A stretch of 58,813 nt of DNA from Nanobdellota archaeon (GTDB lineage Archaea; Nanobdellota; Nanobdellia; Pacearchaeales; GW2011-AR1). Position 1 is the stretch's first letter, and every line of letters starts with the position of its first letter. The DNA lies in assembly GCA_013329055.1 (NCBI GenBank), contig DUKY01000009.1, positions 1 through 58,813 on the forward strand, written 5' to 3'. Positions 1 to 58,813 of this stretch are shown in pieces. The translations under genes were made by a program, and so were the position numbers. Below the pieces are notes generated by a model. It did no database searches. It had not been told where the DNA came from and saw nothing but the letters and a program-made list of their open reading frames with translations.

Positions 1-9
1 TATTATTTT

Positions 10-633
10 TTATTCAATTGTAAATCCTTCAATCCAATCTTTTGAAACTAATACATTTTTTAAAGAATTTATTTGTTTTCTTGGGCAAGAGATTAAATAG
101 GTTATTGTGCTTTTTTTCTTTTTTTTGTCAATGTCTAAACAAAGAAGTTTCCATTTATGTTTTCCGAATATGTATAAGATTTCATCTTTTTCTATTATTC
201 TTTTTGTTTTGATTATAAGTTTTTTCTGATAAGAACCTATTCCTTTTGATTCTAAGATTTTGTCTGTTATAATTACCAGCCAAAGTATAGAATAAGTAAC
301 TGTTCCGAGGATATATTCTTCAAATCCTATGCATAAACCGATGATTGCGAAAATCCAAATACTTGCTGCTGTTGTGAAACCAAAAATTTTGTCTGTTGTT
401 TTTATTAATGCTCCTGCTCCTAAAAAACCGATTCCTGTTACAACTCCTCCGACGATTGTTAATGCGTTAGTTGCAGAAATATCCATTGACATTGATCCTA
501 ATGCACAAGAACCTACTGCGACAAAAATAAATGTTCCAAAACCTGTTGGTTTATGTGAGAGTTGTCTTTCTATCCCAAATAAAAATGCCATTAAGAATAT
601 TAATGTGAATTTTAAAATTATTATTTCTATCAT
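10..633 (-). CDS. MgtC/SapB-family membrane protein
   Basis: Inner-membrane protein of the MgtC/SapB family, whose exact transport or regulatory role is unsettled. The N-terminal 125 residues hold about five hydrophobic segments with the family signatures GIERQ (residues 20-24), GIGFLGAGALI (about 67-77) and TTAASIW. Residues 130-207 form a Lys-rich soluble tail, probably cytoplasmic. The length of 207 aa is close to the family norm. The start is the ATG at 631-633; the gene points toward the window edge and the upstream tryptophanase-like gene lies on the same strand about 55 bases away. Family assignment is firm; the substrate cannot be read from sequence. Confidence 0.85.
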   Translation of the reverse strand: MIEIIILKFTLIFLMAFLFGIERQLSHKPTGFGTFIFVAVGSCALGSMSMDISATNALTIVGGVVTGIGFLGAGALIKTTDKIFGFTTAASIWIFAIIGLCIGFEEYILGTVTYSILWLVIITDKILESKGIGSYQKKLIIKTKRIIEKDEILYIFGKHKWKLLCLDIDKKKKKSTITYLISCPRKQINSLKNVLVSKDWIEGFTIE

Positions 634-688
634 AATTTTTGAAATAAAGATTTAGATTATAAGCTTATCTATTCTGGAATATGTTAAT

Positions 689-2179
689 TTATTTTTTAAA
701 TTTGAATCTTGCTTTAAAGTGTCTTAATGAAAGTTCTTTTCCATAAATTACTTCTATCGGCGGGATTAAATGTCTTTTTTCGTATAATTCTTTTAAGCTT
801 TCAGCTACTGAATCTAAATCTTTTTTTTCGTATCTTAATCTTGGGACTGCAAATCTTACAAAGTTTACTTCCGGAAATTTTTCTTCTTTTGTTTTTGGGT
901 TATATGAACCAAATGCAAAGTTTCCTAATTCACAGGCTCGATGTCCATATGTTGCTAGTAATACTGCTGTTAATCCTATCCCTCCAAAATCTTCCGGTTT
1001 CATTTTTGTTCCTTGGAAAAATTTATTTACGTCAAGATAAATTGCATGTCCTCCTACGGGTGTTAATATTGGGATTTCTTTTTCCTGAAGTGATTTTCCA
1101 AAGTCTTGGACTTGTTTGATTCTATGATCTAAATATTCTTCTTTGGTTATTGTTTCTAATCCTACGCAAAGTGTCATTATGTCTCTTCCTGAAAGTCCTC
1201 CGTATGTTGGGTGACCTTCTGTTAATATTTGGTAGTTCATTAGTTCATCCGGAATTTGCGGATATTTTTTCATGAATAATCCTGTGTTTTTTATAAAGAG
1301 TCCTCCTCCCATATTTGCTAATCCGTCTTTTTTGAAACTTATTGTGAATCCGTCTGCATAAGAGAATGTTTCTTTTATTATTTCTTTTATTGATTTATTT
1401 TTTTGTCCTTCTTCGTAATTTTTTATGAACCATGAATTTTCTGCAAATCTGCATGCGTCTAAGAAAAATGGGATGTTATTTTTGTGGGCTATTTCTGAAA
1501 CTTCTTTTATATTTTTTAGTGAGACTGGTTGTCCTCCTCCTGTATTATTTGTGATTGTTAGGTAGATTAATGGTATTTTTTCTTTTGATTCTTGGATTAA
1601 TTTTTTTAGTTTTTCAGTATTCATATTTCCTTTAAATTGGCTGGTTGAATTTGGGTCTTTTAGTTCTGAAGAGAATAAATTGATTGCTTTTATTTGGTTG
1701 GCTTCTATGTTTGCTTGTGTTGTGTCAAAGTGCCCATTACTTGGGATTGTTTGGTTTTTGCTTAGTTGTCCGATTGTTCTGAATAGTGCATTTTCTGCGG
1801 CTCTGCCTTGATGGAAAATGAATGCGTTTGGTTTTTCAATTGATGGTTCGTTAAAAAATTGTTCTCCAAATATTTCCCTTATTTTTTGCATTAGGATGAA
1901 ATATCCTCTGTTTGATCCGTATGATTCGTCTCCCTGATGTAATGCTGCCCATTGTTCGTTTGTCATTGTTGTTGTTCCTGAGTCTGATAAGAAGTCGCAT
2001 CCTGTAATTCCAACTGATGGGAAAAAGAAAACGTTTAATCCTGCTTTTTCGAGCATTTCTGCTCTTTCTTCTGCATTAAAATTTTTTTTAAATTCTATAG
2101 AATGATTAAAATATGGTCTTGTTTGTGTTTTTAGATTTTTTTCTGAGGGGAATTTTTTTATTATTTCTTTGATTGTCAT
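689..2179 (-). CDS. tnaA: Tryptophanase-type beta-eliminating lyase (PLP)
   Basis: PLP-dependent beta-eliminating lyase of the tryptophanase/tyrosine phenol-lyase family, splitting an aromatic amino acid into the ring compound, pyruvate and ammonia. Visible motifs are DFLSDSGTTTMT (62-73), a glycine-rich GGGQPVS near 214-220, DACRFAENS (241-249) and SFKKDG with the probable PLP lysine at about residue 284. The spot where tyrosine phenol-lyase has its specificity arginine (ERG) reads ELG here, close to EIG of tryptophanases as I remember them, so indole release is the better guess. Full length (496 aa against about 470). Two hairpins lie upstream on the coding strand (2246-2317). Lyase family is near certain, substrate moderately so. 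Confidence 0.85.
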   Translation of the reverse strand: MTIKEIIKKFPSEKNLKTQTRPYFNHSIEFKKNFNAEERAEMLEKAGLNVFFFPSVGITGCDFLSDSGTTTMTNEQWAALHQGDESYGSNRGYFILMQKIREIFGEQFFNEPSIEKPNAFIFHQGRAAENALFRTIGQLSKNQTIPSNGHFDTTQANIEANQIKAINLFSSELKDPNSTSQFKGNMNTEKLKKLIQESKEKIPLIYLTITNNTGGGQPVSLKNIKEVSEIAHKNNIPFFLDACRFAENSWFIKNYEEGQKNKSIKEIIKETFSYADGFTISFKKDGLANMGGGLFIKNTGLFMKKYPQIPDELMNYQILTEGHPTYGGLSGRDIMTLCVGLETITKEEYLDHRIKQVQDFGKSLQEKEIPILTPVGGHAIYLDVNKFFQGTKMKPEDFGGIGLTAVLLATYGHRACELGNFAFGSYNPKTKEEKFPEVNFVRFAVPRLRYEKKDLDSVAESLKELYEKRHLIPPIEVIYGKELSLRHFKARFKFKK

Positions 2180-2245
2180 GAAATGCTGAATGTTTAAGAA
2201 TTTTTAAGGATTGTTGTTATGTTTTTTTGATTTTTCCATCGCATA

Positions 2246-2317
2246 CAGAAATTGGAAATTTCTGTCCCTCCAAAATCTAAGTCGTGTCTTCACATGACCT
2301 CAGAATTAAAGATTTTG
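2246..2317 (-). promoter_or_regulatory. Two-hairpin element upstream of the tryptophanase gene
   Basis: Sequence shows a hairpin CAGAAATT/AAATTTCTG (2246-2264). Next to it is an outer stem (2271-2278 with 2310-2317, CAAAATCT/AGATTTTG) that encloses an inner hairpin (2281-2287 with 2292-2298). It lies between the tryptophanase start at 2179 and tRNA-Ser at 2400. It could be a transcribed leader of the lyase gene or a worn copy of the local repeat mosaics. Function is unknown. Confidence 0.3.
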
Positions 2318-2399
2318 TAGGTAGTGTTCATTGCACGTGTAATAACTCAATTTTTTCTAATCATTAATTTTAAATACTGAAAAATTTTCAGTTATTTAT

Positions 2400-2481
2400 G
2401 CCTCCGTCGCATAGTGGTTATTGCACTCGGTTGCTAACCGAGGCCTTCACGGGCTCGCAGGTTCAATTCCTGCCGGGGGCG
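2400..2481 (+). tRNA. tRNA-Ser (GCU)
   Basis: Complete class II tRNA. The acceptor stem 2400-2406/2474-2480 has one G-U pair. The anticodon stem CTCGG/CCGAG encloses the loop TTGCTAA with GCT at 2433-2435, followed by a long variable arm typical of serine tRNA. The T-arm GCAGG/CCTGC has loop TTCAATT, and G2481 is the discriminator. CCA is not encoded. A 10-bp hairpin with a T-run follows directly (2486-2509), and then a broken copy of the 3' end. Confidence 0.95.
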
Positions 2482-2485
2482 TAAT

Positions 2486-2516
2486 AACATATCGCTTTTG
2501 CGATATGTTTTATTTT
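2486..2516 (+). terminator. Hairpin plus T-run after tRNA-Ser
   Basis: AACATATCGC (2486-2495), a TTTT loop and GCGATATGTT (2500-2509) form a perfect 10-bp stem, followed by a T-rich stretch. The position right behind tRNA-Ser suggests transcript termination or 3'-end processing. A second hairpin with a similar trailing sequence follows the broken tRNA copy at about 2631-2652. Confidence 0.5.
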
Positions 2517-2552
2517 TTGCAGAAGTTTTAACAAAATTTAAGAATATTTCCA

Positions 2553-2628
2553 CAGGTTCAATTACTTCAATTGCACTGTAAGTTGAATGTCCCAGAGAAT
2601 CTTTGATTCTCTGAGCCTGCCGGGGGCG
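2553..2628 (+). repeat. Broken copy of the tRNA-Ser 3' end with a T-loop insert
   Basis: CAGGTTCAATT (2553-2563) and CCTGCCGGGGGCG (2616-2628) repeat the two sides of the tRNA-Ser T-arm and acceptor end. They are separated by a 52-base insert (2564-2615) at the T-loop/stem border. The insert contains the hairpin CAGAGAAT/ATTCTCTG (2593-2613). A related insert sits in the matching place of a tRNA-Lys copy near 48046-48152. Confidence 0.7.
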
Positions 2629-2717
2629 TTTTATATGGCTGTAAGCCATATAACTTTCTTGCAGGAGTTTTAACAAAATTCAGGATATACAACATTTAGT
2701 GTAATGATTAAAAAAAG

Positions 2718-3113
2718 TTAAACAATTCTCACAATATTACCATTTTGATCTATTTCAATAAAATGCAACACTTCTCTGCTTCTAAAAGAATCACACTGAT
2801 TCTCCGCTAAATTATCTTCTTCTATTCTTGGAACATGAACTACATCAATAGCATAACCATCAATAACCCCAAGACATTGACTAAAAAATTCAATTCCTTT
2901 CAAGTTTTCTTGCTGATATAATTTTAAAGTTTTGTTTATTAAATCCTGTTGTTTAAGAGCATCATCAGGTATTTGCGAAGGATTTCCATGCTTTACATAA
3001 ATACCTTTTTCATTTTTTATCCAAGAATCTTCATTTCCTCTAAAAATTAAAAAAATAATTATTATGATTGCTATAAAAATAAACCCGATTATTAGTTTAT
3101 TCAAAATTTTCAT
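2718..3113 (-). CDS. Small membrane-anchored protein of unknown function
   Basis: I do not recognise this 131-aa protein. One hydrophobic segment (about residues 5-24, very Ile-rich) is followed by a soluble, fairly charged domain. That fits an N-terminal anchor or uncleaved signal with the rest outside the membrane. Two cysteines (CLG near 80 and QCDSF near 107) could pair. The start is the ATG at 3111-3113. It lies 66 bases downstream of the alkyl-transferase gene on the same strand, but a functional link is not evident. Confidence 0.6.
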   Translation of the reverse strand: MKILNKLIIGFIFIAIIIIIFLIFRGNEDSWIKNEKGIYVKHGNPSQIPDDALKQQDLINKTLKLYQQENLKGIEFFSQCLGVIDGYAIDVVHVPRIEEDNLAENQCDSFRSREVLHFIEIDQNGNIVRIV

Positions 3114-3179
3114 AAGTTAAATAACTTATTCATTTATCTTTATAAAATTATAGAATTATTTAATTTTCAGTATTTAAAA

Positions 3180-3491
3180 TTAAGAAAATTTATAGAGTTT
3201 ATTCTCAAAATCTTCAATTTTACCCTTGTTAATTTGAATCCCTTCTTTTTTAAGGATTTTTATTTTATTTTCTGTTCCACTTGCAAATTTTCCAACTTTT
3301 CCATTTGAATTTACAACTCTATGGCATGGAATTTCTGGAGCAAAAGGATTTTTATTCATTGCTGTTCCAACTGCACGATAAGCTTTAGAATTAATTGCAT
3401 GAGCAAGTTCTTTATAAGTTGTGATTTTTCCCATTGGAACCTCTTTTAATTTCAAATAACATTTATCTGCAAAAGAAATATTCAGTTTCAT
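3180..3491 (-). CDS. ogt: Methylated-DNA--protein-cysteine methyltransferase
   Basis: Suicide DNA repair protein that takes alkyl groups from O6-alkylguanine onto its own cysteine. The catalytic motif PCHRV is intact (EIPCHRVV, near residues 53-60). It is preceded by the winged-helix part with RAVGTAMNKNP, and the Asn/Arg-type recognition region is visible. At 103 aa it is only the C-terminal catalytic domain; the N-terminal domain of longer Ogt/Ada proteins is missing, which is common in archaeal short forms. It overlaps nothing and lies 5 bases before the next gene on this strand (3497), so the two may share a transcript. Confidence 0.9.
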   Translation of the reverse strand: MKLNISFADKCYLKLKEVPMGKITTYKELAHAINSKAYRAVGTAMNKNPFAPEIPCHRVVNSNGKVGKFASGTENKIKILKKEGIQINKGKIEDFENKLYKFS

Positions 3492-3496
3492 TAAAT

Positions 3497-3937
3497 TTAC
3501 TTTATTCTTTTTAATTCAGATTGTTTTAGTCTTCCAGTTCTAATACTTTTTTTTGAAAGATTTAAATTTTGACCTAAATAAGAAGCATGTGCACATAATC
3601 CCACAATTAATTCTTCCCCGCCATTATAACGATTAAAATAAGCTTCTTCAATTTCTTTTTTTGTAATTGAATAAACAGATTTTAAATAAATTATTTCGCT
3701 GCTTAAATACATTTCATATTCATCAACTAATCTTCTGCACTCTCTTGTGCATTCATGAAAGTCTCTTCTTAGTTTAATATCATAATTCTCTTTTTCAGTT
3801 TCAATCTTATTTTTAATATTTTTTAATTTTAACAATTGTAAAGTCATATTAGGAATCAATCTTTTTCTGGTCAAAAAATTCTCCTGATCCATAATTCCGT
3901 ACATACGATTTCCGAGATTTTCTTCTAAATTACCCAT
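3497..3937 (-). CDS. Hypothetical helical protein
   Basis: Unrecognised protein of 146 aa, starting from the ATG at 3935-3937. A longer TTG start at 3955 adds only six residues and is less likely. It is rich in Lys and Glu with predicted long helices (about 40-110) and no membrane segment. Cysteine pairs occur in HECTREC (near 63-70) and CAHAS. It lies just upstream of ogt on the same strand, so co-transcription is likely. No function is proposed. Confidence 0.55.
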   Translation of the reverse strand: MGNLEENLGNRMYGIMDQENFLTRKRLIPNMTLQLLKLKNIKNKIETEKENYDIKLRRDFHECTRECRRLVDEYEMYLSSEIIYLKSVYSITKKEIEEAYFNRYNGGEELIVGLCAHASYLGQNLNLSKKSIRTGRLKQSELKRIK

Positions 3938-4026
3938 ATAAAACAAAAGACTCAAATATTTTTAAGATTATGGTATTTTGAGTATATAGCAAGTTTTAAA
4001 AGCAAAAAGACTTATCTAATAAACAT

Positions 4027-4102
4027 AGCGAGGTGGAGCAGCCTGGAGTGCTCGTCGGGCCCATAACCCGGAGGTCGTGTGGTTCAAATCCCACCCTCGC
4101 TA
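4027..4102 (+). tRNA. Initiator tRNA-Met (CAU)
   Basis: A1-U72 closing pair (A4027/T4101), acceptor AGCGAGG/CCTCGCT and D-arm GAGC/GCTC. The anticodon stem has three consecutive G-C pairs next to the loop CCCATAA (anticodon CAT). A1-U72 and the GGG/CCC stem are archaeal initiator hallmarks. The T-arm is odd: pairing GTG.GG with CCCAC leaves one extra T bulged out of the 5' strand. That could be a real variant or a change left by integration at this gene. The discriminator is A4102. Confidence 0.9.
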
Positions 4103-4168
4103 TTAATACTTTTTTCTCGTCGTGGCTATTTTCACTATATTTATAAAAAATAGACTGATTGCAAAAAT

Positions 4169-4372
4169 ATGAAGAGAGATCCATACAAAAACAAAGAAAG
4201 ATGGGAAAGGTGGAAAGAAACACACTTTTCAAAGAATCAAAATGGAATTAGAAAGGATGATTGGAAAATTTTTATTGAGTTTTTGAATTATATGGAACTA
4301 TGATTGAATGTTCTAAAAGAGAAAAATGGCAAGAGGGGCAGGAACTTTATTGAATCTTTCAAGTCACAATAA
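4169..4372 (+). pseudogene. Remnant of a tyrosine recombinase (integrase) N-terminus
   Basis: Reading from the ATG at 4169 gives 44 codons. An in-frame TGA (4301-4303) stands where a glycine codon would fit, and the same frame runs on to 4372. The peptide shows the pattern YKNKERWERWK, then NGIRKDDWKIFIEFL, ME-L, LNV, NGKRGRN. From memory this matches the N-terminal region of archaeal XerA-like integrases (W..W, GI-K-N, FLxDME-GLNV, KG-R). The catalytic domain is absent. It lies 66 bases behind tRNA-iMet, as expected for an integrase that used this tRNA. The call is inference from a short match. Confidence 0.45.
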
Positions 4373-4520
4373 TTTTTTTTGATGTCTTAATTGTAAAAAT
4401 AAAATTATTACTATCAACATACCCACAAGTGAAGACCATAATGCAAGAAATTCTGGTGAAACATGAAATATTATGAAAAAATGAAGAATTTTATTCTTTT
4501 AAGGATTATTGTAAGGTCAT
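4373..4520. other. Gap between integrase remnant and Mrr-like gene
   Basis: AT-rich stretch with no convincing gene. On the minus strand a short open frame would encode a single hydrophobic segment flanked by basic residues, but it has no ATG, GTG or TTG start. Together with 4103-4168 this makes the non-coding part of the tRNA-iMet island. Confidence 0.4.
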
Positions 4521-5465
4521 TTATTTTTCTTTATTTAATATATCTTGAAGAGTCCAATCAACACCATCTTCAAGCCCTTCTGCAACATCTTGCATTTCTT
4601 CTAAAATCCAAATTAAAAGCCCATATGTAAAACTAGATGGCATTCTTTTAAAGAAAAAATGAAAGAATCTTCTAGGAATTTCATTTGAAGGTAAATCATT
4701 TAATGGACCTAAAAGTTCAAACCAATTGCTTCTTGGTTTGCACACCATCCAAAAATAAGATAAAATTGCTGGGTTCTTCTTTTTAACTTCTTCAAATTGA
4801 ACTCTTAATCTTTCTGCATATTCTTTTAGATATTCTAAACATTCTTCTAAATGGTCTATCAATTCAAAAAGAATCTTATTTTCTGGGTCATCATATACAG
4901 ATTTAAATCGGATATTATTCATATCAAACAAGGTTTGTGAAGATTTATTAAAAGAAACAACTCTATCCTTAAGTTCCCAAAGCAAATTGAAATCTGAAAC
5001 ATCCAGATTGTCATTTTTACATCCTTTTGATGAATGAAGAATAAAAATTATTTTTTCTATCTCTCTGAATAGATTATGGGAGTAAAAATATCTTTTAAGG
5101 TACTCTTCAACTTTGGTGTTCTTAAATAATAAATCTAAATCTTTAGAATTTAAAATTTCTATTTTAGGATAATTTGATAATTCATCATAAAATGGTCTAG
5201 TGGGATCCTTAACGAAAACATACATTTTTTTATTAAAAGGAGTTTCATAAAATTTTTTTAATTGATCTGCATCAGATTTTATGGGTTTGATTTTAACGCA
5301 AAAAGCTATCTTTTCATTATCTTTTTCTGCAAGTATATCCACTCCTCCCTCAACACTAGCTCCACTATCATGAAAATTAGTACATTTGTATCCTTTTGAC
5401 TCATATGCTGAAATGATATACTCATGCAAATCCTCTTCTTTTAATTTCCAATTAAATAATTCCAT
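4521..5465 (-). CDS. Mrr-like restriction endonuclease-fold protein
   Basis: The N-terminal 110 residues look like a PD-(D/E)XK nuclease domain of the Mrr_cat type: EGGVDILAE (Asp of the active site) followed about ten residues later by IAFCVKIKP. There CxK stands in the place of the family's QxK or ExK. The remaining 200 residues are mostly helical and unrecognised. The start is taken at the ATG (5463-5465); a TTG five codons upstream is less likely. A divergently transcribed unknown gene starts 50 bases away. Position behind tRNA-iMet and the integrase remnant suggests a defence role as island cargo, which is inference. Confidence 0.6.
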   Translation of the reverse strand: MELFNWKLKEEDLHEYIISAYESKGYKCTNFHDSGASVEGGVDILAEKDNEKIAFCVKIKPIKSDADQLKKFYETPFNKKMYVFVKDPTRPFYDELSNYPKIEILNSKDLDLLFKNTKVEEYLKRYFYSHNLFREIEKIIFILHSSKGCKNDNLDVSDFNLLWELKDRVVSFNKSSQTLFDMNNIRFKSVYDDPENKILFELIDHLEECLEYLKEYAERLRVQFEEVKKKNPAILSYFWMVCKPRSNWFELLGPLNDLPSNEIPRRFFHFFFKRMPSSFTYGLLIWILEEMQDVAEGLEDGVDWTLQDILNKEK

Positions 5466-5515
5466 ACATCTAATTAACAAACAAGATTTATAAAAATAGT
5501 TATATTCTTTAAACG

Positions 5516-6367
5516 ATGGAAGACAAAATGATTTTTTCAGGATTTATTGGAAAGGACAGAATAGAAAAAAAATTTATAGAAATAAAAAATAAATTGAACA
5601 AACCAGTATTTTTTCATTATTATATTCCAGATACAAGTTTTAATAATTTAAACTTGAAAGATATGAATGAAACATTAAAAGTTTCATGGGATCTCAAAAA
5701 TAGTTCTTTTCAAATTTTTTTAAAATCTTTTTTATCTTCTTATTCAACCCAAAATATTTTTTGGAATATCAATAAAGAAAATATCCAGAAAGTTGGGATA
5801 AAAGACTTAGAAATTCTTGAAAAACTAAATGAGGAAGGAACTTTCTCCGTTTTTGTCGCAGAACAGGATGCCCTATTTTTATTTCAACAAAATTTAAGTT
5901 CAAAGAAATCGAAAATAATTACTTATTTTTTTAATTATCATCATTCTTATATAGACCTTATTAACTATTTCCAAAAAGATCAAAGGAGTAAGGGATTTGA
6001 AGTTGTTCCCAATAAAAAAGAAATAATCTCCATGAAATTAGGGCGAAATTTTGATTTGGGACAATTCAAAAATAACTTGGAATATTACATAAATCAGACT
6101 TTGCCAGATGCCCCAATAGAAACTCTTCATTCTAATTTTTGTGTCATAGGTGCTCAAAAAACTTCAAATAAGATATTGGATTCTTTTTCTCCTTGGATTG
6201 CATATGATAATAATTATAACTCTGATTTTGAATTCAAAACATATAGGATTTATCGCACAGAAACTCTGGAAACCGAAGATTTTGTTTTATGTGTAATTAA
6301 TATAATTTTTGAAAGTGAAAAAAGATATGATATATTCTCAGAGAATATTTTTAAAATTAAAGAATAA
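5516..6367 (+). CDS. Unknown protein divergent from the Mrr-like gene
   Basis: I do not recognise this 283-aa protein. It is soluble, with many Phe, Asn and Lys residues and no signal peptide or membrane segment. A DALFLFQQ stretch and alternating strand/helix character suggest a globular fold. It is transcribed away from the Mrr-like gene across a 50-base shared promoter region. The pair lies between tRNA-iMet and a second copy of that tRNA's 3' end. It might be a partner or sensor of the nuclease, but only context supports that. The start is the ATG at 5516; an in-frame ATG at 5528 is possible. Confidence 0.55.
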   Translation: MEDKMIFSGFIGKDRIEKKFIEIKNKLNKPVFFHYYIPDTSFNNLNLKDMNETLKVSWDLKNSSFQIFLKSFLSSYSTQNIFWNINKENIQKVGIKDLEILEKLNEEGTFSVFVAEQDALFLFQQNLSSKKSKIITYFFNYHHSYIDLINYFQKDQRSKGFEVVPNKKEIISMKLGRNFDLGQFKNNLEYYINQTLPDAPIETLHSNFCVIGAQKTSNKILDSFSPWIAYDNNYNSDFEFKTYRIYRTETLETEDFVLCVINIIFESEKRYDIFSENIFKIKE

Positions 6368-6376
6368 GAGAGAGAT

Positions 6377-6409
6377 TTCTTGATTAATTTCTGGGTCCAA
6401 AATCAAGAA
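6377..6409 (+). terminator. Hairpin after the island gene
   Basis: TTCTTGATT (6377-6385) and AATCAAGAA (6401-6409) form a perfect 9-bp stem with a 15-base loop, ten bases behind the stop codon of the unknown gene. It is probably a 3'-end or termination element. Confidence 0.4.
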
Positions 6410-6540
6410 GGATTGAAAAAATAAAATCAAAATATTTAAAACTATTTCACTTCTTGCCCTTATATGAAACTTATAGGAGGAATAATCTTATAAGTCATGC
6501 TAGGAAACTAGTTAAATAGTCCAGTCAGGAAAAACATACG

Positions 6541-6553
6541 ATCCCCCCCTCGC
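6541..6553 (+). repeat. Copy of the tRNA-iMet 3' end (putative attachment site)
   Basis: ATCCCCCCCTCGC matches ATCCCACCCTCGC of tRNA-iMet (4088-4100) at 12 of 13 positions in otherwise very AT-rich DNA. No complementary acceptor 5' strand precedes it, so it is not a tRNA. It is a plausible distal att repeat for an element inserted at tRNA-iMet. Two small stems precede it: ACTTATA/TATAAGT (6473-6495 region) and CTAG-GAAA-CTAG. Confidence 0.5.
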
Positions 6554-6619
6554 GATATAATCTTAATAATAATATTTTTTTCTAAATAATTATAAACTTC
6601 TTTTTTATTTGAATTTTAA

Positions 6620-7243
6620 ATGGTTGTAAATATTAAAAAATATTTAGAAGAAATTGTTGGAAATGATATCTCATTTGAAAAAACAGGTTTTACTTTTAAA
6701 GAAATTAATTTTATGAATAGCATAAAAACTGAAGTTTATATTCGGGATAAAAAGTTAATTGAAAATTTAAATCCTATAAATAATTATTGTGTTGTGTCTG
6801 TTGGAGCCTTACATGTTTTGACTGCTGTTAATAAGTTACAAAATTTAGGTTATTATTCTGAAATTTTTTCTCCAATAAAAAATGGATTTTCATCGGGGAT
6901 GGTTGATTTAAGATTATCTTCTGAACTTTTAAAGGGTTTAGAAAAAACAAAAAATTCTCGAAAAAAAGCTTTGGTTATTGCTGACCGGCATACTATGATT
7001 TATAGTCTTCTTGGTGTTTTAAAAGAACCTGAAGAACTTTTAAATGACGGTATTGGCCAGGTTGATATTGGATTAGAACATTCTTTTCCAGGGAATGAAT
7101 TAAAGTTTCTTTTTAAAAAAAGTAACCATTGTTTTCATGTGTATGATGAATTAAGAGATTATGCTTTAAGATGTTTAGATAAAAATCTCAAATTAAATCT
7201 TATTGGTTTAGAATGTCGAAACGACGGTAAAGAAATTTGTTGA
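6620..7243 (+). CDS. Conserved-looking hypothetical protein
   Basis: Unrecognised soluble protein of 207 aa. It shows a Rossmann-like rhythm: YCVVSVGALHVLTAVNKL (residues 55-72) and KALVIADRH (near 115-123), each a hydrophobic strand followed by a helix. Possible metal or catalytic residues are H62, D122, H124 and the HSFPGNE stretch. The stop at 7243 abuts the convergent uL16 gene ending at 7244. The start is the ATG at 6620, reached by an AT-rich promoter region. No function is proposed. Confidence 0.6.
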   Translation: MVVNIKKYLEEIVGNDISFEKTGFTFKEINFMNSIKTEVYIRDKKLIENLNPINNYCVVSVGALHVLTAVNKLQNLGYYSEIFSPIKNGFSSGMVDLRLSSELLKGLEKTKNSRKKALVIADRHTMIYSLLGVLKEPEELLNDGIGQVDIGLEHSFPGNELKFLFKKSNHCFHVYDELRDYALRCLDKNLKLNLIGLECRNDGKEIC

Positions 7244-7795
7244 TTAAGCAGTAACTTGTTCAGCTTTTTTATATTCAATTTTGATTGTACCTGGTAATTT
7301 TGGTTTAATTTGTTTTATTACATTTCTTGCAAAAGCTAATTGCTTATCGTTTGAAACTCCAACAAAGAAAATTGGATTGCCTTTTTTTAAAATTGCTGCT
7401 TTACCCATGCATTTACCAAATGATAACTGCATTCCTGTTTGCATACGATCTGCACCTGCTCCAGTAAGCATTTTGTTTTCTCTTTGAATATGGTGAGGGT
7501 ATGGTATAACTCTGAATACATATTGACCTGCACATTCTTTTTCTAACTTTTTATTAATAAACTGTCTGCATGCTTCAAGTGAATTATGTCTCACTTGAAC
7601 ATCTTCTTTCATTGTAACAATTAAATGATGTGGGAATTTACCTTTATTGAAAAGTTTTTCGTCACCCATTGAGAATTTAACAATTTTTTGAGGTGGAACT
7701 GTTTTAATATATGATTTATGTTTCTTTTTACTTACACGTGTATAAGGTGTAACTAATCTTTTTGAATATGCACTTGCTTTTCTTAGTGTTACCAT
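7244..7795 (-). CDS. rpl10e: 50S ribosomal protein L10e (uL16)
   Basis: Large-subunit ribosomal protein that helps form the A-site and peptidyl-transferase region. The sequence has the archaeal/eukaryotic L10e layout: PYTRVSKKKHKSYIK at the N-terminus, PHHLIVTMKEDVQVRHNSLE, the central loop with PHHIQRENKMLTGAGADRMQTGM, and FGKCMGKAA. The length of 183 aa is typical. It is the last gene of a three-gene set with eL33 and a small Cys protein, separated from the latter by one base, so translation is probably coupled. Confidence 0.96.
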   Translation of the reverse strand: MVTLRKASAYSKRLVTPYTRVSKKKHKSYIKTVPPQKIVKFSMGDEKLFNKGKFPHHLIVTMKEDVQVRHNSLEACRQFINKKLEKECAGQYVFRVIPYPHHIQRENKMLTGAGADRMQTGMQLSFGKCMGKAAILKKGNPIFFVGVSNDKQLAFARNVIKQIKPKLPGTIKIEYKKAEQVTA

Positions 7796-7796
7796 T

Positions 7797-8021
7797 TTAT
7801 TTGATCTTCATCTGGCCTAATTTAATTTGTAATTTAACTTTTTCCTGAAGTCCTTTATAATGCGGGCAGAAATCATAAGACGCTGATTGACATAATTCTG
7901 TTTTTTGATCTAATAAATCTTCATAATTTGGAGCATTTTCACCTAAGTCAATTAATTTTCGTGTATCTGGGCAGTCTATATCATCAACATACGGGCAATA
8001 AAAATTTCTTTCTAGATTCAT
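7797..8021 (-). CDS. Small four-cysteine protein between two ribosomal genes
   Basis: Unrecognised protein of 74 aa. Four cysteines are arranged as two CxxxxxxxC pairs (C9/C17 and C44/C52), with a nearby histidine (CPHY), which suggests a zinc or Fe-S knuckle. The start ATG overlaps the stop of the eL33 gene (ATGs at 8019-8021, stop at 8018-8020), and its own stop is one base from the uL16 start. It is therefore almost certainly translated with them and may bind ribosomes or act in their assembly. That role is inferred only from context. Confidence 0.65.
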   Translation of the reverse strand: MNLERNFYCPYVDDIDCPDTRKLIDLGENAPNYEDLLDQKTELCQSASYDFCPHYKGLQEKVKLQIKLGQMKIK

Positions 8022-8278
8022 TTTATGTTTACCTCTGTTGTGATTGCCTGACCAGGCAAGCCTTTTTCGAAAATTGCTCTGATTACACCTTTATTTCCAT
8101 GTGGTGCTGAAACTTTACCCATGATAATTTTACCTGCTGGTGATTTCCATTCAACGCTTTTTCCAACAAATTTTTCTGCACTTTCTTTTGAATTTATCCC
8201 TTCAATTTCAATTAAAAAGTGCTTTTCATGAACTGTTTGTTTTCCACGTCTAAATTGTAATACTTTTCCTTTTGTCAT
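8018..8278 (-). CDS. rpl35ae: 50S ribosomal protein L35Ae (eL33)
   Basis: Large-subunit ribosomal protein found in archaea and eukaryotes. The small beta-barrel sequence is clear: KHFLIEIEGINSKESAEKFVGKSVEW, KIIMGKVSAPHGNKGVIRAIF and a final GLPGQAITTEV strand. These match eL33 order, and 86 aa is the usual length. The start is the ATG at 8276-8278. It heads the eL33, small Cys protein, uL16 set and is transcribed divergently from the ROK kinase gene 234 bases away. Confidence 0.92.
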   Translation of the reverse strand: MTKGKVLQFRRGKQTVHEKHFLIEIEGINSKESAEKFVGKSVEWKSPAGKIIMGKVSAPHGNKGVIRAIFEKGLPGQAITTEVNIK

Positions 8279-8512
8279 TTTTCAAATTTTTTGTTTTTTA
8301 TTTGGATGTGAAAAATACTAAAATTTACATCTTAGTAAATTTTTCCATAGTAAATTAGGGAGAAGATTAGTTTATAAAAGTTTTCATAATTGAGATTTTA
8401 TTAAAATAATTAAAATTTGTTTAAAAATGTAATTTTTTAAGTTTTTATTCTATTAAAAACTCTTTTTCCCTCATTGCATAAACTATATAAATTAATTTTT
8501 GTTTTTAGATTC

Positions 8513-9322
8513 ATGAGGGATGAGGTGATTGTTTTTGATATTGGGGGGACTAGTATGCGTTCTGCATTAATGAAAAATAATCAGATTTTAAAGTATGCAA
8601 GTATTCCAACTCCGAAGACAAAAGCAGAATTTCTTGAAAAAATTGTAGAGTTTATAGACGGATTTAATTCTTCAAATGTTAAAGGTATTGGTATTGGAAT
8701 TGCAGGTCCTGTAAAAGAAGGTGTAATAAAAAATGCTCCAAACTTGGTATTGAAAAATTTTGATTTAAGAAAGTATCTTATGAAAAAATATCATAAGCGA
8801 GTTGAAATAAAAAATGATGCTGAGTGTTTTACCATTGCTGAACTTAAAAAAGGTTCAAGATTAAGAAATTTTCTTTTGATAACTGTTGGCACTGGAATCG
8901 GCGGTGGGATTGTTATTGACGGAAAAGATTATCGTGGTATGGGGTATGGTGCTGAATTTGGGCATATGTATATTCAAGATGAACAATGGGAAACTCTTTG
9001 GAAAAAAACTCGTGCCAGGATAAAAAAAGAATTTGGCAAGGAATTGCTGATTCGTGATTTTGTTAAAATGAATGATAAAAAATCAAAATTAATTCTTGAT
9101 GAATGTACAGATTATTTTGGCAAGGGGATTGCTTCGCTTATCTCTGCATTTGATCCTGAGGCAGTTTTTATTGGTGGAGGGGTTCGTGATTCCGGAAAAT
9201 ATTTTATTGAAGAGGTTAAGAAAAAGGTTGAGAAATATTCATTTATTCCTAGAAAAACTCCTATTAAATGGACTACTCTTGAGAATCCGGGGATTATTGG
9301 TGCGTCGCTATTGATTGATTAG
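8513..9322 (+). CDS. ROK-family sugar kinase (glucokinase-like)
   Basis: ATP-dependent sugar kinase of the ROK family, likely to phosphorylate glucose released by the glucan hydrolases nearby. Motifs: phosphate loop FDIGGTSMRSAL (8-19), GIGIAGPV (57-64), catalytic Asp in KNDAEC (about 102-107), TVGTGIGGGI (121-130) and the sugar-binding EFGH (near 148). The usual CxCGxxGCxE zinc motif after EFGH is missing and replaced by MYIQDEQWE, an unusual trait. The start is the ATG at 8513. A TATA box (8482-8489, in ACTATATAAATT) about 26 bases upstream points to a leaderless mRNA. 269 aa. Confidence 0.8.
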   Translation: MRDEVIVFDIGGTSMRSALMKNNQILKYASIPTPKTKAEFLEKIVEFIDGFNSSNVKGIGIGIAGPVKEGVIKNAPNLVLKNFDLRKYLMKKYHKRVEIKNDAECFTIAELKKGSRLRNFLLITVGTGIGGGIVIDGKDYRGMGYGAEFGHMYIQDEQWETLWKKTRARIKKEFGKELLIRDFVKMNDKKSKLILDECTDYFGKGIASLISAFDPEAVFIGGGVRDSGKYFIEEVKKKVEKYSFIPRKTPIKWTTLENPGIIGASLLID

Positions 9323-9326
9323 GATA

Positions 9327-9730
9327 AAAGGAACCCCTTGGTTCCTTTTGAACTTCCTCGAAACATTGAAGGGTGGCATCATTATGAGCCTTCTTGGATG
9401 CCACATAGAATGTAAACCCCTTGGTTAGTATTAAAGATTTTAATAAATTCCCCCATTTCTTTGTTTAAAAAAGTGTGTTAAAGATTTTAACAAATCCCTT
9501 TTTAATCTTGAATTTTTCCCACATCCCCAAAATTTTTGTAAACAAAAATTTCCCTTTAAGCAGTTAAAATTTTATTATTAAACACACTTTTTTATTTCTT
9601 TACTTGAATTTTAATTCCCTCACCTTCTCATTGGATTATCGTTTCTACCACGAAGTTACTTGCCCCTTCATTGCTTTGCAATATCTGCACCTTTAAGCCA
9701 TTAAAATCTTAATTATTAAAATTCTCCATA
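9327..9730 (+). repeat. Structured repeat mosaic 1 (modules A and B)
   Basis: Gene-free region between convergent genes. Module A (9327-9404) has hairpins GGAACC/GGTTCC, CTTC/GAAG and GTGGCATC/GATGCCAC. Module B (9467-9593) has outer stem AAAAAAGTGTGTT/AACACACTTTTTT, inner stem GATTTTAAC/GTTAAAAT and hairpin AAATTTTTGT/ACAAAAATTT, then CCCTTTAAGC. A worn copy of module E (TTTCTACCACGAAGTTAC) follows. No open reading frame worth calling was seen. Confidence 0.8.
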
Positions 9731-9736
9731 AAAATT

Positions 9737-10621
9737 CTATTTTTTAGAACTTACAATCAAATTAATCTTTTGTCCAAACATTTTTGATGCTTTTTTTATA
9801 TATTCTTTGATATTTTGCTTAAAGTATGGTTTATTTTGCTTTTGGATTTGACCTATTAAGTAATAGGAATATGCAATAAATCCCGCATAATTCAAATCTT
9901 TTGGAAGGGATAAATTTAGTCTATTTTTACCGAAAATGTTGTTTTTTTGTCCTAAACTAATAAAAAGTTCTGTATTTGAACTTACAATTGTTTCTGCATG
10001 TTTTGTATGTTCAAATGTGAAAACTCGTGCTGAGATTTTTGACCCGAAAAGTTCTTCAAATTTTGTTAATAGCATGTTTGATGCAAGATAGAACTTTTCC
10101 GGAATTATTATGTAAAATGCATCATATTTTTTCAAATCTTTTGGTATTTTTTTTGAATTTTCTTGAATAAATTTCAAAATTTTTGTTGGATTTTCACCTG
10201 TTTTAGAAAAAATCATGCTTAGATATGTTGAAATATTATAAGTGTAAGGTTCAGGATTTTCAGGGAAAATATATGTTTTGTCTGCATATTTTTTTGCAAT
10301 TGCATTTGGATTATTTGTTAATAATACTATTTTTATCCCTTTTTCTTTGAGTTTTTTAGCGATTTTTGGTGCATGTTTTCCCCCAAAAGAAGAAATTATA
10401 ACACTTCCATCAATATCTTTTAATTTCTTTAAATAATCACTTTCATCTGCAAAAACTGCATTTGTTCCTTCAAATAATATCTTTCCCACATGAAATGCAT
10501 TACCGCTCCCAATAACTAATGGTTTTTTAAAAGTGCAGAATTTATCTATTTTTTTGATTGGTTTTTTGGTAAAAGTATTCAAAGCATTAATTACACCTTC
10601 ATCCAAATTAATGATTTCCAT
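9737..10621 (-). CDS. SIS-domain protein (sugar isomerase-like)
   Basis: Phosphosugar-binding protein with a SIS fold. GSGNAFHVGKIL (39-50) and the second segment SVIISSFGGKHAPKIAKKLKEKG, then IVLLTNNPNA, show the typical strand, Ser-rich loop, helix order. Such proteins isomerise or deaminate phosphosugars or sense them. It sits between two structured repeat mosaics and the sugar genes, which fits a role in glucan or amino-sugar metabolism; the precise reaction is unknown. The start is the ATG at 10619-10621. About 41 bases of its upstream region are duplicated at 10963-11004. Confidence 0.7.
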   Translation of the reverse strand: MEIINLDEGVINALNTFTKKPIKKIDKFCTFKKPLVIGSGNAFHVGKILFEGTNAVFADESDYLKKLKDIDGSVIISSFGGKHAPKIAKKLKEKGIKIVLLTNNPNAIAKKYADKTYIFPENPEPYTYNISTYLSMIFSKTGENPTKILKFIQENSKKIPKDLKKYDAFYIIIPEKFYLASNMLLTKFEELFGSKISARVFTFEHTKHAETIVSSNTELFISLGQKNNIFGKNRLNLSLPKDLNYAGFIAYSYYLIGQIQKQNKPYFKQNIKEYIKKASKMFGQKINLIVSSKK

Positions 10622-10647
10622 TCTTTAAATTGAATAATTTAAGATAT

Positions 10648-10689
10648 ATAAATGTACTTTTTTAAACGATTTTTTTGTATTTTTATTTT
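10648..10689. repeat. Direct repeat, left copy (SIS gene promoter side)
   Basis: This stretch of about 42 bases begins ATAAATGTACTTTTTTAAA. It recurs at 10963-11004 with one mismatch (C against T). The two copies bracket a structured repeat mosaic, as expected if the mosaic was inserted with duplication of its target. The left copy lies in the upstream region of the SIS-domain gene. Confidence 0.8.
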
Positions 10690-10930
10690 TTTTAAGATTT
10701 AACAATCCCCCTGAATTTCTTTACTTGAATTTTATTTCCCACATTTTCTCGTAACCTCGCATGATGAAAAAAGCATACAAAGATTTTAACAAATCCCCTT
10801 TTAATCTTGAATTTTTCCCACATCCCCCAAATTATTACTAAAGTAATAATTTGCCTTTAAGTCGTTAAAATCTTATTGATTGTATGCTTTTTTTATTATT
10901 TCTACCCTGTTAAAAATAATTTTTTGAAAA
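10685..10930 (+). repeat. Structured repeat mosaic 2 (nested module B)
   Basis: An outer bracket AAGATTTAAC (10694-10703) with a partner near GTTAAA (10909-10914) encloses a complete module B (10767-10894). The module B outer stem is AAAAAAGCATACA/TGTATGCTTTTTT, the inner stem GATTTTAAC/GTTAAAATC and the hairpin AAATTATTAC/GTAATAATTT. Its stem sequences differ from those at 9467-9593, yet pairing is kept on both sides. Confidence 0.85.
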
Positions 10931-10962
10931 CTTTGAAATAAAACTCTCAGACAGAGCCCAAA

Positions 10963-11004
10963 ATAAATGTACTTTTTTAAATGATTTTTTTGTATTTTTA
11001 TTTT
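10963..11004. repeat. Direct repeat, right copy
   Basis: Second copy of the roughly 41-base repeat at 10648-10689 (one mismatch). It lies between the structured mosaic and the glycogen synthase-like gene. The rest of 10931-11119 shows only an AT-rich promoter region. Confidence 0.8.
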
Positions 11005-11119
11005 GAACTTGGAAAAATGTAAAGAAAAAACTGAAAATATGATGAATTTTGAAAAGCTTTTACTTTAAAAGAAACCTTTATTAACTTTATTTTGAATTTT
11101 AATATAAGGTAAAAGAGAT

Positions 11120-12337
11120 GTGGTGAAAGTTTTGATGTTTGGCTGGGAATTTCCTCCGTTTCATACGGGTGGTCTTGGCACTGCTTGTGAAGGTTTAACC
11201 AAATGTTTAAGTAAAAACGGAGTTGAATTAATTTTTGTTTTACCAAAAAAATTGGACTTAAATGTTGATTTTTTAAAAGTAGTTTATGCTGATGATAATA
11301 TTCCAATTAAAAAACAATATTATTTTAATTCAATAATTCAAGGTTATACTACGCATAAAAGTTATGAAAATAAATATGAATTGGAAAAAGAAAAAGATTT
11401 AATTTATGCTTCTAATTTAAATGAAGAAGTTGAACGTTATGGTTTAGTTGCAAAAAGAATTGCAGAGGAAGAAACCTTTGATATTATTCATGCTCATGAT
11501 TGGTTAACTTTTAAGGCCGGAATGATGGCAAAAAGAGTTTCAGGAAAAAAATTAGTTGTTCATGTTCATGCTACTGAATTTGATAGATGTGGCGGACAAG
11601 GCTGTAACCAGCATGTTTATGATATTGAAAAAAAGGGAATGCAGGAAGCAGACCAAATTATTGCGATTAGTGATTATACAAAAAAACAAATTGTAAAACA
11701 TTATGGCATTTCTCCAAAGAAAGTAATTGTTATTCATAATGGAACGCAATTTGAAGAATTTATTTTAAATGAAGTTTCTAATTTGAAAAAAAGTAAAAAG
11801 ATTGTTCTTTCATTAGGCAGAATAACTTTGCAAAAAGGTATTGATTACCTTATATCTGCGGCGAGAATTGTTTTGAAGTATGACCGCAATGTAATTTTTG
11901 TGATTGCCGGTAATGGTGATATGTATGAAGAAATTGTTCGTAAAGTTAGTGATATGGGAATTGCTGATAATTTTATTTTTACCGGTTGGGTTAAAGATAA
12001 AAATGAGATTAAAAAAATGTATAGCATGGCTGATCTTTTTATTATGCCTTCTGTTTCTGAGCCTTTTGGTTTAGTTCCTTTGGAAGCTCAAATGTGCGGA
12101 ACTCCGTCGTTAATTTCAAAACAATCCGGTGTTGCTGAAATTTTTTCTAATTGTTTGAAGGCGGATTTTTGGGATGTTAATGATATGGCGGATAAAATTG
12201 TTGCGGTGTTAAAATATAATGAACTTCATAAAACGTTAAATGAAAATGGTAAAGAAGAAGTAAAAAAATTGACTTGGGATAAACCTGCTGTTCGTTGCAT
12301 GGATTTATATAAAAAGATGATGGAGGAGGTAAATTAA
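11120..12337 (+). CDS. Glycogen synthase-like glycosyltransferase (GT4/GT5 fold)
   Basis: GT-B glycosyltransferase, probably extending an alpha-1,4-glucan from a nucleotide sugar. The N-terminal domain opens with FGWEFPPFHTGGLGTACEGL (the GGLG donor loop of glycogen synthases) and has HAHDWLTFKAG. The C-terminal domain has SLGRITLQKGIDYLI and the E-x7-E motif EPFGLVPLE. The start is GTG at 11120 (a second GTG follows); an ATG at 11118 is out of frame. A TATA-like TTTAATATAAGG is about 20 bases upstream. Its stop overlaps the GH57 start (TAATG). First gene of the glucan operon. Confidence 0.85.
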   Translation: MVKVLMFGWEFPPFHTGGLGTACEGLTKCLSKNGVELIFVLPKKLDLNVDFLKVVYADDNIPIKKQYYFNSIIQGYTTHKSYENKYELEKEKDLIYASNLNEEVERYGLVAKRIAEEETFDIIHAHDWLTFKAGMMAKRVSGKKLVVHVHATEFDRCGGQGCNQHVYDIEKKGMQEADQIIAISDYTKKQIVKHYGISPKKVIVIHNGTQFEEFILNEVSNLKKSKKIVLSLGRITLQKGIDYLISAARIVLKYDRNVIFVIAGNGDMYEEIVRKVSDMGIADNFIFTGWVKDKNEIKKMYSMADLFIMPSVSEPFGLVPLEAQMCGTPSLISKQSGVAEIFSNCLKADFWDVNDMADKIVAVLKYNELHKTLNENGKEEVKKLTWDKPAVRCMDLYKKMMEEVN

Positions 12338-13647
12338 TGGTTTCTGTATGTTTTTATTTTCAGGTTCATCAACCTTATCGTGTTAAGAAATATACTATTT
12401 TTGATATTGGGAATAATTCAAATTATTTTTATGATGATGGTGATAACAAAAGAAATAATGAAAAAATTTTAAGAAAGGTTTCAAATAAATGTTATTTACC
12501 TGCAAATGCTGTGTTATTGGAATTATTAAATAAGTATCCTGAATTTAAAATAAGTTTTTCTTTCTCGGGGGTATTTTTAGAACAGTTAGAAGAATTTGCT
12601 CCGGATGTTTTGGATTCTTTTAAGAAATTGGTTGATACCGGGCAAGTAGAAATTCTTGCAGAGACTTATTATCATTCTTTGGCATTTCTTTATTCTAAGG
12701 GTGAATTCAGGGAGCAAGTTAAACTTCATGAAAATTTAATTAAGAGACTTTTTGGTTTGACTCCGAAGGTATTTCGTAATACTGAATTAATTTACAGTAA
12801 TGAAGTTGCAAGAGAAGTTGAGGCAATGGGTTACAAAGGTATTTTGTCAGAAGGTTCAGATAATATTTTAGGCTGGAGGTCTCCTAATTTTTTGTATCGA
12901 CCCATTAGTACAAAAAAAATAAAGGTTCTTACAAAAAATTATCGTTTAAGTGATGATCTTGCTTTTCGTTTTTCTGAAAAAAGTTGGAAAGAATGGCCTT
13001 TAACTGCTCCGAAATATGTTGAGTGGGTTAATGCAATTAATGGCAACGGGAATGTTCTGAATCTTTTTATGGATTATGAAACTTTTGGTGAACATCAATG
13101 GGAAGAGACCGGAATTTTTGAATTTATGAGGCATTTACCGGGTGAAATTTTAAAGCATCCTGATAATAATTTTAAAACTCCTTCGGAAGTTATTGATTCT
13201 TATAATGTTATGGGGGATTTTGATGTTCCTCATTTGATGTCTTGGGCAGATGTTGAGAGAGATTTAAGTGCCTGGCTTGGAAATGAGATACAGCATTCTG
13301 CAATTAACAAGGTTTATTTTTTGGGGCATAGAGTTTTGAAAACTAAGGACGAGGAGTTAATACATAAATGGAGAAAATTGCAAACTTCAGATCATTTTTA
13401 TTATATGTGCACTAAATGGTTTGCTGATGGGGATGTGCATAAATATTTTAATCCTTATGAAAGTCCTTATGATGCGTTTATTAGTTTTATGAATGTATTA
13501 CAAGATTTGGAATTAAGGTTAGAAAAATATGAAATGATGAATCCAGACGAGAAATGCAATTTATCCTCTTCAAATTTTAATAACATTTATAAATTTAATT
13601 CATTATTAAATAATAAAAGTGAGGGGATGATAAATGGCAATAACTAG
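12337..13647 (+). CDS. GH57 family alpha-amylase-like hydrolase
   Basis: Retaining glycoside hydrolase of family 57, acting on alpha-glucans. The five family regions are recognisable in order: FQVHQPYR (about 8-15), GQVEILAETYYHSLA (near 104-118), FRNTELIYS with the probable nucleophile Glu, FMDYETFGEHQW with the probable acid Asp, and MSWADVERDLSAW. 436 aa. Its ATG overlaps the stop of the upstream synthase by one base and a GGAGGAGG-type ribosome site precedes it. The C-terminal tail overlaps the next gene by 14 bases. No signal peptide, so it acts inside the cell. Confidence 0.9.
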   Translation: MVSVCFYFQVHQPYRVKKYTIFDIGNNSNYFYDDGDNKRNNEKILRKVSNKCYLPANAVLLELLNKYPEFKISFSFSGVFLEQLEEFAPDVLDSFKKLVDTGQVEILAETYYHSLAFLYSKGEFREQVKLHENLIKRLFGLTPKVFRNTELIYSNEVAREVEAMGYKGILSEGSDNILGWRSPNFLYRPISTKKIKVLTKNYRLSDDLAFRFSEKSWKEWPLTAPKYVEWVNAINGNGNVLNLFMDYETFGEHQWEETGIFEFMRHLPGEILKHPDNNFKTPSEVIDSYNVMGDFDVPHLMSWADVERDLSAWLGNEIQHSAINKVYFLGHRVLKTKDEELIHKWRKLQTSDHFYYMCTKWFADGDVHKYFNPYESPYDAFISFMNVLQDLELRLEKYEMMNPDEKCNLSSSNFNNIYKFNSLLNNKSEGMINGNN

Positions 13648-13945
13648 TGAACAATATTTTTATGCATTGAATGGTGCAGTTTTAAAAAATAAAAATGATC
13701 TTTTAGAATTTTTAAAAACTGTTGATAGCAGTACATTTAAACATCATGTGAATTTAGAAAAAAATGATTTTGCTAATTGGATTGATGGTGTTCTTAAAGA
13801 AAAGAGGTTAGCAAAAAAAATTTCGCAAACTAATAATCCTGAAGAAATGATTAATTATATTGGTGAAACAATTAAACAAAAAGACCAGAAAAAAATGGAT
13901 AAAAAATCTGTTATTACTTTGTTGGTCAATTCAATAAATGGATAA
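13634..13945 (+). CDS. DUF5752-like protein, first copy
   Basis: Small soluble protein (103 aa) with the pattern FYALNGAVLKNKNDLLEFLK, then TFKHHVNLEKNDFANWIDGVLKE. I associate this with DUF5752, a family of unknown function often seen near archaeal glucan genes (recalled, not searched). A second copy, with YCHDGS and EKNDFANWIYDV, lies two genes away at 14701, on the other side of the MinD-like ATPase. It overlaps GH57 by 14 bases and the MinD-like gene by 8, so it is translated as part of the operon. GAGGGGA precedes the ATG. Confidence 0.7.
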   Translation: MAITSEQYFYALNGAVLKNKNDLLEFLKTVDSSTFKHHVNLEKNDFANWIDGVLKEKRLAKKISQTNNPEEMINYIGETIKQKDQKKMDKKSVITLLVNSING

Positions 13946-14708
13946 TCCAAAAGTTTTTGGGATAGTTGCTCTTAAGGGTGGTGTAGGCAAAACTACTACT
14001 GTTGCAAATTTAGGTGCAGCATTAGCTCAGGAATTTAATAAAAAAGTTTTAATTGTTGATGCAAATTTTTCGACTCCTCATTTGGGATTACATGTTGGGT
14101 TAGTGAATCCTAATTATACTTTGCATCAAATTATGAGTGATAAGCATTCTGTTTATGAATCTATTTACCAGCATTCACTTGGATTTCATATTATTCCGGG
14201 GCAATTAGCTCCTGTAGGGTTGGATTATAATAAATTAAAAGAAAAAATTGAACCTTTAAAAGAGATTTATGATGTTATTTTAATTGATTCATCTCCGTCA
14301 TTAAATCATGAGATGGCTGCTGCAATGGGTGCTTCTGATGAAATTTTGGTTGTGAGTTCTCCGGATTATCCGACTTTAAGTTCTACATTACATGCAGTAA
14401 AAATTGCAAAAGAGAGCGGGACTCCGATAAGGGGTATAATTTTAAATAAGGTTCATAAAAAAAGATTTGAACTTTGTTCAAAAGATGTATCTGAGGCTTC
14501 AAATGTAAAAGTTTTGGCAGTAATTCCTGATGATATTAAAGTGCTTTCTGCATTATCAAAGATGGTTCCGATTGTGAGTTTTTCTCCGAGTAATGAAGTT
14601 TCACATAGTTATAAAAAATTAGCCGGTTCTTTAATTGGTGTAAATTATAAGAGACCGATTTTTGGAATTAAACGAAAAAATGGAGGTGAAATTGAGACAT
14701 ATGACTGA
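13938..14708 (+). CDS. MinD/ParA-type ATPase
   Basis: Deviant Walker A ATPase of the MinD/ParA class: KGGVGKTTTVANLGAALA with the signature lysine at residue 14, switch I VDANFSTPHLGLHVGL, and switch II LIDSSPSL. Such ATPases dimerise with ATP and position cargo on membranes or nucleoid. 256 aa, ending in a basic stretch (KRPIFGIKRKN) that might contact membrane or DNA. It sits between two DUF5752-like genes inside a glycogen operon and overlaps both. A role in placing or partitioning the glucan or its enzymes is a hypothesis. Confidence 0.88.
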   Translation: MDNPKVFGIVALKGGVGKTTTVANLGAALAQEFNKKVLIVDANFSTPHLGLHVGLVNPNYTLHQIMSDKHSVYESIYQHSLGFHIIPGQLAPVGLDYNKLKEKIEPLKEIYDVILIDSSPSLNHEMAAAMGASDEILVVSSPDYPTLSSTLHAVKIAKESGTPIRGIILNKVHKKRFELCSKDVSEASNVKVLAVIPDDIKVLSALSKMVPIVSFSPSNEVSHSYKKLAGSLIGVNYKRPIFGIKRKNGGEIETYD

Positions 14709-15015
14709 CAATAGTTTTGAACTTTTTATTAGTGATGTACCTTTGCATAAAAAATTTTATTGCCACGATGGTTCTACTTTTAAAAATTTGGAAGAATTAG
14801 AACAAGCATTTAAAAAAATGAGTCCTGAAACTTTTAGTTATCATGCAAATTCTGAAAAAAATGATTTTGCAAATTGGATTTATGATGTTATTGGCGATAT
14901 AACTCTTTCAGATAGTTTAAGGGATGTTTTAGATTCAAAAGCTGCGGCAAAAAAGTTAAGGGCAAGGATTACTTTTATTCAAAAGAAGATTAAAAATTCT
15001 AGCAGGAAGGTTTAA
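14701..15015 (+). CDS. DUF5752-like protein, second copy
   Basis: Paralogue of the protein at 13634: FYCHDGSTFKNLEELEQAFKK, TFSYHANSEKNDFANWIYDVIGD. 104 aa, with a basic helical tail (RARITFIQKKIKN). The start is set at the ATG 14701, because GGAGGTGA (14682-14689) is well placed as its ribosome site; earlier in-frame ATGs exist at 14662 and 14680. It overlaps the MinD-like stop by 8 bases. The pair of copies around an ATPase recalls ParA-type systems with an adaptor, though no adaptor activity can be read from the sequence. Confidence 0.7.
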   Translation: MTDNSFELFISDVPLHKKFYCHDGSTFKNLEELEQAFKKMSPETFSYHANSEKNDFANWIYDVIGDITLSDSLRDVLDSKAAAKKLRARITFIQKKIKNSSRKV

Positions 15016-15021
15016 TGAAAA

Positions 15022-15085
15022 AATTTGTTGCGAATTTTAGTATCTATGAAATTTTTATATTTGTGAATAAAGGAGTATTTGAAAA
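15022..15085 (+). promoter_or_regulatory. Conserved leader motif, copy 1 (before GH15)
   Basis: CGAATTTTAGTAT (15031-15043) lies 55 bases before the ATG and GGAGTATTTGAAAAATG (15072-15088) runs into it. The same two blocks with the same spacing precede the genes at 17188 and 21623. GGAG is a likely ribosome site. A shared regulatory role is inferred. Confidence 0.55.
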
Positions 15086-17077
15086 ATGACTCGTCCTATA
15101 ATTCTTGGTAATGGAAATATACTTGTTTGCTTAGATAAAAATGCATGTATCAGAGATTTTTATTATCCTTATGTTGGTCAGGAAAATCATGTTTCTAGTA
15201 ATCATCATAAGATCGGGGTAAGAGTAGATGGAAAATTTAGCTGGATTTCTGACGGGCATTGGAATCTTTTATTAAAATATAAAAAAGATACTCTTGTTAG
15301 TGAGGTTACTGCACATAATAATGAACTAGGTATCGAATTGATTATTAATGAAGCTGTTCATTGTCAAAAAAATATTCTTTTAAGAAGGGTTCAGGTTAAA
15401 AATTTATTTGAGGGGAAAAGAGAAATTAAAATATTTTTTTGTCAGCATTTTAATATTTCTGAAGATAATATTGGGGACACTGTTTATTATAATCCTATTG
15501 CTGAATCAATTATTAATTTTAAAGGAAGACGATATTTTCTTATTGGTGGTATGTATAATAAACAATCTTTTACAGATTATGCAACAGGTAATAGTGGTGT
15601 TCAGGGAAAAGAAGGAACATGGAAAGATGCAGAAGATGGTTTTTTAAGTAAAAATGCTATTGAGCATGGTTCTGTCGATTCTACTATCGGATTTACATTG
15701 TCGTTAGAAAAAAACCAGAGTGAACCTGTTGATTATTGGATTACTGTTGGAGAAAAGCATCAGGTTGTTTGTCAATTAAGAGATATTATTATGCAAAAAG
15801 GTTTAACTGAATTAATGAAGGAAACAGAAGAGCATTGGAAAAAATGGGTTCATAAAAAAGAAGTTAATTTTTATCATCTAGGTGAATCAATACAGGATTT
15901 ATTTTTTAGATCTCTTTTAATTATTCGGGCTCAAACAGATAATCACGGTGCAATTATTGCTGCAAATGATACTCATACATTTCATTTTAAGAGGGATACC
16001 TATAGTTATATGTGGCCTCGTGATGGGGCGTTAGTTGCAAGGTCTCTTGATAAAATGGGACATCAGGATATTACTGCTATGTTTTTTCAATTTTGTGTGG
16101 GATTACTTAGCGAGGGAAATTATCTTCTTCCAAAATATTTGCCTGATGGTTCTGTAGGTAGTTCATGGCATCCATGGCTTAAAGGTGATAAATTACAACT
16201 GCCAATTCAGGAAGATGAAACGGGTTTAATTCTTGATGCTTTGTGGAAGCATTATCTTCAACATAAAAATCCAGTTTTAATAAAAAAAATGTATAAATCT
16301 TTCATACAACCTGCTGGAGATTTTTTATTAGATTTTAGAGATGCTGAAACTAAACTTCCTAAGGAGAGTTATGATCTTTGGGAAGAAAAACTTGGGGTTC
16401 ATACTTTTACTTGTTCTACTGTATATGCCGGTCTTTTGGCGGCTAAAAATTTTGCAGATCTTTTTGGGAGTAAAACAAATGCAAATAAATATTTTATTGC
16501 GGCTCAAGAAGTTAGAGAGGCAATAATTAATTATCTTTATGATAAAGAAGAACAAATTTTTCTAAAAGGTATTTATTATGATGATAATGGTGTTATTAAA
16601 AAAGATAAAACTTTAGATATTAGTACTGTTTATGGTTTATTTGAATATGGTATTTTGAATATTGATGACCCTCGGTTAATTAGAACAATGGATAAGACTA
16701 TTGCTAGGTTATGGGGAAATTCCGGTTGCAAAGGTATGGCAAGACATGAGTGGGATAATTATTATTCTCTTTCTAAAGATGCTCCTGAAAATATTTGGTT
16801 TATTTCTACTATGTGGCTTGCGGAGTATTATATCGCTAGGGCTAAAACTGTTGATGATTTGAAGCCTGCTGAAGAATTATTTTATTGGGTTACTGATAGG
16901 GCTCTTTCTTCCGGGGCATTATCGGAACAACTTAATCCTTATAACGGGGAGCCTTTATCTGTTGCTCCTCTTACCTGGAGTCATGCTGGTTTTATTATCG
17001 CTGTTGTTAAGTATATTGAAAAATTTGAGAGGTTAAATAATCTGGAAAATTCAAATAATAATTCGGGAAAAGATTAA
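15086..17077 (+). CDS. GH15 glucoamylase-type glucan hydrolase
   Basis: Inverting exo-glucosidase of family 15 releasing glucose from alpha-glucan ends. The N-terminal beta-sandwich (about 1-270) starts with ILGNGNILVCLDKNACIRDFYYP. The helical barrel then carries YMWPRDGALVARSL, QEDETGLILDALWKH, the probable catalytic acid and base regions DLWEEKLGVHTFT and ALSEQLNPYNGEP, and PLTWSHAGF. 663 aa, the usual archaeal/bacterial length, no signal peptide. It follows the DUF5752 gene with a 70-base leader holding a motif shared with gap and the other GH15-like gene. Confidence 0.92.
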   Translation: MTRPIILGNGNILVCLDKNACIRDFYYPYVGQENHVSSNHHKIGVRVDGKFSWISDGHWNLLLKYKKDTLVSEVTAHNNELGIELIINEAVHCQKNILLRRVQVKNLFEGKREIKIFFCQHFNISEDNIGDTVYYNPIAESIINFKGRRYFLIGGMYNKQSFTDYATGNSGVQGKEGTWKDAEDGFLSKNAIEHGSVDSTIGFTLSLEKNQSEPVDYWITVGEKHQVVCQLRDIIMQKGLTELMKETEEHWKKWVHKKEVNFYHLGESIQDLFFRSLLIIRAQTDNHGAIIAANDTHTFHFKRDTYSYMWPRDGALVARSLDKMGHQDITAMFFQFCVGLLSEGNYLLPKYLPDGSVGSSWHPWLKGDKLQLPIQEDETGLILDALWKHYLQHKNPVLIKKMYKSFIQPAGDFLLDFRDAETKLPKESYDLWEEKLGVHTFTCSTVYAGLLAAKNFADLFGSKTNANKYFIAAQEVREAIINYLYDKEEQIFLKGIYYDDNGVIKKDKTLDISTVYGLFEYGILNIDDPRLIRTMDKTIARLWGNSGCKGMARHEWDNYYSLSKDAPENIWFISTMWLAEYYIARAKTVDDLKPAEELFYWVTDRALSSGALSEQLNPYNGEPLSVAPLTWSHAGFIIAVVKYIEKFERLNNLENSNNNSGKD

Positions 17078-17119
17078 TAAATAACTTAAGCATATAATTA
17101 TTAAAGATGGTAAAAAAAT

Positions 17120-17187
17120 TCGCGAAAAATACGAATTTTAGTATTTTCCAAACACACTTGAGTTTTGGATTAAAGAGTATTTGAAAA
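17120..17187 (+). promoter_or_regulatory. Conserved leader motif, copy 2 (before gap)
   Basis: CGAATTTTAGTAT (17132-17144) is 56 bases before the ATG and GAGTATTTGAAAAATG spans 17175-17190. Between them CCAAA and TTTGG (CCAAACACACTTGAGTTTTGG) can form a hairpin. TTTTCCAAA can instead pair with the TTTGAAAA just before the start. Confidence 0.55.
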
Positions 17188-18162
17188 ATGAGAATTGCAA
17201 TTAATGGTTTTGGAAGAATTGGCAGGGCTGTTTTTAGAAGAGCCATTGAAAAAAATTTAAATGTTGTTGCTATTAATGATGTTCATGATGTGCATAATGT
17301 TGCAAATTTATTGAGGTTTGATTCTGTCTATGGTCGATATAATAAAAAGGTTAAAGTTGTTGGAAATTATTTAAAAATTGATGGCAAGATGATTCTTGTT
17401 ACTTCTGACAGAGATCCTGAAAAACTTCCATGGAAAAAATTGGGAATTGATATTGTTATTGAGGCTACTGGTGTTTTTGCAAATCGTGAAGGTGCAGCTA
17501 AACATTTAATTGCTGGGGCTAAAAAAGTTATTATTACTGCTTCTGCTAAAGATGTTGATTCTACAATTGTTATTGGTGTTAATGATAAGGCTATTAGAAA
17601 AGAACATAAAATAATTTCTATGGCATCGTGTACTACAAATTGTGCTGCACCTATAGTTAAAATATTAGATGATAAATTTGGTCTTGTGAAGGGATATATT
17701 ACTACTGTTCATGCTTATACTTCTGATCAGGCACTATTAGATAGTCCTCATAAAGACTGGAGAAGAGGAAGGGCTGCGGGAATTAATTTAGTTCCGACAA
17801 CTACTGGGGCAGCTAAAGCTGTTTGCATTGTTATTCCGTCATTAAAGGGCAAACTTGATGGTATTGCTATTAGGGCTCCTGTTGTTTGCGGGAGTATTAC
17901 TGATTTTGCATTGGTGTTAAAAAAATCTGTAACTGTTGAGGAAGTTAATAATGTAGTAAAAGATGCTTCAAAAAAAATTTCAGAGGTTTTAGAATATAGC
18001 GAGGAGGAATTAGTTTCAACAGATATTATTGGTAATACTCATTCTTCAATATTTGATTCTAAACTTACAAGGGTTAATGGGAATTTGGTTAAAGTTTTTT
18101 CATGGTATGATAATGAGTATGGTTATAGTTGCAGAATTGTTGATTTATTAAAAAAATTATGA
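17188..18162 (+). CDS. gap: Glyceraldehyde-3-phosphate dehydrogenase, class I (bacterial type)
   Basis: Glycolytic enzyme making 1,3-bisphosphoglycerate with NAD(P). The NAD-binding start INGFGRIGRAVFRRA, catalytic SCTTNCAAP (Cys near 148), HAYTSDQ, the phosphate-binding PTTTGAA and the end SWYDNEYGYSCR match class I GAPDH. Most archaea have the unrelated class II enzyme, so this is a bacterial-type gene, though DPANN and haloarchaeal cases are known. 324 aa. It is followed by pgk, giving the GAPDH-PGK step pair. The upstream leader carries the shared sugar-gene motif; a hairpin AAAAATTTC/GAAATTTTT follows the stop. Confidence 0.95.
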   Translation: MRIAINGFGRIGRAVFRRAIEKNLNVVAINDVHDVHNVANLLRFDSVYGRYNKKVKVVGNYLKIDGKMILVTSDRDPEKLPWKKLGIDIVIEATGVFANREGAAKHLIAGAKKVIITASAKDVDSTIVIGVNDKAIRKEHKIISMASCTTNCAAPIVKILDDKFGLVKGYITTVHAYTSDQALLDSPHKDWRRGRAAGINLVPTTTGAAKAVCIVIPSLKGKLDGIAIRAPVVCGSITDFALVLKKSVTVEEVNNVVKDASKKISEVLEYSEEELVSTDIIGNTHSSIFDSKLTRVNGNLVKVFSWYDNEYGYSCRIVDLLKKL

Positions 18163-18175
18163 TTCTATTTCTCTT

Positions 18176-18201
18176 AAAAATTTCAGCAGGAAATTTTTAG
18201 A
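18176..18201 (+). terminator. Hairpin after gap
   Basis: AAAAATTTC, a short AGCAG loop and GAAATTTTT form a 9-bp stem about 15 bases behind the gap stop codon. It probably marks the end of that transcript before the separate pgk promoter (TTTATTTAA near 18267). Confidence 0.4.
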
Positions 18202-18299
18202 AATTTAAAAATAATTCAAAATTTTGAAATGTTTTAAAGAAGGTTGTGAGAGAAAAAATAAAAAGGTTTATTTAATTGTTTTATATTATCTATAATAAG

Positions 18300-19460
18300 A
18301 TGGTGATGAAATTCATTAAAGATTTTAATTTTGAAAATAAACTTGTTCTTTTAAGGGCTGATTTAAATTCTGATGTTAAGGGAGAGAATATTATTTTATC
18401 TCAAAGAATTATTGAAGCTTCTAAAACTATTAATGAATTAAAGAAAAAGAAGGCAAGGGTTGTAATTATTGCTCATCAGGGAAATCCTAAGAAAGATGAT
18501 TTCTTGAGTTTAAGGCAACATGCAAAATTTTTAAATAAATTTACTAAAGTTAAATTTATCGAAGATATAATTGGTAAGAAAGCAATCAATGAAATTAATA
18601 AATTGAGATCCGGAGATGTAATTCTTTTAGAAAATATTCGTTTTATTAATGATGAATTTTTCCCTGAAAAAAAAGATAATAAGCTGTTGAAAATTTTAGC
18701 TCCGTTATTTGATTTTTACATCAATGATGCTTTTTCTGTTTCTCATAGGAATCAAACTTCTATTGTTGGTTTTCCCAGAATATTACCTAGTTGTGCCGGG
18801 CTTTTGTTTGAAAAGGAAATTAAAGCATTAGAAAAAATTTCTATGAAAAATTGTTTGTATATTCTTGGTGGGGCAAAACCTGAATCTAATATTAAATTAT
18901 TGAAGGGTAATAAAGTTCTTTCTTGTGGTTTATTTGGACAGATGTGTTTAGTTGCCAATGGTAAAAATTTGGGGTATCAAAATAAGTTCTTAGAAAAGGC
19001 TACTTTGAATAAAGGAAATTATCAGGATTTTTTATTAAAGTTAAAAAAGAAATTAAAAAATGTTTTGACACCTATGGATTTTGCGGTTAATTTTAATGGC
19101 AAACGAAAAGAATTTTTGTTAAGTGAATTTCCAAATGATTATGAAATTGAAGATATTGGCGAAGAGACAATTAAAAAATATGTTTATGAAATTAAAAAAG
19201 CTAAAGCAATTTATATGAAGGGACCTGCTGGGTTTTCTCAGGATGAAAAATTTTCTAAGGGGACTGTTGAATTATTAAAAGCTATTTCAAAATCTAAAGC
19301 ATTTACTTTGGTTGGTGGTGGTCATTTGAGTGATACGATTGAAAAGTATAAATTGCCGATAAAAAAGTTTAGTCATGTTAGTCTTTCCGGTGGAGCTTTG
19401 TTAAATTATATTGCCGGAGAAAAACTTCCTGGGCTTGAGGCGATTGGGTATTATAAATAA
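18300..19460 (+). CDS. pgk: Phosphoglycerate kinase (archaeal type)
   Basis: Transfers phosphate from 1,3-bisphosphoglycerate to ADP. Signatures: LRADLNSD (substrate site), AHQGNPKKDDFLSL (archaeal-style HQGxP), LLENIRF, FYINDAFSVSHR, the hinge region with LGGAKPESN, MKGPAGFSQDEKFSKGT and the nucleotide loop VGGGHLSDT with SLSGGALL. The start is taken at the ATG 18300 (ATG-GTG-ATG cluster), with a TATA-like element about 28 bases upstream. A TTG start at 18276 is unlikely. 386 aa. It forms a pathway pair with gap just upstream. Confidence 0.93.
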   Translation: MVMKFIKDFNFENKLVLLRADLNSDVKGENIILSQRIIEASKTINELKKKKARVVIIAHQGNPKKDDFLSLRQHAKFLNKFTKVKFIEDIIGKKAINEINKLRSGDVILLENIRFINDEFFPEKKDNKLLKILAPLFDFYINDAFSVSHRNQTSIVGFPRILPSCAGLLFEKEIKALEKISMKNCLYILGGAKPESNIKLLKGNKVLSCGLFGQMCLVANGKNLGYQNKFLEKATLNKGNYQDFLLKLKKKLKNVLTPMDFAVNFNGKRKEFLLSEFPNDYEIEDIGEETIKKYVYEIKKAKAIYMKGPAGFSQDEKFSKGTVELLKAISKSKAFTLVGGGHLSDTIEKYKLPIKKFSHVSLSGGALLNYIAGEKLPGLEAIGYYK

Positions 19461-19508
19461 AAGGAACCCCTTGGTTCCCTTTAACCCTCCTCGAAACATT
19501 GAAGGGTG
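19459..19508 (+). repeat. Module A repeat after pgk
   Basis: GGAACC (19463-19468)/GGTTCC (19472-19477) hairpin, then the conserved CCTCGAAACATTGAAGGGTGA. The third hairpin of the module is cut off here. It starts directly behind the pgk stop and may act as its 3' end. Confidence 0.8.
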
Positions 19509-19548
19509 ATTTAGTAATATTTTTAAAGGTTTAATCTCTTTTTATTTT

Positions 19549-20154
19549 ATGAAAAAGTTTGTGTTTGTATTATGTTTCTTGTTTTTTAATATTTTTTTTG
19601 TAGGAGCCGATCTTTCTTGTGATGGTTACGAAATTTATAAAAAATGTGGTGATAGTCCTTTTAGTACTGATCATGAAGGGGCATTCATTCTGTATAGATA
19701 TTGTGTTGATGGAGATGGTGAACTGAAATCCAGCGAAATAATTAATTGCTCAAATGGTTGTATCGATGGAGAGTGCATAGATGAATCTGTGGTATTATGT
19801 AACGATAGTGATGGAAAAAATATATACGAAAGGGGAATTTTAATTGATAATTTTCATAGGGGAGAAATCCATGAAGATTCTTGTATTGATGAAAATGGGT
19901 CTTCTACAAATAAAAGTTCTACTTTAGTTGAAATATATTGTACAGACCTTAAGGAGGTCGCTGGAAGATATAGCACAGGAGTAAGATACACAAACAAAAT
20001 GATTATTTTTTCTTATGACTCTGAAGAATGTGAATTTGGTTGTGTGAATGGTGCTTGCTTAAAAGAAAATTCTGATATTAAAAATAATTCTGATATTGAA
20101 AATAATTCTTTTATTTCTAGAATTATCCGGTGGATTAAGAATCTTTTCAACTAG
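19549..20154 (+). CDS. Secreted cysteine-rich protein
   Basis: Exported protein of unknown function. The N-terminal signal peptide is clear (KKFVFVLCFLFFNIFFVGA, cleavage near residue 20). The mature part has 14 or so cysteines, with two CxxGCxxGxC-like knots (CSNGCIDGEC near 66-75 and CEFGCVNGAC near 165-174), many likely to be disulfide-bonded, and several Asn-Xaa-Ser/Thr sites. The last 14 residues (FISRIIRWIKNLFN) form an amphipathic basic helix that could rest on the membrane. Module A repeat and a short promoter region precede it. It may be a cell-surface or attachment protein. Confidence 0.7.
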   Translation: MKKFVFVLCFLFFNIFFVGADLSCDGYEIYKKCGDSPFSTDHEGAFILYRYCVDGDGELKSSEIINCSNGCIDGECIDESVVLCNDSDGKNIYERGILIDNFHRGEIHEDSCIDENGSSTNKSSTLVEIYCTDLKEVAGRYSTGVRYTNKMIIFSYDSEECEFGCVNGACLKENSDIKNNSDIENNSFISRIIRWIKNLFN

Positions 20155-20244
20155 AACCCTTTAGAATATTATTATAGAGAAAGTAATGATTGGTTTTAAT
20201 TTTTGAATAGGGAAATTATTTAAATAAATGTTTCTTAATTTTTT

Positions 20245-20531
20245 ATGGAAAAATTAGATAGTATAAAATTAAAAATTGCAAGAATATTAAAAAACTATGG
20301 TGTTGTTCGTGCAGGGATTTTTGGGTCCTATGCAAGGGGTGAACAGAAGAAAGATAGTGATATTGATATCTTAATAGAGTTAAAAGAAAAAAATTTAGTC
20401 TCTTTGATTTAGTTGGTCTTGAAATAGAACTTGAAAAAGAGTTAGGACTTAAAGTTGATTTACTTACTTATAAGGGTATCAATCCACGTCTTAAAAAATA
20501 TATACTTTCTGATGAGGTGAGAGTAATATGA
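20245..20531 (+). pseudogene. Frameshifted MNT nucleotidyltransferase (antitoxin type)
   Basis: The first frame (20245-20412) gives a minimal nucleotidyltransferase with GIFGSYARGEQKKDSDIDIL, holding the GSxxR..DxD catalytic set. It stops at TAG 20410-20412. A one-base shift at the A-run near 20388-20394 restores the rest of the domain (FSLFDLVGLEIELEKELG, KVDLLTYKGINPRLKKYI) to the stop at 20529-20531. The family is MntA of HEPN/MNT toxin-antitoxin pairs. The shift could also be a sequencing error in the homopolymer, but the missing partner gene supports real decay. Confidence 0.75.
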
Positions 20532-20587
20532 AGAAAGAAGACTTGCCTATATTAAACAAGCAAGTTAAGAAAATTTTACACAAATAA
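20528..20587 (+). pseudogene. 3' remnant of the HEPN partner gene
   Basis: An ATG overlapping the MNT stop opens a frame of only 19 codons ending in DLPILNKQVKKILHK. This resembles the C-terminal end of HepT-like proteins (a DLP-L-xQI-xIL pattern, recalled). The rest of the HEPN domain with its RNase motif is gone, so an internal deletion probably joined start and end. Confidence 0.5.
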
Positions 20588-20646
20588 AATAGAGAAAAAT
20601 AAAAGCATTTTTAATGTTCATTTCTTTCTTTTTAATAGGTGATAAA

Positions 20647-21549
20647 ATGGCATTTGATATAGTAACTTTTGGAAGTGCAGTTGTTGATACTTTTATTGAT
20701 ACTGAGTTTAATAAAAAAACTGGTTCATTTAGTTATCCTGCTGGTGCAAAAATTCTTGTTGAGGATTTAAAATCAGATATTGGCGGTGGTGCTACAAATG
20801 TTGCTGTTGCTTTTGCACGTTTTGGTTTTAATACTGGTTGTATTTGCAAGGTCGGTGAAGATAATGATGGCAAGGAGATTATTGACCTTTTAAAAAAAGA
20901 AAAAGTAAAATTTTTAGGATCTATTTCTAAAGAAAGAACAGGTCATTCAATTATTCTTGACAGCAAGGGTGAAGATAGAACTATTTTAACATATAAGGGT
21001 CCTGGGAATAATATTGATTTAGATGAACTTCCAAAATTTGAGACAAAATGGCTTTATTATTCTTCTATGATTGGCAAAACTTTTAAGACTCAAGAAGTAT
21101 TGGCAAAAAAATTAGTTAAGGATGGAATTAAATTAGTTTTTAATCCGAGTGATTATTTAATTAAAAAAATGAATATTCTGCCTTTGTTAAAAATGACTTA
21201 TGTTTTGGTTCTTAATAAGGAAGAAGCAGAAATGCTTTGCAAGAGGTATAATTTGAAAGGTGATATTTTAGATTGTTTAAGGGAATTTGGACCTAAGATT
21301 GTTGTTGTGACGAATAAAGATAAATTAACTTATGCTTATGATGGTATTAAAAAATATTCAATTAAACCTCATAATATCAAGGTTGTTGAAAGAACAGGTG
21401 CAGGTGATGCATTTGCTGCAGGATTTACTGCAGGATTGATGGTGAATAAGTCTTTACAGCAATGTTTAGAACTTGGTTTAAAAGAAAGTGAATCTGTGCT
21501 TCGATATTTTGGTGCTAAAAATAATCTTTTGAGGATGAAATTAAAATGA
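20647..21549 (+). CDS. PfkB-family carbohydrate kinase
   Basis: ATP-dependent sugar or sugar-phosphate kinase of the ribokinase/PfkB fold. The first signature is GGGATNVAVAFARFG (about 38-52) and the second RTGAGDAFAAGFTAGL (about 250-265) with the catalytic Asp. 300 aa from the ATG at 20647, chosen because AGGTGA lies five bases upstream; a start at 20614 is less likely. In this gene order (GH15, aldolase, TPI downstream) it could serve as the phosphofructokinase step, but PfkB substrates cannot be told from sequence. Confidence 0.85.
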   Translation: MAFDIVTFGSAVVDTFIDTEFNKKTGSFSYPAGAKILVEDLKSDIGGGATNVAVAFARFGFNTGCICKVGEDNDGKEIIDLLKKEKVKFLGSISKERTGHSIILDSKGEDRTILTYKGPGNNIDLDELPKFETKWLYYSSMIGKTFKTQEVLAKKLVKDGIKLVFNPSDYLIKKMNILPLLKMTYVLVLNKEEAEMLCKRYNLKGDILDCLREFGPKIVVVTNKDKLTYAYDGIKKYSIKPHNIKVVERTGAGDAFAAGFTAGLMVNKSLQQCLELGLKESESVLRYFGAKNNLLRMKLK

Positions 21550-21554
21550 AAAAA

Positions 21555-21622
21555 TTCATAAAAAATTCGAATTTTAGGATTTTCCAAATTAAAAAATGCA
21601 GAATTTTTGGAGAATTTGAAAA
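21555..21622 (+). promoter_or_regulatory. Conserved leader motif, copy 3 (before GH15-like gene)
   Basis: CGAATTTTAGGAT (21568-21580) is 55 bases before the ATG; GGAGAATTTGAAAAATG spans 21609-21625. TTTTCCAAATT can pair with AATTTTTGGA (hiding the ribosome site) or with AATTTGAAAA (just before the start), two mutually exclusive foldings. Confidence 0.55.
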
Positions 21623-22744
21623 ATGAAATTAAAAGGAAGAGGAAAAAAGCTTAATCGAAAAAGTTTAATAAAACAGCATTTGAAAATTCTTTCAAGTTTA
21701 AAATTTAAGTCCGGGCTTTTTTCTGCATCAAAAAAAACTGTTTCTACGGGGTATGATAAAGCTTGGTTGAGAGATAATTTTTATGAGTGTATTGCTTTTG
21801 AAGTATTAGATGATTGGAATACTGTTAAAACCACTTATAGGGCTATATTAGAAATTTTTAAGAAGCATGAATTTAAAATTGATTATGCAATTTCTAAAAA
21901 ACCTGCGTATACTCATCAATATATTCATGCAAGATATAATCCTGAAACTTTTGATGAATTTTGGGAGGAGTGGGGAAATAAACAAAATGATTCTATTGGT
22001 TGTATTTTATTCAAAATTGGTGAATTAGAGTCTGCAAAAAAAATTAAAATTCTTGAGAATGAAGATGATTTTAGGGTTGTTCAAAAGTTAGTTGATTATT
22101 TATCTACTTTAGAATATTGGCATGACCCTGATTCTGGTATGTGGGAGGAGAATGAAGAAGTTCATGCTTCAAGTGTTGGTGCTTGTGTTGCTGGTCTTGA
22201 GATGATAAAAAATGTTAAAGGTATTTATGTGAATGAAGAATTAATTAAAAAAGGTTATGATGCATTGGAAAAACTTTTACCCCGAGAGTCTGAAAAAAAA
22301 TTTGTTGATTTAGCTTTATTGTCTTTAATTTGGCCTTATGATGTTCTTAATAAAAAACAGATTGAAGAGATTTTGAAAAATATTGAATATCATTTATTAA
22401 AGAAAAAGGGTGTAATTAGATATAAAGGGGACCATTATTATAACAAGAATTTAGATAATTTTTCTGAAGAGGCTGAATGGACTTTTGGGCTTTCTTGGTT
22501 GTCTATTATCTATGATAAACTTGGTAAAAGAAAAAAGGCTAAAGATTTTTTAGAAAAAGCTATTGATACAATTAATGATGATGGTGAAGTTCCTGAGCTT
22601 TATTTTTCAAATTCTGATGAAAGTAATGCAAATTCTCCTTTAGGTTGGTCTGAATCTTTGTTTATAACTGCTTTATATTCTATTAATAAAAGTCATATTG
22701 GTATGAAGGATGAGAAATTGAAGAAGGTGGTTAAGAAAAAATGA
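21623..22744 (+). CDS. GH15-like glucan hydrolase
   Basis: Single-domain protein of 373 aa with the alpha/alpha-barrel marks of GH15 and phosphorylase-kinase-like glucoamylases: GYDKAWLRDNFYECIAFE near residues 43-60, NKQNDSIGCILFKIG, GMWEENEEVHASSVGACVAGL and NANSPLGWSESLFITALY near the end. It lacks the N-terminal sandwich of the larger enzyme at 15086. It probably trims alpha-glucan or a related oligosaccharide in the cytoplasm. It heads a tightly coupled operon with aldolase, acetyltransferase and TPI (each pair overlaps as ATGA) and has the shared leader motif. Confidence 0.8.
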   Translation: MKLKGRGKKLNRKSLIKQHLKILSSLKFKSGLFSASKKTVSTGYDKAWLRDNFYECIAFEVLDDWNTVKTTYRAILEIFKKHEFKIDYAISKKPAYTHQYIHARYNPETFDEFWEEWGNKQNDSIGCILFKIGELESAKKIKILENEDDFRVVQKLVDYLSTLEYWHDPDSGMWEENEEVHASSVGACVAGLEMIKNVKGIYVNEELIKKGYDALEKLLPRESEKKFVDLALLSLIWPYDVLNKKQIEEILKNIEYHLLKKKGVIRYKGDHYYNKNLDNFSEEAEWTFGLSWLSIIYDKLGKRKKAKDFLEKAIDTINDDGEVPELYFSNSDESNANSPLGWSESLFITALYSINKSHIGMKDEKLKKVVKKK

Positions 22745-23508
22745 TTTTAAAAAAGAAATTTAATCTTTGGAAAATTCTTAGGAAAGGTAAAGCATTTTTT
22801 TTAGCTTATGATCAAGGGTTAGAGCATGGTTCAACAGATTTTAATCTAGATAATGTTGATCCTAAAAAAATTATTGATATTGCTAAAGAAGGAAAATTTA
22901 CTGCCTTAATTTTCCAAAAAGGTATTGCTGAAAAATATATTTATGAGATAAAAAAATCTAAAGTTCCATTAATTGTAAAGTTAAATGGCAAGACTTCTTT
23001 AATTAAAGGTGATCCTGTGTCAAGACAAATTTGTACTGTTGAAGAGGCTGTTAGTTTAGGTGCGAGGGCAGTAGGTTATACTATTTATATCGGTAGTATT
23101 CATGAAGAAGATATGTTTTTGGAGTTTGCGAAAATTCAAGAACAAGCTCATAAAAAAGGGTTGCCTGTTATTGCCTGGATTTATCCTCGTGGAAAGGGTG
23201 TTAAGGGAAAAAATAAAAGGCATCTTTTAGCTTATGCATCCAGAGTTGGTTTGGAAATTGGTGCGGATATTGTTAAAATTCATTCTCATGGGAATAAAGA
23301 TGATTTGGCATGGGCGGTTAAAAATGCCGGACGTACAAAAGTTGTTATTGCTGGTGGAGAAAAAACTGATGAAAAGACATTCTTAAAAGAAGTAAAAGAT
23401 GCAATGAATGTTGGTTGCACTGGTTTAGCTATCGGAAGAAATATTTGGCAAAATAAAAAACCTTTAATTATTGCAGATAAAATTCGTAAGATTGTTTTTG
23501 GAAAATGA
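22741..23508 (+). CDS. Fructose-bisphosphate aldolase, class I archaeal type
   Basis: Schiff-base aldolase of the DhnA/FbaB type interconverting fructose 1,6-bisphosphate with the two triose phosphates. It shows FFLAYDQGLEHGSTDF near the start, GARAVGYTIYIGS, GADIVKIHSHGN with the probable Schiff-base lysine, and the phosphate-binding VVIAGGEK and GLAIGRNIWQ. 255 aa is typical. Its ATG overlaps the stop of the GH15-like gene and its stop overlaps the next start, so it is translationally coupled. With TPI two genes on, it covers the triose part of glycolysis or gluconeogenesis. Confidence 0.93.
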   Translation: MILKKKFNLWKILRKGKAFFLAYDQGLEHGSTDFNLDNVDPKKIIDIAKEGKFTALIFQKGIAEKYIYEIKKSKVPLIVKLNGKTSLIKGDPVSRQICTVEEAVSLGARAVGYTIYIGSIHEEDMFLEFAKIQEQAHKKGLPVIAWIYPRGKGVKGKNKRHLLAYASRVGLEIGADIVKIHSHGNKDDLAWAVKNAGRTKVVIAGGEKTDEKTFLKEVKDAMNVGCTGLAIGRNIWQNKKPLIIADKIRKIVFGK

Positions 23509-24086
23509 AATTAGAAACTGAACGATTAATTTTGAGGGAAGTTAAACTTAGTGATGTAAAAGAGATTACTAAAAAAGTTAATACTTTAGATGTTTCAAGA
23601 TATTTAGGTGTAGTTCCTTATCCCTATTCAATTAAGGATGCAAAATGGTTTATTAATAAGTGTTTGAAAGATGCTAAGAAAGAGAATCGTGAAAGTTATG
23701 AGTTAGCAATAGAGTTAAAATCAGAGAATAAAATAATTGGAGTTATTAGTTTAACTAAAGTAAGTGATTTTCATAAAACTGCTACTTTGGGTTATTGGTT
23801 GGCAAAAGATTATTGGAGAAATGGAATAATGAAAGAAGCTTGCATAGAAATAATTAATTTTGGATTTAATAAATTAAAATTAAGAAGATTAAACGTAAAA
23901 ATATATGTGGTGAATATCCCTTCAAATTCTTTCATTAAAAAACTTGGTTTTAATTATGAGGGGACTATGATTAAATCATATAAAGTTAAATCTACTGGGA
24001 AGATTCACGATGAAAATATTTATGGTTTATTAAAAGAGGATTGGCTTAAACATAAAAATAGATTATTAAAGGAAATGCAAAAATGA
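23505..24086 (+). CDS. GNAT acetyltransferase (RimJ/RimL type)
   Basis: N-acetyltransferase with the RimJ/RimL look: LETERLILREVKLSDVKEI at the start, GYWLAKDYWRNGIMKEACIEIINFGFNKL (acetyl-CoA loop region) and NIPSNSFIKKLGFNYEGTM at the end. 193 aa. It overlaps aldolase and TPI by four bases each side (ATGA), so it is made together with them, although no enzyme link to glycolysis is obvious. It may acetylate a protein N-terminus or an amine; the substrate is unknown. Confidence 0.85.
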   Translation: MKLETERLILREVKLSDVKEITKKVNTLDVSRYLGVVPYPYSIKDAKWFINKCLKDAKKENRESYELAIELKSENKIIGVISLTKVSDFHKTATLGYWLAKDYWRNGIMKEACIEIINFGFNKLKLRRLNVKIYVVNIPSNSFIKKLGFNYEGTMIKSYKVKSTGKIHDENIYGLLKEDWLKHKNRLLKEMQK

Positions 24087-24712
24087 AACCAATAATTATA
24101 ATTAATTTAAAAACTTATAAACAGGGAAAAAAAGTTTTAGAACTTGCAAAAATTATCGAAAAAGTTAATAAGAAAATAATTGTTGGTGCTCAACCTGAAG
24201 ATGTTGCGATTCTTTCAAAGAAAACAAATTTGTCAATTTATAGTCAGCATGTTGATTATCAGGAACCTGGTAGAAATACCGGATTTATTTTGCCAGAGGG
24301 TATAAAGGCTGTTGGTGCAAAAGGTGTTTTTTTAAACCATAGTGAACATAGGCTTGATTTTAAAATAATTAAAAAAACGGTTTTGCATTGCAAGAAAGTA
24401 AAATTAAAAGTTGCAATTTTTGCTAAGGATTTAAGGCAAGCTAAAAAGATTAAGGAGTTAAAACCTGATTTTTTAATTATTGAACCTCCGGAATTGGTTG
24501 CAGGTGAAATTTCTGTAAGTAAAGCAAAACCTGAATTAATTAAAAAGATTGGGCGTGAATTAAAATATCCTTTTATTGTTGGTGCTGGAATAAAAACAAA
24601 TGATGATTTGAAGATTGCGATGAAACTTGGTGCAAGGGGTATTGCTGTTAGTTCTGCAATCACACAAGCCCGTAATCCTGAAAAGAGTTTAAGGGAGATG
24701 GTTGGGAAATAA
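24083..24712 (+). CDS. tpiA: Triosephosphate isomerase (archaeal type)
   Basis: Interconverts glyceraldehyde 3-phosphate and dihydroxyacetone phosphate. The short archaeal form (209 aa) is evident: INLKTYKQG with the substrate lysine, QHVDYQEPGRNTGF, the catalytic His in LNHSEHRL, the catalytic Glu in IEPPELVAG, and the phosphate loop VGAGIKTNDD with ARGIAVSSAI. It is the last gene of the operon that begins at 21623 and is followed by a structured repeat mosaic toward a convergent transporter gene. Confidence 0.94.
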   Translation: MKPIIIINLKTYKQGKKVLELAKIIEKVNKKIIVGAQPEDVAILSKKTNLSIYSQHVDYQEPGRNTGFILPEGIKAVGAKGVFLNHSEHRLDFKIIKKTVLHCKKVKLKVAIFAKDLRQAKKIKELKPDFLIIEPPELVAGEISVSKAKPELIKKIGRELKYPFIVGAGIKTNDDLKIAMKLGARGIAVSSAITQARNPEKSLREMVGK

Positions 24713-24729
24713 TTTTAATGTTTTATTTT

Positions 24730-25190
24730 TTCTTTCTCATAACCTCGCACGAAACTTTAATGATGAAAAAAGCATACAAAGATTTTAACAAATCCCCTTT
24801 TAATCTTGAATTTTTCCCACATCCCCCAAATTATTCCTAAAGTAATAATTTGCCTTTAAGCAGTTAAAATCTTATTATTAAACACACTTTTTTATTTTTT
24901 ACTTGCATTTAAGCCCCTTCTCGTAACCTCGCACGAAACTTTGTGGATTATTGTTTCTACCACGAAGTTATTCTACTCCTAACCTGTGAAAACTTGCTTT
25001 AAATCAAGAAAAAATTTTGATTTATTGGCAATTTTCAAAGTTACTCGCCCCCATCATTATTAAAATAATAATTTGCCTTTAAGCTATAGAGAATTATAAA
25101 ATAATTCTCTAACAAGTAAACTAAACAAACGTTAATATCAATTAGTTTACTTTGTTAAAATCTTAATTATTAAAAAATAATTTTTATCTT
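24730..25190 (+). repeat. Structured repeat mosaic 3 (modules B, E, F, D, C)
   Basis: Module B (24764-24893) is a hybrid: its left outer arm reads GCATACA but its right arm AACACAC, so the outer stem cannot pair, while the inner stem can. Module E (24923-24970) pairs GTAACCTCG..GAAAC with GTTTC..CACGAAGTTA. Module F (about 24978-25035) has AAATCAA/TTGATTT. Near the end, module D (25089-25109, GAGAATTAT/ATAATTCTC) and module C (25115-25151, AGTAAACTAA/TTAGTTTACT) sit between GCCTTTAAGC and GTTAAAATC. No gene is seen. Confidence 0.8.
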
Positions 25191-25212
25191 GAAGTATTTA
25201 TCACTTTAAATC

Positions 25213-26427
25213 CTAATTATTAAAAACTTTTTTTGGAGTCTTTTTTAAATGTTTTAATCCTTTGATTATTACAAATAAAACTATTATTAAAATGAAAATT
25301 ATAATCATATATGATTTATCTAATCCTATCAAATCAGATGATAATCCAAATAAAGCTGGTCCGATGATTGCTCCTAATGCTGCGACTCCGTTTAATGAGC
25401 CATCTATTTCTCCAAGGTGAGTTCTGTCTGCAAATCTTGCGAGCATACCTCTGTTTGTTAAGGATAATAGTTCGAATATCGTACTTGCAAGAAAGACTAT
25501 TAATAACATTATAAAATAATTTTTTATAACAATTATGCCGATGAAAATTAAAATGATTGAGCAGAAACTAAAAATATAAATTCTTTCTCTTTTTTTATCT
25601 GCAATTTTACCAAGATATTTTCCAAATAATGCCGGGGTTGCATATACTAATGCAAACATTGCTGAACTGACTAAACTATTTCCGTCGATATAATAAGAAA
25701 TTGGAACAAAGAAGTAGATTGATGAACTAATTATTCCGATTATGAATGCTAAAAATAAAATAATCTTTAATTCATTATTAAAATTTTTTACATTGTTGAA
25801 TAGTTGTGTATATGTCTCTAAAATTCTTTTTTTATCTTTATTATTTTTTTTCTTTTTTTCTTTTAGTCTTGATAGGATTAAAGCTGAAATAATCGCACAT
25901 GGGGCAATGAAAAATAATAGCCAATGAATTGGTACTGATAAAAACTTTACAAGGCAAAATCCTATTATTACTGACAGAACCCACCAGAATGTTGTTATAA
26001 AATCAAATTTTCCAAACATGCTTGAAATTTTATTTTTCGGAGAATTTCTTATGATGTAAGTTTCTCTTCCAACCTGATCCAGTGAAAATGCCAGTCCATT
26101 TAATCCTCTTGCTATTATTACAAAAATTATTGCTCCTGTTATTCCTGCTAAAAAAAATCCTAAGCCAATTAACACATATATCATTAGTCCTGCAATAATC
26201 ATGTATTTGATTTTGATATTATCTGCTAGATATCCCGCGAGTGGTATTGATAAGAAAAAAACAATGTTGAATACTGAAGTTAATAATCCTGTTTCTAGAA
26301 AGTTTGCAGAGAACATAAATAGAAAAAGCGGAATAAATGCTTCTCCAAGTCCCCAGCCAATCCATCTAATTGATGTTGCTAATATTAAAAGTTTTATTCC
26401 TTTTGGGATTTCTTCTTTTTTTGACAT
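25213..26427 (-). CDS. MFS transporter
   Basis: Major facilitator permease with 12 hydrophobic segments over 404 aa and a central charged loop (residues about 185-210, Lys/Asn-rich). Family features include an early GWGLGEAFIPLFL, LAGYLADNIKIKY (the loop 2-3 signature GxLaDr-like) and FGKYLGKIADKKRER at the matching place in the second half. The substrate cannot be told; the location next to sugar genes hints at a sugar or metabolite, weakly. The start is the ATG at 26425-26427, divergent from hypA. Confidence 0.85.
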   Translation of the reverse strand: MSKKEEIPKGIKLLILATSIRWIGWGLGEAFIPLFLFMFSANFLETGLLTSVFNIVFFLSIPLAGYLADNIKIKYMIIAGLMIYVLIGLGFFLAGITGAIIFVIIARGLNGLAFSLDQVGRETYIIRNSPKNKISSMFGKFDFITTFWWVLSVIIGFCLVKFLSVPIHWLLFFIAPCAIISALILSRLKEKKKKNNKDKKRILETYTQLFNNVKNFNNELKIILFLAFIIGIISSSIYFFVPISYYIDGNSLVSSAMFALVYATPALFGKYLGKIADKKRERIYIFSFCSIILIFIGIIVIKNYFIMLLIVFLASTIFELLSLTNRGMLARFADRTHLGEIDGSLNGVAALGAIIGPALFGLSSDLIGLDKSYMIIIFILIIVLFVIIKGLKHLKKTPKKVFNN

Positions 26428-26504
26428 CTATTAAGATATAAAGATGAATTTAAATGATTTTCTTATTTAATAAAAATTATAAATCTCTATTATCTTCTCT
26501 TCAA

Positions 26505-26825
26505 ATGCATGAGCATTCTTTTATTGAAGCGATTTTAAGTAATATTGAAAATAGAGAAAATGTTTCTAAAATTACTATTGAGGTTGGTGAGTTGGTTGGA
26601 ATTGATGCTAATCATTTAGGTGAACATATAATTGAGAAAACCGGTTGGGATGTAAGTGTATCTGAAAAAAAATCTAAAGTAAAATGTGAATGTGGTTATA
26701 ATGGAGAAGCAAAAATCTTACAACGTTTGCATGATATGGTTATTTTTGAATGTCCTAATTGCGGAAATGCTCCTGAAATTTTACAGGGAAAGGATATAAA
26801 AATAATCAATGTAACTTATAAATAA
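26505..26825 (+). CDS. hypA: Hydrogenase nickel incorporation protein HypA
   Basis: Nickel-binding chaperone for NiFe hydrogenase maturation. The start is set at ATG 26505 because the protein must begin MHEHS (Met1, His2, Glu3 bind nickel); longer reading from 26454 is not plausible. ITIEVGELVGIDANHL is the first domain; the zinc site is KCECGYNG with FECPNCGN, so its first half is CxC instead of the common CxxC. 106 aa. It lies close to hypC, a maturation protease and the group 3b hydrogenase. hypB, D, E and F are not in the window. Confidence 0.9.
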   Translation: MHEHSFIEAILSNIENRENVSKITIEVGELVGIDANHLGEHIIEKTGWDVSVSEKKSKVKCECGYNGEAKILQRLHDMVIFECPNCGNAPEILQGKDIKIINVTYK

Positions 26826-26845
26826 AAATTTTTTATTTTATTGAT

Positions 26846-27395
26846 AAATTGTTTTCAAGATTTAACTAAAAGGAACCCCTTGGTTCCTTTTGAACTTCCT
26901 CGAAACATTGAAGGGTGATATCTCTAAACTCAAGCCCACACTCGTATCAGGGGCTATCATGAAAACTCGTGTAAACTTTCGGAGCCTTCGTTGATATCAC
27001 ATGGAATCCCTGAATTTTTTTGTTTGAATTTAATGCCCCACTCCTTCTCGTAACTTCGTATTGATGTCAAAAAGCGTATGAAAAATTTTAACGATTCCCC
27101 GTTTTTCTTTGCATGAATTTTAATTCCCACACTCCCCTGCACTTTTGTTCCACAAAAGTTTGCCTTTAAGCTGTTAAAATTTTTATTATTAATACGCTTT
27201 TTTTATCTTTTCTACCATGAAGTTACTCTTTCTCGTAACCTCGCACGAAACTTTTTGGATTGTTTCTACCACGAAGTTACTCGCTTAACCTGTGAAAACT
27301 TGCTTTAAATTAAGAGAAAATTTTGATTCATTGGCAATTTTCAAAATTACTCGCCCTTCATTCACAAAAGTTTGCCTTTGATATTTCATATCGAA
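26846..27395 (+). repeat. Structured repeat mosaic 4 (modules A, B, E, F)
   Basis: A left bracket (ATTGTTTTCAAGATTTAAC, near 26848-26866) is followed by module A (26868-27000) whose third stem is GTGATATC (26915-26922)/GATATCAC (26993-27000), a two-sided change from GTGGCATC/GATGCCAC elsewhere. Module B (27069-27204) has outer stem GCGTAT/ATACGC and hairpin ACTTTTGT/ACAAAAGT. Modules E and F follow, ending in GTTTGCCTTTGA. It lies between hypA and hypC; no gene is seen. Confidence 0.8.
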
Positions 27396-27428
27396 AATCA
27401 ATTAAAGTATCATTTATATTTATTCTAT

Positions 27429-27635
27429 ATGTGTTTAGCAATTCCCGGAAAAATTATTGAAATAAAAGAAGATGGTAGTTGTATTGTTGATTATGAAGTA
27501 GAAAAGCGTGAAGCTAAAATTTTTACAGATGATATTGGTCTAGGTGATTATGTTATTGTGTCAAATAAAATTGTTGTTTTGAAAGTGCCTTTAAATCAGG
27601 TTAAAGATTACTTGAAAATGATAAAGGGGGATTAA
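27429..27635 (+). CDS. hypC: Hydrogenase maturation chaperone HypC
   Basis: Small beta-barrel chaperone that carries the Fe(CN)2CO unit to the large subunit. The invariant N-terminus MCLAIPGKI sets the start at ATG 27429, with Cys2 as the functional residue. Strands IVDYEVEKREAKIFTDD and GLGDYVIVSNKIVVLKVP fit the family. 68 aa is usual. It is followed two bases later by an unknown gene with its own ribosome site, so the two are co-transcribed. Confidence 0.93.
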   Translation: MCLAIPGKIIEIKEDGSCIVDYEVEKREAKIFTDDIGLGDYVIVSNKIVVLKVPLNQVKDYLKMIKGD

Positions 27636-27636
27636 A

Positions 27637-28113
27637 ATGGTTCCTGAAGAATTTTTTTTAAAATATGCTTTTCCGTGTGCTCATGTTCTTTTAGAAACCG
27701 GAGTTATAAATGAAAAAAGATATAAGGAATTAGAAGATTGTGCAAAAACCGGAAATTTTTTGTCTAGAGAAGTTATTGAAAATTCTTTCCCTGCTGCTTT
27801 TAGGAGGATAAAAATTTTGGCTGAAAATATGAAAAAGGATTATTGGGATATTGAGGTTATGAAAGAATACTGGTATAATTATCATAATAAAATTATTGAT
27901 GAAGGTGAAGGAAACTATGGTTTGGCTCCTGAATTTTTTCGTGATTTTTGTAAAGTGCATATTGCGAAGGTAAAAAAAATTCTTCCGGAAGAATTTTTAC
28001 TTGTTGAATATGACGATAAAAAAAGACCTGTTTCTAGAGTATATGTTCCTGAAGCAAAAGTTGGAGATAAAGTTAGAATTCATCATGCTTATGCAATTGA
28101 GATGGTTGATTAA
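27637..28113 (+). CDS. Unknown protein coupled to hypC, HypC-like tail
   Basis: Unrecognised protein of 158 aa. The first 110 residues are helical with FPCAHVLLETG, YWYNYHN and FCKVHIAKVKK, whose Cys and His residues could bind a metal. The last 40 residues (LLVEYDDKKRPVSRVYVP, then VGDKVRIHHAYAIEMVD) read like the final strands of HypC (VGDYVxVHxGxAIxxID, recalled). AAAGGGGGA lies ten bases before the ATG, which is one base behind the hypC stop. A role in NiFe maturation is inferred from position and this partial likeness. It meets the DMT gene tail to tail with a four-base overlap. Confidence 0.6.
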   Translation: MVPEEFFLKYAFPCAHVLLETGVINEKRYKELEDCAKTGNFLSREVIENSFPAAFRRIKILAENMKKDYWDIEVMKEYWYNYHNKIIDEGEGNYGLAPEFFRDFCKVHIAKVKKILPEEFLLVEYDDKKRPVSRVYVPEAKVGDKVRIHHAYAIEMVD

Positions 28114-29018
28114 ACTTCTTTGATTCTTTTTTCACTTTTAGTTGAAATTATTAAGTATGCTCCAATTAATATTATTGTTGAGCCAATTAATTGTATTGTT
28201 GAAACTTGTTCATTAAGCCATAAAATTCCAAGTATTAGTGAAATTACCGGGGATAATAGAAGGATGGTTGAGGCTTTTGATAAATTAATATATTTAAGAC
28301 CCCAATACCATGTTAAAACATATAAGAACAAAAGGAATCCTGAAACTCCAATGTAAATTAATTGCTGAGATGTTAATGATAAAATTAAATTAATTTTTCC
28401 TGTTAATATTATTATTCCAAATAAAAATAATGAACCGAAAAACATTCTTGAAAAAGTTACAACCCAATTGCTTTCTTTATTAAGCATTGCTTTTTTTGAG
28501 ATGACATTTTCAACTGCCCAAAGTATTGTTGCTGATAATACCAAAAAATCTCCGATTTTTATTTCATTTGAAATTTTTGTTAATTCCATTAAGACTAAAC
28601 CAAATAACATTATTCCCATTGCTATTAATTGTTTTTTTGTTATTTTTTCTTTGAGAAAAATAAATGCTAAAATTGTTGCATAAATTGGTAATGTTTTATG
28701 TAAAAATGCTGCTCTTCCTCCAAGTGTCATGCTTAAGCCTGAAAAGAATAACCAAAATGCAAGCCCTCCTCCAATAATTCCTATTAATAAAAGGATACTC
28801 CATGAAGTTTTTTTGAATTTTTCTTTATGTTTTTGTGAAAAATAAAAAGATATTGCAAAAAATATTAAACCTATAAAAAATGCTCGCAATGCTGTGAATA
28901 ATAAAGGGTCAATACTTACTACAAAAAATTTATTTGCGATAATTGAAAATCCCGAGATAATTGCTGTTAATAATATTAATATTGTTCCAAATAACTCTTT
29001 TTTTCCCACTTCTTTCAT
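28110..29018 (-). CDS. EamA/DMT-family transporter
   Basis: Drug/metabolite transporter with ten hydrophobic segments in two EamA repeats (about 8-140 and 155-295 of 302 aa). Typical features are FTALRAFFIGLIFF, PIYATILAFIFLKEKITKKQLIAM closing the first repeat, and SPVISLILGILWLNEQVSTIQLIGSTIILIGAYL closing the second. It is probably an exporter of a small metabolite; the substrate is unknown. It is convergent with the gene behind hypC. Confidence 0.88.
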   Translation of the reverse strand: MKEVGKKELFGTILILLTAIISGFSIIANKFFVVSIDPLLFTALRAFFIGLIFFAISFYFSQKHKEKFKKTSWSILLLIGIIGGGLAFWLFFSGLSMTLGGRAAFLHKTLPIYATILAFIFLKEKITKKQLIAMGIMLFGLVLMELTKISNEIKIGDFLVLSATILWAVENVISKKAMLNKESNWVVTFSRMFFGSLFLFGIIILTGKINLILSLTSQQLIYIGVSGFLLFLYVLTWYWGLKYINLSKASTILLLSPVISLILGILWLNEQVSTIQLIGSTIILIGAYLIISTKSEKRIKEV

Positions 29019-29069
29019 TATTAATTCAAATCAAAAATCTTTTTATATCTTTTCTAATTAATACTTTAT

Positions 29070-29420
29070 ATGGTTAAAATTTTATGCTTGGGTAATGAAT
29101 TTATTGAAGATGATTATTTAGCAAAAAAAATTGGTGAGTTGTTAAAAGAAAAGTATGATGTAATTAATGTTAATGATAGTTTTCAGTTAATAAGTTTACT
29201 AAATGAAAATGAAGATTTAATTATTTTAGATGTTGTTCAGGGTTTAAGTGGGGTAAAATTAATTAGTGTTGATGATTTACGAAGTGATTCAATATTAAGT
29301 GCTCATGATTTTGATGCGGGATTTGTATTTAAATTAATTGATAAACCTGTTAAGATTATTGGAATTCCAATGAATGGGAATGTTAAGGAGATTTGTAAAA
29401 AGGTTGAGGGGATGATTTAA
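29070..29420 (+). CDS. Hydrogenase maturation endopeptidase (HycI-like)
   Basis: Nickel-dependent protease that trims the C-terminus of a NiFe hydrogenase large subunit. The sequence has ILCLGNEFIEDDYLAKKIGE (nickel-binding Glu/Asp loop), LIILDVVQG with the second acidic ligand, and SAHDFDAGFVFKL with the His ligand. 116 aa makes it a short family member. The likely target is the large subunit encoded at 31484-32761, which keeps seven residues after its last CxxCxxH motif. Confidence 0.85.
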   Translation: MVKILCLGNEFIEDDYLAKKIGELLKEKYDVINVNDSFQLISLLNENEDLIILDVVQGLSGVKLISVDDLRSDSILSAHDFDAGFVFKLIDKPVKIIGIPMNGNVKEICKKVEGMI

Positions 29421-29444
29421 AAAATGGAAATAATTGATTTTTTA

Positions 29445-29472
29445 AAAAAGTAGATTTAAATAATCTCTTTGA
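29445..29472. repeat. 28-base direct repeat, left copy
   Basis: This 28-base stretch (core GTAGATTTAAATAATCTC) is repeated without mismatch at 30692-30719. The copies bracket the HEPN/MNT gene pair. The right copy holds the TATA box of the following gene, so the pair looks inserted with duplication of a promoter segment. Confidence 0.85.
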
Positions 29473-29483
29473 ATTTATTTAGT

Positions 29484-29521
29484 TTGCCAAAAAATGGCAA
29501 TAACTTGCCAAAAAATGGCAA
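29484..29521. promoter_or_regulatory. Two palindromic operators before the HEPN/MNT pair
   Basis: TTGCCAAAAAATGGCAA occurs at 29484-29500 and again at 29505-29521. The two start sites are 21 bases apart, or two helical turns. They sit just upstream of the probable TATA box (CTTAAATA, about 29525) of the nucleotidyltransferase gene. The winged-helix start of that protein is an obvious candidate binder, giving autoregulation. Confidence 0.65.
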
Positions 29522-29552
29522 AGCTTAAATAATCTTTTTTTGTAATTATTTT

Positions 29553-30125
29553 ATGAAAGCAGAAGAAAAAATTTATGAAGCATATTTAAAATTAAAGTTT
29601 GATAGATTGTATTTTAATCAGTTAAAGGAATTTACTCAATTATCAAATAGTTCGTTGCAAAATGCTTTGAATAAATTTGTAAAAAACGATATTTTAATCC
29701 AAGAAAAAACTAAATCAAATACTTTTTATAAAATAAAAAATAAAAAACTTTTTGCTATAAAATTTTCTGAAATAGCAATACGACAATTCAATGATTTAAA
29801 TCTTGGGGTGAAAATTCCTTTAAGAAACTTTTTAAAAGATATTGCAAAAGAAATTTATACAATAGTTTTATTTGGTTCTGCTTCAAAAAAAGAAGAGCAA
29901 AAAAACAGTGATATTGATTTGTTAATAATTGTTGATAAAAAAATGAATTTAATGGAGAACAAAAAAAAAGCAGAAATAATCTCAAAGTATCCTTTTTCAA
30001 TCTTTCAAGCAACAATTAGTCAATTTATTGAAAATAAGGATGATATTATTATTCAAGCAAGAAAAACTGGTTTTCCAATTTACAAAGAACAAAATTTTTA
30101 CGAGGGAATATTAGATGGATATTGA
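29553..30125 (+). CDS. MNT nucleotidyltransferase with N-terminal winged helix (antitoxin)
   Basis: Likely antitoxin of an HEPN/MNT pair. Residues 1-70 look like a winged helix (LKFDRLYFNQLKEFTQLSNSSLQNALNKFV). Residues 90-190 are a minimal nucleotidyltransferase with TIVLFGSASKKEE and NSDIDLLIIV, the GSx and DxD parts of the catalytic site, although the usual Arg of GSxARG is Lys-rich here. Such proteins modify the HEPN toxin with AMP units. The gene overlaps the HEPN gene by 11 bases; twin palindromes precede it. Confidence 0.8.
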   Translation: MKAEEKIYEAYLKLKFDRLYFNQLKEFTQLSNSSLQNALNKFVKNDILIQEKTKSNTFYKIKNKKLFAIKFSEIAIRQFNDLNLGVKIPLRNFLKDIAKEIYTIVLFGSASKKEEQKNSDIDLLIIVDKKMNLMENKKKAEIISKYPFSIFQATISQFIENKDDIIIQARKTGFPIYKEQNFYEGILDGY

Positions 30126-30615
30126 GCGATTATTTAATGATAGGAAGTATTTGGAAAATGAAATAATCTTTTTTATAAGAAAAAAGCATATTAGGAGTAT
30201 TTCAAAAAATAAGGAATTAGTAATTTCTCATCTCAAAAAAGCAAAGCATAACTTTGAATTTTATAAATTGAATAAAAAATATTCAAAATTTAATGACTGG
30301 CTTATTGTAACTTTATATTATGTACTTTATCATTCAGCATTAGCATTAATAACAAACAAAGAATTTTCTTCTAAAAATCATTATGCTACTATACTTCTTC
30401 TTATAAAAGAATATTCTTTGACAAAAGATGAAATAAAATTATTAAATGACTTATCTATAAATAAAGATGATGCAGAATTTTACACCCAATTAAAAGAGGA
30501 TCGGCATGAAGCAAGTTATACTACAAATATTAAGTTTAATCAAGAAATAATAAATGATTATGAAGATAAAGTTTTAGATTTTATAAATAAAACAGAAGAA
30601 TTGATTTCTCTTTGA
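30115..30615 (+). CDS. HEPN-domain protein (toxin)
   Basis: Likely RNase toxin partner of the gene before it. Helical throughout, with the HEPN opening HLKKAKHNFEFYKLNKKYSKF, NDWLIVTLYYVLYHSALAL, and near the end DRHEASYTT, which fits a form of the R-x4-6-H catalytic motif, though the spacing is not classical. 166 aa. The ATG overlaps the upstream gene, and the direct repeat copy at 30692 follows. Toxin activity is inferred from family and pairing. Confidence 0.75.
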   Translation: MDIERLFNDRKYLENEIIFFIRKKHIRSISKNKELVISHLKKAKHNFEFYKLNKKYSKFNDWLIVTLYYVLYHSALALITNKEFSSKNHYATILLLIKEYSLTKDEIKLLNDLSINKDDAEFYTQLKEDRHEASYTTNIKFNQEIINDYEDKVLDFINKTEELISL

Positions 30616-30691
30616 AAAATATAATTGGTTAGAAACATTTTAATGAATATTCTCTATTTAAAGAGAGAGTTAAAAAGAATTTTATTGATTT

Positions 30692-30719
30692 AAAAAGTAG
30701 ATTTAAATAATCTCTTTGA
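30692..30719. repeat. 28-base direct repeat, right copy
   Basis: Exact copy of 29445-29472. It contains TTTAAATA about 28 bases before the ATG at 30732 and therefore probably serves as promoter of the membrane protein gene. Confidence 0.85.
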
Positions 30720-30731
30720 TTTTATATTTAT

Positions 30732-31208
30732 ATGAAGAAAAATAAAATAAATTTAAATTATGCCGGATTATTTGCTTTTTCTATATTATTAATTATTGGA
30801 TTTATTTCTCCAATTTATTATTATACTTTTTTAAGTAAAGATGCTTTGACTTCTACGGCTACTTGGTTTGATATTGTGTTAGATATTTTTAGTTCAAAAA
30901 ATTTAACTTATGTTGATTTTAATAATATTTTTTATTTAATGTTTTTTTGTTTTTTTATTACTTTAATTTTATATTTTTTAAGCGGGTTTTTTATAATTGA
31001 AGAGAGATGGGCAAAATATGCATCAATTATGACTTTTGTTTATTTTATTCTTGGAATGTTATATGTTGCTTTATTTAATCAGAATGCTCCTAAATTATTT
31101 GGGTTTGAACTTTCACATTTGTATATTGGAGTTGGAATTTGGGTAGTTCCGATAGTTGGTATTATTTATTTGATGTTTTACAAAAAGATTAATGAACTAT
31201 TTGTATAG
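30732..31208 (+). CDS. Four-segment membrane protein of unknown function
   Basis: Unrecognised integral membrane protein of 158 aa with four hydrophobic segments (about 12-30, 68-86, 95-115 and 130-150). A polar loop after the first segment (SKDALTSTATWFD) and a basic C-terminus suggest both ends inside the cell. The start ATG lies about 28 bases behind TTTAAATA in the right direct repeat. Next to hydrogenase genes, but no link can be shown. Confidence 0.65.
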   Translation: MKKNKINLNYAGLFAFSILLIIGFISPIYYYTFLSKDALTSTATWFDIVLDIFSSKNLTYVDFNNIFYLMFFCFFITLILYFLSGFFIIEERWAKYASIMTFVYFILGMLYVALFNQNAPKLFGFELSHLYIGVGIWVVPIVGIIYLMFYKKINELFV

Positions 31209-31213
31209 TTAAT

Positions 31214-31466
31214 AAAAAAGTGTGTAAAAGATTTTAACGATTCCCTGATTTTTTTTTGCTTGAAAAATTGTTTTTAAGATTTAACAATTCCCCTGAATTT
31301 TTTAATTTGAATTGAATGCCCCACTCTCCCCAAATCATTAATAATGATTTGCCTTTTAGCCGTTAAATCTTAATTGTTAAAACAATTTTTATCCTCTTTT
31401 TAATCTTGAATTTTTCCCCTATTTTCATAACCTCGTACGAGATTTTGTGGATGTAAAAAAGCGTAT
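31214..31466 (+). repeat. Structured repeat mosaic 5 (one copy inside another)
   Basis: A left half of module B (AAAAAAGTGTGT, 31215 on, then GATTTTAACGATTCCC) is interrupted by a complete copy at 31263-31390. The complete copy has stem AAAAATTGTTTT/AAAACAATTTTT, inner stem AAGATTTAAC/GTTAAATCTT and hairpin AAATCATTA/TAATGATTT, then GCCTTTTAGC. Behind it follow TTAATCTTGAATTTTTCCC and part of module E. It lies between convergent genes. Confidence 0.8.
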
Positions 31467-31483
31467 GATTTCTTATTTAAAAT

Positions 31484-32761
31484 TTATTCCCAATTAACTT
31501 TCAAGAAATGTGTTGAACAACTAAAGCATGGGTCATAAGCTCGAATTAATTTTTCCATATGTTTTACTATTTCTTCTTTTGAAGTATTTTTTTTAAGCAA
31601 TTCATTAACAAGTGCTGTAATGTCTTGCTCCATCATGTTTAAGTTTTGGCATGTTGGAGTAATAATGTTGCAATAAATTATTTTTCCATTTTTATCTATT
31701 TTATATTCGTGGAATAATGTTCCTCTTGGTGCCTCAACTGCTGAAACTCCATGTCCGCTGTGATATTTTATTTTTTGTGTTTCTTCTTTTTTTGGTGCAT
31801 TTTCAATATTTTTTATTGTCCGATTTACAACTTCTAAAATTTCTATTGCCTGGCAGATGTTATTATAAAAAGGATTTTTTAATGGGAATTCTAAATCCTT
31901 TTTTTTCATTATTTCATTTAAAATTTTTTTTGTTTCGGGTTCTAATTGATTATGATTATTATTTATCCTTGCCATTGCTCCTAACATATAAGGTTTATTT
32001 TCTTTAAGAACAAATTTTGATGTTGCATATTCTTTAATGTTTTCAACTAAATGTTTTTTATAGTCTTCAGTTTCAAATTTTCCTGTATTTGATAATATTT
32101 TGCCTTGTATATATGCATAATCTTCTTCTTGATGGAGACTAAGATAATCTGTTTCACGTGATATTTCAGGGTAATTAATTTCAGAGAATAATTTTATTGT
32201 TCTCATTATTATCGGTTTTGTATTTTTTAGTTGCTGTAATATTTTTTCATAGTCTACTTCTTCCATTTCTTCTTTTATTTTTAGGAATGGATGCATCTCT
32301 CTTCCTCCAAATTTCTCAACAAGTTGATTTCCTAGTGTAATTATTTTTAATGCATCGTCTATTTTTGATTTATGTTCTTTTCCAATTTCTAAAATTGACG
32401 GAACATTAAAATAATCCGGCAATGCTAAAAAGTATAAATGTGTTGCATGGCTTCTTATTCTTTCTCCAAACATTAGCATTTCTCGAATAAATTTTTGTTG
32501 TGCTGTTGGTTTTATTCCTAGTGCATCTTCTAAACCTTGAATTGAACAAACACTATGTGCAGAAGAACAAATCCCGCAAATTCTGGAAACGATTTCCTGA
32601 ATGTCTTCAATATTTTTTTCTATAACCAGAGCTTCAAAAAATCTTGCTCCTTCAAAAGCTTGCAATTCACATTTTTTAACTTTATTTTTTTCAATTTTTA
32701 AATTTAAATTTGCATGTCCTTCTATTTTGCAGATGTGATTTAATGTTATTTCTCTAGCCAT
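31484..32761 (-). CDS. hydA: NiFe hydrogenase large (alpha) subunit, group 3b
   Basis: Catalytic subunit of a cytoplasmic sulfhydrogenase-type enzyme. NiFe ligands are seen in RICGICSSAHS (near 61-71) and DPCFSCSTH near the end, with seven residues beyond the His for removal by the protease. GHANLNLKIEK opens the protein, and the length of 425 aa fits group 3b HydA. It is the last gene of the hydB-hydG-hydD-hydA order known from Pyrococcus; its start overlaps hydD by 16 bases. The reaction is likely H2 formation or uptake coupled to NAD(P). Confidence 0.93.
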   Translation of the reverse strand: MAREITLNHICKIEGHANLNLKIEKNKVKKCELQAFEGARFFEALVIEKNIEDIQEIVSRICGICSSAHSVCSIQGLEDALGIKPTAQQKFIREMLMFGERIRSHATHLYFLALPDYFNVPSILEIGKEHKSKIDDALKIITLGNQLVEKFGGREMHPFLKIKEEMEEVDYEKILQQLKNTKPIIMRTIKLFSEINYPEISRETDYLSLHQEEDYAYIQGKILSNTGKFETEDYKKHLVENIKEYATSKFVLKENKPYMLGAMARINNNHNQLEPETKKILNEIMKKKDLEFPLKNPFYNNICQAIEILEVVNRTIKNIENAPKKEETQKIKYHSGHGVSAVEAPRGTLFHEYKIDKNGKIIYCNIITPTCQNLNMMEQDITALVNELLKKNTSKEEIVKHMEKLIRAYDPCFSCSTHFLKVNWE

Positions 32762-33513
32762 GTTTTTCCTCCTTCTTGGTCTCTGAATTGCAAACCTGAA
32801 AATGTTCTCATTTTGTCATGCATTTCTTTTTTATTATAACCCATTTTTTTTAACATGTTTGTATAAGCGTCAAGATTTGCATCTTTAAATGGTCCTCTGC
32901 ATCCGTAGCAAATAACATCATTAGACGGACAAAGTGCACCGCATCCTCCTAAAGTAATTGGACCTAAACAAATTTTATTTTGGTCTAGTAAGCATGGATT
33001 GCCTTTGCTTCTGCATTCAACACATACGGGATCATTATAATCTTTCCATACTTCGCCTTTTGCGATGCATCTTATAAAAGAAACTATTTCTTTTTTACTT
33101 GGGGGGCATTGCGGTAAATAATAATCGACTTTAATGTGTTTATTAATTGGTGTTGGGTCTTCTTCTTTTAATTCATTATGTGCAGGATAAACTAATTTTA
33201 ATGTTTTTTCCTGATCAAGAAAATTTTTAATTGTTGGTACGCCTCCTGTACATGAACAAGCACCTAATGCTACAATATATTTTGTTCTTTTTCTTAATTT
33301 ATTTAATACAATTATATCTTCGTCAAAGCAGACTGTTCCTTCTATAAATATATAATCAAAGTTTCCCTTGTAAGTATCTGACCTAACTAGAGGAAATGCT
33401 TTAAGATCTACTAATTCAATTAATTCTTTGAAGCATTCTTCATATAATACTGTTAATAAACATCCTGCACAACCTGTGATTCCGTAAACTCCAACTTTTA
33501 ATTTTTCTTTCAT
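32746..33513 (-). CDS. hydD: NiFe hydrogenase small (delta) subunit
   Basis: Fe-S electron-transfer partner of the large subunit. The proximal cluster motif GITGCAGCLLTVLYEE is at residues 12-27, followed by IEGTVCFDED and LGACSCTGGVPTI. The C-terminal part has many cysteines (CVECRSKGNPC, CLGPITLGGCGALCPSNDVICYGCRGP) for further clusters. 255 aa. Start and stop overlap its neighbours, so the operon is translationally coupled. Confidence 0.93.
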   Translation of the reverse strand: MKEKLKVGVYGITGCAGCLLTVLYEECFKELIELVDLKAFPLVRSDTYKGNFDYIFIEGTVCFDEDIIVLNKLRKRTKYIVALGACSCTGGVPTIKNFLDQEKTLKLVYPAHNELKEEDPTPINKHIKVDYYLPQCPPSKKEIVSFIRCIAKGEVWKDYNDPVCVECRSKGNPCLLDQNKICLGPITLGGCGALCPSNDVICYGCRGPFKDANLDAYTNMLKKMGYNKKEMHDKMRTFSGLQFRDQEGGKTWLEK

Positions 33514-34322
33514 TCTTTTTTGTTAGACCAATTTTCATTATTTAATTTTGGTTTTATTATATCATATCTGAAAATTGGTCCGTCTTTACAGACATAAACA
33601 TCCTGAATTTGGCATCTTCCGCAGGAACCAAACCCGCATTCCATTCTTCTTTCAAGTGACCAGTAAACTTTATTATTTGTTATGCCTAATTTATGCAATT
33701 CTTCTGTTACTGTTTCCATCATCCCTTCTGGTCCGCAAAGAAGTGCTACAGTATTTTTTGTTTTTGGTTTATGCTTTTCCATAATTTCATTTATGAATCC
33801 TTTTTCATATTTGTGTGTTTCTTTATCTTGGGTTAAACCGACATGCAAATGGAACTTTTCTTTCCATTTTTCTATTCTGTCATTTAAGAGTATACATCTT
33901 TCATTTCTAAATCCAAAATAAATCCAAACTTTTCCATAGTTTTTTCTATTTTTTTCTACATAATTTATCATTGAAGTTATTGGTGCAATTCCTGTTCCTC
34001 CTGCGACCATAATTAAATTTTTTCCTTTTAACTTCTCTAAGGGAAATCCTTTTCCATAAGGTCCTCGAATTTGAATTGAATCTCCTGCATCTAAATTAAA
34101 CATAGCAGAAGTAACTTTTCCGACATTTCTGGTTAATAATTCCACATATTTATTATCGTAGGAACATGATGCAAGCGGGCATTCACCGACTCCAGGAATT
34201 GAAACTTCTAAAAAAGTTCCCGGTTTTGGAGATAAGTTGCATTTAACTTTAAATAAATTTACATCGTTTGTGTATTTTTTTACACTTTTTATTTTGAATT
34301 TTTTTGGCATATATCCTATCAT
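33510..34322 (-). CDS. hydG: Hydrogenase gamma subunit, FAD/NAD(P)-binding
   Basis: Ferredoxin reductase-like subunit that exchanges electrons between the Fe-S chain and NAD(P). The FAD region has LASCSYDNKYVELL and RGPYGKGFPLEK; the nucleotide site is MVAGGTGIAPITSMI; LLCGPEGMM follows. The end carries ECGFGSCGRCQIQDVYVC, a 2Fe-2S motif. 270 aa. A second in-frame ATG (MPKKFKIKS) four codons inside is an alternative start. It is next to hydB with one base between. Confidence 0.93.
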   Translation of the reverse strand: MIGYMPKKFKIKSVKKYTNDVNLFKVKCNLSPKPGTFLEVSIPGVGECPLASCSYDNKYVELLTRNVGKVTSAMFNLDAGDSIQIRGPYGKGFPLEKLKGKNLIMVAGGTGIAPITSMINYVEKNRKNYGKVWIYFGFRNERCILLNDRIEKWKEKFHLHVGLTQDKETHKYEKGFINEIMEKHKPKTKNTVALLCGPEGMMETVTEELHKLGITNNKVYWSLERRMECGFGSCGRCQIQDVYVCKDGPIFRYDIIKPKLNNENWSNKKE

Positions 34323-34323
34323 T

Positions 34324-35316
34324 TTATTTGTTAGTTTCTTTTAATTTTTTAAATGAAAATCTTGAAAAATTAAATAATGGTTTTCTATTCATTTTATTTA
34401 TTGTGTTGACCCAATCAATTTTTGTCGGGCAGACTCTTAGGCATCTTCCACAACCAATGCACATTGGTCTTCCTTTTTGTTTTTTGAAATATAAAACTTT
34501 ATGAAAAACAAAATGTTTAAATCGCGAAGTACGAGAATCTCTGAATGATTTTCCTCCTGCAACAAGTGAAAAATTTTTAGACATACATGAAGAATGAAAT
34601 CGCTTGCTTTGAATAGTTTTTATGTCTGAATTTATTAATTCTTTTATATCAAAACAATTACATGTTGGGCAATATGCTGTGCATGCTGTACAACTTAGAC
34701 ATTTTCTTACATCTGCCTTCCATCTTTCATCTCTATAATATTTTTCAATATCCAGTGTATTTAATTTTTTGAAATTTTTTGGGTTTGGGATTTTTATTTC
34801 TTTTTTTAATTCCGGTAAATGTTTTACTAACTCTTCTCCTTTTTTTGAACCTATACTAATAATATAATTTTTCCCTTGCGGATAAAAATATAAATCATAA
34901 AAATCCTGTAATTCCATTGAGTTACAAAAACAATATTTATCCGGATTTTCACAAAAAAATCCTACAAGAGTTGTGTTTTTTCTTTTGTTAATATAATTTT
35001 TATCAAACATGACTTTATCAACCACTTGAATTGCATTTAAATCGCATTTTCGTAATCCGAATAAAATTGTTTTTTTAATTTTTCCTTCAATTTCAATTGT
35101 TTTTTTATCTTTGTGTTCAAGAAGTGTTTCTCCTTCAGGCATAAAATGGGTTTTTGCGGGAATATCTGTTAATAAGCAATCGTATATTTCATTTGGCGAA
35201 TTTATTTTTTTAAAACGAGAAATTTTTGATTCTTTTACCGGTGCAATAATCTCATACTTTTTAATCCAAGTCTTAATTAATTCATTAAGATTTTCTTTAA
35301 GTAATATTTTTTGCAT
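34324..35316 (-). CDS. hydB: Hydrogenase beta subunit, 4Fe-4S protein
   Basis: Electron-transfer subunit with two 4Fe-4S motifs near the C-terminus: CLSCTACTAYCPTCNC and CIGCGRCLRVCPTK. The N-terminal two thirds match the HydB/anaerobic sulfite reductase A-like domain (FGLRKCDLNAIQVVDKV, FFCENPDKYCFCNSM). 330 aa. It is the first gene of the hydBGDA set; a GGAG ribosome site precedes the ATG at 35314-35316. A structured repeat mosaic lies upstream. Confidence 0.92.
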   Translation of the reverse strand: MQKILLKENLNELIKTWIKKYEIIAPVKESKISRFKKINSPNEIYDCLLTDIPAKTHFMPEGETLLEHKDKKTIEIEGKIKKTILFGLRKCDLNAIQVVDKVMFDKNYINKRKNTTLVGFFCENPDKYCFCNSMELQDFYDLYFYPQGKNYIISIGSKKGEELVKHLPELKKEIKIPNPKNFKKLNTLDIEKYYRDERWKADVRKCLSCTACTAYCPTCNCFDIKELINSDIKTIQSKRFHSSCMSKNFSLVAGGKSFRDSRTSRFKHFVFHKVLYFKKQKGRPMCIGCGRCLRVCPTKIDWVNTINKMNRKPLFNFSRFSFKKLKETNK

Positions 35317-35393
35317 GATTCTCCTCTTTATGATTAAAGTTTGATGAATGTTATAAACTTTTTGTTGAATGTTTTATCTAAAACTTTGTAGTA

Positions 35394-35893
35394 AAAAAAG
35401 TGTATGAAAAATTTTAACATTCCCCTTTTCAATCTTGAATTTTTCCCACATCCTCATAACCTCGCACGAAACTTTGTGGGTGAAAAAAGCATACAAAGAT
35501 TTTAACAAATCCCCTTTTAATCTTGAATTTTTCCCACATCCCCCAAATTATTACTAACGTAATAATTTGCCTTTAAGCCGTTAAAATCTTATTATTAAAC
35601 ATACTTTTTTATCGTTTCTACCACGAAATTACTCGTCCCAAAATCATTATTAATGATTTGCCTTTTAGTTATAGAGAATTATAAATAATTCTCTAACACC
35701 AAGAATTTTTAGGAGAATGAATTCTTGGGTGTGCTCAAGAAACCCCATTTGCAAGTTTCTTGACAAAAGTAAACTAAACCAACGTTAATTCAATTAGTTT
35801 ATTTTGTTAAAATTTTAATTATTAAAAAACAATCTTTTGACTTTTTTCAAATTATTAAATAATGATTTGCCTTTAGTCATTAAAATCTTATTG
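35394..35893 (+). repeat. Structured repeat mosaic 6 (modules B, E, D, G, H, C)
   Basis: A left half of module B (35394 on) precedes a full copy (35483-35610) with left arm GCATACA and right arm AACATAC, only partly paired, and hairpin AAATTATTAC/GTAATAATTT-like. After CCACGAAATTACTCG and a second P3-type hairpin (35641-35659), extra hairpins GAGAATTAT/ATAATTCTC, CAAGAATT/AATTCTTG, AAGAAAC/GTTTCTT and AGTAAACTAA/TTAGTTTA fill the place between GCCTTTTAG and GTTAAAAT. No gene is seen. Confidence 0.75.
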
Positions 35894-35901
35894 TAGAATG
35901 T

Positions 35902-37017
35902 TCATTTCTCCAAAACAAATATTTCTCTTCCTACAATTTGTCCTTGTCTAAATTCTTTTATTGGGAATCCCTCTACTAATCTTAATCTTGTTCTTTCTAA
36001 AATTCTTTCAATGTTGCAGGATATTCTTTTTTTTCCGATTCTAATATCCGGGGCAGTAAAAACTATTCTTCCTGAAATTTTATTCTTTAAATTATTTATT
36101 ACTTTAATCATTAAGTTCTCGAATCCTTCTTGAATCTCTTGTGCTTTTTCTTTTGTTGGAATTTTTTTTAAAATATCCCCTAAATCCGGTTCTGTTGCAA
36201 TTGCATTTGCTTTATCAATATTAACTGAACTTGAATCATTACTTATTAATCGATAATTTTCTTTGTTAAATTTTGCCCAAGAGAGATTTTGATTTGCTCC
36301 TTTAATTGCTTCCCTGTCTTTATCAATTCCTATAACTTTTAAATTTTGGATTAATGATTCCTGTAAAATTACTCCTATCCCGCAAAAGGGGTCTACTAGT
36401 GTTTCACCTTTTTTTATGAGTGAAAGATTGATTAATATTTTTGCAAGTCTTGGGGATATTGAAAGTGATTCTCTTCTTACCGGTTTATTCATATCTCTTT
36501 TTTCGAGTTCTTCATAATTACATTTTTGTGTTATCTTCCCGAAATAATTTTCATCGTCTTTACTAAATAAGAAATATTCTTCTTCAATTAAATTTGATAC
36601 AAGATTATCTACTATTTCTCCATTTTGAAGTTTAACTTTTCCTGTTAATTTTTTTTCAATTGCTTTTAATTTTTCGAATCTAAATTTTTGTTTTAAATAA
36701 ATAGAAATTTCATCAATTTTTTCTTTTGAATAATTCCATAAAACATAATTAAATTTATTCTTTTGACCAGAGTAAAGTTCTTTACCGCTTAAGTCATTAG
36801 TAATCTCTTCTATCTCTCCCGAAGATAAAATTTCTCCTATTGCGATTACACCTCCTAAATTTTCAATAATATTATTTAATTTCTCTTTGACTTCTATTAA
36901 AATTGCATTTTTGTTAATTGAATAATTTAGTAAAGGATTATTGATTCTGATTAAGTAAGATTCTACTTCTTTTACTGATAATTCTATATTTCTTCCTAAA
37001 ATTATTAAGTATTTCAT
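35902..37017 (-). CDS. TRM11/Trm-G10-like RNA methyltransferase
   Basis: SAM-dependent methyltransferase, probably modifying guanine in tRNA. The N-terminal 170 residues resemble the THUMP-type binding region of archaeal TrmG10 (KYLIILGRNIELSVKEVESYL). The catalytic domain has DPFCGIGVILQESL (SAM loop, near 208-221), GIDKDREAIKGANQNL and, where most members have DPPY, the sequence ATEPDLG. The conserved RRESLSISPRLAKILINL precedes it. 371 aa. The upstream region holds the left copy of a 20-base direct repeat. Confidence 0.8.
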   Translation of the reverse strand: MKYLIILGRNIELSVKEVESYLIRINNPLLNYSINKNAILIEVKEKLNNIIENLGGVIAIGEILSSGEIEEITNDLSGKELYSGQKNKFNYVLWNYSKEKIDEISIYLKQKFRFEKLKAIEKKLTGKVKLQNGEIVDNLVSNLIEEEYFLFSKDDENYFGKITQKCNYEELEKRDMNKPVRRESLSISPRLAKILINLSLIKKGETLVDPFCGIGVILQESLIQNLKVIGIDKDREAIKGANQNLSWAKFNKENYRLISNDSSSVNIDKANAIATEPDLGDILKKIPTKEKAQEIQEGFENLMIKVINNLKNKISGRIVFTAPDIRIGKKRISCNIERILERTRLRLVEGFPIKEFRQGQIVGREIFVLEK

Positions 37018-37055
37018 GGAAATAAAAGAAAATCTTTGTTTAAATAACTATTTGG

Positions 37056-37075
37056 TTATTAATTATTCCTTAATT
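37056..37075. repeat. 20-base direct repeat, left copy
   Basis: TTATTAATTATTCCTTAATT here recurs exactly at 37596-37615. The copies bracket a structured repeat mosaic of about 520 bases; the left one lies in the upstream region of the methyltransferase gene. Confidence 0.85.
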
Positions 37076-37154
37076 TTTTGAGAAAATTATTTTTAAATAT
37101 CTAATAAGTCTGAATTTTATAATTCTCCTGAATCTTTTTGCTTAAATTTTTATT

Positions 37155-37591
37155 TTCCATAAAAGAACTCCTTGTTCTTTTTAAAAATTGTTTTTAAGAT
37201 TTAACTAAAAAGAACCCTCTGGTTCTTTTTGAATCTCCTCAAAATATTGAAAGGTGGCATCTCTTTGAACCTTCGTGGATGCCACGTGGAAATCCCCGAG
37301 TTCTTCCCTTGAATTTAATGCTCCACTCCTTTTCGTAACTTCACACGAAACTTTGTGTATAAAAAAGCGTATGAAAATTTTAACAAATCCCCTGAATTTT
37401 TTTATTTGAATTTTAATCTCCCACATCCCCCAAATTATTACAAAAGTAATAATTTGCCTTTAAGCAGTTAAAATTTTGTTATCAATACGCTTTTTTTTAT
37501 TGTTTATACCACGAAGTTATTCGCCCCCATTATTATTAGAATAATGATTTGCCTTTTAGCTGTTAAATCTTAATTATTAAAAACAATTTTT
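37155..37591 (+). repeat. Structured repeat mosaic 7 (bracket with nested A and B)
   Basis: The outer bracket is AAAAATTGTTTTTAAGATT (37183-37201) against AATCTTAATTATT then AAAAACAATTTTT (37579-37591). Inside lie module A (37208-37285, third stem GTGGCATC/GATGCCAC) and module B (37361-37498, outer stem AAAAAAGCGTAT/ATACGCTTTTTT). A part of module E and a P3-type hairpin (about 37529-37549) followed by GCCTTTTAGC complete it. A spare hairpin GAAC/GTTC precedes it at 37164. No gene is seen. Confidence 0.85.
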
Positions 37592-37595
37592 GAAT

Positions 37596-37615
37596 TTATT
37601 AATTATTCCTTAATT
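37596..37615. repeat. 20-base direct repeat, right copy
   Basis: Exact copy of 37056-37075. It covers the stop codon and last codons of the gene at 37599-38075, so the presumed target was the end of that gene. Confidence 0.85.
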
Positions 37616-38075
37616 GTTCTTCAAGATTATACTTTCTTAAATATTCTTTTGCTTCTTCTGCTTCAGGATGTGTTTCAATAAATCTTTTAATTTTTAAAAA
37701 TTCTTTTTTTGATAATCTTGTTGTTTCTTCTAAATCTTTTGGTTGAAATAATCTTTCAATAAATATCCATGTATGTTTTTTTCCATATTCATAATCTTTT
37801 TGACTCATCCAGTATGGGGGTCCAAATGATATCTGATGAAAAATATAATTTTTTTCATTATCTTTTAATTCTTTTTCAAAGATATAAACATCGATTTCAG
37901 GTAATCCTGGAATGATTCTCTTATTTTTGTCTTGAATGTTAGTCTTTTGATATCCTTTATCTTTAAGAATTAATCCTGGTTCTAACCTTGATCTTTCAGA
38001 TATCTTCTTTAGTTTGCTATATCTTTGATTGTGTCTTTGAAATTTATAAAAATCGTCTTTAGTGATTTCTTCCAT
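37599..38075 (-). CDS. Paralogue 1 of an unrecognised family
   Basis: Unknown protein of 158 aa, the shortest of three tandem relatives (others at 38386 and 39059). Shared blocks are LEPGLILKDKGYQ, IIPGLPEIDVYIFEKE, ISFGPPYWM, GKKHTWIFIE and the end EFLKIKRFIETHPEAEEAKEYLRKYNLEEQL. It lacks the N-terminal Cys segment of the other two. Soluble, mixed strand and helix. Its last codons lie in a 20-base direct repeat next to a structured mosaic. No function is proposed. Confidence 0.65.
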   Translation of the reverse strand: MEEITKDDFYKFQRHNQRYSKLKKISERSRLEPGLILKDKGYQKTNIQDKNKRIIPGLPEIDVYIFEKELKDNEKNYIFHQISFGPPYWMSQKDYEYGKKHTWIFIERLFQPKDLEETTRLSKKEFLKIKRFIETHPEAEEAKEYLRKYNLEEQLRNN

Positions 38076-38080
38076 TATTT

Positions 38081-38362
38081 TTATTTTTTAGATTTAATTT
38101 TATCTATAATAAGACCTATAATTGCACCGTATAAAAAATAAACAATAGGACTTAACCAAATTCCAATTCCTCCTGCAGTATCAGAGGTTACTTTTGGGAT
38201 TAAAATACTTATAATTAGTGAGATTGGTGTCCATGAGGCAATTGCCAACAATACTCCGAGCATACTAGTAATTTCAATATTAAAAAGTGATAATGCAATC
38301 AATCCAATAATAAGCCCAATAAGTCCAATTTTTAACCAAAATGGTTTATTCTTTAAATCCAT
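38081..38362 (-). CDS. Small membrane protein among the paralogues
   Basis: Unrecognised 93-aa protein with three hydrophobic segments (about 9-27, 33-52 and 65-86), a GxxGL-rich first segment and a basic C-terminus (KIKSKK). It lies 5 bases before paralogue 1 and 23 bases behind paralogue 2 on the same strand, so it is probably co-transcribed with the family. It could anchor or transport for the neighbouring proteins; only context suggests so. Confidence 0.6.
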   Translation of the reverse strand: MDLKNKPFWLKIGLIGLIIGLIALSLFNIEITSMLGVLLAIASWTPISLIISILIPKVTSDTAGGIGIWLSPIVYFLYGAIIGLIIDKIKSKK

Positions 38363-38385
38363 ATAATTTGTATAAATTTAATACT

Positions 38386-39003
38386 TTATAAAAATTGTTC
38401 TTTCTTTTTTCTTAAGAAATTTTTAACATATGGCTCATCATACCTTAATTTTCCTTCAAGATTTTGAGATTTTAAAAAATCTCTTGCTTCTTGTGCTTCC
38501 GGATGATCTTCTAAAAAACTTTTTATTTGATTAAATTCTTCTTCTGTTAATTCTCGAATTAATAAATTATTGTTTACATAATTATATGTTAAACCTGATT
38601 TATCTGATTCTAAATCGCTTATCAAAAAATGTTTGTCTTCAAATTTCCAAATATGTTTTTTTCCTGGAATATAATTTTGTCCGTCTTCATCAAACATCCA
38701 AGAAGGGCGACCAAATGATACATTGCAAAAATTGTATTGTCTTTCATGTCCTTTTGATTCTATTTCTTTTATTAGAATATAAATTCCAATTTCCGGTAAA
38801 CCCGGAATTGTTCCCTCCTCTTTATTTTTATCTTCTATTGGGATTGTTCTATATCTGGATTTTCCTAAAACTAATCCTGGTTTTAAGTTTGGTCCAATTA
38901 GTCCTTGATCTTGACAGTCTTTTGCTTCTTGCCAAGACTTATATCTTTCCCAACAGCCGGGATATTCACATAAATATTTTGGTTCCAAGATCTCTTTTAC
39001 CAT
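38386..39003 (-). CDS. Paralogue 2 of an unrecognised family, Cys N-terminus
   Basis: Unknown protein of 205 aa. The N-terminus has YLCEYPGCWERYKSWQEAKDC, a CxxxxC plus a third Cys like a partial zinc finger. The family core follows: GLIGPNLKPGLVLGKSRYR, TIPGLPEIGIYILIKE, VSFGRPSWMF, GKKHIWKFED and EEFNQIKSFLEDHPEAQEARDFLKSQNLEGKL. The ATG at 39001-39003 gives MVKEI, like the MVKKV of paralogue 3. No enzyme motif is evident. Confidence 0.65.
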   Translation of the reverse strand: MVKEILEPKYLCEYPGCWERYKSWQEAKDCQDQGLIGPNLKPGLVLGKSRYRTIPIEDKNKEEGTIPGLPEIGIYILIKEIESKGHERQYNFCNVSFGRPSWMFDEDGQNYIPGKKHIWKFEDKHFLISDLESDKSGLTYNYVNNNLLIRELTEEEFNQIKSFLEDHPEAQEARDFLKSQNLEGKLRYDEPYVKNFLRKKKEQFL

Positions 39004-39058
39004 ATTTTTTTTATAGTAGAACTTGTATTTAAGGATTATTATAAATTAAAATGTTAAT

Positions 39059-39688
39059 TTAATCATAATAGTCATCCCATTTTTTTTGAAGAACTTTTTT
39101 TACCCAAGAATTATTATATTTTAATTGTCCTTCAAGATTTTGTGCTTTTAAGAAATCTCTTGCTTCTTGTGCTTCTGGGTGTGTTTCAATAAACCTTTTA
39201 ATTTTATTAAATTCTTCTCCTGCTAATTCTTTCATATCTTCGATAGGATTTGTTACCCAACTAAATGTTAATTTTGATTCTAGTTCATCTGCTGAAATTG
39301 GTGTTTCATAAAATGTCCATTTATGTTTTATTCCGTGTTGATATTTTTTTCTTTCTTCTTGTGAAGAGAATATTCCTCCTGGAGTCCTAAAATTTAATTC
39401 ATGAAACAGATAAACTTTATTATGACCTTTAGGTTTAGAATTTCCTGTTAAGATATAAATCTCTATTTCCGGTAGGCCTTCATCTAATCCGAATTTGTTT
39501 TCTTTATTATTTATATAAGTATTTTTGTAACCTTCTCCTCCTAAAACTAATCCTGGTTTTAAGTTTGGACCAATTAATCCTTGTGCTTGATGTTTTTGTG
39601 CTTCCTCTGGATTATTAGTTGAATAAAATGTGCATCCTGGAAATTCACAATAAAATCTGTCTTCTTTATGTTCTACTTTTTTCACCAT
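39059..39688 (-). CDS. Paralogue 3 of an unrecognised family, zinc finger-like start
   Basis: Unknown protein of 209 aa from the ATG at 39686-39688; a start at 39730 would run past the probable TATA box shared with the divergent pyrophosphatase gene. FYCEFPGCTFYSTN then EEAQKHQAQGLIGPN gives CxxxxC and a downstream His as in C2H2-like fingers. The core blocks are LKPGLVLGGEGYK, GLPEIEIYIL, LNFRTPGGIF, GIKHKWTFYE and EFNKIKRFIETHPEAQEARDFLKAQNLEGQL. Duplication in place is the likely origin of the three copies. Confidence 0.65.
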   Translation of the reverse strand: MVKKVEHKEDRFYCEFPGCTFYSTNNPEEAQKHQAQGLIGPNLKPGLVLGGEGYKNTYINNKENKFGLDEGLPEIEIYILTGNSKPKGHNKVYLFHELNFRTPGGIFSSQEERKKYQHGIKHKWTFYETPISADELESKLTFSWVTNPIEDMKELAGEEFNKIKRFIETHPEAQEARDFLKAQNLEGQLKYNNSWVKKVLQKKWDDYYD

Positions 39689-39763
39689 TATTTTATTATG
39701 AATTATTCTGTTATAAATTTTGTTATACAAAAGATTTATAATTTATTTGTTTTTTATTTAGTG

Positions 39764-40681
39764 ATGGTTATTTATTCAATTGGTCATAAGAATCCTGATA
39801 CTGATTCAGTTTGCGGTGCTATTGCTATTGCAGATTTAGAAAATCAATTAGGAAACGAGACTATTCCTTGTATGCAGGGAGAATTAAATCCTGAGACAAA
39901 ATTTGTTTTAAAAAAGTTTAATGTTTCAGTTCCAAAGATTTTAACTGATGGTGAAGGTAAAAAATTGATTTTGGTTGATCATACTGAAGTTTCTCAAACA
40001 GTTAATAATCTTGGAAAGGCTGAAATTGTCGGTATTATTGATCATCATAAATTGGGTGATATTACGACTTCTACTCCTTTAGAGGCTTTAATCAGACCTT
40101 TAGGTTCAACTTGTACGATTATTAAACAATTATATAATTTTTATGATAAGGTTATTCCTAAAGAAATTGCCGGGATAATGCTTTGTGCAATTTTAAGTGA
40201 TACTGTTATTTTTAAGTCTGTGACTACGACTTTAGAAGATAAAAAGGTTGTTGAGGAATTGGCAAAAATTGCAGGTGTTAAGGATATTAAAAAATTAGGG
40301 ATGGAGATGTTTAAAGTTAAGTCTGCAATTGAGGGGACTTCAATTAAGGATTTAGTTTTAAGAGATTACAAAGATTTTGATATGAATGGTCATAAAGTTG
40401 GTATTGGGCAATTAGAATTAATTGATTTAAGTTTAATTGAAAAGATTAAAGATGATTTATATGAAGAAATTAAAAGAATGAAAGGTGAAGGCAGACATAG
40501 CGTTTTTTTATTGTTAACTGATATTATGAAAGAAGGAACAGAAATGTTATATGTTACTGATGATTCTAATATTATTAAAAAAGCATTTAATAAAAAACCT
40601 GAAAAGAAAAGTGTTTGGCTCGATGGTGTTATGAGCCGAAAAAAGCAAGTTGTTCCTCCTTTAGAAAAGGCTTTTAGTTAA
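39764..40681 (+). CDS. ppaC: Manganese-dependent inorganic pyrophosphatase
   Basis: DHH-family enzyme that hydrolyses pyrophosphate to drive biosynthesis. Metal-binding motifs: SIGHKNPDTDSVCGA (residues 5-19), LVDHTEVSQ, GIIDHHKLGD and a later Asp in AILSDTVIFKS. The C-terminal domain has the conserved GRHSVFLLLTDI and SRKKQVVPPLEKAF. 305 aa is standard. The start at ATG 39764 is preceded by the TATA-like TTTATAATTTATT (about 39735), giving a leaderless mRNA. Family II enzymes are common in bacteria and scattered in archaea. Confidence 0.94.
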   Translation: MVIYSIGHKNPDTDSVCGAIAIADLENQLGNETIPCMQGELNPETKFVLKKFNVSVPKILTDGEGKKLILVDHTEVSQTVNNLGKAEIVGIIDHHKLGDITTSTPLEALIRPLGSTCTIIKQLYNFYDKVIPKEIAGIMLCAILSDTVIFKSVTTTLEDKKVVEELAKIAGVKDIKKLGMEMFKVKSAIEGTSIKDLVLRDYKDFDMNGHKVGIGQLELIDLSLIEKIKDDLYEEIKRMKGEGRHSVFLLLTDIMKEGTEMLYVTDDSNIIKKAFNKKPEKKSVWLDGVMSRKKQVVPPLEKAFS

Positions 40682-40740
40682 AACTTTTATACGAATCTAT
40701 TCTGTAATTTCTTAATATAATCTGTTTGTATTATTCACTT

Positions 40741-41373
40741 ATGGATGTTTTTGAAAACAGAATTGATGCCGGAAATCAATTAGCTGAAAAATTAATTAAG
40801 TATAAAGATAAAAAAGATACAATTATTCTTGGGATTCCCCGTGGGGGTGTAGAGGTTGCTTTTGTAATCTCTCAAAAGTTAAATTTGCCTTTAAGTGTGA
40901 TTATAATTAAAAAAATTGGTGCTCCGAATAATCCTGAATTTGCGATTGGTGCTGTCAGCACTAAAACATTTCATTTGAATAATCAATTAACTAAAGAATT
41001 TAATATTGGCAAGGAATTTCTGAATAAAGAAATTAATTTAAAACAAAAAGAAGCAAAAGAAAGGCAAGATTTTTTATTGGGGGATAAAAAATTATCGTCT
41101 TTAAAAAATAAAAATGTGATATTGGTTGATGATGGAATTGCAACCGGAGAAACAATTAATCTTGCAATTAATATAATAAAAAAGGAAATGCCTAGTAAAA
41201 TTATCGTTGCTGTTCCTGTTGCTGATATAAATATTTTACCACAAATTAATGCAGATGAAATTATTTGTATCCTTAAACCAAATTATCTTGGTTCAATTAG
41301 TGAATTTTATCAGGAGTTTTTACCTGTTGAAGATTCAGAAGTTAAAACTTTATTAAAAAATGCAAGAAGTTAA
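40741..41373 (+). CDS. Phosphoribosyltransferase-fold protein
   Basis: PRTase fold with the PRPP loop VILVDDGIATGETINL (near 126-141) and an N-terminal FENRIDAGNQLAEKLIKY plus ILGIPRGGVEVAFVI. I recall this family fused to or next to an alpha/beta hydrolase in many bacteria; here the hydrolase follows with a 14-base overlap, which agrees. 210 aa from the ATG at 40741; an earlier ATG at 40726 is less likely. The base it acts on is unknown. Confidence 0.8.
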   Translation: MDVFENRIDAGNQLAEKLIKYKDKKDTIILGIPRGGVEVAFVISQKLNLPLSVIIIKKIGAPNNPEFAIGAVSTKTFHLNNQLTKEFNIGKEFLNKEINLKQKEAKERQDFLLGDKKLSSLKNKNVILVDDGIATGETINLAINIIKKEMPSKIIVAVPVADINILPQINADEIICILKPNYLGSISEFYQEFLPVEDSEVKTLLKNARS

Positions 41374-41989
41374 AATTAAAATTGAAAATATTGAATTAAA
41401 TGGTCTTTTGGTAGTTCCAAAAGATGCAAAAGCAATTATTTTATTTGTTCATGGAAGCGGAAGTAGCAGGTTTAGTTCAAGAAATCAATTTGTTTCGAAG
41501 ATTTTGAATAAAAATGGTTTTGCGACTCTTTTAATTGATTTATTAACATTAGATGAAGAAGCTATTGATGACAAAACCAGTGAATTGAGATTTGATATTG
41601 AATTTTTAGCAAGGAGATTAATCGGCATAACTAATTGGTTAAAATTAAATTATAATTATTTGAAAATTGGATATTTTGGTGCAAGTACCGGAGCAGCAGC
41701 TGCATTAATTGCTTCTTCACAAAATAAAGTCCCTTTTGCAATTGTTTCTCGTGGGGGTCGTCCTGATTTGGCTTTAAATTTTTTGAAAAATGTAGTATCT
41801 CCTACTTTACTAATTGTTGGTGGAAATGATTTTGAAGTAATTGAGATGAATAAAAAGGCTTTTGCAAAATTAAAAACAAAAAAGAAATTAGAAATTGTTT
41901 CTGGTGCTTCTCATTTATTTGAGGAAGAAGGAGCTTTAGAAAAAGTTTCATCTCTTGCAATAAATTGGTTTAAGGGTAATTTAAAATGA
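41360..41989 (+). CDS. Alpha/beta hydrolase (dienelactone hydrolase-like)
   Basis: Serine hydrolase fold: FVHGSGSSRFSSRNQF (oxyanion region, near 29-44), nucleophile elbow GYFGASTGAAAAL with Ser near 113, GGNDFEVI with the acid and GASHLFEE with the catalytic His. 209 aa. It overlaps the PRTase gene by 14 bases and the PRPP synthase by four (ATGA), so the three are translated together. The ester substrate is unknown. Confidence 0.82.
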   Translation: MQEVKIKIENIELNGLLVVPKDAKAIILFVHGSGSSRFSSRNQFVSKILNKNGFATLLIDLLTLDEEAIDDKTSELRFDIEFLARRLIGITNWLKLNYNYLKIGYFGASTGAAAALIASSQNKVPFAIVSRGGRPDLALNFLKNVVSPTLLIVGGNDFEVIEMNKKAFAKLKTKKKLEIVSGASHLFEEEGALEKVSSLAINWFKGNLK

Positions 41990-42798
41990 AATATTTATTA
42001 ACTGAATCTGTAAAACATTTAAAAATTCCTTTTGTGAAAGTTGAGAAAAAGCTTTTTGCCGAAGGTGAATTATATATTAGGATAAGAGAAAATTTGGAAA
42101 ATAAGCCATTAATTATTATTAGCAATATTACGACTGATAATTTTTTGGAATTTTTATTTACTGTTGATGCTGCAAAACGGGCTAAGGCTAAAATAAAAAA
42201 AATAATTATTCCTTTTATGAGTTATGCAAGACAGGATAGGGTTTATAATTCCGGAGAGTCTGTTTCCGGTGCAGTTATTTGTTCTGTTTTAAAAAATTTA
42301 AAAATTCCTATTAAAATTATTGAAATTCATAATGTTGATTTAATTAAGAATTTTGGTTTTGAAAATTTTAGTTTTCTTTCGATATTATTAAAGGAAATTC
42401 CAAAAAAAGATTATATTGTTGTTTCCCCGGATTTTGGAGGAAAAGGAAGAGCAAAAATTATTGCTGATATTTTGGGTTCTCCTTTAGTGATTATTAAAAA
42501 AACTCGTAAAAATCATATTTTAATGCAACTTAAAGAAAAACTTCCAGATAAAAATATTTTAATTGTGGATGATATGATTAGTACTGGTACAACTTTAATT
42601 AAAGCTTCTAGGTTATTAAAAAAAGCCGGGGCTAAAGAAATTTATTGTATTTCTACTCATGGGCTTTTTGTTGGGGATGCGAAAAAGAATTTGCAAAAAT
42701 CTTTTATTAAAAAGATTTTTGTTTCTAACACTTTAAATGTTCAAGGTTTAAAGCAAATATCTGTGAAAAAAATAGAAGATTTTCTTTTGAGGATTTAA
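41986..42798 (+). CDS. prs: Ribose-phosphate pyrophosphokinase
   Basis: Makes PRPP from ribose 5-phosphate and ATP for nucleotide synthesis. The sequence shows EGELYIRIRENL, IIPFMSYARQDRVYNSGESVSG (ATP-binding flexible region), VSPDFGGKGRAKIIA, the basic KKTRKNH segment and the PRPP site ILIVDDMISTGTTLIKA. 270 aa is a little shorter than most, as in archaeal class members. It ends the PRTase-hydrolase-prs operon and overlaps the stop of a small convergent gene. Confidence 0.92.
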   Translation: MKYLLTESVKHLKIPFVKVEKKLFAEGELYIRIRENLENKPLIIISNITTDNFLEFLFTVDAAKRAKAKIKKIIIPFMSYARQDRVYNSGESVSGAVICSVLKNLKIPIKIIEIHNVDLIKNFGFENFSFLSILLKEIPKKDYIVVSPDFGGKGRAKIIADILGSPLVIIKKTRKNHILMQLKEKLPDKNILIVDDMISTGTTLIKASRLLKKAGAKEIYCISTHGLFVGDAKKNLQKSFIKKIFVSNTLNVQGLKQISVKKIEDFLLRI

Positions 42799-42935
42799 TC
42801 TTTATATTCTTTGTATATAAAATAGAGCGATACAATAATTATTGCTATAGCTAGATAATAATATCTTGTATCAATTATATAACCTGCCATTATTGATAAT
42901 ATTCCTAATGCTAAGAAAAAGAGAGAGTCTTTCAT
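42795..42935 (-). CDS. 46-residue two-segment membrane protein
   Basis: A short open frame with ATG at 42933-42935 and stop at 42795-42797. It encodes 46 aa with two hydrophobic segments (DSLFFLALGILSIMAGYII and YYYLAIAIIIVSLYFIY) joined by DTR and ending in a charged KEYKD. It fills the gap between prs and nrdR and its stop overlaps the prs stop. TTTAATAAATA stands close upstream. The clean two-helix hairpin pattern argues that it is a real gene; function is unknown. Confidence 0.5.
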   Translation of the reverse strand: MKDSLFFLALGILSIMAGYIIDTRYYYLAIAIIIVSLYFIYKEYKD

Positions 42936-43076
42936 TAGTATTTATTAAATCTTAGAACTTCTTAATCTCTATGGAGTTTTTTGGATAAAAATTCCTTCTT
43001 AGGGATAATTTAGTGGTTTGTCCTTTTTTGATAGTTATAAACTTTTAAATAAGATTTTAATAACCTTTTATTTTAT

Positions 43077-43123
43077 CTACAAAGTATGGTGATAACTATC
43101 TATAATCATACTATATCTTGTAG
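43077..43123. promoter_or_regulatory. Inverted repeat before nrdR (possible NrdR operator)
   Basis: CTACAAAGTAT (43077-43087) faces ATACTATATCTTGTAG (43108-43123). ACTATATCTTGT resembles the AT-rich NrdR box as recalled (ACAcwATATwTwGT-like). It lies just before nrdR, so autoregulation of the nrdR-nrdJ pair is plausible. Confidence 0.35.
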
Positions 43124-43135
43124 TCTGATAAAGCT

Positions 43136-43576
43136 ATGGATTGTCCGTATTGTTCAAATAAATTGTTAAAAGTGACTGATAAACGGTCTTCCCCAAAGGG
43201 AATAAGACGAAGAAGAGAATGTTTGAAGTGCAAAAAAAGGTTTACTACATATGAGACAATTGAATCAAGTGATATTTATGTTATAAAGAAAAATAATTCA
43301 AGGGAAAAGTTTGATTGTGAAAAATTAAAAAAAGGGATTAATCGGGCGTTTGAAAAAAGGCCTGTTTCAAAAGAAAAAATTGATGAAATGATAAATTCAA
43401 TAAATAATAAATTAAGAAATAAAGGGCAAAAAGAAATTCCGAGTTCTGCAATCGGTGAATTAGTTATGAAGAGTATTAAAAAATTAGATAATGTTGCGTA
43501 CATTCGATTTGCTTCTGTTTATAAAAATTTTCAGGATGTAAATGATTTCAAAGTTGCTATGGGGGGTTTAAAATAA
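43136..43576 (+). CDS. nrdR: Ribonucleotide reductase regulator NrdR
   Basis: Transcriptional repressor that senses ATP and dATP. The N-terminal zinc ribbon is CPYCSNKLLKVTDKR and CLKCKKRFTTYETIE (two CxxC pairs). The ATP-cone domain follows with KKNNSREKFDCEKLKKGINRAFEKRPVSKEKID and ASVYKNFQDVNDF. 146 aa. It ends one base before the reductase gene with which it is clearly co-transcribed. NrdR is mainly bacterial, so its presence in an archaeal setting suggests acquisition with nrdJ. Confidence 0.95.
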   Translation: MDCPYCSNKLLKVTDKRSSPKGIRRRRECLKCKKRFTTYETIESSDIYVIKKNNSREKFDCEKLKKGINRAFEKRPVSKEKIDEMINSINNKLRNKGQKEIPSSAIGELVMKSIKKLDNVAYIRFASVYKNFQDVNDFKVAMGGLK

Positions 43577-43577
43577 G

Positions 43578-46019
43578 ATGGCAAAATATACCGGGGGATT
43601 AGAGGATTCTCTTGATTTGCCTCCTGCATCTATTACTGTATTGGAATCAAGATATTTAAATAAAGATCCTGAGTTTTTAAAAAAAGATCCTGAAACAAAA
43701 ATTATTGGTGAAACTGCGGAACAAATGTATCGAAGAGTTGCAAAAGATATTGCTGCTGCTGATGGTTTATATTTGGAGGGATTAAAAGATAAAGCCAATC
43801 GGGATACTCCAACTGAAAAACTTTATGAAATTGTTTCAGACGATCCTAGGATAAAGGCAAAAGAAGAGCAATTTTTTGATTTGATGACTCAGGGATATTT
43901 TTTACCGAATTCTCCGACTTTAATGAATGCTGGTAATGGTTTACAGCAATTAGCCGGATGTTTTGTTTTGCCTGTTGAAGATGATATGAGAGGAATTTTT
44001 AATGCAATTAGGGATGGGGCTTTGGTTCATAAAAGTGGTGGTGGGACTGGTTATAGTTTTTCTCGGTTAAGACCTCGAAATAGTGCTGTTGGTTCAACTG
44101 GTAAAGTTGCGTCTGGTCCATTATCTTTTGCAAGTGTTTTTGATGCTGCTACTGAAACAATTAAGCAAGGAGGAAAAAGACGTGGAGCAAATATGGGAAC
44201 TTTAAGGGTGGATCATCCGGATATTTTAGAATTTATTGATGCTAAAAAAAATAGTAACAAATTTAATAATTTTAATTTTTCTGTTGGAGCAACTGACGAA
44301 TTTATGAATGCTGTTAAAGAAGAAAGAAATTATGATTTAATTAATCCTAAAACAAAGGAAGCTGTCGGGCAATTAAATGCAAAAGAAGTCTATAATAGAA
44401 TTATGCAAAATGTTTGGGAAAATGGAGAGCCAGGTGTTTTATTTTTGGATACTGCTAACAAATATAATCCTACTCCTCAATTAGGGGAATATGAAACAAC
44501 TAATCCTTGTGGAGAGCAGTGGCTACTTCCTAATGAGTCTTGTAATTTGGGTGCAATTAATATGGGGAAAATGGTAACTCCAGAAGGAAAATTGGATAAA
44601 GAAACTTTGGAGAAAACTGTTAGAAGTTGTGTTAGATATTTAGATAATGTTATTGATAGATGTGAATATCCTTTAGAAGAAATTACTAAAATGGTTTTAG
44701 GAAATAGAAAAATTGGTTTAGGTATAATGGGTGGACATGATTATTTAATTCAAAGAGGTATTCTTTATGGTAGTCCTGAAGGTCGAGAAGCAGCTAAAGA
44801 GTTTATGAGTTTTATTCATGAAATTTCTCAAGATGAATCTAGAATTTTAGCTGAGGAAAGAGGTGTTTTTTTAAATTGGGAAAAAAGCATTTATGGTCCC
44901 AATGGTAAAAATATAAAATTAAGAAATGCTGCATTAACAACTATTGCTCCTACTGGTACTACTGCGATTATTAATAGGAATGCTTCAAGTGGTTGTGAAC
45001 CTCTGTTTGATTTTGTTTATACTAGAAAAGTAGAAGATACAATTGGTACAAATTTAATTGAGATTAATAATTTATTTAAGAAATGGCTTATTGAAAATCA
45101 TCCGGAAGGAGAAAAGATTATTGAAAGAATTTATGCAAAAGAATTTGTTGATGATAAAGAGATGATGTCTTCAAAATATATCCCTATGTCTGAAGATTTG
45201 AGAAAAAAAATGAAGTTAGATGGTTTTGAAAGGGCTGAGGAAATTTCTGCAAGAGATCATGTTTTGATGCAGGCAACTTTGCAAAAGAATGGTGTGGATA
45301 GTTCTATTAGTAAAACTATTAATGCTCCAAATAGTGCGACTGTAGAAGACCTTGCTAATTTGTATATGTTGGCTTGGGAAGAAGGTTGTAAGGGTGTAAC
45401 AATCTATCGTGATGGCAGTAGGGATAACCAAGTTTTAAATTCTGGTAGTGTAAAAAGTGGATTAGAGAAAAAGGTTAATGGATTTCCTAAGAATAGACCT
45501 TCGAGTTTAGATGCAGATGTTTTTAAGTTTAATAATGGTGAAGAAAAATGGATTGCTTTTGTTGGTTGTTATGAAGGACGACCTTATGAGATTTTTACTG
45601 GTAAGTCAGAGGATGAAGTTTTAGCTGTTCCTAATAGTGTGCAAAAAGGTAGGATTGTAAAGGTTCAAAATGGTAATGGGTCACATTATGATTTCGTTTT
45701 TGAGGACAGAAATGGGTTTGAGTCAAAAGTTGGGGGTATCTCTCATCAATTTAAAAAAGAATATTGGAATTATGCTCGGTTGACTTCTGCATTATTAAGG
45801 GAGGGAGTTCCGATAATTGGTGTTATTAATACTGTTGCAAAACTTGTTGATGATGGGGGGGAAAATATTAATACTTGGAAGGCAGGAGTTAAAAGAATCT
45901 TGAGTAAGTATGTTGAAGATGGAACAGAGGTAAAAGATTTATGTCCTGATTGTGGGACAAAGTTAAGATTTGAAGAGGGGTGTATAGGTTGTTCTTGTGG
46001 TTATTCTAAATGTTCCTAA
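43578..46019 (+). CDS. nrdJ: Ribonucleotide reductase, B12-dependent class II
   Basis: Reduces ribonucleotides to deoxyribonucleotides with adenosylcobalamin. Signatures: SPTLMNAGNGLQQLAGCFVLPVED (first redox Cys), HKSGGGTGYSFSRLRP, NPCGEQWLLPNESCNLGAIN (active-site Cys and Glu), TIAPTGTTAIINRNASSGCEP, and a C-terminal CPDCGTKLRFEEGC plus CGYSKCS zinc-like tail. 813 aa in one piece, no split and no intein seen. It follows nrdR directly; a thioredoxin gene two genes later could be the reductant. Confidence 0.96.
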   Translation: MAKYTGGLEDSLDLPPASITVLESRYLNKDPEFLKKDPETKIIGETAEQMYRRVAKDIAAADGLYLEGLKDKANRDTPTEKLYEIVSDDPRIKAKEEQFFDLMTQGYFLPNSPTLMNAGNGLQQLAGCFVLPVEDDMRGIFNAIRDGALVHKSGGGTGYSFSRLRPRNSAVGSTGKVASGPLSFASVFDAATETIKQGGKRRGANMGTLRVDHPDILEFIDAKKNSNKFNNFNFSVGATDEFMNAVKEERNYDLINPKTKEAVGQLNAKEVYNRIMQNVWENGEPGVLFLDTANKYNPTPQLGEYETTNPCGEQWLLPNESCNLGAINMGKMVTPEGKLDKETLEKTVRSCVRYLDNVIDRCEYPLEEITKMVLGNRKIGLGIMGGHDYLIQRGILYGSPEGREAAKEFMSFIHEISQDESRILAEERGVFLNWEKSIYGPNGKNIKLRNAALTTIAPTGTTAIINRNASSGCEPLFDFVYTRKVEDTIGTNLIEINNLFKKWLIENHPEGEKIIERIYAKEFVDDKEMMSSKYIPMSEDLRKKMKLDGFERAEEISARDHVLMQATLQKNGVDSSISKTINAPNSATVEDLANLYMLAWEEGCKGVTIYRDGSRDNQVLNSGSVKSGLEKKVNGFPKNRPSSLDADVFKFNNGEEKWIAFVGCYEGRPYEIFTGKSEDEVLAVPNSVQKGRIVKVQNGNGSHYDFVFEDRNGFESKVGGISHQFKKEYWNYARLTSALLREGVPIIGVINTVAKLVDDGGENINTWKAGVKRILSKYVEDGTEVKDLCPDCGTKLRFEEGCIGCSCGYSKCS

Positions 46020-46062
46020 AAATTATGATAATAATTTTAAACTTTAATTTATTCTTTAAAAG

Positions 46063-47088
46063 ATGATTATTGGTCTTACTGGTACGCTTTCTGCTGGAAA
46101 GGGAACTGTTTCTGAGTATTTGAAAAATAAAGGGTTTAAGCATTTTTCTGTTCGGGATTTTTTAGTTAAGGAATTAAATAAAAGGGAATTACTTGTTAAT
46201 CGTGATAGTCTGGTTTTTTTGGCAAATCAATTAAGGCAGAAACATTCTCCTAGTTATATTGTTGAGCAATTATATGAACAGGCAAAAATTGCCGGGGGAG
46301 ATTCTATTATTGAAAGTATTCGTAGTCCTGGGGAGGTTGAAAAATTAAAGCTTCAAAAAGATTTTTATCTTTTGTCTGTTGATGCTGATCAAAAATTGAG
46401 GTATCGTCGGTCTATTGAAAGAAATAGTGAAACTGATAATATTAGTTTTGAAGAGTTTGCTGAGAATGAAAAACGGGAAATGTCTTCAGAGGATTTTCAT
46501 AAGCAGAATTTGCATTATTGCATTACTCATTCTGATTTTAAATTGACGAATGATGGTCCTGTTGAGGATTTATATTTGCAGGTTGATGAAATTTTAAATA
46601 ACATTAAGAAAAAGTCTAGGTTAAGTTGGGATGAATATTTTTTAGAGATTGCAAAGGTTGTTAGTAGTCGATCAACTTGTGATAGGGGTAGTAGTGGTTG
46701 TATTATTGTTAAAGACCGACAAATTTTAGCAACGGGTTATAATGGTTCAGCAAAAGGGTTGCCTCATTGTGATGATGTTGGTCATGAAATTAAAACTATA
46801 AAACATAATGATGGTTCTTTTTCGCAACATTGCACTCGGACTATTCATGGTGAGCAAAATGCTATTTGTCAGGCTGCAAAATTCGGTGTTTCATTAGATG
46901 GTGCGACTTTGTACTATTTGATGACTCCTTGTACTGTTTGTGCTAAAATGATTATTAATTGCGGTATTAAACGAGTTGTTTGCGAGGAAAGGTATCATCG
47001 CGGGAAAGAGACTGAAGAATTATTTAAACAAGCAAATGTTGAGTTAAAAATCTTAAAAGATGATGTTGTTAAGTATAGTAATCAATAG
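46063..47088 (+). CDS. Kinase-like P-loop domain fused to dCMP deaminase
   Basis: Two-domain protein of 341 aa. Residues 1-180 form a nucleotide-kinase-like P-loop domain (GLTGTLSAGKGTVSEYL; SIIESIRSPGEVEKL; YRRSIERNSETDN). Residues 190-335 are a zinc-dependent deoxycytidylate deaminase (SSGCIIVKDRQILATGYNG; the HGEQNAI catalytic His-x-Glu; TPCTVCAKMIINCG zinc ligands). It probably supplies dUMP for dTMP next to the reductase. The order kinase-like plus deaminase recalls the anti-phage DcdV/AvcD proteins, so a defence role is possible but less likely here. Confidence 0.85.
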   Translation: MIIGLTGTLSAGKGTVSEYLKNKGFKHFSVRDFLVKELNKRELLVNRDSLVFLANQLRQKHSPSYIVEQLYEQAKIAGGDSIIESIRSPGEVEKLKLQKDFYLLSVDADQKLRYRRSIERNSETDNISFEEFAENEKREMSSEDFHKQNLHYCITHSDFKLTNDGPVEDLYLQVDEILNNIKKKSRLSWDEYFLEIAKVVSSRSTCDRGSSGCIIVKDRQILATGYNGSAKGLPHCDDVGHEIKTIKHNDGSFSQHCTRTIHGEQNAICQAAKFGVSLDGATLYYLMTPCTVCAKMIINCGIKRVVCEERYHRGKETEELFKQANVELKILKDDVVKYSNQ

Positions 47089-47125
47089 CAATAATTTTAT
47101 AAATTAGTTTTCATTGGGATAAATT

Positions 47126-47452
47126 ATGGTCAATAATGACATTGTTCCTGAGTTAACAAAACAGGGATTTGATAAATATATTAAAGAGGGTTTAGTTCTG
47201 GTAGATTTTTTTGCGGAGTGGTGTATGCCTTGTGTTATGATGGGCCCTATTGTTGATGAATTGGCTGAAAAGTTTAAGGGGCGTATAAAGGTTGGGAAGA
47301 TTAACCTAGAAGAAAATTCTGATTTAGCACAGAAATATGATGTTAGTTCAATTCCAAATTTTGTTTTATTCAAAAATGGGGAAGTTGTTGAGCAACTTAT
47401 TGGTGTGCATGAAATTGAAGATTTTGAAGAAATTTTTAAAAAATTCATGTAA
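47126..47452 (+). CDS. trxA: Thioredoxin
   Basis: Disulfide reductant of 108 aa. The active site is FAEWCMPCVMMGPI (WCMPC where most have WCGPC), followed by KVGKINLEENSDLAQKYDVSSIPNFVLF with the cis-Pro and KNGEVVEQLIGVHE. It lies 38 bases behind the deaminase fusion on the same strand and may serve the class II reductase upstream. The Met in the active site should shift its redox potential. Confidence 0.92.
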   Translation: MVNNDIVPELTKQGFDKYIKEGLVLVDFFAEWCMPCVMMGPIVDELAEKFKGRIKVGKINLEENSDLAQKYDVSSIPNFVLFKNGEVVEQLIGVHEIEDFEEIFKKFM

Positions 47453-47523
47453 TTTTTTTCATTTTTTGAAATAATTTTAATAAATAATTTTATAAACTAA
47501 TATTTACATGGATTGATTATAAT

Positions 47524-47597
47524 GGCCCCGTAGCTCAGCCTGGTAGAGCACTTGACTTTTAATCAAGGTGTCGCGGGTTCGAATCCCGTCGAGGTCA
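47524..47597 (+). tRNA. tRNA-Lys (UUU)
   Basis: D-arm and anticodon arm CTTGA/TCAAG with loop CTTTTAA (anticodon TTT at 47558-47560) are regular, as is the T-arm GCGGG/CCCGT with loop TTCGAAT. The acceptor GGCCCCG/CGAGGTC has a G-U pair at 2-71 and a C5-A68 mismatch. The mismatch might be left by integration that swapped the 3' end, or might be fixed by editing. Discriminator A47597; no encoded CCA. Two broken copies of its 3' end follow downstream. Confidence 0.92.
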
Positions 47598-47639
47598 TAT
47601 AACCTATTTGTAAAACAAATAGGTTGATTTGTTGTGATT

Positions 47640-48168
47640 CTAACTTGAGTAAATTCAAAAAATATTTTAAAAGTCGCGGGCGAGTAACTTTGTGGTAGAA
47701 ACTTAATTTTTCAAATAAGAATTCAAATATAAATAAAAAAGTTTCGTGCGAAGTTATGAGCAGAATCCCGTCGAGGTCATAATCTTTTGAAGATTTTAGG
47801 ATTCTCACTAAAAGACACCCGCTGGTTTCCTCAGAAAATTTAAAAAAACGAAATTTTCTGGGACATTCAAAAGATGATACTTTTGAAGTTTTTAAACTTC
47901 CTCAAATTGTGGAGCGGTGACATTTTATTGAGCCTTCTGCAATATCACTTGGAACTCTAATTTTTTATTTTGATTTGAAGGTCCTAAAAAATTTCAAAGA
48001 AATTTTTTGGACTTTAATTGGCGTTACAATTAAAGTGTTCGAATCACTTCAAATGCACTGTCTTTTGAGGTATTGAAATTCCAACTGGGATTTAAATGCT
48101 AAAAAATCTTTGATTTTTTATGTCCCAGAGAATTTAAATAAAATTCTCTGAGCCTCGAGATCATAATA
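47640..48168 (+). repeat. Repeat mosaic behind tRNA-Lys with two broken tRNA 3' copies
   Basis: First copy: GTCGCGGG (about 47673-47680), then a reverse-oriented module E (CGAGTAACTTTGTGG .. GTTTCGTGCGAAGTT), then GAATCCCGTCGAGGTCAT (to about 47780). Next come module A-like hairpins (GTGACATT 47917-47924/AATATCAC 47941-47948). Second copy: GTTCGAATC (48037-48045), a 107-base insert, and CCTCGAGATCA (48153-48163). The insert starts ACTTCAAATGCACTGT and ends in a CAGAGAAT/ATTCTCTG-type hairpin, as behind tRNA-Ser. No gene is seen in 47598-48336. Confidence 0.7.
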
Positions 48169-48279
48169 TATTTTCTAAAATCTTTTTATACTTTTTTTAA
48201 ATGCTTTAAGTTATCTTTTCCGTCGTTAATTATTTTTTTGTGTGATTTATTTTGAAATATATTTTTAAAAAACGAAATA

Positions 48280-48287
48280 TTTATAAA
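48280..48287 (+). promoter_or_regulatory. TATA box of the EF-1 alpha gene
   Basis: TTTATAAA with a purine-rich BRE-like ACGAAATA just upstream, 50 bases before the ATG at 48337. A start near 48310 would give a leader of about 27 bases, unlike the leaderless pattern of most genes here. Confidence 0.5.
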
Positions 48288-48336
48288 TGCATAATTTTTT
48301 AGATATTCACTTAAAACAAATTATATATTTTAAAAA

Positions 48337-49617
48337 ATGGCAAAAGGAAAACCAAACATGAATGTTGTGTTCGTTGGACACGTTGATGCAGGAAAATCAA
48401 CTTGTGTTGGACGAATGATGTTCGATTCAGGTATTATCCCTGAAAATGAAATGAAAAAGCTTAAAGAAGAAGCGATAAAGAATGGTAAAGCTGGATTTGA
48501 ATTCGCTTATGTTATGGATAATATTAAGGAAGAGAGGGAAAGAGGAGTTACTATTGACTTATCTTATAAAAAATTAGTTACTCAAAAATTCGAAATTACA
48601 ATTATTGATGCTCCTGGTCACAGAGATTTTGTTAAAAATATGATTACTGGTGCTTCACAAGCTGATGCAGCTTTCTTAGTAATTGCAGCTCCTTCTGGAG
48701 TTCAACCTCAAACTACTGAGCATTTATGGTTATTAAGAACTATGGGTGTTAAACAAATTGCAGTTGCAATTAATAAAATGGATGCTTTAGAATATAGTGA
48801 AGAAAAATTCAATAAAGTTAAAACAGATATTGGTACTTTATTAAAAGGTGTGGGTATTAAACCTGAAAACACTTCTTTTATTGCATGTTCTGGATTAATT
48901 GGAGATAATATTGTTAAAAAATCAGATAAAATGACTTGGTATAAAGGGCCAACAATTTTAGAACAAATGGATTTATTTAGTGCTCCTGAATTACCGACTT
49001 CACTTCCTATGAGAATGCCTGTTCAAGATGTTTATGAAATTACTGGTATTGGAACAGTTCCAGTAGGTAAAATTGAAACAGGTATTATGAGAGTTGGACA
49101 AAAAGTTAAAATCTTACCCGGTAGAATTTCAGGTATTGATGGTGAAATTAAGACTATTGAAATGCATCATGAAACTCATCCGGAAGCTTTAGCTGGAGAT
49201 AATGTTGGTGTTAATATTCGAGGAGTTGGTAAAAAAGATATTGCTAGAGGAGATGTTATCTGTGAAGCAGCTCATCCAGTACCAATTGTTGAAGAATTTA
49301 TCGCTACAATAACTGTAATTAATCACCCAACTGTACTTGCTAAAGGTTATACACCTGTATTCCATATTCACACTGCACAAATGCCTTGCCAATTTATTGA
49401 ATTAATCTCACAAATTAATCCTGCAACTGGTGAAGTTATTAAAGATCATCCTGATTTCTTGAAAAATGGAGATTCTGCAAAAGTTAGAATTAAACCCCAA
49501 GGAAATTTAGCTTTAGAAACTCAAAAAGATAATCCTTTTATGAGTAGATTTGCTGTAAGAGATGCTGGTGTTACTGTTGCAGCGGGGATGTGTACTGAAA
49601 TTACTAAAAAAAAGTAA
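48337..49617 (+). CDS. tuf: Translation elongation factor EF-1 alpha (aEF1A)
   Basis: GTPase that brings aminoacyl-tRNA to the ribosome. GTP motifs: GHVDAGKST (14-22), DAPGHRDF (near 90), NKMD (near 148) and SGL. The switch I region has ERERGVTIDLSYK as in archaeal/eukaryotic EF1A. Beta-barrel domains II and III follow, ending FAVRDAGVTVAAGMCTEI. 426 aa. Its own promoter and a long hairpin behind the stop make it look like a single-gene transcript. Confidence 0.97.
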   Translation: MAKGKPNMNVVFVGHVDAGKSTCVGRMMFDSGIIPENEMKKLKEEAIKNGKAGFEFAYVMDNIKEERERGVTIDLSYKKLVTQKFEITIIDAPGHRDFVKNMITGASQADAAFLVIAAPSGVQPQTTEHLWLLRTMGVKQIAVAINKMDALEYSEEKFNKVKTDIGTLLKGVGIKPENTSFIACSGLIGDNIVKKSDKMTWYKGPTILEQMDLFSAPELPTSLPMRMPVQDVYEITGIGTVPVGKIETGIMRVGQKVKILPGRISGIDGEIKTIEMHHETHPEALAGDNVGVNIRGVGKKDIARGDVICEAAHPVPIVEEFIATITVINHPTVLAKGYTPVFHIHTAQMPCQFIELISQINPATGEVIKDHPDFLKNGDSAKVRIKPQGNLALETQKDNPFMSRFAVRDAGVTVAAGMCTEITKKK

Positions 49618-49648
49618 ATTTTGATTCTTTTTGATTTATACTTCGTTA

Positions 49649-49690
49649 TTTTTCTGCTCATGTACAAAAGTACACTTCGCAGGAAAAATG
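49649..49690 (+). terminator. Long hairpin behind EF-1 alpha
   Basis: ATTTTTCTGC and GCAGGAAAAAT pair with one bulge, enclosing an inner stem GTAC-AAAA-GTAC. It starts about 30 bases behind the stop codon and is probably the 3' end of the EF-1 alpha transcript. Confidence 0.45.
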
Positions 49691-49694
49691 CCTC

Positions 49695-49853
49695 GTCTAA
49701 ATACAAAAATAATTCAAAATTTAAATTAGTCATCTTGACTTTATCAAACTACGCTGTAAAATAAAATCCTTGTCTAAATACAAAAATAATTCAAAATAGA
49801 AAAATTATGTTTAAAATAAAAATTTCTCAGTTAAATGCAAAAATAATTTAAAA
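49695..49853 (+). repeat. Three direct repeats upstream of the gene at 49875
   Basis: A 26-base unit (GTCTAAATACAAAAATAATT and on) stands at 49695-49720 and, without mismatch, at 49772-49797. A third, altered copy (GTTAAATGCAAAAATAATTT) is at 49830-49853, where its TTTAAAA lies about 28 bases before the next ATG, as a TATA box. The other copies may be spare promoters or factor-binding sites. Confidence 0.7.
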
Positions 49854-49874
49854 CTATTTAATTGTTAAATTATT

Positions 49875-50324
49875 ATGGTTGAGATTTTAGTTTATACTTT
49901 TGAAAATTTTCCTCAAATAAATGAATTAAAAAATAATTTCGGTGATGTTTTTATTTTTAAAAAATTAAGAGAAGATATTGATTCATTTTGTAAAAAAATT
50001 ATTGAAGTTAAACCTAAGTTAATTTTAGGCGTTGCAAAATCAAAAAAATATTCTTATTTTGAACCTTTGACAATAAATCGATTTAATAAATCTAAAAAGG
50101 TAATTAATTCTCTTAATGAAGAATTTATTCTCGATATTCCTAATTTAAATAATACAAATTTTTTAATTCGTAAAAGACCTACTACTTCATTTTGTAATTA
50201 TTCAATGTATAAAATTAAAAATTTTTTAGAAGAAAATGGTTTAGAAATTCCTTTTTCTTTTGTTCATATAAAACAACAAGATATTAAATTATTGCCAAAT
50301 TTATTAAATAAAAATTTTTTTTGA
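49875..50324 (+). CDS. Pyroglutamyl peptidase-like protein
   Basis: Small protein of 149 aa. The C-terminal part PTTSFCNYSMYKIKNFLEENG then IPFSFVHIKQQ recalls the catalytic Cys segment (AGTYVCNxxxY) and the His segment (FIHVP) of pyroglutamyl peptidase I. The centre has KLILGVAKSKKYSYFEPLTINRFN, like the strand that carries the family's Glu. The protein is shorter than true family members (about 200 aa) and the likeness is weak, so activity is uncertain. The start is the ATG at 49875 behind the third direct repeat. Confidence 0.5.
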   Translation: MVEILVYTFENFPQINELKNNFGDVFIFKKLREDIDSFCKKIIEVKPKLILGVAKSKKYSYFEPLTINRFNKSKKVINSLNEEFILDIPNLNNTNFLIRKRPTTSFCNYSMYKIKNFLEENGLEIPFSFVHIKQQDIKLLPNLLNKNFF

Positions 50325-50374
50325 GGATTTAGATATGCAAAAGCATTTTTAAAGCACGATTTATTTTTTATTAT

Positions 50375-51232
50375 ATGGAAAATAAAAGGGTGTATAATTC
50401 TTTAAAAGAATCTTTTACTATGCTTTTTGGGGTTTTTTTTGTTGCATTTGGGCTTAAAGGATTTTTGCTTCCTAATGGTTTTATTGACGGTGGTGTTACA
50501 GGGATATCTTTACTTTTAAGTTTTTTAACTCCGTTTACTCTTCCAATTTTAATTTTTGTTATAAATATACCTTTTTTCTTTCTTGCACAAAAACAAATTG
50601 GAAAAAGTTTTGCAATAAAAACTGCAATTGGTGTATTTATTCTTGCATTATTTTTAAAATTCATTGAGTTTCCATTAATTACTCACGATAAATTGCTTGT
50701 TGCAATCTTTGGAGGTTTTTTTATTGGCACTGGAATTGGACTTTCTGTTCGTGGCGGAAGTGTTTTAGATGGAACTGAAATACTTTCAGTTTATTTGCAT
50801 AAAAAAACCAGTTTTAGTATGGGAGAAATAGTCTTTTTCCTTAATCTTATTATATTCTCTATTGCCGCTTTTTTCCTCGGAGTGGAAATTGCACTTTATT
50901 CTATTCTAACATTTATTATTGCGTCTAAAACAATTGATTTTGTTTTGCAAGGTTTAGAAGAATACAAAGGTTTGACGATTATTTCAGATAAAAGTAAAGA
51001 AATAAGGATTGCTTTGATTAAAGATTTGAAAGGTGTTACTGTTTATTCAGGACAAAAAGGGAATATTCAGAATAAAGAAGAAATAGAAATTTTATTTACA
51101 GTTATTACTCGTCTTGAAATTACAAAAATAAAAAGTACGATTCTTTTAATTGATCCAAATGCTTTAATTATTGAGCAAAATATTTCTGAATTCCAAGGCG
51201 GATTTATTAAAACAAGAAAAAAACATATTTAA
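50375..51232 (+). CDS. YitT-family membrane protein
   Basis: Membrane protein of the YitT/DUF161 plus DUF2179 family, function not settled. Five or six hydrophobic segments fill residues 10-200, with the family strings GLKGFLLPNGFIDGGVTGISLLL, GFFIGTGIGLSVRGGSVLDGTEIL and FIIASKTIDFVLQGLEEYKG. The C-terminal 80 residues (ITRLEITKIKSTILLIDPNALI) form the soluble DUF2179 domain. 285 aa is normal. The start is the ATG at 50375. Confidence 0.9.
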   Translation: MENKRVYNSLKESFTMLFGVFFVAFGLKGFLLPNGFIDGGVTGISLLLSFLTPFTLPILIFVINIPFFFLAQKQIGKSFAIKTAIGVFILALFLKFIEFPLITHDKLLVAIFGGFFIGTGIGLSVRGGSVLDGTEILSVYLHKKTSFSMGEIVFFLNLIIFSIAAFFLGVEIALYSILTFIIASKTIDFVLQGLEEYKGLTIISDKSKEIRIALIKDLKGVTVYSGQKGNIQNKEEIEILFTVITRLEITKIKSTILLIDPNALIIEQNISEFQGGFIKTRKKHI

Positions 51233-51298
51233 ATTTATTTTTATATCTCTCTTCTAATCTCAATAATTCTTTTAAATGTGAATTCTTTTAGAATAACA

Positions 51299-52219
51299 AT
51301 GGCAGAAATAGTTAAAGAGTTAGAAGTTCCTAAAAGATTTAACTATGATTATTCTAAAAAAGATTTGTCTTGTTTTTTAGGGAATCATTCAACAATTAAG
51401 TTTATTCATGATGTTTATTATAACATTGCATTTAGCAACATTTTTTGTGAAAATGGTGCAAGACCTAAAAAATCTTTTCTTCTTGAAGGAGAAAATGGTA
51501 CCGGTAAGACTTTAGCAGTTAAATGTATCGTCGGTGAATTATTTAAACGAGGAATTAATACTCATGTTGAAGAATATAGTATTGGGACTCATGGTTCTCA
51601 TTTTGTTGATAAAGGAAGTATTAATTTACAGGAATTTTTTACTAAAGCTCAAGATAAATTAAAATCAGAGAATGGGATTCAACGATTAATCTATCTTTTT
51701 GATGAGGCTGAAGTATTGATGGGGCAGAGAGGAGGAGAAAATCATGATGAAAATGATAAAAGAATTAATACTTTAATGACTAATCTTCAAAAGATTCATG
51801 ATTCAGATTCTCAAGAATATTTATTTTTTATCACAAATGAACCGAAGCTTATGGATAAAGCAAGTATCCGTTCGCAAAGAATAGATCAAGTAATAGAATT
51901 TACTTTGCCTGAGGTTGGACCACGAAGACAGTTATTTCAATATTCTATTCAACAAATAAATCAAAGAGCAAATCGTGAGGTGATACAAAGATATGATGCA
52001 TTTAAATTAGCAGAATTATCTGAGGATTTTAATTGTGCAGATTGTGTTGAGGTACCTGAAAGGGCTTTACAGCAGGAAATAATAAATTATATTAAAAATG
52101 GGGAGATCGAAAAATTGCCTCATATGTTTATAACTCAGGAAAAGTTATTAATCGAGATAAAAAATCAAATAGAAAAATATCGTGCAACAACCAAAAGAAA
52201 AATTGGTTTTTTTGGGTAG
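51299..52219 (+). CDS. AAA+ ATPase
   Basis: ATPase of the AAA+ class with LLEGENGTGKTLAVKCIVG (Walker A, near 61-68), RLIYLFDEAEVLMGQRGG (Walker B, near 124-132), YLFFITNEP (sensor 1) and IRSQRIDQVIEF (arginine region). 306 aa with one ATPase module and a helical lid; no membrane or protease domain. The start is the ATG at 51299, about 25 bases after TTTAAATG; a GTG at 51278 is an alternative. The remodelled partner is unknown. Confidence 0.85.
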   Translation: MAEIVKELEVPKRFNYDYSKKDLSCFLGNHSTIKFIHDVYYNIAFSNIFCENGARPKKSFLLEGENGTGKTLAVKCIVGELFKRGINTHVEEYSIGTHGSHFVDKGSINLQEFFTKAQDKLKSENGIQRLIYLFDEAEVLMGQRGGENHDENDKRINTLMTNLQKIHDSDSQEYLFFITNEPKLMDKASIRSQRIDQVIEFTLPEVGPRRQLFQYSIQQINQRANREVIQRYDAFKLAELSEDFNCADCVEVPERALQQEIINYIKNGEIEKLPHMFITQEKLLIEIKNQIEKYRATTKRKIGFFG

Positions 52220-52244
52220 TTTGAAAAAAAATATTTATTTAGAA

Positions 52245-52487
52245 TTATTCTTTTCTTTGCATGGATTCTCTATAATAACGAATTAAATCTAAATTTCCGC
52301 ATACAATGTTTCCATTATGCGAAATTTTTTGGTATAAGCATGTTTGATTTTTTAATTCTTCAGGCAATATTTGAGTCCTTCTTTCAATATCGCATAATAC
52401 TGTTAATCCTTGATTTTTATGAAATTCATATCTTGAGCAATAAGTTCTTATTGTTTCCGGAAGATTTTCTTTTTTAGGCAGTTCCAT
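52245..52487 (-). CDS. Small four-cysteine protein downstream of uS7
   Basis: Unrecognised protein of 80 aa with cysteines near residues 17, 32, 50 and 63 that might hold a metal. It is basic and soluble. It lies 24 bases behind the uS7 gene on the same strand and is likely co-transcribed with the uS12-uS7 pair, which hints at a ribosome or translation link. No domain is recognised. Confidence 0.55.
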   Translation of the reverse strand: MELPKKENLPETIRTYCSRYEFHKNQGLTVLCDIERRTQILPEELKNQTCLYQKISHNGNIVCGNLDLIRYYRESMQRKE

Positions 52488-52511
52488 TTTAGTTTTATTA
52501 ATTGATTAGAA

Positions 52512-53126
52512 TTATCTAGCAGCGTCTGCTTGTTTTTCAGATTCATTTCTTTTCTTAAGTGCAAAACTTTCTTTGTTATCTTCATAAGCCATGATAATTT
52601 CTTCAGTTAATGTTTGGGCGATTGTTTTTTTCTTGTTAAATGCTTTATCTGATGCTCCGTGAACAAGGTGTTTTAAAGCTAAATTAACTCTTCTAATTGG
52701 CGAAACATCTACTGCTTGCGGATATCTTGCTCCCCCATATTCAATTACTGTAACTTCATCCATTGGTGCTGCATTTTCAATTGCTTTTACTAAAACTGCT
52801 ACCGGATTTTGTTTAGTTTTTTGTTCAATTGATTTAAGAACTTCTAAGATAATTTTCATATTTTTTGAATATTTTCCTGTTGAGTGCCCCTGTTCAATTT
52901 TATGTTTTCTTCCTCTGTGTCCTGCAACAGCAAGCTTATTCATTAATCTTTCAACAATGTTTACTTTTGTTTGACCGAATTTTGTTACATTTCTTCCTTG
53001 GCTTTTTAAAATTAATTTTGGTTGTAAATTAATTACTCCTTTTAATCCTAAATCCTGAACAGTTACTTCTGATATATCATATAAATCAAATATTTTCATT
53101 GTTGGGTTTAATGTTTTTTCAGTCAT
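52512..53126 (-). CDS. rps7: 30S ribosomal protein S7 (uS7)
   Basis: Small-subunit head protein that organises 16S rRNA. It has the archaeal uS7 pattern: MKIFDLYDISEVTVQDLGLKGVINLQP, HGRGRKHKIEQGHSTGKY-like RGRKHKIEQGHSTGKYSKN, ENAAPMDEVTVIEYGGARYPQAVDVSP and RRVNLALKHLVHGASDKAF. The start at ATG 53124-53126 lies one base behind the uS12 stop; an earlier in-frame ATG at 53147 would overlap uS12. 204 aa. Confidence 0.95.
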   Translation of the reverse strand: MTEKTLNPTMKIFDLYDISEVTVQDLGLKGVINLQPKLILKSQGRNVTKFGQTKVNIVERLMNKLAVAGHRGRKHKIEQGHSTGKYSKNMKIILEVLKSIEQKTKQNPVAVLVKAIENAAPMDEVTVIEYGGARYPQAVDVSPIRRVNLALKHLVHGASDKAFNKKKTIAQTLTEEIIMAYEDNKESFALKKRNESEKQADAAR

Positions 53127-53127
53127 T

Positions 53128-53550
53128 TTATCTTCTTCCTTTTTCAATTTTTTTATGAACTAGTCTTTCTAATTGCTGATCATTTACCTGAATAACGCAC
53201 CATCTAACTCCTGGAATATCTCCTTTTGATCTTCCTTGTTTTCCTCCAATTCTTTCAATCATAACTTCGTCATGTTCATCAATAAATTTTTGTCCAAGGT
53301 TTCCTGGAATAAATGCTGTTACTTGTCTTCCGTTTTTCTTTAATTGAACTTTGCAACATTTTCTCATCGCTGAGTTTGGCTGTTTAGCTTCTTTTTGAAC
53401 TTTTTGCAGTACTATCCCTTTAGCTTGATTTGCTCCTTCTAAAGGGTCAGATTTAGCATATAAATCGAGAGTTCTCACTTTGTATTGTCTGTCTTTCCAT
53501 CGAAATTTTCTTCGATCATTCATTAATTTTGTTGCACTTTTTAATCCCAT
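53128..53550 (-). CDS. rps12: 30S ribosomal protein S12 (uS12)
   Basis: Small-subunit protein of the decoding centre. The conserved core is clear: [28 protein letters not shown] (with KQPNSA), [35 protein letters not shown]. The archaeal N-terminus ([23 protein letters not shown]) is present. 140 aa. It is followed by uS7 with a one-base gap and preceded at 85 bases by the NusA-like gene, the usual archaeal order, though RNA polymerase genes are missing upstream. Confidence 0.96.
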
Positions 53551-53634
53551 GTTATTTCTTGTTTTTGATACAAATATTCTTAATAAAACTAGTTTTTAAA
53601 GCTTATCATTTGCTTAAGTTTTATTAGGATTTAT

Positions 53635-54051
53635 TTAAATTATTTTAAAATCTTTTTTAAAAAAATTTCTGACTATTTTTTGCATTTCTAATAATCTTCT
53701 TTTGTTTCTTCCAATTAATGCTGCTTTACTTTGACTTCCGGCTGTAAGTATTATTTCGTCTTCTTTTATTTCTAAATTTTGGAATGTTACGGGGCTTACA
53801 ATTGAAGAAATGAACTTTTTTGCGTCACTAATATCTGTCGGATTTGGAATTATTTTAATTTTTCTTTTGACGATGCTACTTATTTGTTTTACATTTTTTC
53901 CATTTTCACCGACTGCTTTTGAAATTAATCGTTGAGGAACACAAAAAAAGATTGCTTCATTATAATTAAAACAGTATCGGGTATTGATGCCTGTGACTTT
54001 ACTAAATAAGTTTAAGTGCCGTATGTCCTCCATATCTATTATATTTACCAT
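53635..54051 (-). CDS. nusA: NusA-like KH-domain transcription factor
   Basis: Archaeal NusA-related protein made of two KH domains, taken to act in transcription termination or antitermination with RNA polymerase. KH1 has VPQRLISKAVGENGKNVKQI (GxxG as GENG) and KH2 has AALIGRNKRRLLEM (GRNK). 138 aa is the normal archaeal length. It lies upstream of uS12 and uS7 as in most archaea. The start is the ATG at 54049-54051; an internal ATG six codons on is possible. Confidence 0.88.
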   Translation of the reverse strand: MVNIIDMEDIRHLNLFSKVTGINTRYCFNYNEAIFFCVPQRLISKAVGENGKNVKQISSIVKRKIKIIPNPTDISDAKKFISSIVSPVTFQNLEIKEDEIILTAGSQSKAALIGRNKRRLLEMQKIVRNFFKKDFKII

Positions 54052-54165
54052 TCTTTTCTTTGAAATTAAACTAAATTTTTAGTTTATTATAGATGTGATG
54101 AGGTACTTTGTTTTATAAAGTTTTCCGAAGTTTTTGGATATTGTTTTTTTTAGAATTATAATATT

Positions 54166-54357
54166 TTATTCTGATTTTAGTATTTCAGGAATATAAAATA
54201 TTGTTTTTTCTTGAAAATAATTGTATCTTAAATTTTTGATGAATACGTTTGTTCCTTTTTTATTTCTTGGAATTAATATTTTTTTCTGAATTATTTTTTC
54301 TAGGTTTGAATTAGTTGAATTTTTTTCTTGTTCTTTATTAAGATATGTTTCTTTCAT
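54166..54357 (-). CDS. Possible small hypothetical protein
   Basis: Open frame of 63 codons between the NusA-like gene and a divergent gene. The product is very basic (many Lys, Asn, Ile) with a helical start and a strand-like second half (VFIKNLRYNYFQEKTIFYIPEIL). No family is recognised. AAATTTAAC lies shortly before the ATG. In such AT-rich DNA a chance frame of this length is possible; the otherwise empty 400-base gap favours a real gene slightly. Confidence 0.4.
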   Translation of the reverse strand: MKETYLNKEQEKNSTNSNLEKIIQKKILIPRNKKGTNVFIKNLRYNYFQEKTIFYIPEILKSE

Positions 54358-54459
54358 ATATCTGTTAAATTTTAATTCTTTTTAATATTTTCTTTTGTAA
54401 AAATAGCTTATATATTCGTCATTGGTTTTTAATAAAAACTTTGTTTATTAATATAGAAA

Positions 54460-54906
54460 ATGAAATATTTATTAAGAAAATTTTTTGGGGGTTTATTTTT
54501 ATTAATCGGGATTCTTTTGATTATTAATTCTTTCTCGACGATTACAGGGTTTGCTATTGTTCAGGATTTAGATTTTAGTGTGAGTTCAATACTTTCGATG
54601 ACTTTTATTATTGTGGGATTAGTTTTATTAGTTTTAAAAAAACCTTTTGTTCCGGAAAATTTAGCTCAGGAAGCTTTAGAAAGTAATGTTTTGCCGAATA
54701 CTCGTAGTGAATTGATTAATATTGCTAAAGATATGAGATTTGAAGTTAAGGAAGATAAAAATGGTTATATTATATTAGATAAATATAAGGAACCTTTAAT
54801 TAAAATTTCATTTGATGAAGAGATTACGCATGAAAAAGCAAAAAAGATTTTAAGACAATTATCTAACGAAGAAAAAAATTTTAAGCATCTTACATTAAAA
54901 AAATAA
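54460..54906 (+). CDS. Two-segment membrane protein with soluble tail
   Basis: Unrecognised 148-aa protein. Two hydrophobic segments (about 10-32 and 45-65) are followed by a soluble domain with alternating charges (MRFEVKEDKNGYIILDKYKEPLIKISF). The hairpin-like membrane part with an inside tail fits a small anchored protein. It meets the 450-aa gene tail to tail with two bases between. No function is proposed. Confidence 0.6.
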   Translation: MKYLLRKFFGGLFLLIGILLIINSFSTITGFAIVQDLDFSVSSILSMTFIIVGLVLLVLKKPFVPENLAQEALESNVLPNTRSELINIAKDMRFEVKEDKNGYIILDKYKEPLIKISFDEEITHEKAKKILRQLSNEEKNFKHLTLKK

Positions 54907-54908
54907 TT

Positions 54909-56261
54909 TTAAGCATAACTTGGCATTCCGTGTGCTTTTTTGTAAATATCGTATATTGTGAATGTTGTGCTTACGGCTTTATTTTTTGCAATTTTTCTTA
55001 AATGATTTGATTCTACCCAATCATCTTTTTTGATTGGTCTTCCTCTTTTGTCTTCTTCTTTTTTTGGTTTTGTTTCAATTTTTTTATTATATAGTCCTAA
55101 TAATGCTGAAAATGGATTTTCTCCTGAAACTTTTTTTGTTTCACCTTTTTCTTCCTGTTCTTTTTCGTCTAAGAAATCATCAATTTCTTTTTGCAATAAT
55201 CCTAAACTTTCTGTTGTTGCTCCTTCAATTAATCCTAAGACATCCCCTATATCTGATTTATCTAATTCATATTCTAATCTTTGCAATTCATCTTCATTTA
55301 ATGCATATCCTCTGAATGTTATTTCTGTTCTTCCTCCAAATGCAAAATCTCCTCTTTGGCTGACTTTTTGCGGAATTCCTCTGAAATTAAAATCGACTAA
55401 AATACATGCATAATAATTTCTACGTGTTTTGACTTTTGATAATTCCGGGGGTAATTTTACCTGGGTTTTGCCTAATAATGTTAATTCAAAAATTGTTGTT
55501 GAAAAACTTTTTACTAATGCCGGGTTTCTTCCACCTTCTTTTTGTTCGAGTTGCATTGATGCTTTTAAGTATGGTTTTGCCCAACGTGAATATAATTTTA
55601 AACTGTTTACCTGGCTTTTAAGATAATTTCTTTCTAATTGGTATCTTTTACGTAATTCTGTTTCTGATTCTTTTAACCAATTATTGAATTCATAAACTCT
55701 TTGGACTAAAATTTTTTTTACTCTTTCATTTAGATCTATTTTTTGTGCTTCGTCTACTGTTTTTGCAAACATAAATGCGTCGAGTAATGTTTGAAATCCT
55801 GTGATTCCCATAGCCATTGCTTTAATACTTGAGTTTTGTTTGTTGATGTCTACTTTGTCCAGCCAAATTTGTTTTAAGGATAATATTGCTGATTCTTTTT
55901 TTACTGGGTCTTTTAAATCGCTATAACTTTGCAATCTTACTTTAAATTCTTTTAAATCATAAATTAAATTTAGTACGCTTCTTAAGATTGCATTGACTCT
56001 TTCCATTGTTGCTGCTCCTTGCTGTTGCATTACCGAGGCTCGTTGCCCCATTTCTCCAAAATGTCCTGAACCCGGGCTTGACATGAAGTTGTCTATTAAT
56101 TTTTCCGGTTTTAGGCCAAAGTCGTTCATTAAATCCAGTGTCCAGAAATAGATTGGTTCTAATGTGTCTGCTGCGGAGTCATAAACTATTTTATGTGTTG
56201 TTTCGGGTTTTACTCCGATTTTTTTTTCAATGATTTCATAAATATTCATTACTTCTGCCAT
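54909..56261 (-). CDS. Conserved-looking 450-residue protein of unknown function
   Basis: I do not recognise a named family, although similar proteins in DPANN genomes come to mind. It starts MNIYEIIEKKIGVKPETTHKIVYDSAADTLE-like and is largely helical to residue 270, with RSVLNLIYDLKEFKVRLQSY and FNNWLKESETELRKRYQLERNYL. Next comes a strand-rich part (RRNYYACILVDFNFRGIPQ, GDFAFGGRTEITFRGYALN), then an acidic coil (LDEKEQEEKGETKK) and a basic end. No membrane segment. It might be a cell-structure or chaperone-like protein; nothing firmer can be said. Confidence 0.6.
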   Translation of the reverse strand: MAEVMNIYEIIEKKIGVKPETTHKIVYDSAADTLEPIYFWTLDLMNDFGLKPEKLIDNFMSSPGSGHFGEMGQRASVMQQQGAATMERVNAILRSVLNLIYDLKEFKVRLQSYSDLKDPVKKESAILSLKQIWLDKVDINKQNSSIKAMAMGITGFQTLLDAFMFAKTVDEAQKIDLNERVKKILVQRVYEFNNWLKESETELRKRYQLERNYLKSQVNSLKLYSRWAKPYLKASMQLEQKEGGRNPALVKSFSTTIFELTLLGKTQVKLPPELSKVKTRRNYYACILVDFNFRGIPQKVSQRGDFAFGGRTEITFRGYALNEDELQRLEYELDKSDIGDVLGLIEGATTESLGLLQKEIDDFLDEKEQEEKGETKKVSGENPFSALLGLYNKKIETKPKKEEDKRGRPIKKDDWVESNHLRKIAKNKAVSTTFTIYDIYKKAHGMPSYA

Positions 56262-56415
56262 TTTAAAATCAAAAGAATTAATACTTTAAAAATTTAAGTA
56301 ATGAAGAATTTACTATTTTAAAAAATTATTAATTTTTTTGTTAAAGAATTTTTAAACATTTAATTATATACTTTTTTTAAGTAAAGATTATAAATCATTT
56401 ATTCTTTGATTATTC

Positions 56416-56784
56416 ATGGGATTATTTGGATCAAAAAAAAATGATAAGGTTGTTGATTTATCTAATTATTATCGTAAACAACAAGAAAGAAAAAATAGTC
56501 TTAAGGAAAATCAACAAATGAATGAAAGTTCCTCTTCTGTTCCTGTTGCATCTGAAAATTCAAGTTCCGGAATGTTTGGTATTTTTGGTGGTTCTACTCC
56601 TTCAGCTATACCTGTAGAAAATTCTTCTCAAGATTCACTTTCTGATTCTGAAGATAAAAGAAAAAAACTTACAAAGAGAATTTTGGATATGACTAATAAA
56701 CTTGAAGAAGTCTCAAATCAAATTTATCATATGCAACAAAGAATTGAAGTTCTTGAAAGAAAATTAGATGTTAGCAGGTTCTAA
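56416..56784 (+). CDS. Small protein with coiled-coil C-terminus
   Basis: Unrecognised 122-aa protein. The N-terminus GLFGSKKNDKVVDLSNYYRKQQERK is basic, the middle (about 40-80) is a low-complexity Ser/Asn/Gly linker with MFGIFGG, and residues 85-120 form a coiled coil (KRILDMTNKLEEVSNQIY, MQQRIEVLERKL). It may be an adaptor. It is transcribed away from the 450-aa gene across a 154-base shared promoter region. Confidence 0.6.
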   Translation: MGLFGSKKNDKVVDLSNYYRKQQERKNSLKENQQMNESSSSVPVASENSSSGMFGIFGGSTPSAIPVENSSQDSLSDSEDKRKKLTKRILDMTNKLEEVSNQIYHMQQRIEVLERKLDVSRF

Positions 56785-56927
56785 TTTATTTAATTTTTCA
56801 AATTTTTTAATTTATATAAATAGTGTAATTACTTTAAAAATTCTTTTTACTCCTCGTGAATTATCCCAAAATGACCGTAACGTTTAAATATGCTTAGTAT
56901 TTTTTAAGGGCATAAAACGAGGTAAAA

Positions 56928-57008
56928 ATGGACGAAGAATTTGAAGATGATTATGATGGCGGGGAAGAAGATGAGTTTGATATTGATTCGTTAGATTTAG
57001 ACGAATAA
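56928..57008 (+). CDS. 26-residue highly acidic peptide
   Basis: Short frame with ATG at 56928 and TAA at 57006-57008. 16 of its 26 residues are Asp or Glu (for example DEEFEDDYDGG and DSLDLDE), and it has no Lys, Arg or Cys. GAGGT lies six bases before the ATG and CGTTTAAATATG, a good TATA box, about 40 bases before it, so a leadered transcript is likely. The low chance of an open, acidic frame with both signals in this AT-rich gap supports a real gene. Function unknown. Confidence 0.5.
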   Translation: MDEEFEDDYDGGEEDEFDIDSLDLDE

Positions 57009-57017
57009 TAAAATTCA

Positions 57018-57935
57018 TTAATTTATTTCATCAATTTCCAATCTTATTCTATTATTGTTTTTTTGCAGTTCCTCAGAGTTTGAATTTATTAAAAAATCCA
57101 GTGTTTTGACATTTATTACTGAAATCCAAGTATTATTCATTGAAATACTTAGACCGTATCCAATATCCAATGTTCCGATTGGAATTTCGTTTACTATTTT
57201 GTTATTTGCATAAATTAGGATTGTTGTATTCTCTGATTCTTTTAAGCCATTATTTCTGACGTTTATTGTTGTATCAAGATATCTTCCGTGCATATATGCT
57301 GAAACATTTTCTATTGCTAAATCTGTATATTGCGGGTAAGAATAAAGTTCGTTAATTAGTGTTATTATATCTTCTCCGATTGTTTGGTCGCAATTTGTAA
57401 TATTGTACATGATATTATTTTGATTTTGTGAATGGTCAAATCCTAATGCGTGCAATAATTCATGAAGTGCTATATTTGGATAATGGCATGTTGATTCTCT
57501 TATTAATAATATTTGTCCGTTTAATATGACGTTAAAATTTTCTGTTTGTGTTATATTTGTTGGTCCGCCTTCTCCTGCAATAAATAATCCTTCTGATAAT
57601 CTATTTTTTTCTTCACAGGTTATACTTAATTCTTCATTGCTTTTTACAGGATAAAATTCAAGGATTGTTTGATTTTGGATTATTTCAAATGCGTCTTCCA
57701 TGTTATTTTTTTTGTTTAATGGACATCCATTTATTCTATATGAAATTTTATTACTTGGGAATCTCATATTTTCGTAAAATTGCATTGGGACTAATATTGA
57801 ACTATTTAAACTAAAATTATTGTGGTTTACTTTTTGTCTGAATTGAATCTCCTGAAATGGGGAGAAATATGAAATGATTAATATTGTTGCTGTAAATATA
57901 ATGAATAAAAATCCTAATATTTTTGAGAGTGTCAT
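57018..57935 (-). CDS. Secreted or anchored metzincin protease with CARDB-like domain
   Basis: Membrane-anchored or exported zinc protease of 305 aa. The signal/anchor is at residues 5-25. The metzincin zinc site ALHELLHALGFDHS (HExxHxxGxxH, near 158-168) is followed by the Met-turn NNIMY. Two or more cysteines (CPLN, TCEE, TCHY, NCDQ) may form disulfides, and many Asn-Xaa-Ser/Thr sites fit an outside location. The last 95 residues (DLAIENVSAYMHGRYLDTTINVRNNGLKESENTTILIY) look like a CARDB beta domain. The target is unknown. Confidence 0.78.
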   Translation of the reverse strand: MTLSKILGFLFIIFTATILIISYFSPFQEIQFRQKVNHNNFSLNSSILVPMQFYENMRFPSNKISYRINGCPLNKKNNMEDAFEIIQNQTILEFYPVKSNEELSITCEEKNRLSEGLFIAGEGGPTNITQTENFNVILNGQILLIRESTCHYPNIALHELLHALGFDHSQNQNNIMYNITNCDQTIGEDIITLINELYSYPQYTDLAIENVSAYMHGRYLDTTINVRNNGLKESENTTILIYANNKIVNEIPIGTLDIGYGLSISMNNTWISVINVKTLDFLINSNSEELQKNNNRIRLEIDEIN

Positions 57936-58016
57936 ATATTATTTAAGAAAAATTGTTATATAAATTTGTTGATGAGTTTGACATAAATTTAAAAATTCTA
58001 TATCCTTTTTTATTGA

Positions 58017-58808
58017 ATGGTGATAAAGGAAAAAAAGGGTATTGCTATTGCATTATCTGGTGGAAGTGTTAGGGGGTTGGCTCATATTGGTTTTTTGGAA
58101 GTCATGGAAAAATATCATATTCCTATTGATCATATTGTTGGTACCAGCATGGGTGCACTTATTGGTGGAATTTATGCTTCCGGAAAATTAAATGAATTTA
58201 AGGAGGAGATTTTAAAACTTTCTGATAATAAGGCTTTGATTTTTCTTTTGACTCATAAGATTCGAAATGGTAAAGGAGATACTGAGGATTTGACTAAGAT
58301 TTTGAAAAAGTTTGTTGATAAGAAAAAAATTGAGAACTTGAATATTGGGTTTACTGCAGTTGCAACTGATTTGAATACTGGTAAGGAGGTATTTTTAGAA
58401 GAAGGTAATTTGATAAAAAGTATTAATGCCAGTATTTGCATTCCCGGGATTTTTTCTCCTGTTAAAAGGGGCAAAATGTTGCTTGTTGACGGTGGTGTGA
58501 CTGACCCTTTGCCTCAGGATTATGCTTTTAAAATTGCAAAAAAAGTTATTACTGTAAATGCTATGCCTACTAAGTTTAGTTATAAGAAAGATGGAGAGAC
58601 ATTTGATATAATCTCTGAGTCTGTTAGTATTTTAATTGGTCAACTTATTGGAAGGAGAATTAAACGGAAAAAGAATCTTTTGTTTATTCAACTTAAAACT
58701 CATGGTATTGATTCGTTTGATTTTAAAAATGCGGCAAAGGTAATTGATGTTGGCAGGCGTGCTGCAGAAGATCATATTAATCAAATAATAGCATTTACTT
58801 CTGAATAA
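58017..58808 (+). CDS. Patatin-like phospholipase
   Basis: Serine lipid hydrolase of the patatin family. The oxyanion loop LSGGSVRGLAHIGFLEVM (residues 13-30) precedes the nucleophile elbow IVGTSMGALIGG (Ser near 45), and the dyad Asp lies in LLVDGGVTDPLP (near 162). 263 aa, no signal peptide, so it acts in the cytoplasm or on the inner membrane face, in lipid turnover. The start is the ATG at 58017; the stop is five bases before the window edge. Confidence 0.9.
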   Translation: MVIKEKKGIAIALSGGSVRGLAHIGFLEVMEKYHIPIDHIVGTSMGALIGGIYASGKLNEFKEEILKLSDNKALIFLLTHKIRNGKGDTEDLTKILKKFVDKKKIENLNIGFTAVATDLNTGKEVFLEEGNLIKSINASICIPGIFSPVKRGKMLLVDGGVTDPLPQDYAFKIAKKVITVNAMPTKFSYKKDGETFDIISESVSILIGQLIGRRIKRKKNLLFIQLKTHGIDSFDFKNAAKVIDVGRRAAEDHINQIIAFTSE

Positions 58809-58813
58809 TTTTT

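Follow-up and report, generated by a model that had tools for sequence, protein, structure and literature searches.

A 42 nt direct repeat brackets a hairpin-rich mosaic in the spacer between a SIS-domain gene and a divergent glycosyltransferase gene, an arrangement for which target duplication upon insertion is a well-supported explanation. In a pairwise comparison, the left copy (R1) and the right copy (R2) were identical at 41 of 42 positions, the sole mismatch being a C/T difference at repeat position 20, and their starts are offset by 315 nt. Repeats of about 41 bases with one mismatch had been predicted from the window (the whole stretch of 58,813 nucleotides analyzed here), and this was borne out. 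When up to three mismatches were allowed, the 42-mer was detected at exactly two places in the window and never in 100 shuffles, and in the source genome (1.19 Mb) R1 and R2 were the only occurrences. No match was obtained in the 180 other family genomes or in the viral contigs that were searched. The repeat is thus confined to R1 and R2 in the genome and the family rather than widespread at mosaic-free sites, the latter being the outcome that the original prediction had named as evidence against itself, and the site has the bracketing direct repeats, absent elsewhere, that mark an insertion. R1 and R2 diverge at 1 site in 42 (95% interval 0.1-12.6%) and the best-conserved core of the insert shows 2 private changes in 112 sites; although the test is weak, these divergences are compatible with a single event.

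R1 begins 26 nt from the SIS gene's start codon and overlaps the TATA-like sequence TTTATATA, which is located 28 nt from that codon, in agreement with the predicted position of the left copy upstream of this gene. R2 is located 115 nt upstream of the glycosyltransferase gene and points away from it, and that gene has its own TATA-like sequence closer to its start. Both genes are archaeal-type. The spacer between them measures 498 nt, and 183 nt once the insert and one repeat copy are subtracted. The 42 nt repeat itself is a weak, imperfect palindrome.

Table 1. Features of the bracketed insertion, its host locus and a comparison case in the window
Feature	Positions	Strand	Remarks
SIS-domain gene adjoining R1	9737-10621	-	Pfam SIS 25.8 bits (cut-off 25)
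R1, left copy of the 42 nt repeat	10648-10689	+	overlaps TATA-like sequence upstream of the SIS gene
Outer hairpin module, left arm	10685-10704	+	tip (GAAAAATTG-type) missing; run of T joins R1
Inserted element, truncated MITE with nested hairpin modules	10690-10958	+	genomic copies, right terminus, fold z
Inner nested hairpin module	10761-10899	+	arms 10761-10780 and 10880-10899; apical hairpin 10828-10853
Outer hairpin module, right-arm remnant	10908-10928	+	
Surviving MITE terminal inverted repeat	10944-10958	-	GGCTCTGTCTGAGAG on minus strand; alignment to MITE end
Gap CAAA (4 nt) from terminus to R2	10959-10962		sequence
R2, right copy of the 42 nt repeat	10963-11004	+	one mismatch
Glycosyltransferase gene, 3' of R2	11120-12337	+	divergent from SIS gene
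Comparison case, 20 nt repeat left of another island	37056-37075		displaced 3'-end copy of gene 37599-38075
Comparison case, native counterpart of that 20 nt repeat	37596-37615		overlaps last 17 nt of gene 37599-38075 (minus)

The mosaic that the original prediction had placed between the repeats was confirmed. Homology to other mosaic copies starts at 10685, right at the left repeat, and ends at 10906, a further hairpin arm extends the mosaic to about 10928, and a transposon terminus follows at the right edge. The stretch 10690-10962 is hairpin-rich DNA (fold z = -4.8). R1 abuts the mosaic directly; R2 lies 4 nt past the terminus and is not flush with it. The right edge reads ...CTCTCAGACAGAGCC, and its other strand, GGCTCTGTCTGAGAGTTTT, matches one end, GGCTCTGTCCAGAGTTTTT, of a MITE family whose ends in the source genome are GGYTCTGTCCAGA. 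This alignment scored 14, a value reached by 5 of 20000 random sites. The terminus is diverged, and its subtype and orientation are those expected for the contig, with the same orientation as the other copies there. Terminal inverted repeats at both ends are found in the family as a whole, whereas at this site the right terminus is present and the left one is missing. Since only one terminus remains, we read the copy as a truncated, one-ended MITE derivative with nested modules.

Modules of the mosaic recur at dozens of places in the source genome. The mosaic core was absent from the GTDB and viral contigs, and the family genomes gave weak AT-rich matches only. In the assembly (85% complete), no donor near-identical across the whole mosaic was found, the best reaching 87%. 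A known RNA was dropped as an explanation of the mosaic, as Rfam gave tRNAs only. The outer stems of the inner module vary among copies (10761, 24760, 37340, 64886 and others) and are mostly still complementary, with pairs such as GCATAC/GTATGC, GTGTGT/ACACAC and GCGTAT/ATACGC; the copy at 24760 looks hybrid, with mismatched arms. The mosaic core has 26 good matches, all of which fall on 5 of the 26 contigs (in the window, e.g. 9549, 10850, 24849, 27159, 31348, 35566, 37453 and 37548) and keep a single strand per contig, plus on C18, C19 and C21 and minus on C13 and C14, regardless of the direction of neighboring genes. The sign of the overall GC skew of these contigs matches the core strand. 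This strand bias suggests that insertion or retention is linked to replication direction.

Direct repeats in the outer flanks were scored at every MITE terminus in the genome stretches carrying the repeats. In this MITE and in a sister family, two-ended copies mostly show 9 nt target duplications abutting both ends (TAACGATAT, ATTAATTAC, TCAACAACC, GTTTATAAA, GTTTAAAAT, TTTTTAATG, TCTAACTCC and others). Three further two-ended copies have a duplication matching at 8 of 9 positions, and those at C14:15457 and C18:49558 have no clear one. Two termini stood far beyond the rest, and both belong to copies with one recognisable end: the one described here (42 nt, offset 4 from the terminus) and C18:133356, where an exact 46 nt repeat abuts the terminus at offset 0. 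These are the two one-ended copies with long repeats known here. The 46 nt repeat comprises a whole intergenic spacer, from the stop codon to the start codon of the next gene. A third one-ended copy, C18:67119, has a repeat of about 15 nt with one mismatch. A 42 nt duplication is unusual for an element family whose normal duplication is 9 nt, and the short fixed-length duplication expected of a MITE is thus not seen at this site. The sister MITE family has the ends GGCTTTGTAGAAAG and 8-10 nt duplications at several copies, and was also observed at C25:3542, C23:62519, C18:173986, C15:18251 and C11:24227, on contigs without the mosaic core.

Flanking direct repeats were also analyzed at the mosaic islands. 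Of 51 islands (289 kb), 4 have repeats scoring at least 20, whereas 4000 random placements away from islands predict 0.19. The four include C21:15066, where gene starts form a tandem array; it was rejected as a simple target duplication, as were the flanking repeats at C13:25325 and C21:3213, which are duplicated stretches near tRNA genes. Most islands lack a long flanking repeat above chance, and of the 9-10 nt matches seen at many of them, those that do not abut a terminus are at chance level. Bracket lengths of 9, 20, 21, 42 and 46 nt were found. The exact 20 nt bracket at 37056/37596 in the window came from a wider search than the 51-island count; its left copy carries the last codons of the neighboring gene and is therefore a duplicate, not an old native copy. 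Near tRNA genes, a 3' end (19-20 nt, 47581-47600) is repeated 182 nt downstream (47763-47782), with a reversed hairpin module in between that ends at most 4 nt from the second copy. The same reversed module is bracketed by a 144 nt direct repeat beside a tRNA gene (C21:3213-3356 and 3515-3658).

The original prediction held that relatives lacking the mosaic should have a single copy of the repeat. Of the other family members, 17 yielded SIS homologues, and spacer synteny was taken from this family search, the glycosyltransferase relatives in GTDB being too distant for spacer comparison. The divergent glycosyltransferase neighbor is kept in three relatives, with spacers of 92, 112 and 133 nt that contain no mosaic and no internal repeat (best internal repeat score 6-7, compared with 39 here). 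Mosaic-free relatives that retain both copies, named in advance as contrary evidence, were thus not encountered among the three. At about 50-56% protein identity these relatives are too distant for the 42-mer to be recognised, so they speak against both copies being native and stop short of demonstrating exactly one. The single-copy expectation was borne out at a sister insertion (C13:35627/35744), where a 21 nt repeat lies inside a methyltransferase-like gene and the insert is in frame: the segment PEVMIVE occurs once in all 18 aligned relatives and twice, around the insert, in the source genome. The palindromic module there (C13:35627-35764; L040:15627-15764) results in a protein insertion that the 18 relatives lack, and similar translated module copies occur in other reading frames, e.g. 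C13:29976 in an 861 aa frame.

A search of the assembly (85% complete) for three transposase families revealed no PF03400 (IS1-type) and no PF01797 (Y1/HUH), and for PF01609 (DDE_Tnp_1) one decayed fragment below the cut-off. This fragment (C18:116005-116166) is the sole transposase trace among the three families, which yielded no complete transposase or cognate autonomous element.

The unique bracketing repeat, the excess of such repeats at islands, the short spacers of relatives and the sister site with a single copy in relatives make target duplication upon insertion well supported; with the MITE terminus 4 nt from R2 and the repeat-free relatives, this part of the original prediction is supported. 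As to how the duplication arose, we consider it somewhat more probable than not that an aberrant, one-ended MITE insertion expanded the target duplication. A MITE-type element, with nested modules already aboard or invading later, would have inserted into the compact spacer, its right end (10944-10958) being joined at or near the terminal inverted repeat. The other end would have been lost and sealed to the target at a short T-rich microhomology, and the event would also have copied 42 nt of target to both sides instead of the usual 9. The route may have comprised strand transfer of one end, target-primed copying of the element and abortive capture of the far target strand, with a second join made by repair that would account for both the longer duplication and the lost end. 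We infer the order of these steps, the union of duplication and insertion in one event, and the enzyme. The outcome would resemble one-ended transposition or an "insertion with long target duplication". As the duplication leaves each gene its own flank, it may explain why the insertion survived.

The chief rival, to which we assign roughly a one-in-four standing, is a later template switch at a normal insertion: the MITE would have inserted with its 9 nt duplication, and a template switch or gene conversion between the flanks would then have replaced the left end and extended the repeat to 42 nt. It accords with the 9 nt norm of the family and with C18:133356, where the last 9 nt of the 46 nt repeat sit where a canonical duplication would and the repeat starts in sequence resembling a normal MITE right end; moreover, both truncated ends join at AT-rich similarity. 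However, an older 9 nt duplication within a repeat formed later should be no worse a match than the remainder, and here the 9 nt beside the terminus (CAAAATAAA) match their left counterpart (ATATATAAA) at only 6 of 9 positions, compared with 41 of 42 for the repeat, which weakens this explanation; it also requires two events. Less probable again is a local tandem duplication unrelated to insertion, e.g. by hairpin slippage, with the mosaic coming to lie between the copies through secondary deletion or later insertion. Arrays with module copies do exist (C21:15066, and C21:3213 near a tRNA gene), yet no second mosaic copy or remnant follows the right repeat, and this explanation predicts neither the excess of bracketing repeats at islands nor anchoring at a MITE end. 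A functional duplication giving two promoter or operator copies, or chance similarity of AT-rich DNA, appears highly improbable: the overlap of R1 with the TATA-like box of the SIS gene and the weak palindromy of the repeat would fit, in contrast to the empty shuffles, the orientation of R2 away from a gene with a nearer TATA-like sequence of its own, and the retention of the gene pair in relatives without any repeat.

Just as improbable is transposition of the whole mosaic as one unit with a regular duplication of about 41 nt. Some module combinations do recur, and the junction ATGATGAAAAAAGCATAC is common to the islands at 24760 and 60135 and to the one described here, so parts of the nest may, judging from this junction, sometimes be copied together. 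Against a unit, full-length relatives of the element carry 9 nt duplications, bracket lengths are not constant, and bracketing repeats above chance are missing from most islands. Module combinations differ between islands, and nested modules enter one another without duplication at clean junctions (e.g. CCCACAT|CCCC and GTGGAT|TATT). Together with the missing end, these observations leave unsupported the proposal in the original prediction that the mosaic moves as a unit.

The aberrant one-ended insertion can be compared with described elements. Like prokaryotic MITEs, the family is short, non-coding, multicopy and hairpin-forming, with terminal inverted repeats and 9 nt duplications when two-ended; unlike them, the copy studied here is one-ended, has a 42 nt duplication and is packed with further nested hairpin modules (PMC10969869). 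Long, variable direct repeats of 8-514 bp beside transposon ends were described for IS1549/IS1634, without a mechanistic model, in a family whose usual duplication is 5-6 bp (PMC2266710). Duplication length there also varies by copy, up to tens of nt (PMC2266710), whereas here a long repeat accompanies the loss of an end and copies with both ends keep to 9 nt; no transposase of the IS1634 kind is linked to the element, the one trace in the 85% complete assembly being the decayed DDE_Tnp_1 fragment. The IS200/IS605-derived REP-like elements, which lack a target duplication and depend on a Y1 HUH transposase, differ in that a duplication is present here and PF01797 is absent from the assembly. 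Aberrant one-ended IS insertion is a described route, and one-ended IS1 products kept 9 bp duplications (PMC3031569). "Insertion with long target duplication" (Nobusato et al., 2000, as cited in PMC3031569) likewise involves inserts flanked by long, variable target duplications, although the cases in that citing account are restriction-modification units and plasmids in bacteria. The in-frame module at C13:35627 resembles in form the Rickettsia palindromic elements, which are palindromic and about 100-150 bp long (PMC10969869); the host is unrelated and a 21 nt target duplication is visible here.

The site described here is an unusual variant of known transposon behavior. The length of a target duplication is normally a fixed fingerprint of the transposase, and here one element group leaves a 9 nt fingerprint at two-ended copies versus 42-46 nt at two copies missing an end. 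More speculatively, a one-ended, target-primed process in a compact archaeal-type genome might yield variable duplications of 20-46 nt, the survivors being those in which an entire promoter or gene end is duplicated and both neighbors would thereby keep their control DNA. The results suggest that the nested hairpin mosaic of the source genome is in large part mobile-element debris rather than fixed regulatory structure, and they make the site a sharp, testable case for asking how one-ended insertions come to be resolved and why densely packed promoters tolerate long duplications.
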